Source of the DNA: a bacterium
GTDB taxonomy: Bacteria > Fibrobacterota > Fibrobacteria > UBA11236
DNA length: 38,635 bases
NCBI GenBank assembly: GCA_900299345.1
Contig: OMJM01000026.1
Coordinates: forward strand, 1 to 38,635
Direction: 5' to 3'
The position numbers and the translations under genes are program-made. Shown piece after piece: positions 1 through 38,635 of this stretch; positions within the stretch are counted from its first letter, which is position 1; each line of letters starts with the position of its first letter. The notes beneath the pieces were generated by a model that saw only the letters and a list, made by a program, of their open reading frames with translations, did no database searches and was not told where the DNA came from.

Positions 1-49
1 AGGCAAGCACGGAAGCCGCAAAAACACAGACAAGCGGAAAAATTTTCAT
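1..49 (-). CDS. Partial gene: N-terminal signal peptide of an exported protein
   Basis: An ATG on the minus strand at 49-47 opens a frame running off the left edge, starting M-K-I-F-P-L-V-C-V-F-A-A-S-V-L-A. This is a short positively charged start followed by a hydrophobic stretch ending in an Ala-rich signal peptidase-type end. A purine-rich Shine-Dalgarno-like stretch (AAGAAGAG) lies immediately upstream. It follows the DUF1080-type gene on the same strand after 66 nt. Only 16 residues are visible, so no function can be given. The start call rests on the signal peptide and the ribosome binding site. Confidence 0.6.
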   Translation of the reverse strand, partial: MKIFPLVCVFAASVLA

Positions 50-76
50 CTCTTCTTCGTACCGCTCATGAAAACA

Positions 77-100
77 CGGCCTCAGGAAACCTGAAAGCCG
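77..100 (-). terminator. Weak hairpin between the DUF1080-type gene and the next gene
   Basis: An imperfect inverted repeat (CGGC and CAGG pairing with CCTG and GCCG, broken by small internal loops) lies 16 nt beyond the stop codon of the minus-strand gene ending at 116. There is no clear T-run, so termination is uncertain. It could also be an RNA-stability structure. Confidence 0.25.
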
Positions 101-115
101 TGGAGTTGGCGTGGA

Positions 116-1468
116 TTAATGCGCAGCGCGCTCCACGCGGAGGATCTGATTGCCGCGCGTGGTCGTGATTTTGACTAGCATGACTCCCGTGTATGCGGGA
201 AGATCATGGCTGATATTTCTGCCGGCGAAGCCGGTGTACTGTTGCAAGACTCGACCCTTGAGATCGGAAACCGTCACCAGATGATCCAGCTCCATAGATC
301 CCTGCAGGGTTCCGGAAACAACCCGGAGATCGTACTTGACCTTCTTCGAGGAAGGATTCAGTGCTGTGTTCACAAGTGTAGCTGGCCGGCCCAAGGAATC
401 CAGTTCGCGCACCTTGATATCCGCGTACCAAGAGCCCTTACCACCATTGCTTTCATAGATATAACGGGCTCCACCGTGAATCTGGAACGCAAACGGGTTG
501 ACTTTCTGATAGGTATTGACCTGCGAAGCGGTCAATACCATCGAGTCTTGCACCACCGTAACCCATTTTGCCGTGTCGTTCAACAATTGCGGCGTGGTCA
601 GATTCGTGTCATTCAGAGGATAGTGCTTCCGGAAGAAGGTGAATTCGTGAATCTTGTCCCCAGCTGAAGTCACGCTGGTGGGCTGGCTAGTGCTCAATCC
701 GCCGTAATAAATCTGACGAACCTGCACCCAACCGCTCTGGTTCCACAGGCGGAGATAATCTGCTTGGACGCAACCGGTTGACGCACAGCCGATATCCGTA
801 GGGCCGTATCCGGTAATCAAATTCCTGCGGCTAGTCTGTTTTGTCCAGTCGTTGATGTCAGCAGTTCCCTGAGTTCCTGCACCACCGCCGGAACCCGGAA
901 TGGTGACAGATGTCGCTGAGTTATAGCTCCAAGGACGTCCATTGCGGCCTCCCGGAAAACCTGCTTCACTGTAATAGCTGAAAACTCCAGAAGTCCCGAG
1001 GTAATCCAGCACCATCTGGTTGGACGCCACATTGGTGGAGGAAGTAATCGAATACCGATTGAAAATCCCACCGTCATTGCCATATTGGGGCCACCACATG
1101 AACATGATTTCATAGTGGGCATACCGTTTGTGGGTGGACAACAAGCCCCCCGAGCCACTGCGAGACATCGCGTAAATGGCCTTGTGTGCGCTGTCCACTC
1201 TCCAAATCGCACCGCTGGTCTTATTGGAAGAGTGGGAACTCAAGCAGTTCTGCCACCAACCCTTAAAGTCAACGCCGTTGAAGATGGTGTGAAAACCATT
1301 TTCGTCAGGAGTACTGATCGCAGTATCAGCTTGCAGAACTGCCGATGTATCCACAGAGCACAGTTTTTCCGGCCCAGGGCGTGAGAGCGTCGGTTGCGCA
1401 AAAGCGTTTCCAACCAAAATCAAGGAAACCGTTGCGACAAACCATCCGAAAGTCTTTCCTGCATTCAT
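116..1468 (-). CDS. Secreted DUF1080 (3-keto-disaccharide hydrolase-like) protein with T9SS-like C-terminal tail
   Basis: The protein has 450 residues. Residues 1-24 form a signal peptide ending in an AFA-Q cleavage-type site. Residues about 55-285 resemble the DUF1080/3-keto-disaccharide hydrolase jelly-roll domain: F-N-G-V-D-F-K-G-W near the start, then a GGIFNRYS segment and several Trp-rich strands. That family binds or cleaves sugars outside the cytoplasm. The last 60 or so residues contain VSDLKGRVLQQ and end in GVMLVKITTTRGNQILRVER, which resembles a type A sorting domain of type IX secretion. A GGGAG ribosome binding site lies 8 nt before the ATG, fixing the start. The substrate cannot be inferred; a non-catalytic lectin-like role is possible. 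Confidence 0.75.
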   Translation of the reverse strand: MNAGKTFGWFVATVSLILVGNAFAQPTLSRPGPEKLCSVDTSAVLQADTAISTPDENGFHTIFNGVDFKGWWQNCLSSHSSNKTSGAIWRVDSAHKAIYAMSRSGSGGLLSTHKRYAHYEIMFMWWPQYGNDGGIFNRYSITSSTNVASNQMVLDYLGTSGVFSYYSEAGFPGGRNGRPWSYNSATSVTIPGSGGGAGTQGTADINDWTKQTSRRNLITGYGPTDIGCASTGCVQADYLRLWNQSGWVQVRQIYYGGLSTSQPTSVTSAGDKIHEFTFFRKHYPLNDTNLTTPQLLNDTAKWVTVVQDSMVLTASQVNTYQKVNPFAFQIHGGARYIYESNGGKGSWYADIKVRELDSLGRPATLVNTALNPSSKKVKYDLRVVSGTLQGSMELDHLVTVSDLKGRVLQQYTGFAGRNISHDLPAYTGVMLVKITTTRGNQILRVERAAH

Positions 1469-1770
1469 GTTTCAATCTCCCAGTAAAAATCTTACCCCGG
1501 AGATACCTCACCGGGCACCATTTCCATCCAGCACCGAAATTTAGGCGTTCGGGCTTGGAAGTCAAGCGGAATTTCGGATAAAAGCGCACTAGTCATGCAT
1601 TAAAAATACAGGAAGCAAGGTTTACGGCTGGTAGTAATCCGACTAATAACACCGCTACTCAATTGCACCGGATATCGCTTTAAACAGCGCGTAAAAGAGT
1701 CTATAACAATGATCAATTGACAGTTTCCCTTGTATTCGTTCCTATTTGCCCTCCCCTAAAGGAATTTTTC
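1469..1770. other. 302-nt divergent intergenic region with nested inverted repeats
   Basis: This gap separates the divergent DUF1080-type gene and typA, and no gene is seen in it. It holds CCCGG/CCGGG (1496-1500 with 1511-1515), and an 8-nt inverted repeat CCGAAATT/AATTTCGG (1534-1541 with 1570-1577) enclosing an inner CTTG/CAAG stem. These could fold in the 5' leader of the minus-strand transcript. A TTGACA hexamer at 1717-1722 could be a -35 element for typA, but no convincing -10 follows at 16-18 nt. Confidence 0.4.
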
Positions 1771-3573
1771 ATGGAAAGCTCGAAAATCCGCAATGTGGCG
1801 ATCATTGCCCACGTCGACCACGGCAAGACCACCCTTGTGGACGGCCTCTTGAAGCAAAGCGGGGTTTTCCGCGACAACCAAGCCGTTAGCGAACGCGTCA
1901 TGGACTCCAATGATCAGGAGCGTGAGCGCGGCATCACCATATTCTCAAAAAACGCCTCGGTGATGTACAAGGATTACCTGATCAACATCGTGGACACTCC
2001 CGGACACGCCGACTTTGGCGGTCAGGTGGAGCGCGTGCTCGGAACCGTGGACGGAGCTCTTTTGATCGTGGACGCCTTCGAAGGTCCCATGGCCCAGACG
2101 CGTTTCGTGACCAAGAAAGCTTTGGAACTGGGCTTGGTGCTTTGCGTGGTCATCAACAAAATCGATCGCCCGGGTTGCGACCCGATGGGTGCACTCGACA
2201 AGGTCTTCGATCTGTTCGTGGATTTGGGCGCGAATGATGCGCAACTTGATTTCTCCTACGTCTTCGCTTCCGGACGCAGCGGTACGAGTCGCCGTAAAAT
2301 GGAGGACGCGGATTCAAACCTTGTTCCCGTGTTCGATCTCATTGTGGAAAAAATTCCCGCTCCCAAGGTGGGAAGCGAGACCACTCCCCTGCTGCAGATC
2401 ACCAGCCTCGACTATCAGGAATTCATGGGCCGCATGGCCGTGGGCCGCCTGCAACAAGGAACTTTGCAGACCAATCAGATGGTGACCCACATCAACGCCG
2501 ACGGTGTGGCCAAGAAAACGCGCGTCACAAAAATCCTTTACCCCGAAGGGGTGAAGCTCAAGGAAATTCCCGAAGCCGTGGCCGGACAAATAGTCTCGTT
2601 ATGCGGTATTCCGGATTTCACGTTGGGTGACACGGTATCGGGCGCGGAAAATCCCGTGGCGCTGCCGCGCATCAAGGTCGATCCACCCACCATCTCCATG
2701 CGTTTCTGGGTCAACGATTCGCCTTTCTGCGGTTTGGACGGCGGACGCTTCCTGACATCAAACCATCTGGCGGAACGCTTGGAACGTGAAGCCGTTTCCG
2801 ACGTGGCGCTGCAAGTTTCCAAACAAGAAGACGGCTCCTACCGTGTCGCGGGTCGCGGCGTGTTGCATCTGTCGGTGATCATCGAAAAAATGCGCCGTGA
2901 AGGCTACGAGTTCACCGTGGGCCGTCCCCGCGTGCTCACACACGAGGAAGAAGGCGTTGAGTTGGAACCGGTGGAAACCATAACCGTGCACGCGCCGCAG
3001 GAATACTCCGGCATGGTGATCGATGAGATCAACCGCCGCCGCGGCGAGATGCAAGATATGAGCCTCGAAGGGCACCAGACCCGCGTGATGTTCGACATTC
3101 CCTCCCGCGGATTGATCGGCTTGCGCACGCGCCTGTTGTCATTGAGCAAGGGCTATGCGGTATTCCAGCAGCTCTTCAAGGGATACGAACCCATGAAGGG
3201 ACGCATCGAACAGCGGCCCACGGGCGCGCTCATCTCGAAGGAGCGCGGCGCCTCCGTGGCCTATGCTTTGTGGAAACTCGAGGAACGCGGCGTCATGTTC
3301 ATCGGCCCGGGCGAGGACGTGTATCCCGGCATGATCGTGGGCGAAAACAACCGCGACGACGACTTGATCATCAATGTGATCAAGGGCAAGCAATTGACCA
3401 ACATGCGCACCACCTCAGCCGACGAGGCGACCGTGTTGACGCCCCACCGCCAGATGTCGCTTGAAGAGTGCCTCGAATTCATCAACGACGACGAGGCCGT
3501 GGAAATCACGCCGAAGAAATTGCGCCTCCGTAAAATCATCCTCGACGATACTCAGCGGCGTCGCGCGACCTGA
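1771..3573 (+). CDS. typA: GTPase BipA/TypA, ribosome-associated translation factor
   Basis: The 600-residue protein matches the usual length of BipA/TypA, a translational GTPase of the EF-G/LepA class that binds 70S ribosomes and helps 50S assembly under stress. Visible motifs are the P-loop AHVDHGKT (residues about 13-20), switch region with RGITI, G3 [10 protein letters not shown] and G4 NKID. The C-terminal half carries the BipA-typical SRGLIGLRT and [17 protein letters not shown] segments. The ATG at 1771 is preferred over an upstream TTG frame opening at 1717 because the family starts just before the P-loop and AAAGGA sits 7 nt upstream. It stands alone with its own upstream region. Confidence 0.97.
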
Positions 3574-3575
3574 TA

Positions 3576-3622
3576 ACCACCTGGTGAGGCCAACCCCGTC
3601 CGGGTAATCCTTACCGGGTGGT
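3576..3622 (+). terminator. Possible hairpin downstream of typA
   Basis: ACCACC at 3576-3581 pairs with GGTGGT at 3617-3622, enclosing a smaller stem GGTAA/TTACC around 3603-3615. It begins just after the typA stop codon and ends 14 nt before ruvX. A T-tail is missing, so intrinsic termination is doubtful; it may separate or attenuate the two genes. Confidence 0.35.
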
Positions 3623-3636
3623 ATTAAATTCCATCC

Positions 3637-4086
3637 ATGCAGGGTTCTGTTCTTGGACTGGATTTCGGTGAACGCCGCATCGGTGTGGCCGTTTCGGATC
3701 CCGAACGGTTGCTGGCCTCCGGGCTGACCACCATCGATCGCCGCAAACAATCGGATCATCTGGATGCACTCGCCGAGATCATCCGCCAGAAAAAAACGAC
3801 TGCCATCGTGGTGGGCTACCCTCTGCGGACGGATGGCGAAGTGAAGCCCGGCGGCAAAACGGAAGCCGTGGATGCCTTTGTTGCGGAGCTCCGGGAACGA
3901 TTCCAGCTTCCAGTGCATCTAGAAGATGAAAGCTTCACAAGCTCAAAGGCATCAGACGCTCTGCGGCAGCGCGGCTCCAAAAAACGATCCACCAGGGACT
4001 GGATGCGCGCCAAGGCAGAAATCGATCGCGTGGCCGCCTGCTATATCCTGCAGGACTGGCTTGACCGCGAGGGAGCAGGCTCATGA
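3637..4086 (+). CDS. ruvX: RuvX/YqgF-type putative Holliday junction resolvase
   Basis: The 149-residue protein has the RNase H-like fold signature of the YqgF/RuvX family: LGLDFGERRIGVAVSD near the N-terminus (first catalytic Asp), VVGYPLRTDG in the middle, and a C-terminal LEDESFTSSKASDALRQRG followed by AEIDRVAACYILQDWL. The family processes Holliday junctions and/or the 5' end of 16S pre-rRNA. Length is normal for the family. Its TGA stop overlaps the ATG of the next gene (ATGA), suggesting translational coupling. Confidence 0.93.
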   Translation: MQGSVLGLDFGERRIGVAVSDPERLLASGLTTIDRRKQSDHLDALAEIIRQKKTTAIVVGYPLRTDGEVKPGGKTEAVDAFVAELRERFQLPVHLEDESFTSSKASDALRQRGSKKRSTRDWMRAKAEIDRVAACYILQDWLDREGAGS

Positions 4087-4508
4087 TGCATGTCTCCCCT
4101 TGTGCGTGGTATTGTTTCCAACTCCCTGATACGGGTACGTGGGAGGTGAAGGATCAGGCCGATCGCACTTGGATCACGGCTCCAGATGGAACTTGCGGCA
4201 TCGAAATCGCCGCTGCACGTAGAATGGGAGCCTCAGAGGAAAACGAAATCGCCGACGTCCATGAACGCTACCTGCGAGATGAGGGCATTCAGCCGGTGAA
4301 AACCATGATGTCCGAGAATCCGTGCAAGGTTACGACCTATGTAACGCGCGGACTGGGCATGGATGAACGGGAACACATCATCTGCCACGCCTACTGGAAA
4401 AACTACTGCGCCTTCATCAGGTACCACGGCCGCCGCGAAGCGGCTTCAAATCACACCCAGGCCTTTTACGATCTGGTGGAATCACTGCAACCGCTGGCAG
4501 TGGAATAA
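4083..4508 (+). CDS. Unknown 141-residue protein coupled to ruvX
   Basis: I do not recognise this family. The predicted protein is acidic to neutral, soluble, and has no signal peptide or membrane segment. It contains an early W-rich strand region (DTGTWEVKDQADRTW) and a later HIICHAYWKNYCAFIRYHGRR segment with several Cys, His and aromatic residues. The ATGA overlap with ruvX shows co-translation. It converges on the metalloprotease gene with only 10 nt between the two stops and no visible terminator. Coding is supported by the uninterrupted frame and the overlap. A small-ligand or protein-binding role is possible but nothing specific can be read. Confidence 0.75.
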   Translation: MMHVSPCAWYCFQLPDTGTWEVKDQADRTWITAPDGTCGIEIAAARRMGASEENEIADVHERYLRDEGIQPVKTMMSENPCKVTTYVTRGLGMDEREHIICHAYWKNYCAFIRYHGRREAASNHTQAFYDLVESLQPLAVE

Positions 4509-4518
4509 ACTTCCGGCG

Positions 4519-5739
4519 TTATTTGCCCTGAAGCAGCGCCATGTTCTGGCGTTCAATTGCTTGTTGTTCCGATGTCAGAGAATCCTGCACGACACCGGAA
4601 CACGCATAGGCGAACATCAGATTCCGAAGATCCCCGCTGCACGATGACGGGCAATTCGACGCCGAGATCCGAAGACAGTAGCCTTTACCGTCAGAAGTCT
4701 CGGCTTCAGTGCGGTAAAATGCTGCCATCTTGGTCAAGGCCATGTCCTGACAAAACCCGGTAGAGTGCAGTCCATCGTCGCGATTCCCTTGATCATTGTC
4801 CGTTTGTAAATCGGCGCTGGTTGCCGAGGGATGGCGGAGTCCGAAGAAGTGTCCCATCTCATGCGCAGCAGTCGAAGCAAGCGTCATGGAATCCGCCCGG
4901 GCGGCAAGCACCACGCGACTCGTGGGATCCTGGGACAGATCCACCACCTCGCGCGGTGAGAATCCCAGGACGAACTTGCCCGGCGACAGGTTGGCGGCCG
5001 AGATGCTGTCCACCATGTAAATGTTCACGGCATTTGCGACCCGGTTCCCGGGAAGATTGGTAAAAGTCGAGCTGAATGCCACACTCACGCGACCCAACTC
5101 AGGTTGAACAACTTCAGAAGAGGTATCCACAGTGATATCATAACGCTGTAACAGCGATTTCAATTTGCCCAGCAACGCTGAGGCAAACGCTGCTTTACCT
5201 GTCTCTGAAACTCTCTGAAAGGTTCCGACAAGAAACAGGTGAACTTTGAGTGTGTGCGCTTCAGCCTGACTGGCTGATGGGAGCAGGCGCACGCGTTTGA
5301 TTCTCTTCGCGGCACCCGCGATGCTGTCAATGGGTTGAAGCTTGGCGAAAAAATAGGACCATGAGGATCTGGCGGATGCTGGAAGATTGAACACCTTCAC
5401 TCCGTTCTGAGACGCAGCTGGATCCAGGGTGCCCACCTTGCTGGATGAACCACCGGTTATGGAATAAAAATCCAGACGATCACCCGCAAGCAAAGTCGTA
5501 TCGGCAAAACGCACGGAATAGTTCTTACCCGGTTGCATCACGAAATAAACGCCGTTGCGGGCAAACCCGGCGCTCAAAGAATCATTGGCCGCGGAGTCGT
5601 TGACGTATAAACGTCGTCCGGCGGAGAAGTTAACGTACGTCCCTGGCTCGGGGGACATGTCAGGAAGTGCACTGCAACCTGATAAAAACAGGACACTTGC
5701 AAAACCGCCACAGATGGCGGTGGCCTTTTTGGCTGGCAT
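4519..5739 (-). CDS. Metzincin-type zinc metalloprotease lipoprotein
   Basis: The 406-residue protein starts with a lipoprotein signal peptide; VLFLSGC supplies the lipobox with Cys at about residue 22. Near residues 293-303 is H-E-M-G-H-F-F-G-L-R-H, the metzincin zinc-binding HExxHxxGxxH motif, and about 70 residues later RNLMFAYACSG supplies the conserved Met of the Met-turn. These are the two defining features of metzincins (M10, M12 and M43-like peptidases). Several Cys residues in the last 100 suggest disulfides outside the cytoplasm. The ATG at 5739 is chosen because it directly precedes the signal peptide and has GGGAAGAAG about 10 nt upstream; the open frame beyond it overlaps the HU gene and is not coding. 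Target unknown. Confidence 0.85.
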   Translation of the reverse strand: MPAKKATAICGGFASVLFLSGCSALPDMSPEPGTYVNFSAGRRLYVNDSAANDSLSAGFARNGVYFVMQPGKNYSVRFADTTLLAGDRLDFYSITGGSSSKVGTLDPAASQNGVKVFNLPASARSSWSYFFAKLQPIDSIAGAAKRIKRVRLLPSASQAEAHTLKVHLFLVGTFQRVSETGKAAFASALLGKLKSLLQRYDITVDTSSEVVQPELGRVSVAFSSTFTNLPGNRVANAVNIYMVDSISAANLSPGKFVLGFSPREVVDLSQDPTSRVVLAARADSMTLASTAAHEMGHFFGLRHPSATSADLQTDNDQGNRDDGLHSTGFCQDMALTKMAAFYRTEAETSDGKGYCLRISASNCPSSCSGDLRNLMFAYACSGVVQDSLTSEQQAIERQNMALLQGK

Positions 5740-6003
5740 CAAAAACACTTCTTCCCTTTCATTGTTGCGCCCTAGCTTGAGCGGCAAACTACAAAACTTT
5801 TTTCCAACTCCAGCATTCACAGTGACTTGTAAGTGGGGTTTTTTATTTCGATAAAACTTCTCGAGGAAATATCGTACCGACATGCATGGAACCCCTATAA
5901 AATAAGGAAGAAATACCTCGCAGAGATGCGTGCCTTGACTTAGATTAGTTCCGCCGAAAGGCTGGGAATGCACTTCCCACCACCTCCAACAAAGGATTAT
6001 TAC

Positions 6004-6297
6004 ATGGCGGATAAAAGTCTCACCCAAAGCGAAATCGTCTCGCAGCTTGCGAACGCGACCGAGCTCACCAAGGTTCAAGTGCGCGGCTTTCTCGAAGCCC
6101 AGTCCAAGCTGGCCTACAAGAATGCGAAGAATGGATTCACCCTCCCTGGCTTGGGCAAGCTGGTGCTCGTGAACCGCAAGGCGCGCATGGGCCGCAACCC
6201 TGCCACCGGCGAAGCGATCAAGATTCCCGCCAAGCGCGTGGTGAAGTTCCGCGTGGCCAAGGCCGCCAAAGACGCGATCGTCGGCAAGAAGAAATAA
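6004..6297 (+). CDS. HU-family DNA-binding protein
   Basis: The 97-residue protein has the HU/IHF fold signature: an N-terminal helical dimerisation half (LTQSEIVSQLANATELTKVQVRGFLEA), then FTLPGLGKLVLVNRKARMGRNPATGEAIKIPAKRV across the beta arms, including the R-x-x-R-N-P-x-T-G-E motif that inserts into the minor groove. The C-terminus ends in a Lys-rich tail. Start: ATG at 6004 with AAAGGA 7 nt upstream; the in-frame ATG at 5968 has no such site. It is a single-gene transcript, divergent from the metalloprotease, and ends at a strong intrinsic terminator. HU proteins compact and bend chromosomal DNA. Confidence 0.95.
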   Translation: MADKSLTQSEIVSQLANATELTKVQVRGFLEAQSKLAYKNAKNGFTLPGLGKLVLVNRKARMGRNPATGEAIKIPAKRVVKFRVAKAAKDAIVGKKK

Positions 6298-6319
6298 GAC
6301 CCTTTCGCAACAATGCGGG

Positions 6320-6353
6320 AAAAGGCGGCTCCAACGGGCCGCCTTTTCTTTTT
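6320..6353 (+). terminator. Intrinsic terminator after the HU gene
   Basis: A perfect 10-bp stem (AAAAGGCGGC at 6320-6329 with GCCGCCTTTT at 6338-6347) with an 8-nt loop is followed by a T-rich run to 6353. It begins 22 nt after the HU stop codon. Confidence 0.92.
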
Positions 6354-6400
6354 GACGGTATGTTTTCTCACACCGATGTTGACAGCCGTCACAGCCTCGA

Positions 6401-8719
6401 ATGTCCGGACAGCCTATGCTTGCTGTCATGGGATTCAAGGAATGGAACTCGCTTCGTAATTACGCCGGATTAAATCGAGGAGTGTTGCTCGCAGCCCCGA
6501 TATTCTGGGCCTCCTTCACCGTCTTTCTGAATCCCGTTTACGGACTCGCTGGCTTCACGGTTCATTTTCTCTTCTGTCTTCCGTATCGCAAAAGGGTGTG
6601 GGTGGCAATATGGATTGCCTATCCCCTGCTCTGTATCCTCTTCCGCCCGCCGCAAACCACTGAAGAGATGCGCGAGGGGATTTCTTTCAAAACCGGAAGA
6701 GTTTCCAGCTTCTCAACCACGACTGCAAACGGAGGGCATGCGTTTTTCATTGATACACAGGACGGAATATTCCGGGTCACGACGAAACGAGGAAGAGTAC
6801 CGCATTCAGGCTCCACGGTTTTACTCCTGGCGCGCAAGATTTCTTCAAAAGCCGCTGACAATCCGGGTGAACCAAGCTCCCGCTATATCCTGAAAAGCCA
6901 GGGAGCGATCGCTACGCTGGAAGCAGAAAGTTGGTCCGAATTACGGCCACCTCCGGCATGGAATCGCATTCTGGAAAATCTGCGCCACCGGTTGGAAAAT
7001 ATCCTTGCCGCCTACATTCCCTCACCTGCTCTGCCATTGATGCAGGCGGCCTTGCTGAACATCACGGATAACGTTCCCGAGACAACGCGGCAGGAATTCG
7101 TTCGCAGCGGAATGCAACACATACTTGCCATCAGCGGCCAACATATCGGCCTGTTGGCCACTTTTCTTCTGCTGCCCGCCTTATGTCTGCGGTTGCCACG
7201 CAAATTTGCGTTTGCCATCGCCGCCATCACAACAGCCGCTTACATTCCCGTGACCGGCTCTCCGGTCAGCGTGGTTCGCGCCGGTTTGATGATGGCCTGC
7301 CTGCTTCCCCCGATATTTCTTGAACGGCCCTTTTCAGCACTAAATTCCTTTTGCCTTGCGGCAGCGGTCGATCTCTTACTCAGTCCTTTCCATGTGATGA
7401 GTCTGGGCTTCCAGCTTTCCTACGCGGCCACTCTGGCCCTAATCCTGTGCAGTGCTCCCGCTCGGGAAATTGCACGTCATTTCAAACAGAGGTGGATGGG
7501 AGGAATTACACAGCTGATTTTCATCAGCGGCATGGTCACTATGTTCACGTATCCGATCCTGGCGATAACGACGCATGCCATGTCTCCATGGAGCGTTGTG
7601 GGAAACCTGATCACTGTTCCGGTAAGCGGCGCCATGCTTGTCTCGGGGATCTGCACTTGGGCCTTGAGTCCGCTCCCGTTGTTGGCAAATGCGGCCGGAT
7701 ACTGCGCGGGAGCCTGCGCATTGATGCTGGAAGGTCTTGTGCATTTCCTCGCCTCGCTTCCAGGAACTTTGTGGCCCATCGCCGAATGTCACGCACTTTG
7801 GTTGGTCGTCTTGTGTGTCGGAATTTTGACTGTCACATTCCTGTTTCGGAAGCATCAATGGCGGTTGGGTTTCTTATTATTCGCGCTGCTTGCCGGAGCC
7901 GAAATATTCCGCCCGGATCTTTGCAAACCTTTTCCAGGAGGCGCCCGCGTGACGTTTCTTTCCGTGGGCCATGGAGATGCGGCCGTGGTGGAGTTGCCGG
8001 GAAAAGTTTTCCTGATCGACGCAGGTCCATCCCCACAAACGGCAAGTCACGCGATTCTTCCATTCCTCAGAAGCAGGGGAATAAGGCGCATCGACGCACT
8101 GCTGCTGACCCATCCCGACATGGATCACTACGGTGGAGCTTTTGGGCTGCTCGGAAACATGCCCGTGGGTTTCATTTTGAGTCCGCATCTGCGTTCCACG
8201 GACGCACCATGGATGTGCCTGAAAGAAATGGCTCGAAGCCGTAATTTTCAATGGAAGGAAGGCCGCGCCGGAGACCTGTTGTATCGACAGGGAGATGTGG
8301 CATTGAGAATACTGGGGCCGGATTCAACTTTGGACTCCGCCTCCGACAACAATCACTCGCTGGTGTGCCTGCTGCAAATAGGACAAAACAAGGCCCTATT
8401 CACTGGTGACATTGAAGGACCCGCACAACACGCTTTGGCTTCTACATGGCCATATTGGCGTGGAGCCTGGCTCAAAGCTCCTCATCATGGCAGCGATCGC
8501 ACCACTTTGCCGTGTTTTTTAACAGCCGCTAATCCGCCACAATCCATCATTTCTAGCGGGAGAAGGCCGGGATTTCCCGGACGACATACTTTGGAACTTT
8601 TATCCACCCTCAGCGCCAATGTCAACATCACGGCACGAAACGGCGCCATTATGTGGGAATTTCCATCGAGCAAGCCGGGCCGTGCGTACTCACAAAAATC
8701 AGAACATGTTGTAAATTGA
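6401..8719 (+). CDS. comEC: ComEC/Rec2-family DNA uptake channel protein
   Basis: The 772-residue protein has the three-part ComEC layout: an N-terminal membrane region with an OB-like DUF4131 part (about 1-170), a central multi-helix Competence domain starting around MQAALLNITDNVP (about 213) with the ISGQHIGLLA motif, and a C-terminal metallo-beta-lactamase domain from about 515. The last contains SVGHGDAAVVE, the metal site THPDMDH (about 570) and APHHGSD (about 694). ComEC conducts single-stranded DNA across the inner membrane during transformation. The start is uncertain: ATGs at 6401, 6416 and 6428 are in frame and none has a good ribosome binding site. No other competence genes are in the window. 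Confidence 0.93.
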   Translation: MSGQPMLAVMGFKEWNSLRNYAGLNRGVLLAAPIFWASFTVFLNPVYGLAGFTVHFLFCLPYRKRVWVAIWIAYPLLCILFRPPQTTEEMREGISFKTGRVSSFSTTTANGGHAFFIDTQDGIFRVTTKRGRVPHSGSTVLLLARKISSKAADNPGEPSSRYILKSQGAIATLEAESWSELRPPPAWNRILENLRHRLENILAAYIPSPALPLMQAALLNITDNVPETTRQEFVRSGMQHILAISGQHIGLLATFLLLPALCLRLPRKFAFAIAAITTAAYIPVTGSPVSVVRAGLMMACLLPPIFLERPFSALNSFCLAAAVDLLLSPFHVMSLGFQLSYAATLALILCSAPAREIARHFKQRWMGGITQLIFISGMVTMFTYPILAITTHAMSPWSVVGNLITVPVSGAMLVSGICTWALSPLPLLANAAGYCAGACALMLEGLVHFLASLPGTLWPIAECHALWLVVLCVGILTVTFLFRKHQWRLGFLLFALLAGAEIFRPDLCKPFPGGARVTFLSVGHGDAAVVELPGKVFLIDAGPSPQTASHAILPFLRSRGIRRIDALLLTHPDMDHYGGAFGLLGNMPVGFILSPHLRSTDAPWMCLKEMARSRNFQWKEGRAGDLLYRQGDVALRILGPDSTLDSASDNNHSLVCLLQIGQNKALFTGDIEGPAQHALASTWPYWRGAWLKAPHHGSDRTTLPCFLTAANPPQSIISSGRRPGFPGRHTLELLSTLSANVNITARNGAIMWEFPSSKPGRAYSQKSEHVVN

Positions 8720-8739
8720 GAGCATCTTGCGCATCTCAA
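8716..8739 (+). other. Small hairpin over the comEC stop codon
   Basis: TTGAGA (8716-8721) and TCTCAA (8734-8739) form a 6-bp stem with a 12-nt loop that covers the comEC TGA and ends 7 nt before the next ATG. It could modulate translation of the downstream gene; it lacks a T-run. Confidence 0.25.
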
Positions 8740-8746
8740 ACAGGCC

Positions 8747-9271
8747 ATGAAAGACTTTCATAACAGCCAACCCGAGCAATTGCGGTGGATATACCAACGG
8801 ACGGATATCAAGCGTGCGCCCATGACCGGGATTGTGTCCGGTTATCACACCTTGCCGTTCACCTTGATCGGGCCCAATGATGAAAATGAACCCACCGAAA
8901 AAGGCGGCCAAGGCAGCCTCAAACTGACCGGAAAAATTTCGGTAACCCCGAAGTTGGTCATGCCCGTCACTCCGCATGACGAGCAATTTTCTGACATCTT
9001 TCCTGAAATGGAACCGTTCATGGATCCGGGCATGGTGAGTCGGGTTTTCTCCTTCAGCCTTGCGTACCGCAAGAATATTCGCATCCGCAACGAGCATCTG
9101 GCTGTGGAGTCCTTCCCAAATCCTGACAACGAACTTCTGGACAAAGTTCTGGATGAACTGAATCGCAGCGAGATCGTGAATATGGGTGTCATTTGGTGCC
9201 CCGCGCCACGCTTTTATCCCGTCAGCTTGGAGCGGTTCATTTTCTCGGTCATTGACCGGGAATTCAAGTAA
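8747..9271 (+). CDS. Unknown 174-residue protein after comEC
   Basis: I do not recognise this family. The frame is open and starts 27 nt after comEC, so the two may be co-transcribed. The protein is soluble, with no signal peptide or membrane helix, and rich in Pro, Phe and acidic residues. Notable segments are FTLIGPNDENEPTEKGGQG, FPEMEPFMDPGMVSRVFSFSLAYRK and a C-terminal MGVIWCPAPRFYPVSLERFIF. It ends before a hairpin terminator. No catalytic motif is visible, and a link to DNA uptake is only suggested by position. Confidence 0.7.
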   Translation: MKDFHNSQPEQLRWIYQRTDIKRAPMTGIVSGYHTLPFTLIGPNDENEPTEKGGQGSLKLTGKISVTPKLVMPVTPHDEQFSDIFPEMEPFMDPGMVSRVFSFSLAYRKNIRIRNEHLAVESFPNPDNELLDKVLDELNRSEIVNMGVIWCPAPRFYPVSLERFIFSVIDREFK

Positions 9272-9300
9272 TCCCTTCCAAATCCCCCTGTTTTCCCGAA

Positions 9301-9325
9301 CGTTCGAATTTTACGAACGGTTTTT
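9301..9325 (+). terminator. Likely intrinsic terminator
   Basis: CGTTCG (9301-9306) pairs with CGAACG (9314-9319) around an A/T loop, followed by G and five T. CCC at 9295-9297 and GGG after the T-run could extend the base. It lies 30 nt after the unknown gene ending at 9271 and separates it from the TIGR02147 gene. Confidence 0.65.
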
Positions 9326-9386
9326 GGGCATGGGATAGTACGCCACCCCACCTCTCCCTCTTAATATTTGGGAAAAGAGCTGTTCC

Positions 9387-10244
9387 ATGCCGCCAGAAAC
9401 CACACAGGCCGTCTCCGTTTTCCAATACCTGAATGCGAAGGAGTTTCTTTCGCAAGCGTACAATGTGGAAAAGCACCGTAATCCCATGTTTTCCCACCGC
9501 TACATCGCCAAAGCCATGGGCGCAAAATCCTCGAGCTTTTTCAAGGACGTGCTCAACGGTAGGATCAAGCTGACACCGGGCCGAATGAGAAGCTTCGCGC
9601 GCATCTTCAAACTGGCGAAACGCGAAACAGAACATTTCGAGAACCTGATGCTCTACGCCCAGGCGGACACCGAGGACGAGAAAAAACATTACTTGCAGCG
9701 ACTTCTTGCCCGTTCCACACTGCACCGGCATACCGTGCTGGAAGCCTTTCAAATGGAGTACTTCAAGAAGTGGTACTACGCGGCCGTGCGAGAGTTGGTG
9801 GGACTGATTGATTTCCAAGGGGACTACAAACGGCTTGCGGGAATGTTGGAACCTTCCATCACTTCGAATGAAGCGATGGAAGCCGTGCAACTTTTACTCA
9901 AGCTCAAACTGATCCGCAAAACAGCGCAAGGCCGTCTGGAAAAAGTGGACAAGGTGGTCAGCTCCGGCACGACGAACAATCCGGGATTGGTCAAGCCGGC
10001 CATTCGGGAAAACCTTGATCTCGCCTACCGCGCCCTCGAAGAGTATCCCGTGAAAATCAGGCCATTCTCATACCTGACCTTGAGCATCTCCGAGGAATCC
10101 TTCCTGAGGATCCACGAAACACTCAAAAGCTTCCGCAAGGAAATCCTGGACATCGCGGCCCATGACGAAGGAGCGGATCGTCTATATCAATTAAATTTTC
10201 AACTGTTCCCTTTGTCAAAAGTTTCAGAACAGGAAAAGAAATAA
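9387..10244 (+). CDS. TIGR02147-family (DUF4423-like) putative regulator
   Basis: The 285-residue protein matches the TIGR02147 family known as a large paralogous group in Fibrobacter succinogenes. The N-terminal part has a helix-turn-helix-like region, SHRYIAKAMGAKSSSFFKDVLNGRIKLTP (about 32-60), followed by the FARIFKLAKRETEHFENLMLYAQA segment typical of the family. The central W-Y-Y-A-A-V-R-E-L stretch and C-terminal R-P-F-S-Y-L-T-L-S-I-S also fit. No sensor or catalytic domain is recognised. The stop TAA is directly followed by the ATG of a lipoprotein gene, so expression is probably coupled. DNA binding and target are inferred from the fold, not shown. Confidence 0.88.
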   Translation: MPPETTQAVSVFQYLNAKEFLSQAYNVEKHRNPMFSHRYIAKAMGAKSSSFFKDVLNGRIKLTPGRMRSFARIFKLAKRETEHFENLMLYAQADTEDEKKHYLQRLLARSTLHRHTVLEAFQMEYFKKWYYAAVRELVGLIDFQGDYKRLAGMLEPSITSNEAMEAVQLLLKLKLIRKTAQGRLEKVDKVVSSGTTNNPGLVKPAIRENLDLAYRALEEYPVKIRPFSYLTLSISEESFLRIHETLKSFRKEILDIAAHDEGADRLYQLNFQLFPLSKVSEQEKK

Positions 10245-11204
10245 ATGGAACGGTGGAACGCCCTTCCCTGTCTGACGCTCCTTGTGCTCGCGTGCCAAGG
10301 CTGCATGATGTCGGGCGGTGGGACAGAGGGTGAAGGCCTTACCGGCACCTTTGTAAATCCACAGGGGCAACCCGTGGCAGGTGTGACCGTCAAACTCTAC
10401 GATGCCGACGATGAGAATGCCCTTTCCAAAGCAACTTCGACGCACGAATATTCCGATTCGACGGTAACCGATGCCTCGGGGCGATACCGTTTCTCCTCCC
10501 TTGGCAAGGGGCGTTACAATCTTGAAGGCATCTCGGGTAATGGCGGAAATGCTGAAGCCATCTTTATTCCTTCCATAAAATTTGAAGGTGCTCTGGACTT
10601 GGGCACGGACACCTTGCACGTACCGGGTGGAATCCGAATTCATATTCGTTCCAACGGCACTCCACAGGAAGGGGTTTTGTGTTATGTGCCCGGAACGTCC
10701 CTGCTGGCCATCAGCGACGATTTAGGCCAGTGCCTCATGACGGGTGTCGCCGCCGGATTGTACCGTGTGCGGTTGCGTTACGACGGCCTGTTGACGGTAA
10801 CTTCCTCGGACATCCAAGTGAAGCCCGGCGTTATTACCGATGTAGGTATTTTGACGATGACTTCGGATCCCAGCCAGAACCCACCCACCCCCAAGGGGGT
10901 TACCGTCCGTTACGACAGCATTTCAGGAATCGCCACCGTGACGTGGAAGCGAGTGGAAGTGTCCGATCTGGCGGGATATGTTATTTACCGGAGACCCAGT
11001 CTTTTCGCCACGCCGGAAAGATTGATTCCCACCACCACTCTGGTTATGGACACAATTTTCAGAGACACGTCCCTCCACATTATGGCGGACAGCATCCCCC
11101 TCACCTATGTATATCAGGTGAAAGCACAGGACCTGAACGGAAACCTCAGCAACGATTATTCGGATCCGGCGACGCTCGTTTTCGCACCGAAGAAAAACAG
11201 GTGA
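10245..11204 (+). CDS. Putative lipoprotein with carboxypeptidase-regulatory-like and FN3 domains
   Basis: The 319-residue protein starts with a hydrophobic signal (LTLLVLACQGC) ending in Cys residues that could be lipidated; the lipobox is imperfect. Residues about 30-110 look like a carboxypeptidase regulatory-like beta sandwich (GTFVNPQGQPVAGVTVKLYD ... DASGRYRFSSLGKGRYNLE). A second similar module follows at about 125-200 and an FN3 domain at about 215-315 (ATVTWKRVEVSDLAGYVIYRR). Such modules act in extracellular binding. The ATG touches the stop of the upstream TIGR02147 gene and the next gene starts 4 nt after its stop, so the three form one translational unit. No catalytic residues are apparent. 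Confidence 0.82.
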   Translation: MERWNALPCLTLLVLACQGCMMSGGGTEGEGLTGTFVNPQGQPVAGVTVKLYDADDENALSKATSTHEYSDSTVTDASGRYRFSSLGKGRYNLEGISGNGGNAEAIFIPSIKFEGALDLGTDTLHVPGGIRIHIRSNGTPQEGVLCYVPGTSLLAISDDLGQCLMTGVAAGLYRVRLRYDGLLTVTSSDIQVKPGVITDVGILTMTSDPSQNPPTPKGVTVRYDSISGIATVTWKRVEVSDLAGYVIYRRPSLFATPERLIPTTTLVMDTIFRDTSLHIMADSIPLTYVYQVKAQDLNGNLSNDYSDPATLVFAPKKNR

Positions 11205-11208
11205 TCCC

Positions 11209-12285
11209 ATGAGACGACCCGCATTCATTTCGATTCTTTCCTTTGTTCTCCCCCTGTCGGCTCAGGTTACGTGGACGCCGCAAAGCAGCGGGACCACACT
11301 GACTCTCAACTCCATTTACTGTCCCACGGCCGTCATCTGCTATGCAGACGGCGCTTCCGGAGTGCTCCTCAAAACCACCAATGGAGGCACAAGCTGGACA
11401 ACGCAAAACAGCGGGACCACCAACGCATTGAATTCCATCTTTTTTACAAGCACTTCTACCGGATTCGCCACAAGCAAACCGGGTACTGTAAGAAAGACCA
11501 CGAATGGAGGCACGAATTGGACAGTGAAGTTTACATTCACCGGGGTACAAACGGGATTGAATGCAATCCACTTTCCCAAAGCCGACTCGGGATGGACCGT
11601 GGGAGAAAACGGCACCATCCTCCGCTCAACAGATAGCGGCAACACCTGGACTGCGCAAACCAGCGGAACAACCAACATATTGTATTCGACCCGCTTCAGC
11701 GACGCGCGCACCGGGTGGGCTGTGGGTTCCTCGGGTATCATCCTCAAAACAACCAACAGCGGAGCCACATGGACCCCGCAAACCAGTGGCACGCTTCAAA
11801 GTCTGCGTTCGGTATTCTTCCTGAATTCCACAACGGGGTATATCGCTGGGGACAGCGGAATCCTCAAGACAACCAACGGTGGAACGGCATGGACAAGAAA
11901 CAGCACGGGAATCGTGGGGCTGCTTTCGATCCACTTCCCCATCACCACGACGGGTTATGCGGTGGGCGCTTCAGGCCGCATCGCCTTAACGAGCAACAGT
12001 GGAACAGTGTGGTCATCCCAGACCTCAGGGACACAATCCTTCAGTGCGGTCTATTCGCCCGACGAGAATACAACCTTCATCGTGGGCACAAATGGAACCA
12101 TCTTGAAAAATCTCGGGAGCACCACTTCCATCAAGTCGAGGATAACAACAAGCTTGCAATCGTCGACCACAACACCGGCCTGGCAGAGCCTTTATTACCT
12201 GAATACGCGAGTGTTCGACGCTCAGGGCCGACGATTTTTTTTCACACCCCTGTCGCCAACACACGCGAATTCCGCTTCTCATTAA
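11209..12285 (+). CDS. Secreted Ycf48/BNR-like beta-propeller protein, C-terminus possibly truncated
   Basis: The 358-residue protein has a short signal peptide (to about residue 19, PLSAQ) and then seven roughly 40-residue repeats, each with a T-T-N-G-G-T-x-W-T motif and a following G-W/Y-A-V-G strand, as in Ycf48-like seven-bladed propellers. The repeats end near residue 305. The tail contains TRVFDAQGRR, like the start of a type IX sorting domain, but then runs into FFFTPLSPTHANSASH and stops, without the usual terminal GVYxVR. The final 44 nt overlap the 3' end of argA on the other strand, and an 8-T run at 12235-12242 sits just where the tail loses resemblance. Ligand unknown. Confidence 0.85.
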   Translation: MRRPAFISILSFVLPLSAQVTWTPQSSGTTLTLNSIYCPTAVICYADGASGVLLKTTNGGTSWTTQNSGTTNALNSIFFTSTSTGFATSKPGTVRKTTNGGTNWTVKFTFTGVQTGLNAIHFPKADSGWTVGENGTILRSTDSGNTWTAQTSGTTNILYSTRFSDARTGWAVGSSGIILKTTNSGATWTPQTSGTLQSLRSVFFLNSTTGYIAGDSGILKTTNGGTAWTRNSTGIVGLLSIHFPITTTGYAVGASGRIALTSNSGTVWSSQTSGTQSFSAVYSPDENTTFIVGTNGTILKNLGSTTSIKSRITTSLQSSTTTPAWQSLYYLNTRVFDAQGRRFFFTPLSPTHANSASH

Positions 12286-13639
12286 ACGTCTTCCGCCGCT
12301 CAGGTGGAAGCGTGGAGACCGGAACTTCGTTGAATCCCAATCGCATGAAGAAATCACTGGACCGGGTGGTCAGCAGAAATACCTTCTTCATGCCGGCCTT
12401 GCGCGCGCGTTGGAGCAGATACTCGACGATCTTGCCTCCGGTTCCCCGCCCCGCATAGGCGGGATCGACCACCAAAGCGGAAAGCTCTGCGGTTGACTTG
12501 CCGTAAGGCGTCAATGCTCCACAACCGTGAAGCACATCATCCACCTTGTACACCGAATAGTGCTCCAAGTCGCGTGAGAAGTCCTCGGCATTGCGTTGAA
12601 TCAGGACTCCTTCATCCACATAAGGTTGCATGATGCGGAGGATTTCCGGAATGTCCGACGTGCGCGCGGGATGGATGTGATCGTAAGCATTGACATAGAG
12701 CATCGTCCCTTGTCCTGCGCTGCTGAACACTTCCTGCAATAAAACGCCATCGCGGCCGCCGTTTACTACATGCACGCGCTGCACGCCGCCATCCAAGGCC
12801 TTTAACGCGAGAGACAACAACTCTCTCGCAGGGACTTCGAGCGCCTTGGGGTAATTCTTCAGCAAGGCCCCGCCCTCTTCCCGATCGAGATTTGAGAACA
12901 CGCCGGATTGTATCTCGGCTGGTTCGGCAAAAGGGGCTTTGGCAACCACGGGAATCCCTGAATCGCGGCCCACAAAAAACAGTTTCGTTGCGCCCAGCGC
13001 CTCAGCCACAGCCACGGCGAGTTCCCCGCTGTTCAGATTATAGTCTTTGCCAATCGCGCTCCAACCTACGTTCGGCACGATGGGGATCAGATTGTCATCC
13101 AGCGAGCCCTTCATGAGCGCCGCATTGACCTTTTCCACCTGACCCGTCTGTTTGTAATCCAGCCCATCACGCACACCGATGGCACGCGCCCGCACCCAGT
13201 TGCCCACGACGCCGTGCGTCTCGTTTTCGGCCAGCAGGGACAGCAATACATTGGAGACGTTGGAGGCACCCAGCTTGACCAAAGGCATGGCCTCGGGCGT
13301 GGTGACGCGCACGCCCCCCACCGTCCGGGTTTTCGTGGAATACCGCTGCAATACCGTGTCGATGGAATGTTTCGCACCGGGAACCAGTACAATGCGGATC
13401 CCGGTCTGATGCAGTAGCACGATATCCCGGATCAGCAACGGAAACAACGGCAAGTCCATAAGACTGTCGTCGATCTTGATGACAAATACCTGATCGCGAT
13501 ACCGCCGCAAATAGCCGAACACCTCACGAATGGTTTGGATGGTTCCATTCCGAGTCTTGGTTTTGGGAACGGCGTGGACTTTGGCCGGCACCGTATGGGG
13601 TTTCGACTTGGTTTTGGGTTTAGACTTTGATTTCTTCAT
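12242..13639 (-). CDS. argA: Amino-acid N-acetyltransferase (N-acetylglutamate synthase)
   Basis: The 465-residue protein joins an amino-acid kinase-like domain (about 35-310) to a C-terminal GNAT domain (about 315-460), the ArgA architecture. It would acetylate glutamate with acetyl-CoA, the first step of arginine synthesis. The GNAT acetyl-CoA motif appears as VVDPAYAGRGTGGKIVEYLL, and the C-terminus (LGFNEVPVSTLPPERRKTFNEKRNSRVL) aligns with the E. coli ArgA end, so the gene is intact despite its overlap with the convergent propeller gene. The first 34 residues are an unusual Lys/Pro-rich extension absent from E. coli ArgA. Its ATG overlaps the stop of the upstream TrpD2-like gene (ATGA). 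Confidence 0.92.
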   Translation of the reverse strand: MKKSKSKPKTKSKPHTVPAKVHAVPKTKTRNGTIQTIREVFGYLRRYRDQVFVIKIDDSLMDLPLFPLLIRDIVLLHQTGIRIVLVPGAKHSIDTVLQRYSTKTRTVGGVRVTTPEAMPLVKLGASNVSNVLLSLLAENETHGVVGNWVRARAIGVRDGLDYKQTGQVEKVNAALMKGSLDDNLIPIVPNVGWSAIGKDYNLNSGELAVAVAEALGATKLFFVGRDSGIPVVAKAPFAEPAEIQSGVFSNLDREEGGALLKNYPKALEVPARELLSLALKALDGGVQRVHVVNGGRDGVLLQEVFSSAGQGTMLYVNAYDHIHPARTSDIPEILRIMQPYVDEGVLIQRNAEDFSRDLEHYSVYKVDDVLHGCGALTPYGKSTAELSALVVDPAYAGRGTGGKIVEYLLQRARKAGMKKVFLLTTRSSDFFMRLGFNEVPVSTLPPERRKTFNEKRNSRVLATGV

Positions 13640-14613
13640 GAAACCCCGCTGAGCTGAAGGAGCGGCAGGAGTCCTTCCTTCGGTTCGGCCACTTCTCCGG
13701 CAGCGTAACGTAGGAAAGCCGCGTGGTAAAGCAATACCGGACCCAAGGCGCCAAAACCGTCACGCGCCATTTCTTCCTTCCAGTTCGGGAAAAATCCGAG
13801 CGAATACACATTCGGATCCGGTTGCAATCCCACGTCTTGCGGAGAAATGTGAATCGTCCTAACATCACCCCCGGGAAACACTTCCCACACTTCGGTTTCC
13901 TTGTGCAAGACCAGATCCGGCGTGCCGTGATTGCCAAGGACAATCTTGCCGGCTCTGCCGCGACGTCGCAAATTTTCGGCCATACGCTCGGCGTAATGGC
14001 GATGGGAAATTCCCAGCACCAGTGATTTCTCCGGCCAGGGATTCAATAATTTCTCCGCCGTGTGCAAGCAGGAACGAAAACCCAGTTCCTTGCGGATCTT
14101 TCGCAAGTTTTTCAACGCGGGGATTAGATCGTGGACGTGAATGGGCTTGCCCTGTTGGAGCACGGCATATCGTGTCCCAAAAAGCCCCTGGGTTTCATCC
14201 CAAGATTTTTCATTCCCCGACAACATGGGATCGCTGCGCACCACGCCGATGGACATTCCCTTGTTGACCAAAAGGTTCGCCGCCAACAAGGAGGCATACC
14301 CCCCTTTTCTCGCTGTGTCGGATGCCAGATTAAGAACCAAACCACCGTGGGGCAAAACGGGTTTTTTCAGGCTCGATTCCTCAAGCACTTGCATCAAACC
14401 GTCGAGTTCTTCCTGGCTTAACTCTTTGATCCGCAACGCCTGTAAAAAGGCGCCGGCTTGGGCATCCGTGAAACGACCCTTCAACAACTGGGAAAACGCT
14501 TCGCGGGCTTCCTCCAAAGACATGTCGCGGCTGAGGGTTCTTCCCCGCCCCACTTTTCGGATATAGGCAACGGGATCTCCCGCGCCGCTCTTCGCTGATT
14601 CGTCCTCGTCCAT
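13636..14613 (-). CDS. TrpD2/YbiB-like protein of the anthranilate phosphoribosyltransferase fold
   Basis: The 325-residue protein follows the TrpD layout: an N-terminal helical part (SLEEAREAFSQLLKGRFTDAQAGAFLQALRIKELSQEEL) and a C-terminal domain with IRKELGFRSCLHTAEKLLNP, matching the RxLGxRTxFNxxGPLLNP segment. The phosphoribosyl-diphosphate loop GTGGD is absent; the aligned place reads VLNLASDTARKGG. The Arg/Ser-rich second loop reads NKGMSIGVVRSDPML. It is therefore probably a TrpD2/YbiB-type paralogue, some of which bind nucleic acid, rather than a working anthranilate enzyme. The ATG at 14613 is chosen over a TTG at 14622. It is the first gene of a two-gene unit with argA. Confidence 0.78.
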   Translation of the reverse strand: MDEDESAKSGAGDPVAYIRKVGRGRTLSRDMSLEEAREAFSQLLKGRFTDAQAGAFLQALRIKELSQEELDGLMQVLEESSLKKPVLPHGGLVLNLASDTARKGGYASLLAANLLVNKGMSIGVVRSDPMLSGNEKSWDETQGLFGTRYAVLQQGKPIHVHDLIPALKNLRKIRKELGFRSCLHTAEKLLNPWPEKSLVLGISHRHYAERMAENLRRRGRAGKIVLGNHGTPDLVLHKETEVWEVFPGGDVRTIHISPQDVGLQPDPNVYSLGFFPNWKEEMARDGFGALGPVLLYHAAFLRYAAGEVAEPKEGLLPLLQLSGVS

Positions 14614-14659
14614 GTCTTCCAACTCGTGTTTCTGACAACCGTAAAATTAGCTTTAACCC

Positions 14660-15754
14660 ATGCTCAACAAAGCCAAGAGCGGCGAAAACGATTCCCAGTT
14701 CCAGAAGATCTCCTTTCTTCTGATTCTGATCGCCATCAGTCTGGGTTTCCTGTTCATGGTCCGACACTTCTTGATGACCTTACTCATGGCCGGCGTGTTC
14801 ACAGGCCTTTCCTATCCACTGTATGAATTCTTTTTACGTCATCTACGGAAACCTCCCCTCGCGGCAGTAATCACGCTTTTCGTCTTCATCCTGGTGATTG
14901 TGCTGCCCGTGGGCGCCGTCGCAACGGTGGCGTACAAGGAAGCTTCGAACTTCTTTGGATCCGCGGATCTCACTGCGCTCCCGAATCTGATGGAACAGTG
15001 GATGGAACAGGTGCGCGAGCTATTCCCCTCTCTTCTTTCACGCTGGACCGCAGACGACATTTCCAGCATCGCGTCGCAGGGACTGCAAAAGCTTTTTCAG
15101 TGGATTCTGAAAAACGGAGGCAACCTCACCCTCGCCGCGGCCGCCAATATCGCGAATGTGTTCCTGATGCTGTTCATGATGTTTTACTTCTACATGGACG
15201 GGCACCGCATCCGTCGCAAGCTCATCAAATGGATCCCTCTGCGGGACGATTACGAGGAAATTCTTCTGCAAAAATTCCTCGCCGTCAGCCGCGCCACACT
15301 CAAGGGCATTTTGATCGTCGGAACGATACAAGGAGCCATCGGCGCCGTGATCTTCGCCATTCTGCACATTCATTCTCCAGTGTTTCTCGGAGTACTGATG
15401 CTGTTCTGCTCGGTGATTCCGATCCTGGGCACCTCCATCGTATGGGGGCCCGTGGCCGTGTTCCTGTTTGTTCAGGGACGGGTCGGAGCGGCAATCGCGG
15501 TGATCGCCGTGGGACTCCTGCTGATCGGCACGGTGGACAACCTGTTGCGGCCGCGTCTCGTGGGCAAGGACATCAAGATGCACGATCTGATGGTCCTGAT
15601 TTCAACTTTGGGCGGACTCGGACTATTCGGTCTGCCGGGTTTCGTGATGGGCCCCATTCTGGGTTCATTATTCCTCAGCATCTGGAATATGTACGAAGAG
15701 GTTTTTGCAGAGGAGCTGAAGAAAAATCAGGTTCCCATGGACGGGAATCCCTAA
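14660..15754 (+). CDS. AI-2E family transporter (PerM/YdiK-like permease)
   Basis: The 364-residue protein is an integral membrane protein of the PF01594 AI-2 exporter/PerM family. It has paired N-terminal helices (about 22-50 and 65-90), a less hydrophobic middle, a helix around 155-175, and a dense hydrophobic C-terminal half with the family-typical VIPILGTSIVWGPVA segment, DNLLRPRLVGKDIKMHDLMVLISTLGGLGLFGLPGFVMGPI and a final helix. Members export small solutes or autoinducers, or act as Na+/H+ antiporters; the substrate here is unknown. The gene is divergent from the TrpD2-like gene with a gap of about 46 nt. It was probably once followed directly by the phosphoesterase gene (see the 14-nt repeat). 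Confidence 0.9.
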   Translation: MLNKAKSGENDSQFQKISFLLILIAISLGFLFMVRHFLMTLLMAGVFTGLSYPLYEFFLRHLRKPPLAAVITLFVFILVIVLPVGAVATVAYKEASNFFGSADLTALPNLMEQWMEQVRELFPSLLSRWTADDISSIASQGLQKLFQWILKNGGNLTLAAAANIANVFLMLFMMFYFYMDGHRIRRKLIKWIPLRDDYEEILLQKFLAVSRATLKGILIVGTIQGAIGAVIFAILHIHSPVFLGVLMLFCSVIPILGTSIVWGPVAVFLFVQGRVGAAIAVIAVGLLLIGTVDNLLRPRLVGKDIKMHDLMVLISTLGGLGLFGLPGFVMGPILGSLFLSIWNMYEEVFAEELKKNQVPMDGNP

Positions 15755-15760
15755 CGCTTA

Positions 15761-15774
15761 ATGAAAGTCTTTGC
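15761..15774 (+). repeat. 14-nt direct repeat, left copy
   Basis: ATGAAAGTCTTTGC lies 6 nt after the permease stop and is identical to the first 14 nt of the phosphoesterase gene at 16739-16752. It looks like a leftover original start of that gene, opening a 38-codon remnant frame that soon enters unrelated sequence. Confidence 0.8.
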
Positions 15775-16738
15775 AGAGAGTCGAAGAGAAATAAACTTGT
15801 CGACAGAGACCCACCCGAAAGCCGAACGTAGTCGACACCAGACCCCCTTGTTTTGTTGTTTAATTCGGGGAACATGAATATCCAGCACACATGCTGTTCG
15901 AATTGTTGTTACGGAGATATTTCTTCTTGTCAAAAATGGTTCTTTGCCAGCTGGGCATTACCGAAGAGTACTTCTCTCGAAGTTTAAAATTCTGCCTTTC
16001 CATCTTGCCGCTCTCCAGCACGTATTCAATCGCCATGTCCGTTGTATATTCGATCGTATCGTGATTTCGGCTATTTAGAAGTATCCATCTATCCGCAAAC
16101 AAACCAGGCGGAACCACAGTGGTATCCGTAAGCAAATGATTCTCGGGGATCATTTTTGCCATCTGCAGACTATCCATCCTCTTCCCCATTTCGTTCACTC
16201 CATAGGCAGCAAAGGAACCAAATGTGGCCGCATCTCCGACGGTTCTCAGCGTATTATTGCCTGAAAAAATAGAGAGGCCAGCGCCAATACCCGCAATGAT
16301 GGCCATCGCGGATTTGTCTTTTTGTTCGTTTACAGCAATAAGCTTGCTTTGAGCTTGGTACCAAAGAGTCAGTTCTCGACCAAGAGTAATCCTAATGTTC
16401 TGATTCTGAGATGCGTCTGGGAAGTACACTCGCACATTTGAAAGTTTGTGCCATTTATCTGAACTGTTCGCAAGACGAACCTCCACATATCCGAAGTATT
16501 CGCTGCTTAGCTTATCGTTAAGCGTACACTTGATTGAAATATCTGAGTTGGATGTTTCTTGAGAAAATGCGTTTTGAGTGAAACCAAGAACAATCGCCAA
16601 CAATAAGATCGTCGAAGAGAGCACCCGGGAAGCGCGCATTATTTCCTCCTACTTTTGGAGCAACACAAACAAAGCTCAAATAGTAGCACCCCATTCACAA
16701 CTTGTTCTACTAATCGGAAAATGGCATTTTTCCAGCCG
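15775..16738. mobile_element. Putative inserted segment bounded by a 14-nt duplication
   Basis: This 964-nt stretch sits between two identical 14-nt copies of the phosphoesterase gene start and carries one minus-strand signal-peptide gene. Three 60-nt lines I counted inside it are about 37-48% GC, against 55-67% in two neighbouring lines. I see no transposase or integrase and no convincing terminal inverted repeats, so the mechanism is unknown. The bounding repeat could be a target-site duplication, an att-like core or a microhomology junction. Confidence 0.5.
15860..16639 (-). CDS. Exported protein of unknown function in the inserted segment
   Basis: The 259-residue protein has a clear signal peptide (residues 1-26, ending NAFS-Q). 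I do not recognise the family. The mature part begins with a beta-rich stretch containing YFGYVEVRLANSSDKWHKLSNVRVYFPD. It then has a Gly/Ala-rich, mildly hydrophobic section (AMAIIAGIGAGLSIFSGNN ... FGSFAAYGVNEMG) that could be a membrane or glycine-zipper segment, and ends in an Asn/Ser-rich tail with two Cys. A strong AGGAGG site lies 6 nt before the ATG, supporting the start. Codon and base use are more AT-rich than neighbouring genes. A periplasmic or surface location is likely. Confidence 0.75.
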   Translation of the reverse strand: MRASRVLSSTILLLAIVLGFTQNAFSQETSNSDISIKCTLNDKLSSEYFGYVEVRLANSSDKWHKLSNVRVYFPDASQNQNIRITLGRELTLWYQAQSKLIAVNEQKDKSAMAIIAGIGAGLSIFSGNNTLRTVGDAATFGSFAAYGVNEMGKRMDSLQMAKMIPENHLLTDTTVVPPGLFADRWILLNSRNHDTIEYTTDMAIEYVLESGKMERQNFKLREKYSSVMPSWQRTIFDKKKYLRNNNSNSMCAGYSCSPN

Positions 16739-16752
16739 ATGAAAGTCTTTGC
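16739..16752 (+). repeat. 14-nt direct repeat, right copy
   Basis: This is the first 14 nt of the phosphoesterase gene, identical to 15761-15774. The flanking bases differ on both sides. Confidence 0.8.
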
Positions 16753-17503
16753 CATCTCAGATCCCCACCTTTCCTTCGGGGTCCCAAACAAATCCATGGA
16801 TCGTTTCGGCGCGGAATGGGTGAACCATCCTGCCAAGATCGAAAAGAACTGGCGGGAGATTGTGGGAGAAAAGGACGTGGTGCTGGTTCCCGGCGACATC
16901 AGCTGGGCCAAAAAACTTCCCGATGTCATGCCGGATTTATTGTGGCTCGACAAACTCCCAGGCATCAAGGTAATTCTGAACGGCAACCACGATTACTGGT
17001 GGCCCACAGCGACCATTTTGGAACGCGAACTACCCCCGTCACTGCGTTTCGTTCACAACAATCATGTGCGCATCGGCCCGTTTCTGTTTTTCGGGACACG
17101 TTTGTGGGACACTTCCGAATATTCCCTGTTCGACTTGATCGAGTGGGATCCGAAAAAAGGCGAGATACCCGGCCTGAAAAGCGGGCAGGATCTGGAGACG
17201 CAGGAGAAACTCTACGAGAGGGAAATCCAACGATTGAAGTTGAGCATTACCTCAATACCTCGCGAGGACTCCGCTATCCGCATCGCGTTGACGCACTATC
17301 CGCCGCTCAACCACACCTTGACGCCGTCCCGAGTTTCAGGAACGCTGGAAACCGCAGGGACGAAACACACAGTATTCGGCCATCTGCATTCGATTAAGAA
17401 AGAGTGGATCGGAAAGGCTTTTGGGAAACTGAACGGCGTGACCTACCACCTGACGGCGTGCGATTATCTCGACTTCATTCCCAAACTGATTTGCGAGGCT
17501 TGA
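16739..17503 (+). CDS. COG1768-type metallophosphoesterase
   Basis: The 254-residue protein has the calcineurin-like phosphoesterase metal motifs in order: D-P-H (residues 8-10), GD (52-53), GNHD (82-85, followed by YWW), THYPP (near 190) and GHLHS (near 218). The pattern FAISDPHLSFG ... VLVPGDISWAKKLPD ... LPGIKVILNGNHDYWW fits the COG1768 predicted phosphohydrolases, whose substrate is not established. The ATG at 16739 is preferred because the family starts MKVFAISD and the same 14 nt recur at 15761. An upstream in-frame ATG at 16721 now adds six residues from the inserted segment. The 3' end overlaps convergent hemW by 40 nt. Confidence 0.88.
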   Translation: MKVFAISDPHLSFGVPNKSMDRFGAEWVNHPAKIEKNWREIVGEKDVVLVPGDISWAKKLPDVMPDLLWLDKLPGIKVILNGNHDYWWPTATILERELPPSLRFVHNNHVRIGPFLFFGTRLWDTSEYSLFDLIEWDPKKGEIPGLKSGQDLETQEKLYEREIQRLKLSITSIPREDSAIRIALTHYPPLNHTLTPSRVSGTLETAGTKHTVFGHLHSIKKEWIGKAFGKLNGVTYHLTACDYLDFIPKLICEA

Positions 17504-18639
17504 GCCAGTAAATCGACGCAGATTTCATCCAGTAGAGGCCACCCGCGTTCCAACAAGCGGACGCGCCCATGCTCACGCACAAGGCACTGCGCGTTCTCCC
17601 ATTTGACGAAAACTACGTCTGACCAGTGAACATTGTGAATGGTTTCCAAGCTGGCAAGCTCGAAACCCTTGGCTTGACGCAACCCGAGCGAAACGGATTC
17701 GGCCAGCCGCGACTCCGCATCCAGCACATCCCACTCCCGCGCCGCTTCGGGAAATCCCTCTTCACCCCAGCGCAAATAGTCCTCCAGATTGTGGGGATTC
17801 ATCCAGCGGCGATCTCCGTCATAACCGTGCGCACCCGGCCCAAAAGCGAGATACGGCGCGTCATTCCAATATCCCTGATTGTGCAAACTTTCCTGACCGG
17901 ATCGCGCAAAATTGGAAACCTCATAACGTTGCAACCCGCGTTCCGCCAACAGCGCCACACCCCGGCTGTACATGGCCTGATAGATGTCGCCTTCCGGCAA
18001 TACCAGTTTCCCCTGGCTGTGCAAGCGATCGAACTCCGTTCCCTTTTCAATCGTCAGCCCATAGAATGAAACGTGTGCTGGATCATACTCCAATAGCCGT
18101 TCAAGATTTTTCAGAAAGCCCTCGGGCGTCTGCCCCGGAAGCCCGAAGATGAGATCTCCGCTGAACCGGAAATCCTGTTGTGACGCCAGCAATTCCAAGG
18201 CCGCTTCGGCCCCTTCCGGGGTATGCACGCGCCCCAAAAGCTTCAGTTCCTCGGGATCGAAACTTTGCACGCCGATACTCACGCGACCGAATCCCAACTC
18301 GCGCCACACCTTCAACTTGTCGTTTGTCAGGCTGCTGGGGTTGGCTTCCAGAGTCATCTCTTCAACCGCAGCGAGGTCGAAAAACTCCTTCAGGCGCTCG
18401 ATGATTTTTTCGAGGTAAGAACCCGGAACGACGGAAGGCGTTCCGCCTCCGAAAAAAATCGTACGGACTTTGCGATCGCCTGTCCAACGATTTCCCTCGT
18501 GCTCGATTTCGGCCAACGCAGTATCCAGCCATTTGCGTTGCGTGACGGCGGGAGATTCCCAACTCGCAAAATCACAGTAATGGCACTTGCGTTCGCAGAA
18601 AGGAACGTGGATGTAAAGCTGCAACGCGTCTTTTTTCAT
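17464..18639 (-). CDS. hemW: HemW-type radical SAM heme chaperone
   Basis: The 391-residue protein starts with LYIHVPFCERKCHYCDF, the radical SAM cluster motif CxxxCxxC at residues 15, 19 and 22. GGGTPS, EANPSS, GVQSFDPEELKLLGRVH and DLIFGLPGQTPEGF follow in the order expected for HemW/HemN-like proteins. The HemW type is favoured by length (shorter than HemN, about 450) and by the absence of HemN's N-terminal extension. HemW inserts heme into respiratory enzymes; it was formerly annotated as oxygen-independent coproporphyrinogen oxidase. The last 40 nt overlap the convergent phosphoesterase gene. It diverges from the PQQ-dehydrogenase-like gene. Confidence 0.92.
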   Translation of the reverse strand: MKKDALQLYIHVPFCERKCHYCDFASWESPAVTQRKWLDTALAEIEHEGNRWTGDRKVRTIFFGGGTPSVVPGSYLEKIIERLKEFFDLAAVEEMTLEANPSSLTNDKLKVWRELGFGRVSIGVQSFDPEELKLLGRVHTPEGAEAALELLASQQDFRFSGDLIFGLPGQTPEGFLKNLERLLEYDPAHVSFYGLTIEKGTEFDRLHSQGKLVLPEGDIYQAMYSRGVALLAERGLQRYEVSNFARSGQESLHNQGYWNDAPYLAFGPGAHGYDGDRRWMNPHNLEDYLRWGEEGFPEAAREWDVLDAESRLAESVSLGLRQAKGFELASLETIHNVHWSDVVFVKWENAQCLVREHGRVRLLERGWPLLDEICVDLLAQASQISLGMKSR

Positions 18640-18757
18640 GACCCTGCTAATCGCCCTGTGAAAACCCTACCATTTCCTGCTCCGCCAAGATCGGAAAGGT
18701 AACCGCCGAGTCCAACAATCATCTCAGATTCAAGGCCATTTAACCGCACTTTCACCT

Positions 18758-18763
18758 TATACT
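18758..18763 (+). promoter_or_regulatory. Possible -10 element for the PQQ-dehydrogenase-like gene
   Basis: TATACT lies 57 nt upstream of the ATG at 18821 in the divergent gap with hemW. No good -35 hexamer is found at 16-18 nt, so this is tentative. Confidence 0.3.
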
Positions 18764-18820
18764 TATTCCCGATTCAACGGTTCTCCAAATCATGGATCTT
18801 CAGAATTGATGGAGCGGGAA

Positions 18821-20536
18821 ATGAAAAGATCGGTCCTTATCTTCCTCACAACCTTGGGAATCATGACTGCCCTCGCCTGTTCACAATTGCCCACCGGCGT
18901 CACATTGAAAGCTTTTTACGACACCAATGCGGTCAACTTGAAGGCAAGCCTCGCGAAAATCACTTCTATCGCAGAGGTTCCCGGTCTCCCGAAACATCTC
19001 TTCGCTCTCGATCTCAAGGGAAAGCTATGGGGAATATTCCCGAACGCAACGGGATACTCCGGACTCTCCTGGGTGAACTATACCGGGACGGCCTATACCA
19101 AAACCCTGCTGGCGGATTTCTCGAGCGACACGCATTACAGCGCTGAGGGAGAAGCCGGCGCGTACAGCGTCGTCTTCAGCCCCCTGTATGCGACGAACCG
19201 GAAGTTTTACATCTGGTACTACAAGAACAATGCGGCGTGGGCCGCGTCTCTTCCCAAGTATTATACCGGCACACAAGGTGGCATTACGACCCCTTTCAAT
19301 GGCGAGGATCCGTTTGGAAATCCGGCGGGAGATTTCGTGCTGGATGAATATCAGACCAACGACTCGGCCACGGCGGTCACGCGACTGCGGCAGGTTTTCT
19401 ACGTCCATCAGCAGCCCGCCGTCGGATCCGGCACCGCCAAATTTGGACCGGACGGATATCTGTATCTCACCACCGGCAGTTATGATGGCGAGGCGCGGAA
19501 TCTGCACAACAACCTCAACAAGGTTTTACGGATTGACGTCACCACCCCTCCCCCTTCCGGTGCTTCCTATGTAATTCCATCGGACAATCCCTATGTAGGC
19601 GCCATTTCGGCCATCGACTCTGTCCTATCCCTCGGTACGAAACCGCCAAATTATCCTCCCTTTGTGAATAGTGCGGGAGTGGACACTGCCATCAAAAAAG
19701 AAATCTGGGCACGGGGATTCAGAAATCCGTGGACCTTGGCGTTTGATCCGGATTCGGGATTTCTATGGATGGGAGAAATACTGCAAGACCGCAATGAAGA
19801 AATCAATCTCATCGTCAAGGGTGGAAACTACGGTTGGAACCGGGGGGGAGATCTCAACAACCTCGGAGACGGGAATTACGGCGGTTCGAGTTACGGTTGG
19901 GGGTTCAGCGGCCCTTGTGCATCCGCTGCATCCCCGGAGCACAAACCTGGTGGAGACAGCTGCAAGTACTACACCAATCCCGCCTATTCAGCCCCACGAT
20001 CCGGCTCTCATGCGTTGCAGTGCGTTATTGCAGGGACGGTTTTCCACGGATCGAAAACCTCCCCGTTTTATGGTTACTTGCTGGGCACCGACAATACACT
20101 CGACACGTTGTGGGCCTTTAAAAAAGGAGACGCCGCGCCCCAAAGCATCGGACATCCCAATAATTTCGGAAACAACGTAAGCCACCGGGGAATGAGCGCC
20201 ATGGTCTCCGGCATCGACGGAACGGTTTATGTCGCTGCCATGGACTGGTACGACCCTGCAAACAGAACTTACAAGGGAACTTCCGCTTACTTTGAGCTTT
20301 ACCAGTTATCCAGTCCAGCTCTGACAACCAAAACCTATGCGGAACTCACAACGGACATCAAAATCCAGAACAAACGCATGACGGATAAGTTCACCAACCA
20401 ACCCCGATTGATGGTGGATTTGGGACTCATCCCGTCAGCAGGAAGCGCGGGAAATGTCTACGACCTTTCAGGAAAACTGAAGGCCGGACATCGCAGCGCG
20501 GGAGTGTATTATCTGAAACCCTCTCCCGCGCATTAA
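18821..20536 (+). CDS. Secreted PQQ-dependent sugar dehydrogenase-like protein
   Basis: The 571-residue protein has an export signal (MKRSVLIFLTTLGIMTALAC) and a GDH/sorbosone-type six-bladed propeller: GEAGAYSVVFSPLYATNRKFYIWYY, FGPDGYLYLTTGSYDG, NLNKVLRIDV, EIWARGFRNPWTLAFDPDSG and EEINLIVKGGNYGWNRGGDL. Known members oxidise sugars in the periplasm with PQQ. The stretch before FGPDG reads QPAVGSGTAK; the family usually has a His-containing HNGG here that serves as catalytic base, so activity is doubtful. The C-terminus ends NVYDLSGKLKAGHRSAGVYYLK, like a short type A sorting signal. GGAG lies 6 nt before the ATG at 18821, so the TTG and ATG just upstream are rejected. Confidence 0.85.
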   Translation: MKRSVLIFLTTLGIMTALACSQLPTGVTLKAFYDTNAVNLKASLAKITSIAEVPGLPKHLFALDLKGKLWGIFPNATGYSGLSWVNYTGTAYTKTLLADFSSDTHYSAEGEAGAYSVVFSPLYATNRKFYIWYYKNNAAWAASLPKYYTGTQGGITTPFNGEDPFGNPAGDFVLDEYQTNDSATAVTRLRQVFYVHQQPAVGSGTAKFGPDGYLYLTTGSYDGEARNLHNNLNKVLRIDVTTPPPSGASYVIPSDNPYVGAISAIDSVLSLGTKPPNYPPFVNSAGVDTAIKKEIWARGFRNPWTLAFDPDSGFLWMGEILQDRNEEINLIVKGGNYGWNRGGDLNNLGDGNYGGSSYGWGFSGPCASAASPEHKPGGDSCKYYTNPAYSAPRSGSHALQCVIAGTVFHGSKTSPFYGYLLGTDNTLDTLWAFKKGDAAPQSIGHPNNFGNNVSHRGMSAMVSGIDGTVYVAAMDWYDPANRTYKGTSAYFELYQLSSPALTTKTYAELTTDIKIQNKRMTDKFTNQPRLMVDLGLIPSAGSAGNVYDLSGKLKAGHRSAGVYYLKPSPAH

Positions 20537-20543
20537 GCGGTAA

Positions 20544-21791
20544 CTAGTCGGCCTGGTTCCGCAGGAACGCCGGTGTCTCGTAATCGATGTCCGGATCGGC
20601 GTACGATGTACGGGAACGGAAGGCATTGGCTCCGCGACGTGATGATGCCGACTCATCGGCCCGCGCCATGGCAGGACTCATGGAACCCGCACCCGCCCCA
20701 AAAGGCACCTTCTCCATTGCATCATCCATGGGCTCCGCATCTGGCGCTGCGTCCGCAACTGGATTGAGGCGCGGTGTCAGGGAGATCGCGGGACGACGTA
20801 AGGCGTCGCGCTGGCCGGCTGGCTTGCTGCTGGAAAAGCCGGTGGCAATCACAGTGATGGCGATCTCGTCTGTCAAGTCGGGGTTGATGACCGTGCCAAA
20901 GATGATATTCGCTTGAACGTCGGTTCCCACAGCCGTGTAAATCGTATTCATCGCGTCGTTGACGTCCATCATTCCCAGATCATCGCCGCCGGTGATGTTA
21001 ACAAGTACGCCTGTCGCGCCCGTGATGTTCACGTTGTCGAGCAGGGGCGAATGGATGGCGCGATCCGCAGCCACGACCGCCTTGTTCTCGCCCTTGGCCC
21101 GGCCCATGCCCATGAGCGCGTCACCGCCTTGCGACATGATGGTGCGCACGTCGGCGAAGTCCACTTGAATCTCGCCGTGTTTGAGAATGATCTCGGAAAT
21201 GCCGCGTACCGCAGAAATCAAAACTTCATCGGCCATGGCAAAGGCTGCCTTCATGCTGGTGGTTTTCTCCACCACGGACATAAGTTTCTGGTTCGGAACC
21301 ACGATCACGGTATCAGCCCAGCGGCGCAGATTTTCCAGACCCCCTTGCGCGTTCCGATCACGGACGGGCCCTTCCCAATCGAATGGCTTGGTCACGACCG
21401 CCACCGTGAGAATGTCCAACTCGCGGGCAATTTCTGCCACCACCGGCGCGGCTCCGGTGCCCGTGCCACCACCCATACCCGCAGCGATGAACACCATGTC
21501 GGCTCCCTCGAGCTCCGAACGCATGCGATCGCGATCTTCCTGCATGGAGAGCATGCCCATTTCGGGTTTCGCTCCGGCACCGAGGCCGCGCGTCAGCGCC
21601 GAACCAATCTGAAGCTTGACTTCAGCAGAATTGTTCCGCAGTGACAACAGATCGGTGTTCACGGCGATGAAATCCACGCCCTTCAATCCGGATTGAACCA
21701 TGCGGTTCAGGGCATTGCCTCCCGCGCCGCCGACTCCCACCACCTTGAGCTTGGCCATGGCCTTCCGGTTTTCATCCAGGGTGAATATCAT
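20544..21791 (-). CDS. ftsZ: Cell division tubulin homologue FtsZ
   Basis: The 415-residue protein contains the nucleotide-binding VVGVGGAGGNALNRM near the N-terminus, the tubulin signature GGGTGTGAAPVVAEIA, the synergy-loop region GEIQVDFADVRTIM, and a C-terminal conserved peptide YETPAFLRNQAD after a variable linker of about 85 residues. It forms the division ring on the cytoplasmic membrane face. In the T7 loop, Gln replaces the Asn found in E. coli (N207) before the two catalytic Asp residues. AAAGGA lies 7 nt before the ATG. It is the last gene of the cluster, 53 nt after ftsA, with a 7-codon mini-ORF overlapping its start. It converges on the PQQ-like gene with 7 nt between stops. Confidence 0.97.
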   Translation of the reverse strand: MIFTLDENRKAMAKLKVVGVGGAGGNALNRMVQSGLKGVDFIAVNTDLLSLRNNSAEVKLQIGSALTRGLGAGAKPEMGMLSMQEDRDRMRSELEGADMVFIAAGMGGGTGTGAAPVVAEIARELDILTVAVVTKPFDWEGPVRDRNAQGGLENLRRWADTVIVVPNQKLMSVVEKTTSMKAAFAMADEVLISAVRGISEIILKHGEIQVDFADVRTIMSQGGDALMGMGRAKGENKAVVAADRAIHSPLLDNVNITGATGVLVNITGGDDLGMMDVNDAMNTIYTAVGTDVQANIIFGTVINPDLTDEIAITVIATGFSSSKPAGQRDALRRPAISLTPRLNPVADAAPDAEPMDDAMEKVPFGAGAGSMSPAMARADESASSRRGANAFRSRTSYADPDIDYETPAFLRNQAD

Positions 21792-21811
21792 GCCGCGATC
21801 CTTTCCCTCAT
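21788..21811 (-). CDS. Seven-codon mini-ORF coupled to ftsZ
   Basis: An ATG at 21811-21809 with an AGGAG site (21823-21819) exactly 7 nt upstream opens a frame encoding M-R-E-R-I-A-A. Its TGA (21790-21788) overlaps the ftsZ ATG as ATGA. The Shine-Dalgarno sequence here is stronger than that directly before ftsZ. It could deliver terminating ribosomes to the ftsZ start. The peptide itself probably has no function. Confidence 0.45.
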   Translation of the reverse strand: MRERIAA

Positions 21812-21844
21812 GGTTTTTCTCCTACCCACAATCCCACGTATAAA

Positions 21845-23068
21845 TCAAACGTATTGACGGACCCACTCCGACATCTTTTTGAACAAGCCACGCATGCGAT
21901 CCGAACCCAGATCCTCATCGCGCCCATTCGCCAGCCGCGCCGCGCCGTAACGAACCAGTCCCACGCCCGTGGCATGCGCCGGACTCGCCACCGCGTCCAC
22001 CAATCCGCCGACTCCCTTGGGCACTCCGACTTTGACCGGCATGCCGAATACCTGTTCCGCCAATTCCGCCGCGCCATGCAAGCGCGCGCAACCGCCCGTG
22101 AGCACAATCCCAGCACCCAGGGTGTCCAGATAATGATTCTTCTGCAGCTCCCGCAGTGCCAGCGTGAAAATCTCCCGCATGCGGGGCTCGATGATGGACG
22201 CCAGCACCGCGCGGCTCACCTCGCGCTCTTCACGGCCGCCCACTCCGGGAACCGGGATGTACTCGCCGTCCGTGACGGCGCGCAGACAGGTTCCGTGCGA
22301 ACGCTTGATTTCCTCGGCGCGCTCCAGTGGCGTGCGGATGCCGATGGCGAGATCGTTGGTGACGTTGCGGCCGCCCAACCCGATGCTGGCGGTGTGACGG
22401 ACATTGTCGTCATTGAACACGATGAGATCGGTCGTTCCGCCGCCGATATCGATCACGGCGCATCCCAGTTCTCGCTCGTCGCCTTCCAGTACGGCGTACG
22501 CAGAGGCCAGCGGCTCCAGTACCACCGAGGATACTTTGAGGCCCGCCTTCTCCACGCTCTTGTAAAGATTTTGCACGGAGGTAATGGCGCCGGTGACGAT
22601 GTGGACGTCGCCCTCGAGACGCACGCCGGACATGCCTACCGGATCCTTGATTCCCGGTTGATCGTCCACCACATAGTCCTGGGGAATGACGTGCAGCATC
22701 TCCCGATCCAGCGGGATGGCCACGGCACGCGCAGCCTCAATGACCCGATCCACATCCTGGCGCGTGATCTCATTGTCATGCCGGGACACCGCGATGACGC
22801 CGCGGCTGTTGATGGACTTGATGTGATCGCCCGCAATGCCGACATGAACCGACTCCACGTCCACGCCGGCCATCAGTTCCGCCTCACCCACGGCATGCTC
22901 GATGGATTTCACCGTCTTTTCAATGTTGACGACCACGCCCTTGCGCAAGCCGTCGCTCGGGCTCACGCCCACACCCACGATCTTCACGGCCCCACCGGGG
23001 TCAATCTCCCCGATGATCACTCCGATCTTGGTGGTTCCGATGTCCAGTCCGACGATTGGGTTCGCCAT
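21845..23068 (-). CDS. ftsA: Cell division protein FtsA
   Basis: The 407-residue protein has the actin/Hsp70-type ATPase motifs: phosphate 1 VGLDIGTTKIGVIIGE at the N-terminus, AVIDIGGGTTDLIVF (phosphate 2), and IVLTGGCARLHGAAELAE (adenosine motif). A 1C-type domain lies between. The C-terminus GLFKKMSEWVRQYV looks like the amphipathic membrane-targeting helix that ties FtsA, and through it FtsZ, to the membrane. GGAGG lies 8 nt before the ATG. It follows ftsQ after 100 nt, the largest gap in the cluster, which holds a possible internal promoter. Confidence 0.96.
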   Translation of the reverse strand: MANPIVGLDIGTTKIGVIIGEIDPGGAVKIVGVGVSPSDGLRKGVVVNIEKTVKSIEHAVGEAELMAGVDVESVHVGIAGDHIKSINSRGVIAVSRHDNEITRQDVDRVIEAARAVAIPLDREMLHVIPQDYVVDDQPGIKDPVGMSGVRLEGDVHIVTGAITSVQNLYKSVEKAGLKVSSVVLEPLASAYAVLEGDERELGCAVIDIGGGTTDLIVFNDDNVRHTASIGLGGRNVTNDLAIGIRTPLERAEEIKRSHGTCLRAVTDGEYIPVPGVGGREEREVSRAVLASIIEPRMREIFTLALRELQKNHYLDTLGAGIVLTGGCARLHGAAELAEQVFGMPVKVGVPKGVGGLVDAVASPAHATGVGLVRYGAARLANGRDEDLGSDRMRGLFKKMSEWVRQYV

Positions 23069-23082
23069 GCGGGTCGCCTCCG

Positions 23083-23111
23083 ATTATAATAATTCGAGTG
23101 AGAAGTTTAAA
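23083..23111 (-). promoter_or_regulatory. Possible internal promoter before ftsA
   Basis: On the minus strand a perfect TATAAT (23088-23083) is preceded by TTTAAA with a 17-nt spacer. It lies in the 100-nt ftsQ-ftsA gap. Transcription would be expected to begin near 23076, downstream of or inside the GGAGG ribosome site, so a transcript from it would have a leader too short to keep the site. Confidence 0.4.
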
Positions 23112-23168
23112 GTTCTTATTAGTCGAAAGTTTTCGCGCGCGACGCTTGCGTGAAGCGCATTCACATTC

Positions 23169-23981
23169 TCAACGCACATAGGCATAACCCTCCACGCGCA
23201 AATCCACTGTGCTCCCGGAAGGCCATGATGCCTGCTCGGCCTTTGTGAGCGCCTGCAGGAATTCCAATGAATTCAACGGGTTATTCACATAGTCGATTCT
23301 CGCCATGAAACGTCCGTCGCGCCAGTACACATCTGCTTCGTCGGAACCACGCACCGCGATTTGCGAGAAGGAGGAAAACAATTGCGGGTGATCCGAACGC
23401 GCTCCGGCGAGAAAGTGCGCGAGAGCGGGAACGTCCTTTCCTCCGTCCCCGTCAATCACCGGAAGATCCTCTTCCGTCTCGCGCAGGGCCATCCACACCC
23501 CGGAAGGTGTGAGCCCTTTCCATTCCCCGCCGGAGCGACGCATCGCAAGAACACTTTCCTCGTGAATTTCAATCCGCACGTTTCCGTCAAAAGAAGCGTG
23601 AATATCCACAGATTGGATGCCGGGAAGCTTCCGCAGCACCTCGCGCGCGGAACGCATGGTCACGGGAATCTTCGATACCACCTCCAGACCGGCGCGTTCC
23701 AGTAGCTGTGAAGATTCCCAATAGTGGTTGCCGGTCACTTCGAGCCGGTTGATCGTAAGAATGCGCCCGCTTTGATAGGCCCGCAATCCCATGCGCGCTC
23801 CATAACTCACCGCACCGATCACCGCCAATACCACCAGCAACGTGAATAAACGTTTCCAACCCATGCGCCCCAATCCACGAACCATGTCGCGCCGTTGCAC
23901 GCGACGCATTTCCAGTTTCTGGCGCTTGTTGGCTCCTCTCCGCCCTGTTTTTCTGCTGCCGAAGCGCACTAACTTGCTCAT
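23169..23981 (-). CDS. ftsQ: Cell division protein FtsQ/DivIB
   Basis: The 270-residue protein has a highly basic cytoplasmic N-terminus (KTGRRGANKRQKLEMRRVQRR), one membrane helix at about 43-68 (LFTLLVVLAVIGAVSYGARMGL), then a POTRA-like domain beginning ILTINRLEVTGNHYWESSQLLERAG and an FtsQ-type beta domain with IQSVDIHASFDGNVRIEIHEESVLAMRR. The family scaffolds the divisome in the periplasm with FtsL and FtsB. Its ATG overlaps the murC stop (ATGA), and its place between murC and ftsA is the classical one. Length is normal. Confidence 0.93.
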   Translation of the reverse strand: MSKLVRFGSRKTGRRGANKRQKLEMRRVQRRDMVRGLGRMGWKRLFTLLVVLAVIGAVSYGARMGLRAYQSGRILTINRLEVTGNHYWESSQLLERAGLEVVSKIPVTMRSAREVLRKLPGIQSVDIHASFDGNVRIEIHEESVLAMRRSGGEWKGLTPSGVWMALRETEEDLPVIDGDGGKDVPALAHFLAGARSDHPQLFSSFSQIAVRGSDEADVYWRDGRFMARIDYVNNPLNSLEFLQALTKAEQASWPSGSTVDLRVEGYAYVR

Positions 23982-25348
23982 ACCAATGCCTCCAAAATGG
24001 CCGGGGCCAATTCACCGACGTCTCCGGCGCCCATGGTCAGGCACAAATCCCCGGCCCGCAATGTCCTGGCGACTTCGACGGCTGCCGTATCGCGGGCAGG
24101 CAGATAGCGCGCTGCGGGATGCCCCAACAACGCCGCTTCCTCGACGATGGAGTTTCCCTCCACACCGGGGATCGGGGTTTCACGCGCGGCATATACGGGC
24201 AATACGAAGAGCTGGTCGCAGCCCAGGAAGGCATTGGCGAATTCCCGTTTCAACTGTTGCGTCCGCGAATAAAGATGCGGTTGAAACAGCACGGACAAAC
24301 GCCCGATGACCAGGGGCCGAACCGCATCCAACGTCGCCGCGACTTCAGAAGGATGGTGGGCATAATCATCCACGATCGTGATCCCATTTTGCGTGCCAAT
24401 CTGTTCCAGACGGCGTTGCATGCCGGGAAACGTGCCCAACCCATCGGCGACTGCTGTAAACGGAATCCCCTCCTCCAGCGCCAATGCGGCGGCGGCCAGC
24501 GCATTAGACACATTGTGCCTGCCAGGAACCTTCAAACGAATCCGGCCCAGTTCTTCGCCTGAACGCCAGAGTGTGAAATGCATGCCTTCTGCGTTCGCCT
24601 CTACGTTCAAGGCGCGGTAATCTCCAGAAGAGAGCCCATAAGTGCAGACGCGGCCTACAACTCGATTCAAGATGCGCCGAACCCCTGCATCCTCGCCGTT
24701 CACAATCGCCACGCCCTGGGAGGGCAGGCCGTTCAGGAATTGGACAAAGGCATCTTCCACTGCGGACAGTGTTCCATAGATCTCCAGATGATCCGCATCG
24801 ATGTTGGTCACGATGGCCGAGACCGGATGCAAGGCCAGAAAGGCACGATCGTATTCATCCGCTTCCGCAACCATGAATTGGCCTTCTCCCGCATGTCCGG
24901 GGGTGCCACCAGACCAGACGCCGCCCGCAACCCAACCTGGATCGACATTCGCGGCCCGCAGGATATGCACCAGCATTCCCGTCGTGGTGGTCTTTCCGTG
25001 CGTCCCCGCCACACCCAAAGAACGTTTGTCCGCCAGAATTCGACCCAACAATTCTGCGCGACGCAGCACGGGAAGCTTCCGGGCGCGGGCCGCCTGAAGT
25101 TCGGGATTATCCGATCCCACGGCCGCCGAAAAAATCACCGCATCGCAATCCACCGAAAGATGCCCGGCATCGTGTCCGATGAACACCTCCACACCCAAGG
25201 ATTGCAAATGGAGAACTGCCGGGCTTTCGCTGCGATCCGAGCCACGCACGACAAATCCCCATCCGGCCAACGCTTCAGCCATGGCGCTCATACCCGCGCC
25301 GCCGATGCCGATGAAATGAAGATTGCGGAATCCCGCGGAGGGTTTCAT
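23978..25348 (-). CDS. murC: UDP-N-acetylmuramate--L-alanine ligase
   Basis: The 456-residue protein has the Mur ligase order: Rossmann start LHFIGIGGAGMSAMAEALAGWGF, ATP loop GTHGKTTTTGML, EADEYDRAFL, VTNIDADHLEIYG, and a C-terminal domain with DDYAHHPSEVAATL. It adds L-alanine to UDP-MurNAc in the cytoplasm, the first step of the peptide stem. The ATG at 25348 overlaps the ftsW stop (ATGA) and directly precedes the Rossmann motif, so longer upstream frames are rejected. murG, normally between ftsW and murC, is absent. A fused or adjacent murB is also not seen. Confidence 0.97.
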   Translation of the reverse strand: MKPSAGFRNLHFIGIGGAGMSAMAEALAGWGFVVRGSDRSESPAVLHLQSLGVEVFIGHDAGHLSVDCDAVIFSAAVGSDNPELQAARARKLPVLRRAELLGRILADKRSLGVAGTHGKTTTTGMLVHILRAANVDPGWVAGGVWSGGTPGHAGEGQFMVAEADEYDRAFLALHPVSAIVTNIDADHLEIYGTLSAVEDAFVQFLNGLPSQGVAIVNGEDAGVRRILNRVVGRVCTYGLSSGDYRALNVEANAEGMHFTLWRSGEELGRIRLKVPGRHNVSNALAAAALALEEGIPFTAVADGLGTFPGMQRRLEQIGTQNGITIVDDYAHHPSEVAATLDAVRPLVIGRLSVLFQPHLYSRTQQLKREFANAFLGCDQLFVLPVYAARETPIPGVEGNSIVEEAALLGHPAARYLPARDTAAVEVARTLRAGDLCLTMGAGDVGELAPAILEALV

Positions 25349-26565
25349 GCCGCTTTCCCCCGCAATCTCGGACGACGAAGCTCGAGCAACGCTCCCGCAG
25401 GTGACGCTGGTCCCCAGCCTTTCGGTTTTGCAACACGGGGCTCTAGAGATGCCGCTATCGAAAGTGAACCGCTGATGTTCAGCAGGATACCCATGCCGAA
25501 CAGGCAGGCGATCAACGAGGTGCCGCCGTAGGAAATGAAAGGCAAGGTCTGACCTGTGGTGGGAAACATTTTGATGCACACGCCAACGTGCATGAACACA
25601 TTGACCGCTACGGCCACGGTCAAACCCGTGGCGACCAGGCTTCCAAAACTGTCAGAACAACGATACGCGACACGCAACCCGCGCCACACCACCAATGCGA
25701 ACAACGCCAGCACGGTCATGGTTCCCAGAAATCCAAGCTCCTCACCGAGCGTGGCGAACACAGTGTCGGTGAACGGCATGGGCAGATATCCGAGTTTCTG
25801 GGTTCCGCTCCCGAGTCCCGTGCCCAGAATTCCGCCGTGGCCCAGACTGATGAGGGATTGAAAGCTTTGATACGAGCTGGCCAGATTGTCGGTGGGATGG
25901 AGAAATGCCATCACGCGCTGCCTGCGATAGGCGCTGGAAAACATGAGCCCGACCATAGCCGGCAACGCCACGATTCCGGAGAGCACCAGATGCGAGGTGC
26001 GACATCCCGCCGCAAAGACCATCGCAAGCGTGATGCAAAACACCGTGGCCGCGGAACTGTAATTGGGTTGCATCAGAATCAGCAGGAAGCCGATGGCGGC
26101 CAGCGGTAAAGATGCCAGCAACCCGTTTTTGAAGAGATGAATCTCGCCCGCTTTTTTGGTCAATCGCTGCGCGAGATACAGCACAAGCGCAATCTTGGCA
26201 AGCTCCGACGGCTGCAGCCCGAAACTGGCGAACTGAATCCAGCGGCGCGCGCCGTGCACTCGTCCCGCGCCCGAAACCACCACAAACAGAAGCAACAGCA
26301 GTGCACCGATGACGATGGGTTTGGCCCACTTCTCCCAGTTCTTGTAAGGAACGGTCAACCCGATCAGGAAGGCAAGAAAACCGATGATGACTTTCTTCAG
26401 ATGTTGCGCGAGATAAAAGGAACCGGGCAGACCGCGCGCCTCGGCATAGGCACCGGAAGAGCTGTAGATCAGCACCACGCCGATTCCCACCAGGGCCAGC
26501 ACGCCCAGGCACAGCGGGAGATCGAAGCGCAAGCCTCGCTTGCTCTTCACGGCGGGACCGGTCAT
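25345..26565 (-). CDS. ftsW: FtsW-type SEDS peptidoglycan glycosyltransferase
   Basis: The 406-residue protein is a polytopic SEDS-family membrane protein with about ten hydrophobic helices. It shows YSSSGAYAEARG after the first helix, WIQFASFGLQPSELAKIALVLYLA, LLLILMQPNYSSAA-type DFGT-like region, GTGLGSGTQKLGYLPMPFTDTVFATLGEELGFLG and LPFISYGGTSLIACLFGMGILLNIS. These are the FtsW/RodA signatures; the dcw position argues for FtsW, the septal glycosyltransferase partner of FtsI. The ATG at 26565 overlaps the murF TGA; an upstream TTG at 26580 is less likely. The C-terminal tail after the last helix is basic. Confidence 0.95.
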   Translation of the reverse strand: MTGPAVKSKRGLRFDLPLCLGVLALVGIGVVLIYSSSGAYAEARGLPGSFYLAQHLKKVIIGFLAFLIGLTVPYKNWEKWAKPIVIGALLLLLFVVVSGAGRVHGARRWIQFASFGLQPSELAKIALVLYLAQRLTKKAGEIHLFKNGLLASLPLAAIGFLLILMQPNYSSAATVFCITLAMVFAAGCRTSHLVLSGIVALPAMVGLMFSSAYRRQRVMAFLHPTDNLASSYQSFQSLISLGHGGILGTGLGSGTQKLGYLPMPFTDTVFATLGEELGFLGTMTVLALFALVVWRGLRVAYRCSDSFGSLVATGLTVAVAVNVFMHVGVCIKMFPTTGQTLPFISYGGTSLIACLFGMGILLNISGSLSIAASLEPRVAKPKGWGPASPAGALLELRRPRLRGKAA

Positions 26566-27962
26566 TTCACGTTCCCCCAACTCAAGGTTCCAGCACCGGC
26601 CAAGGCCCGCAGCGTCTCATGCACCCTCTCCAGTCGCATGCCGCGCGAAGCCTTGACCAATACCACATCACCGGGCCGCAGATCGGCCGCAAGCTCATTG
26701 AGCATCAAATCGAAGTCCGAAAAATGATGCGCGTTCTGCCGGGGCAACCCCTTGTCACGCGCGCCCTGATTGATGTGGCGGCTCATGGAGCCGAAGGTGT
26801 ACAACTCCTGCACGCCCATCTCCATGAGAAAATGCCCGGTCTCGGTGTGCAGCCGCTCCGAGTCCACGCCGAGCTCAAGCATGTCCCCCAACACCGCAAT
26901 GCGCCGACCTTCGCTTTGGTAGGCTGCAAGTGTTGAAAGGGCGGAGCGCATGGACGACGGATTGGCGTTGTAGCAGTCATCGAGAATCACCAACGAACCC
27001 ACACGCTTCACCTGCATCCGGAATTTGGGCGGCGCGAACGAGGCCAATGCGGCGGCCGCTTCGGATTTCGGAATGCGCAAATGCAAACCGACCGATACCG
27101 CCGCCAAGGCATTGTAAACATTGTGCAATCCTGGAACCGTCAGACGGAACGGAGTGCGACCGATGCGGAAAGAAGCGCAGCCGTCCGGACCCAGCTTGAG
27201 ATCGTCGGGACGGATCTGCCCGCGATGAATGCCAAAGGTCATCAGCTTGCAGCGCGGTCCCGGACGGAAATCGCACAACAGGGGATCATCGACGTTGAGG
27301 AACAAGGTTCCGGGTCGCGAAAATCCGGCGATGATGGTCAGCTTTTCATCGCGGATGGCTTCCTTGGTTCCAAAGTTTTCCAGATGCGACCAGCCGATAT
27401 TGGTGACCACCGCCAGCGTCGGACGCGCGGTCTCGCTGAGCAAGGCGATTTCGCCCGGATGGTTGGTACCCATTTCCAGCACGGCATAACGGTGCGTCTT
27501 GCGCAATCCGAACAGCGTCAACGGAACACCGATGTGATTGTTGAAATTCCCTTCGGTGGCGAGCGTCTTTCCGGCGCGGCGCAACACGGCCGCGATCATG
27601 TCTTTGGTGGTGGTTTTTCCATTGCTCCCGGTGATCGCAATCTTCGGAATCCGGAAGCGCGCGGCATAGGATTTGGCCAGGCTGGTCAACGCCTGTTGTG
27701 TGTCGCCAACCGGCACGTAAACACGCGCGGGACGGCCATTCTGTTCATACCATTCCCGTTCCACCACAGCGGCGACTCCCCCCTTGTTAAAACTCTCCTC
27801 CACAAACGCATGACCGTCGAAGTTCGGTCCCTTCAACGCCCAGAACACCTGACCTGCACGGAAGGTCCGTGAGTCGGAGCAAATCTCCACGTGCCCGCGC
27901 TTCGGCTTGCCGATGAGCGGGACGCGCAGCAATTTCGCCATCTCCTGCACGGTCAACTCCAC
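26562..27962 (-). CDS. murF: UDP-MurNAc-tripeptide--D-alanyl-D-alanine ligase
   Basis: The 466-residue protein has the MurF order: N-terminal substrate domain with DSRTFRAGQVFWALKGPNFDGHAFV, ATP loop GSNGKTTTKDMIAAVL, ATEGNFNNHIGVPLTLF (a MurF hallmark), EMGTNHPGEI, NIGWSHLENFGTKEAI, and the C-terminal LDDCYNANPSSMRSAL with GDMLELG. It attaches D-Ala-D-Ala to the muropeptide. The GTG at 27962 is chosen because it lies 2 nt after the murE stop, has GGGGAG about 9 nt upstream, and matches the family N-terminus; the longer open frame runs back into murE. Its stop overlaps the ftsW start. Confidence 0.95.
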   Translation of the reverse strand: MELTVQEMAKLLRVPLIGKPKRGHVEICSDSRTFRAGQVFWALKGPNFDGHAFVEESFNKGGVAAVVEREWYEQNGRPARVYVPVGDTQQALTSLAKSYAARFRIPKIAITGSNGKTTTKDMIAAVLRRAGKTLATEGNFNNHIGVPLTLFGLRKTHRYAVLEMGTNHPGEIALLSETARPTLAVVTNIGWSHLENFGTKEAIRDEKLTIIAGFSRPGTLFLNVDDPLLCDFRPGPRCKLMTFGIHRGQIRPDDLKLGPDGCASFRIGRTPFRLTVPGLHNVYNALAAVSVGLHLRIPKSEAAAALASFAPPKFRMQVKRVGSLVILDDCYNANPSSMRSALSTLAAYQSEGRRIAVLGDMLELGVDSERLHTETGHFLMEMGVQELYTFGSMSRHINQGARDKGLPRQNAHHFSDFDLMLNELAADLRPGDVVLVKASRGMRLERVHETLRALAGAGTLSWGNVK

Positions 27963-27964
27963 GA

Positions 27965-29461
27965 TCAGACTCCCCGCTCCTGAAGCCATTTCCCGATCTC
28001 TTCCTGATCGCTGAAATGGGTTCGGGCCGGCCCTGTGATTTGATAGTTCTCGTGTCCCTTGCCCGCAATGAGCAGACAATCGCCCCGCGCCAGCGCACCC
28101 AGCGCATGCCGGATGGCGGCACGACGATCCTCCATGAGGAAGGCTTCATCCGGGCGCGTCATGCCCCGGCGGATCTCCGCAAGGATCTCCACCGGGGCTT
28201 CGTTGCGCGGGTTGTCATTCGTAAGCACCACGCGATCGGCAAGGCGTTCTGCGATGCCGCCCATGAGAGGACGCTTGGTGCGATCGCGATTGCCGCCGCA
28301 GCCGAATACGCACCACAGCCGACCCGACGCGAGCGGGCGCAGGCTGTTGAGCGCTCTTTCCAAGGCATCGGGGGTGTGCGCATAATCCACCACCGCGAAG
28401 GAGCCGTTGGGCAGGGAGAAAACTTCGTTGCGACCCGGCGCTGTCACTCCAGCAATCCCGGTGGCAATGATTTCCGGAGAAAGGTTCAACGAAAGACCGA
28501 ACGCAGAGGCCGCCAGCAGGTTTTCCACGTTCAAAGACCCAATCAAAGGCGAACGGATTTCAAACTCACGACCTTGATGCGCCAAGGTCAGGCGAGTTCC
28601 CGTCAACGAAAGCTCCTGACTGCGAAGCACGACGTCGGCCTTCTTTCCTTCGGGAGTCTCTCCCCGTGAAAAAGTGAGACGCGCACCTTTCCAGTCGGTC
28701 AACAAACGAACGCCATAAGGAGCGTCGAGATTGACAATCCCCACGCCATCGTCCGTCAGATATTCCGTGAACAGTTTTTTCTTGGCCGCGAAATAGTCTT
28801 CGAAGTCGGCGTGAAAGTCGAGATGATCCTGCGTCAGGTTGGTGAAGAGTGCCCGTTTGAATCGCACCCCTCGAACGCGATCCTGGCTCAGGGCATGCGA
28901 GGAAACCTCCATTGCCAGCGCATCGCAGCCTTTGCGCACACCGCGATCCAGAAGTTCGAAGAATGCGTCCGTGGAAGGCGTGGTCAAATCGGGCCCGAGC
29001 ACTTCATCGCCCAACTCGTAGCGGATGGTGCCGAGCGAAATCACCTTGCGGCCCGCAGCGCGCAGAATTCCGGTCATGAGCAAGGTCGTCGTGGACTTTC
29101 CGTTTGTGCCCGTGACGCCGAACGCCTCGAGTTTGCGCGAAGGGAATCCATACCACGCGTCGAACAACGGGCCGACATTCTTTCGCAGATCCGGAAGGAA
29201 TACGACGGGAATTCCCAGAGAGTCCTTGAGGTTTTTCGCCTCAGACGCATCAGCAATCACCACTGCGGCGCCCCGCTGCACAGCATCCATGGCAAAGGAC
29301 AATCCATCCTTCGCGCTGCCCCGCAAGGCGATAAACCCATCTCCCTCGCGAACCTGTCGCGAATCCATGCGCAGCCCCGTAACAGCCACGGCGCCGGCTC
29401 CTGGCGGCACCGCAAGACCCGCGGCGAGGAGCAACCCGGAAAGGGATCTCATCTCGCTCAT
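27965..29461 (-). CDS. murE: UDP-MurNAc-dipeptide--meso-diaminopimelate ligase
   Basis: The 498-residue protein shows DSRQVREGDGFIALRG, the ATP loop GTNGKSTTTLLMTGIL, TTPSTDAF, MEVSSHALSQDRV, FTNLTQDHLDFH, and late DYAHTPDALERAL, GCGGNRDRTKRPLMGGIA and the DNPR motif, which selects meso-diaminopimelate instead of lysine. So the peptidoglycan is probably the Gram-negative A1-gamma type. The ATG at 29461 overlaps the ftsI TGA (ATGA). An open frame extending far upstream is antisense-like noise inside ftsI and is rejected. It adds the third amino acid of the peptide stem in the cytoplasm. Confidence 0.96.
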   Translation of the reverse strand: MSEMRSLSGLLLAAGLAVPPGAGAVAVTGLRMDSRQVREGDGFIALRGSAKDGLSFAMDAVQRGAAVVIADASEAKNLKDSLGIPVVFLPDLRKNVGPLFDAWYGFPSRKLEAFGVTGTNGKSTTTLLMTGILRAAGRKVISLGTIRYELGDEVLGPDLTTPSTDAFFELLDRGVRKGCDALAMEVSSHALSQDRVRGVRFKRALFTNLTQDHLDFHADFEDYFAAKKKLFTEYLTDDGVGIVNLDAPYGVRLLTDWKGARLTFSRGETPEGKKADVVLRSQELSLTGTRLTLAHQGREFEIRSPLIGSLNVENLLAASAFGLSLNLSPEIIATGIAGVTAPGRNEVFSLPNGSFAVVDYAHTPDALERALNSLRPLASGRLWCVFGCGGNRDRTKRPLMGGIAERLADRVVLTNDNPRNEAPVEILAEIRRGMTRPDEAFLMEDRRAAIRHALGALARGDCLLIAGKGHENYQITGPARTHFSDQEEIGKWLQERGV

Positions 29462-31347
29462 TCCGTCCATCCCAATTGCAAACGGCAATGGCTGCCGCGT
29501 TTTAGAGGGGCTCCCGGCAACGGATCCTGTTCCCGCACCTTGCCCGCGCCCTGATAATCCACTTCGATTGCCAACGCCTTCATTCGAAGCAGCGCGTCGC
29601 GCAACGTGGCATTGTGGAGATCCGGCATGACGCGATCCGAGGAACTTCCGGATGTTGCCACTTGGGATTCCGGAGCCTCTTCCGGAACGGCATAGGACGC
29701 AGGAATCACCTTGCCCGCATCGGACTTTGTGCTGGTTGCAGACGCCAGCAGCATTCCTGCCGTTTCCTTCTTGGACTGCGCGGCCAGTGCGATCTTGACC
29801 GGGTCGCCGCCTGGAATCGCACGCACAGATTCCGTTTGTGTCCAAGTCACGGGATGATCCGGCCATCCGAGGCGTTCCTCCGAAACCCGATCCAGAATTT
29901 CGCGGAAAATCGGAGCGGCCGACTGGCCGCCATATTTCAACTTCGTGGGCTCGTCCAGCATGACGAGGCACGCGAAGACGGGATGCTCCGCCGGCGCCAT
30001 GCCGATGAACGAGGAATGGAAATGTCCGTGCAGATATTTTCCCGTCTTGGGATCGATCTTTTCCGCCGTGCCGGTTTTTCCCGCGATGGTGATGGAAGGA
30101 TGACGGATGTCCGCGGCCGTGCCGTATTCCACCACGCCCTTCATCATCGCGCGCAACTCGGTCGCCGTGGAATCCGAAATCACGCGGCGGATTTGACGGG
30201 GCGGCTCTTCGCGCACGACACTGCCGTTCGCATCGACCCAGGCCTTCACCACGCGCGGACGCATCAGCACCCCGTTGTTGGCCACGGCCGCGAAGGCCAT
30301 CGCCATCTGCAGCGGGGTCACGGAAATTTCGTGCCCGAAGGCGATCGTCATGCCGGAACGCGCGCTCCACATCCCAATCGGTTGCACTCTGCCGCTTTCC
30401 TCGGACGGAAGGGTGGTGCCGGTTTTCATCCCGAAGCCGAATGAGCGGATGTACTTGTAAAAGTCGAGCGATGGCAAACGGGTCGACATCTTGGCGAAGG
30501 CGATGTTGGAGGAATATGCAAGCGCGTCCGTGAAAGACACGCGCCCCACGGGATGCGTGTCGTGCAACACCTGTCCTGCGGGAAGTTGGTAGGTTCCGCC
30601 GCCGCCATCCACGGTATCGGCGGGCCGCATGCGATGTTCCTGCAACAGAGCCGCGGAGGTAATCACCTTGAAGGCCGATCCCGGTTCGTACACCATGGCG
30701 ACGGCGTGATTTTTCCAATCCTCCCGATCCGCGGTTTCGCGGGTATTGGGATCGAAGAAGGGATAATTGGCCATGGCCACGATGTCCCCCGTGGCGGGTT
30801 CAACGATGATGACGACTCCCTGCTTGGCGCCGGTGCGTTCGACACCGCGTTCCAACGCATGCTCCACCACTTCCTGCACTCGTGAATCCAAAGTCAATCG
30901 CACACCGGTTCCATCCACGGGAGGCGTGGACTCATCTTCAGCTCCCGGCGTGTAACGCTTGCGGGCGTCGTACCGCACATAACGCCAACCATCCGTACCA
31001 CGCAAGTTGCGGTCGAACAGCATCTCCAGTCCGGATTGGCCGTATCCATCGCGACTGACCACACCCAATACCTGTCCCGCCAGACGTCCGTTGGGACACA
31101 GACGCGACCACCGGAATCCCTGCGGCGTTCCCGCGCCCTCGTCCACATTGGCCACCAGCTTCATTCCGGATCGATCGAACACTTCACCACGCGACGGCTT
31201 CAACACATCGCGCCGCACACTCTGATCCACCGCCTTGCCGCTGTAATACGACGACTTCACCACCTGGATGTAAAAGACACGCGCCACGGACGCGATCCAT
31301 AGCACGCCCAACGCCGTGCTCAAGGTCAAAATCCGTCTGTTCGCCAT
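29458..31347 (-). CDS. ftsI: Septal peptidoglycan transpeptidase FtsI (PBP3) with PASTA domain
   Basis: The 629-residue class B penicillin-binding protein has one N-terminal membrane helix (ILTLSTALGVLWIASVARVFYIQ), a PBP dimerisation domain to about residue 210, and a transpeptidase domain with active-site SxxK in EPGSAFKV, SxN in YSSNIAF and KTG in AGKTGTAEK. A single PASTA-like domain forms the end (VMPDLHNATLRDALLRMKALAIEVDYQG). It crosslinks septal peptidoglycan with FtsW. The ATG at 31347 has GGGGA 8 nt upstream; an in-frame ATG at 31365 has none. Either start overlaps the ftsL 3' end. A region of about 60 residues rich in Ser and Ala links the two C-terminal domains. Confidence 0.96.
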   Translation of the reverse strand: MANRRILTLSTALGVLWIASVARVFYIQVVKSSYYSGKAVDQSVRRDVLKPSRGEVFDRSGMKLVANVDEGAGTPQGFRWSRLCPNGRLAGQVLGVVSRDGYGQSGLEMLFDRNLRGTDGWRYVRYDARKRYTPGAEDESTPPVDGTGVRLTLDSRVQEVVEHALERGVERTGAKQGVVIIVEPATGDIVAMANYPFFDPNTRETADREDWKNHAVAMVYEPGSAFKVITSAALLQEHRMRPADTVDGGGGTYQLPAGQVLHDTHPVGRVSFTDALAYSSNIAFAKMSTRLPSLDFYKYIRSFGFGMKTGTTLPSEESGRVQPIGMWSARSGMTIAFGHEISVTPLQMAMAFAAVANNGVLMRPRVVKAWVDANGSVVREEPPRQIRRVISDSTATELRAMMKGVVEYGTAADIRHPSITIAGKTGTAEKIDPKTGKYLHGHFHSSFIGMAPAEHPVFACLVMLDEPTKLKYGGQSAAPIFREILDRVSEERLGWPDHPVTWTQTESVRAIPGGDPVKIALAAQSKKETAGMLLASATSTKSDAGKVIPASYAVPEEAPESQVATSGSSSDRVMPDLHNATLRDALLRMKALAIEVDYQGAGKVREQDPLPGAPLKRGSHCRLQLGWTE

Positions 31348-31706
31348 GCGTTGTTTCCCCGCCATGAAGCGGTATTCATCGTATCCGCGCCATTCGAACC
31401 GCTGGTGCCGGCAAGCACCTGTCCCTCGGGCTGAATCAATATGGGAGGACCCGGATCCACCAGGCCGAAACGATCCCGCGCAAGGCTTTCCAGCCGGGAG
31501 GGCCGGGCCAGCGCGCGCACTTCGGTCTCCAGCAGCATAACTTCATTCTGCAGGCGGCCGCGCTCTTTTTCGGCGGCCAGCAAATCCCGGGACAGATTCA
31601 CGTAAGCGTATTGCTTCCACACCAGGCCGAGCGGCAGGGAGATGACCAGCATGACTCCCACCATCCAGCCGATGACAAGGCGCAGCTTGAACCCCTTCGA
31701 ACTCAT
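31326..31706 (-). CDS. ftsL: FtsL-like small divisome protein
   Basis: The 126-residue protein has a short basic cytoplasmic start (MSSKGFKLR), one membrane helix (about 10-32, LVIGWMVGVMLVISLPLGLVW) and then a predicted coiled coil (LSRDLLAAEKERGRLQNEVMLLETEVRALARPSRLESLARDRFGLVDPGP). This topology and the place between rsmH and ftsI identify FtsL, although FtsL sequences are poorly conserved. The final 30 residues are Gly/Asn/Thr-rich and unusual. The start overlaps the rsmH stop (ATGA) and the 3' end overlaps ftsI by 22 nt. It would work in the FtsQLB complex in the periplasm. Confidence 0.85.
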   Translation of the reverse strand: MSSKGFKLRLVIGWMVGVMLVISLPLGLVWKQYAYVNLSRDLLAAEKERGRLQNEVMLLETEVRALARPSRLESLARDRFGLVDPGPPILIQPEGQVLAGTSGSNGADTMNTASWRGNNAWRTDGF

Positions 31707-32656
31707 ACCTTCTCCATCACGCGCAGCTTGGCACTGCGGGCTCTCGGATTTTCCGCAATTTCGGTATCGGACGCGATCAGGGGTTTGCGCAGAACTTTGC
31801 GCAACGAACGATGATTGCCGCCGCATTGGCAAACCGGCAATTCCGGGGGACAAACGCAATCGCGTTCGAAGTCGCGAAACACCTGTTTGACTTCGCGATC
31901 CTCCACGGAGTGGTAGCTCAACACGCAGAGACGGCCGCCCTTGGCAAGCGCCTTCACCGCGGCCGACAGTCCTTTCCGGATCTCGGACGCTTCGCGGTTG
32001 ATCTGCATGCGGATGGCCTGAAACACGCGCGCTAGAAGACGGTTTCTTTCGAGATCGTGAGGCCGGTAGACATCGGAAACCGCGTGGCGCAACACTTCGC
32101 TGTCCGGTTGGGACGTTTCACCGAGAAGCTCCTTGATCCGCCGGGATAAAGCGCGCGATCGTTCCAGGTCCGCGTTGTCTCGAAAACATTCGGCGAGCTC
32201 CTCTTCCGAAGCATCTTTCAACCAGTCCAGCGCGGAGGAGTCGGCATCCGGTCCCATGCGCATGTCGAGCGGGGTGCCGGGCTCGAAGGAGAAACCGCGC
32301 GTCCGATCGTCCAACTGGTGGGAACTCACACCGAGATCGAAGAGCGCTCCACCGAGTGATGCGGGAGCGCAGAATTCCTCGAGCCGTGAAAATGCGGCCA
32401 GATGAGTCTGGACGCGCGCATCGCCTTGAAAAATTTTTGTGCCTTGCGCAATGGCTTCGGGATCGCGATCCAGCGCGATCAAGGAACCCGAGGAGCCAAG
32501 CCGATCTAAAATGGAGCGTGAATGCCCTCCGCCGCCCAAGGTGGCGTCGAGATAGGCCGCTTCCCGATCTTGGATCAACAGATCCATTACTTCCTTCTCC
32601 AGGACACTGCGGTGGTAGGTGGACACCCCTGAATCGGCCTCAGAACCAATGCTCAT
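31703..32656 (-). CDS. rsmH: 16S rRNA (cytosine1402-N4)-methyltransferase
   Basis: The 317-residue protein has the RsmH (MraW) features: YHRSVLEKEVMDLL at the start, AYLDATLGGGGHSRSIL (SAM-binding loop), LIALDRDPEAIAQG, GALFDLGVSSHQLDDRTRGFSF, DMRMGP and a late LCVLSYHSVEDREVKQVFR. It methylates C1402 of 16S rRNA with SAM. It is second in the cluster; the start overlaps the mraZ 3' end by 17 nt. Length is normal. Confidence 0.97.
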   Translation of the reverse strand: MSIGSEADSGVSTYHRSVLEKEVMDLLIQDREAAYLDATLGGGGHSRSILDRLGSSGSLIALDRDPEAIAQGTKIFQGDARVQTHLAAFSRLEEFCAPASLGGALFDLGVSSHQLDDRTRGFSFEPGTPLDMRMGPDADSSALDWLKDASEEELAECFRDNADLERSRALSRRIKELLGETSQPDSEVLRHAVSDVYRPHDLERNRLLARVFQAIRMQINREASEIRKGLSAAVKALAKGGRLCVLSYHSVEDREVKQVFRDFERDCVCPPELPVCQCGGNHRSLRKVLRKPLIASDTEIAENPRARSAKLRVMEKV

Positions 32657-33110
32657 GCCGCGCCTTGTCTTCAGGCGTCAGCGTTTCAATCTCATTCGTG
32701 TAGCGCTGCGGCTGCCACAGGCGGACGCGTTTGCCGTCTCCGACGAACGTCACTTCACCCTGAATGCCCGCGTATTTCATCTGCTGCTGCGTCAGCGTGA
32801 TGCGATTCTGCGCGTCCAGCGTTGACTGGCGCGCCATGCCATAAATCAGCGAACGGAACTTGGCGACATCGGGTCCGCGACCCAATCCTTCGATGTATTC
32901 AACGTAACGTTTCCATTCTGAAATGGAGTAGAGTGCAAGCGTCCCATCGTTCGCCGCAGTCACCACAACCTGTCCGTCGTTGATTTCCTCCGCAAGCACC
33001 TTGCGAAATTCTTTGGGAAGATTTGTGCGCCCCGCCGCGTCGATTGCCAGCGTGGCGGTCCCAATGAAGGTTCCAAGTCCTTCGGCGGAAGGTTTCGATT
33101 TTGAACCCAT
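32640..33110 (-). CDS. mraZ: MraZ transcriptional regulator of the dcw cluster
   Basis: The 156-residue protein consists of two SpoVT/AbrB-like repeats: IGTATLAIDAAGRTNLPKEFRKVL in the first and GMARQSTLDAQNRITLTQQQMKYAGI in the second, each with the family's D-x-x-(G/N)-R core. MraZ represses or activates its own dcw operon by binding repeated short boxes upstream. Here four such boxes in 10-bp steps run into the start codon, so autoregulation is very likely. It is the first gene of the cluster and overlaps rsmH by 17 nt. Slightly longer than E. coli MraZ (152). Confidence 0.96.
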   Translation of the reverse strand: MGSKSKPSAEGLGTFIGTATLAIDAAGRTNLPKEFRKVLAEEINDGQVVVTAANDGTLALYSISEWKRYVEYIEGLGRGPDVAKFRSLIYGMARQSTLDAQNRITLTQQQMKYAGIQGEVTFVGDGKRVRLWQPQRYTNEIETLTPEDKARHEHWF

Positions 33111-33140
33111 GATTACCCAAATTTACCTCTATTCACCCAA
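33101..33140 (-). promoter_or_regulatory. MraZ operator: four 10-bp-phased GGGT-type boxes overlapping the mraZ start codon
   Basis: On the minus strand the 40 nt from 33140 to 33101 divide into four 10-nt units: TTGGGTGAAT, AGAGGTAAAT, TTGGGTAATC and ATGGGTTCAA. Each has GGT at the same phase; three have TGGGT and one has GAGGT. Known MraZ operators in proteobacteria are TGGGN boxes in 10-bp steps. The last box contains the start codon and the third occupies the ribosome binding site region, so the protein could affect initiation of transcription and possibly translation. Confidence 0.75.
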
Positions 33141-33164
33141 TAAGGCATGAAAAATTTGATTTTC
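33136..33164 (-). promoter_or_regulatory. Weak candidate promoter for mraZ
   Basis: TTGAAA, a 17-nt A/T-rich spacer and TTATTG form a possible -35/-10 pair whose -10 overlaps the first MraZ box. The surrounding sequence is very A/T-rich and other hexamers could serve, so the exact position is unsure. Confidence 0.3.
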
Positions 33165-33237
33165 AAGCAAAATTTCAAACAATTCTTCTAAGGCCATGAG
33201 TTGTAAAAAGATGGAGAAAAGTTAGTGGAGAAATCAA

Positions 33238-33265
33238 TTTTTACTGCACAAAAATGCAGCAAAAA
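33238..33265 (-). terminator. Hairpin directly after the VWA-protein gene
   Basis: TTTTT-CTGCA and TGCAG-AAAAA arms form a stem with one internal mismatch and a 6-nt loop right after the stop codon at 33266. There is no long T-run after the stem on the minus strand. It may partly separate nadB-VWA transcription from the mraZ operon. Confidence 0.4.
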
Positions 33266-35005
33266 TTAATCGAGACGAAATTTCTTGCGCAACACCCACG
33301 CAAGACACAACAGCGCAATGACACTCAGCGTGGAGATCATCACGGGAAATAACAGGCGCGACTTTTCAACGACCTCACGCGTTTGACCGCTGGAAAGATT
33401 CGGCCACGCAACGTTCTCATGGGAAGCATCAACCACGGTTCCGCGAGTTTCAAGCGCCCATTCCGCCAGTGCTTCCCGATCCACTCCGATCCGCGATAAC
33501 TCAATATCCATGGGGTCGCGATGCAGTTGGTGCCCGGCAGTCGCTTCACGCCTTGAACGCGTTCTGACCCATTCGGAGATTCCCTGAAACCACCGTTCCT
33601 GCAAGCGGCGAATGCGTTCATCCGATTCACGTTGAAAGCGCGAGGACCACAGCTCCGGCACGGCTACTTCAAACACGGGTTGCACAGCAAAGGTTCGTTG
33701 CGCGAACAAGACGCCCTTGCGACCTTGCTGCTCAGCCCATGCAATGGGCTCCAATTGCGGCATCAACGCCCGTAGACTCCATTCTCCGCCGCCCAAGTCG
33801 GAAAGGTTCAATACTCCACCAGGCAACACCTTTGCGGCATCTTCACGAAACGCCACGTGCGCACCGGCAACAAAGGATGACGAATTTCTTGCATCCTCGG
33901 AAAGGGTGTAAAAGATGACGGGCACGCCATTTCTTTTCGCAACTTCGAGAACTTTGGATTCCGAGGAGGACGAACGCGCCCACAACACGCCGCTCTTGCG
34001 TAGTTCCGATTCGAGTTCACCCGCTGAAACGGTGATCGCCTCCATGGAATCAGAAGCAACCAAGGCATCCACAAGTCCGCGCTCATCAAGGGAACGCAAA
34101 GGTCCGAGAAAGATCTGCCGTTTGTGGTGAAGACCTCTTGCCAGCACGGTGATCGTGTCATTCTTTTCCGAAAGGTTGTCCGACTTTTTCTCCGGACGGA
34201 TCAACGCAACCCAATGTTCCCCGGCTCCGCGGAAAACAGATGCGGGCAATAAAAAACGATGATGCGCTTTTTCTCCAACCCCTGAAGCGGAAACAGGCAA
34301 CGGCCCTTTCCACAATACACGCGCGCCCGATTGAATCTCCATCGAGGCCTTCCCACGCCCATCCAACGAGCGCCACTCCACGGAAATCTCCGTCCCCGAA
34401 TCAGGATCTGAAAAATCCGCCTCCACCTTTTCACCTTGAATTTCAGGCGCATTGCTCTGAACCACGACAGGAAAAACCGGTGCGGGAAAAACAACGCCGG
34501 TATTATTGACTTCATCATTGAAACGTCCATCTGTCCACGTGAAAATCGCCTGTAGATTCGGTATGGCCAAAGAATCCAGAAAGTGTCCGAGTGCTGTTGG
34601 GTGAGTCAGCCTCCCGATATTTTGATCGTCACCCGCGTTGCGCACGTTTTCACCGAACTCCAGCTCAAGAATCCGAAAACCCTTGTCCTCGTAAAATTTG
34701 CGGACGCGCTGAAGGCTTTGCTGAACCGATGTCATTGAATTCAATACCGCACCCGCGGCATAACTGGGACTCTCGTCCACCGCAAGTACCACGGTGGGTG
34801 GATGGTAGATGGAATCGGAAGACACCCACGAGGGTTGCACCAACAAGCCCGCTAGCGCCACCCAAGCCAGTACGGACACGCCGATCAGAATCCATTTCCA
34901 GGTACGGGGCAGGGATTCGGCGGTTCTGAAATACAGAGCATACGCCAGCCAACCTCCAGCCGCGACCAGCGGAAGGATAAACCAGGGAGTTGCGGAGAAG
35001 GACAT
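33266..35005 (-). CDS. VWA-domain membrane protein (BatA-like architecture)
   Basis: The 579-residue protein has two N-terminal membrane helices (about 7-27 and 37-56), then a von Willebrand factor A-like domain starting VVLAVDESPSYAAG. D77, S79 and S81 give the MIDAS DxSxS motif, and a later IFTWTDGRFNDE matches the TDG strand. A long periplasmic region of beta-rich character follows, and one C-terminal helix (about 552-573) precedes a short basic tail (RKKFRLD). The layout resembles BatA/aerotolerance-type VWA proteins, but no MoxR ATPase or partner Bat gene is next to it. It starts 12 nt after nadB and probably shares its transcript. Function unknown. Confidence 0.72.
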   Translation of the reverse strand: MSFSATPWFILPLVAAGGWLAYALYFRTAESLPRTWKWILIGVSVLAWVALAGLLVQPSWVSSDSIYHPPTVVLAVDESPSYAAGAVLNSMTSVQQSLQRVRKFYEDKGFRILELEFGENVRNAGDDQNIGRLTHPTALGHFLDSLAIPNLQAIFTWTDGRFNDEVNNTGVVFPAPVFPVVVQSNAPEIQGEKVEADFSDPDSGTEISVEWRSLDGRGKASMEIQSGARVLWKGPLPVSASGVGEKAHHRFLLPASVFRGAGEHWVALIRPEKKSDNLSEKNDTITVLARGLHHKRQIFLGPLRSLDERGLVDALVASDSMEAITVSAGELESELRKSGVLWARSSSSESKVLEVAKRNGVPVIFYTLSEDARNSSSFVAGAHVAFREDAAKVLPGGVLNLSDLGGGEWSLRALMPQLEPIAWAEQQGRKGVLFAQRTFAVQPVFEVAVPELWSSRFQRESDERIRRLQERWFQGISEWVRTRSRREATAGHQLHRDPMDIELSRIGVDREALAEWALETRGTVVDASHENVAWPNLSSGQTREVVEKSRLLFPVMISTLSVIALLCLAWVLRKKFRLD

Positions 35006-35017
35006 ACCGAGAGCCTG

Positions 35018-36655
35018 CTAAAATCGTCCGGTGCGCTTGGCCGTCACCGAAGCTCGTAATACGGTGTGCCGGAGCGCTTTGAGCATGTGCGGGTGATCCA
35101 CGTTGTAATGCAAGCCGCGCGATTCCTTGCGCCGCTGCGCGCTGCGCACGATCAGTTCTGCGCACAAGGTCAGATTGCGAAGCTCGATCAGGTTGGGCTC
35201 CATGGAGAACGACCAGTAGTCCGCGTGGATATGACGGCTGATCACGTGCAAAAATTCTGCTGCGCGCGCCAGACGGAAATCGCTGCGCACGATGCCGACA
35301 TAATGCCACATGGTGGAACGGATGGCTTCCAATGCATGGGAATAGATGATGGTTTCCGGCGCGGGTTTAAAGCGGAAGCTGTCCCATTCACGGAACCGGT
35401 TCCGATCCGGACGCGACGGAGCAGTCGCGAGAACATGATCGAGGGCGCGTCCGGAAAACACCACACCCTCCAACAACGAATTGCTCGCCAGACGGTTCGC
35501 GCCATGAACTCCCGTGCAGGCTGTCTCCCCCACGGCGTAGAGATTTTTCAAATCCGCAGCGGAGTTTCCATCCACCTTCACACCGCCGCACATGAAATGC
35601 GCCGCGGGAACCACTGGGATCCACTGCCGGGACATATCCACGCCCTGTTCCAGGCAGTGCCGGAAGATGTTGGGGAAATGTCGTCGAAGATCGGCGCGGC
35701 TGCCGCACCGGGTCATGTCCAAAAACATGTGAGCCCGTCCCGTGCGCTTCATCTCCGCGTCGATGGCGCGCGCCGTGATGTCGCGCGGCGCGAGCGACTT
35801 CAACGGATGGACCTTGTCCATGAACGCTTCACCGCGATGATTCCGCAGCACGCCCCCGTGGCCGCGCAAAGCCTCGGAAATGAGATAGGTGGGATGGCCG
35901 GGATTGTAAAACGTAGTGGGATGGAATTGCATGAACTCCATGTCCTCCACCGCCGCACCGGCGCGATAAGCCATCGCGATGCCATCACCCGTCGAGACGG
36001 AATCGTTGGTCGTGTGAGCATAGGCTTGTCCCACGCCGCCCGTGCACAACAAGGTGGCCGCACCGAGATGCGTTTCGACACGGTTGCGGGACACGTCGAG
36101 GGCATAGACTCCGTAAACGCTTTTCGTTCCGCTCTCGCGCTGACCGGGTTTCAAATGCTTTGCGGTGATCAAATCGATGGCGAGCGCGTTCTCTCGCAAG
36201 GTGATGTTGGGGGCAAGACGCACCGCCTCGATCAAGGCCCGCTGAATTTCCCGGCCCGTCAAGTCCTCGGCATGGACGACACGGAAGTTGGAGTGCCCCC
36301 CTTCGCGCGCAAGGTCGAAGGGAATCCCCTTGGCCCGAATGCGCGCGTTGGCGCGAGTGAAGCGCACGCCCCATGACACCAAATCCCGGATGGCTTCCGG
36401 TCCCTGTTCCACAAGAATTTTCACCCGATCAGCGCGGCAAAGACCGGCTCCGGCGGCCAAAGTATCGCGGATGTGGCCTTCCATGGAGTCGGCGGGATCC
36501 ATGACGGAGGCAATGCCTCCTTGCGCCAAATGGGTCGAACCGGCCTCGCTCAATTGCTTGGTAAGCACCAAAACCCGGCCATGGCGGGAGGCCCTCAGGG
36601 CGAAGGACAGCCCGGCAATGCCGGAGCCCACCACGATGAAATCATAAACCGCCAC
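35018..36655 (-). CDS. nadB: L-aspartate oxidase
   Basis: The 545-residue flavoprotein begins with the FAD dinucleotide fold VYDFIVVGSGIAGLSFALRAS, followed by GSTHLAQGGIASV, an active-site region GREIQRALIEAV, LCTGGVGQAYAHTTN, SGDGIAMAYRAGAAVEDMEFMQFHPTTFY, and GETACTGVHGANRLASNSLLEGVVFSGRAL. These are NadB signatures. It oxidises L-aspartate to iminoaspartate for quinolinate and NAD synthesis. The GTG at 36655 is chosen: AGGTGGA lies about 5 nt upstream and the family starts here. An upstream ATG at 36760 would overlap the divergent foldase gene. nadA and nadC are not in the window. Confidence 0.95.
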   Translation of the reverse strand: MAVYDFIVVGSGIAGLSFALRASRHGRVLVLTKQLSEAGSTHLAQGGIASVMDPADSMEGHIRDTLAAGAGLCRADRVKILVEQGPEAIRDLVSWGVRFTRANARIRAKGIPFDLAREGGHSNFRVVHAEDLTGREIQRALIEAVRLAPNITLRENALAIDLITAKHLKPGQRESGTKSVYGVYALDVSRNRVETHLGAATLLCTGGVGQAYAHTTNDSVSTGDGIAMAYRAGAAVEDMEFMQFHPTTFYNPGHPTYLISEALRGHGGVLRNHRGEAFMDKVHPLKSLAPRDITARAIDAEMKRTGRAHMFLDMTRCGSRADLRRHFPNIFRHCLEQGVDMSRQWIPVVPAAHFMCGGVKVDGNSAADLKNLYAVGETACTGVHGANRLASNSLLEGVVFSGRALDHVLATAPSRPDRNRFREWDSFRFKPAPETIIYSHALEAIRSTMWHYVGIVRSDFRLARAAEFLHVISRHIHADYWSFSMEPNLIELRNLTLCAELIVRSAQRRKESRGLHYNVDHPHMLKALRHTVLRASVTAKRTGRF

Positions 36656-36749
36656 GCGATCCACCTTTTTTGCGAAAATAGGTAGTTTTACCGGGCTTTC
36701 CTGCGCCTTTTTTCGAGGCCGGGATGGCGTGACCTTCAGGAGACATTTC

Positions 36750-38588
36750 ATGAGCATCATGTGGATTAAAAATCAGGCCAAGTGGATCATCGTCGGCGCC
36801 GCCGTTCTCGTGGCGTTCGGCCTCATCATGATGGACCGTCAGGGCGCTTACCGCTCCGGGTTCCACGGAAATTACGTGGGCAGTGTGGACGGCGAGGAAT
36901 TGCAGACCGGCGCTTTCCAGCAGGATCTGCAGAATTACATCCGCTCCGAGGAACAAAAGACAGGCAAGGCACCGGACGGTCAACAATTGGCTCAAGCCCG
37001 TGACAACCTGTTCCAGACCAAGGTGGTCGGCATCATCATCCAGAAACAGTTCAAGGCCTATCAACTCCACCCTTCCGTCGAGGAAATGCAGGCCTATCTC
37101 GTCAATTCACCCCGCGAGGTCGCCTACAATATCGCGCGTTACGAGGGACCCGATCGCGTTCCGTCCTTCCTGCGCGATTCCACCTTTGATCCGTCGCGCT
37201 TCCAAAGCTGGCTGTTGCAGGATTCCGTGTATGACCGAATCGGCATGCGCGTTCTCGAGGATCAGTTGAAGACCTCGGTCATCCCCCAGTTGCAACTTCA
37301 ACAGCTGCTGCGCTGCCAGGTTCACCGCACCGATCTGGAGGAAGAGTTCGCCCTGGAAACCCGCGAAAATCTGGGCCGGATCGTGTTTTATCAGGTTCCC
37401 TTCGACGCCTTCCCGGTGCCGCTTTCGAAATTCTCCGATGCCGATCTCAAGGCGCACTTCGAAGCCAATCCAGACAGCTTCTACCATCACGACGAAGCCG
37501 TCAGCCTGAAATACGTCCGTCTTCCCATCCGTCCCTCTCCGAAAGACTCCGCCTTGATGCGCGACTTTGCCGCCGAGTTGAAGCAGCGCGCCGCGACCGG
37601 GGAAAAGTTCGCGGATCTCGCCAAGAGCTATTCCAATGATCCGGGCAGCGCCGACAGCGGTGGCCGGCTGGGCGGGTTCCAACCGCGCACCACATGGGTC
37701 GCCGAATTTTCGCAAGCGGCGTTCAATCTGGAGCCCGGTCAAATTTCCGATCCCGTGCTGACGCAATTCGGATATCACATCATCCTGATGAACGCCAAGA
37801 GCAAGAAGGGTGACAGCGTCGATGTGAGCCATATCCTGCTCAAAATCACGGCCGGCACCGAGACCACGGACAGTCTCAGCGATCTCGCGGAAAAGATCAA
37901 GAACGAGGCGGAAAAATCAGGATTGGAAGCCGCCGCCAAAGACGCCGGATTGCTGGTACAGTCAACGCCCGTCTTTGAAAAAGGAGTGAGCCCTTCTCTG
38001 CCCGCGTATCTGCAAGGTGTCCAATCCTTCGCCTTCAGCGCACATGAGAAAAAAGCAAAAATCTCCGACGTGCTGCAGAACGAGGAAGGGATTTACCTCT
38101 TCGAACGCGATAAGCATTTCGACAAGGGACGCGATTTCGAGCGGGCACGTGAAGCCATCGCCCGTGATTTGGCCCGCAAGGAACAGATGGAACTCGTCCG
38201 CAAGGAAATCGAAACGGACCAACCGCAGATCACCGCACTCACGGACCCTCTGCCGCCGACCATCGGCAAGGCAACACTCGACAGCTCACGTCTCATTCCT
38301 GTTGAGAGCTATGTGCCGGGCTTCGGATACGCAAGTGGGGAATTGCTCAAGGCGTTCCACCAGAAGCAGGGCGAATGGGGTTCAGTGCTGTGGACTTCCA
38401 ATGCGGCAGTGATTGCAAAACTCGTCGAAAGCCAGCCCGGGGATCCTGCGGCCAAAGCGCAAAAGGCGCACATGGCCGTCGTTCAAGGCGACGTGCAAAT
38501 GGTCTCCGACGTCTTCAAGGAATGGATCGCCGGTCTTCCGAAGACGGTGAAGGTCGAGAACAATCTCGACATGATGTACCGGAATTAA
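36750..38588 (+). CDS. PpiD/SurA-like membrane-anchored peptidyl-prolyl isomerase
   Basis: The 612-residue protein has one N-terminal membrane helix (about 12-30, WIIVGAAVLVAFGLIMM) with the bulk outside, a SurA_N-type helical domain (about 40-200) and a parvulin/PpiC domain at about 240-355. That domain contains YSNDPGSADSGGRLGGFQPRTTWVAEFSQAAFNLEPGQISDPVLTQFGYHIILM. A second, degenerate parvulin-like region (VDVSHILLKI) follows. This resembles PpiD, a periplasmic foldase attached to the inner membrane. AGGAG lies 7 nt upstream of the ATG at 36750, so the GTG at 36729 is rejected. It diverges from nadB across 94 nt. Confidence 0.88.
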   Translation: MSIMWIKNQAKWIIVGAAVLVAFGLIMMDRQGAYRSGFHGNYVGSVDGEELQTGAFQQDLQNYIRSEEQKTGKAPDGQQLAQARDNLFQTKVVGIIIQKQFKAYQLHPSVEEMQAYLVNSPREVAYNIARYEGPDRVPSFLRDSTFDPSRFQSWLLQDSVYDRIGMRVLEDQLKTSVIPQLQLQQLLRCQVHRTDLEEEFALETRENLGRIVFYQVPFDAFPVPLSKFSDADLKAHFEANPDSFYHHDEAVSLKYVRLPIRPSPKDSALMRDFAAELKQRAATGEKFADLAKSYSNDPGSADSGGRLGGFQPRTTWVAEFSQAAFNLEPGQISDPVLTQFGYHIILMNAKSKKGDSVDVSHILLKITAGTETTDSLSDLAEKIKNEAEKSGLEAAAKDAGLLVQSTPVFEKGVSPSLPAYLQGVQSFAFSAHEKKAKISDVLQNEEGIYLFERDKHFDKGRDFERAREAIARDLARKEQMELVRKEIETDQPQITALTDPLPPTIGKATLDSSRLIPVESYVPGFGYASGELLKAFHQKQGEWGSVLWTSNAAVIAKLVESQPGDPAAKAQKAHMAVVQGDVQMVSDVFKEWIAGLPKTVKVENNLDMMYRN

Positions 38589-38603
38589 TGCTTGAGAATT
38601 TGG

Positions 38604-38635
38604 TTGTAGGGGCGAACGGCCGTTCGCCCCTACAA
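38604..38635. repeat. Perfect 32-bp palindrome at the window end
   Basis: Two 16-nt arms, TTGTAGGGGCGAACGG and its exact reverse complement, meet with no spacer and end on the last base. It begins 15 nt after the foldase stop codon. As RNA it would need to open a small loop and could act as a strong hairpin, but there is no T-run inside the window. It is also similar to GTAGGGGCG-type palindromic repeats that I recall seeing in many environmental genomes. Confidence 0.85.

Follow-up and report, generated by a model that had tools for sequence, protein, structure and literature searches.

The locus described here raises the question of how a gene of no known family came to lie between two conserved neighbors, and whether the short sequence that stands on both sides of it is the footprint of a transposon. 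It belongs to a stretch of 38,635 nt from a genome of the Fibrobacterota (contig OMJM01000026.1 of assembly GCA_900299345.1), which was analyzed as a whole and is called the window below. The left neighbor is the gene for an AI-2E family transporter (permease) at 14660..15754 of the plus strand (PF01594, E=1.6e-49), with its stop codon at 15752-15754; it is syntenic in all three congeners compared in this study. The right neighbor, at 16739..17503 of the plus strand, encodes a calcineurin-like metallophosphoesterase (PF00149, E=5.9e-9). The sequence ATGAAAGTCTTTGC is found exactly at 15761-15774 (+), 6 nt past the permease stop, and again at 16739-16752 (+), where it forms the first 14 nt and the working start of the phosphoesterase gene. 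The two copies are 978 nt apart from start to start, and the whole assembly (2,237,634 bases) contains only these two copies, both at this locus. The earlier note, which gave both positions exactly and correctly observed that the flanking bases differ, proposed that the permease and phosphoesterase genes had once been adjacent, and that a segment of 964 nt, lying exactly between the copies, had inserted at the phosphoesterase start codon and duplicated 14 nt there.

The former adjacency of the two genes is borne out by comparison of the genome of the window (G000) with three congeners (G001, G002, and G003). In G002, the phosphoesterase start follows the permease stop after 23 nt, and about 56 nt separate the two in G001; no gene lies between them in either genome, and the gene order on both sides of the junction is conserved in all four. 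Since G000 and G002 are sisters in the tree (support 0.996), the adjacency is most simply ancestral, with the gene gained on the G000 branch. The phosphoesterase is 79% identical to its G002 counterpart, which opens with the same 14 nt, and the nearest named relatives are Fibrobacterota MAGs. Two outcomes of such a comparison had been named in advance as speaking against an insertion, namely, close relatives that all carry the gene at this place with the same flanks, or the absence of any genome with adjacent permease and phosphoesterase genes; given the empty sites in G002 and G001, neither was found. The comparison of sequences thus supports the gain of a foreign-looking gene between the permease and the phosphoesterase after the split from the sister species. 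Local gene content turns over at 9387-12285 of the window as well as at the orphan locus: three consecutive genes there lack a counterpart in the G002 region, which is syntenic apart from this; G001 has matches to those at 9387 and 10245, and G003 to all three, some of them weak.

The gained gene is a minus-strand ORF of 259 aa at 15860..16639. The single gene on the opposite strand that had been described is therefore present, whereas the export of its product, which had been described along with it, is probable as judged from a signal-peptide-like N-terminus only. The GC content of the gene (0.444) and its GC3 (0.485) are the lowest among the 28 genes of the window, and the segment is AT-richer than its surroundings (GC 0.42-0.48 against 0.51-0.58), as the earlier note had it. 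Atypical composition and patchy distribution, the two marks of horizontal gain, are both observed: counting a distant homolog in G003, the gene occurs in 2 of 168 genomes of the phylum. This homolog, the only one detected in these genomes, is an ORF 44% identical over 62 residues. It is located at L026:1426-1688, at the end of contig G003:C50, which cuts it, beside a metX-metW-like gene. Relocation of the orphan from such a place was considered; the metX-metW neighborhood in G000 carries other genes. A suggested search for the protein elsewhere in genomes thus yielded one distant relative, and that for further copies of the 964-nt segment yielded none, the segment being single-copy. The orphan product has no significant assignment in Pfam, NCBIfam, or PHROG, and matches PDB sequences at the noise level only; its single-sequence structure model is uninformative (pLDDT 34).

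A strong Shine-Dalgarno sequence, AGGAGG, precedes the orphan gene, within 16640..16738, the spacer from which the orphan and phosphoesterase genes diverge. The last 26 nt of this spacer weakly resemble the phosphoesterase leader of G002 (p=0.036). A Shine-Dalgarno-like site is missing in most genes of the window, and many leaders have a C-rich YCC before the ATG (for example, 14635-14659 and 16714-16738), in place of which the orphan gene has AGGAGG.

Short direct repeats flanking a gained segment are a mark of transposable elements, and one exact 14-nt pair is present here. Direct repeats of 14 nt at most 3 kb apart are not rare as such, with four pairs in the window. A 14-nt match between the left spacer (105 nt) and the right spacer together with the phosphoesterase start is expected by chance with a probability of approximately 4e-5, a value extrapolated from shuffling, which gives 7e-4 at 12 nt, with a roughly fourfold drop per base.

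The sequence next to the left copy, however, may derive from a neighboring gene. The 19 nt that follow it resemble, collinearly, the stretch after GTTTTTGC in the 3' end of the permease gene (p approximately 5e-4 to 1e-3, noticed post hoc). The stretch GTCTTTGCAGA-GAGTCGAAGAGAAAT, which runs on from the left copy, can be aligned with the permease 3' end GTTTTTGCAGAGGAGCTGAAGAAAAAT (15701..15727, plus strand), 66 nt upstream; the local alignment, to 15767-15792, has a score of 31 (p=5e-4), and its length of about 27 nt includes 4 mismatches and one gap. With the alignment fixed to the last base of the 14-mer, an equal score is reached at only 3 of the approximately 38,600 positions of the window (p=1e-3 in shuffles). 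Moreover, the start of the phosphoesterase gene, GTCTTTGC, and the permease tail, GTTTTTGC, have 7 of 8 bases in common (GTYTTTGC). We take GTCTTTGCAGAGAGTCGAAGAGAAAT at 15767..15792 (+) to be a possible remnant of the permease 3' end (proposed source, 15701..15727) that became attached to the left 14-mer at this motif. The second unit predicted for a 66-nt tandem duplication is significant when taken whole (p=3e-4 to 1e-3), with its first 19 nt recognizable; the second half alone, which would fall in the remainder of the left spacer (15793..15859), shows no significant match to the rest of the 66-nt unit (p=0.39). The possibility that the right copy is preceded by the remainder of the duplicated unit was rejected on the same value, and the right copy lacks the CGCTTA that should stand in front of it. 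No such match was found with the tails of the congeners' permeases, the resemblance being limited to the permease tail of this genome itself.

Because its continuation resembles the permease 3' end, the left copy has the appearance of a phosphoesterase start joined to a permease tail, and as such it would record a microhomology-mediated rearrangement. We estimate a probability of about one half for the reading in which the orphan gene was gained after the split from the sister species and the left 14-mer is a microhomology junction with the permease 3' end, with no target duplication by a transposon. Under this reading, the 8-nt microhomology GTYTTTGC would be the point at which a phosphoesterase start met a second piece of the permease 3' end, one that has since diverged. 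The left copy would be 14 nt of that start running into the permease tail, and the right copy just serves as the functional start of the phosphoesterase gene. The event may have been a tandem duplication of about 66 nt, a template switch in repair, or an unequal exchange of empty and occupied alleles. It would have preceded or accompanied the arrival of the gene, which by default is ascribed to illegitimate or homology-assisted recombination of incoming DNA. One difficulty is that, if a duplication is so old that its two pieces differ by about 20%, an exact 14-mer that is not under selection would be a little unexpected, except where the tail derives from a different allele. Spontaneous duplications at microhomologies are documented for bacterial cultures, and the verified junctions mostly have at least 11 nt of microhomology, longer than here (PMC3411829). 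The apparent short sequence common to two nearby sequences at the junction, the putative local donor, and the lack of mobile-element genes recall that system; in contrast to it, a foreign-looking gene lies inside the rearranged interval, the duplicate is eroded, and the junction was deduced from the sequence rather than observed.

The duplication of a target site by an integrating segment is disfavored by comparison with the microhomology junction, as far as the sequences can tell. Insertion sequences and their non-autonomous derivatives leave short direct repeats from target-site duplication and have empty sites in relatives; the gained segment is likewise bounded by short direct repeats, with empty sites in related genomes. 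In contrast to insertion sequences, it has no inverted ends (the best inverted match has p>0.8 in three placements), no recombinase, and no second copy of either the segment or its left end in the genome, and it carries an extra permease-like sequence at the left. Its sole long ORF has no family match, in agreement with the earlier note that no transposase is present, no match of the segment to a mobile-element family was found, and the orphan has no relative above noise in phage records, viral contigs, or PHROGs. Integration of 964 nt at the phosphoesterase start codon by a staggered cut, through an enzyme still to be named or one acting in trans, would account for the exact 14-nt copies with different flanks, the empty sites, and the AT-rich segment, but it leaves the permease-tail-like sequence beside the left copy unexplained. 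We regard it as rather unlikely, keeping it in consideration since the resemblance to the permease tail spans a short stretch and was noticed post hoc (p of about 1e-3). It is improbable, in turn, that the insertion is real while the 14-mer match and the likeness to the permease tail are both fortuitous and the true ends of the gene lie elsewhere in the two spacers. Such matches do arise, as the four 14-nt repeats within 3 kb in the window demonstrate, and phosphoesterase leaders vary freely between species; against this stand the chance value of the match between the two spacers, given above, and the collinearity of that match with another that is itself unlikely.

Further possibilities arise from G003, where a different minus-strand gene, coding for an MliC-domain lipoprotein (PF09864, E=2e-11), occupies the corresponding junction and has the same orientation (L017:568-1278, between the same two genes). 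A minus-strand gene for an exported protein might have been ancestral to the genus here, lost in G001 and G002, and retained in G003 as a very diverged version. The place and strand of the G003 gene agree with this; however, that gene is an MliC lipoprotein, searches with the orphan protein and with the G003 lipoprotein did not find each other, the composition of the G000 gene is atypical, and two losses are required by the tree, so that this history is very improbable. A different gene at the junction in the same orientation is also what suggests a hotspot, at which an unrecognized integration process without inverted ends would place single exported-protein genes at start codons with duplications of about 14 nt; no significant repeat like the 14-mer was found at the G003 insertion (p=0.38), and we give this proposal hardly any credence. 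Other vehicles were tried and rejected. An integron cassette or other structured end has no counterpart in the window, in which no Rfam match was found and shuffled sequences fold as well as the left spacer does; the window holds no tRNA that could anchor an island; and the searches of phage records, viral contigs, and PHROGs gave nothing above noise for phage cargo.

The gain of lineage-specific orphan (ORFan) genes of low GC content is a known kind of event, and a short AT-rich gene of unknown family in a conserved neighborhood shows no essential difference from it. Overall, the locus is an ordinary case of gene gain, and the scar that accompanies it is of slight interest. The general view of such events is unchanged by the finding; it adds a clear case of a gene gained between conserved neighbors, with empty sites in relatives, and it recommends that short flanking repeats be checked for a local donor sequence before they are called a transposon footprint.
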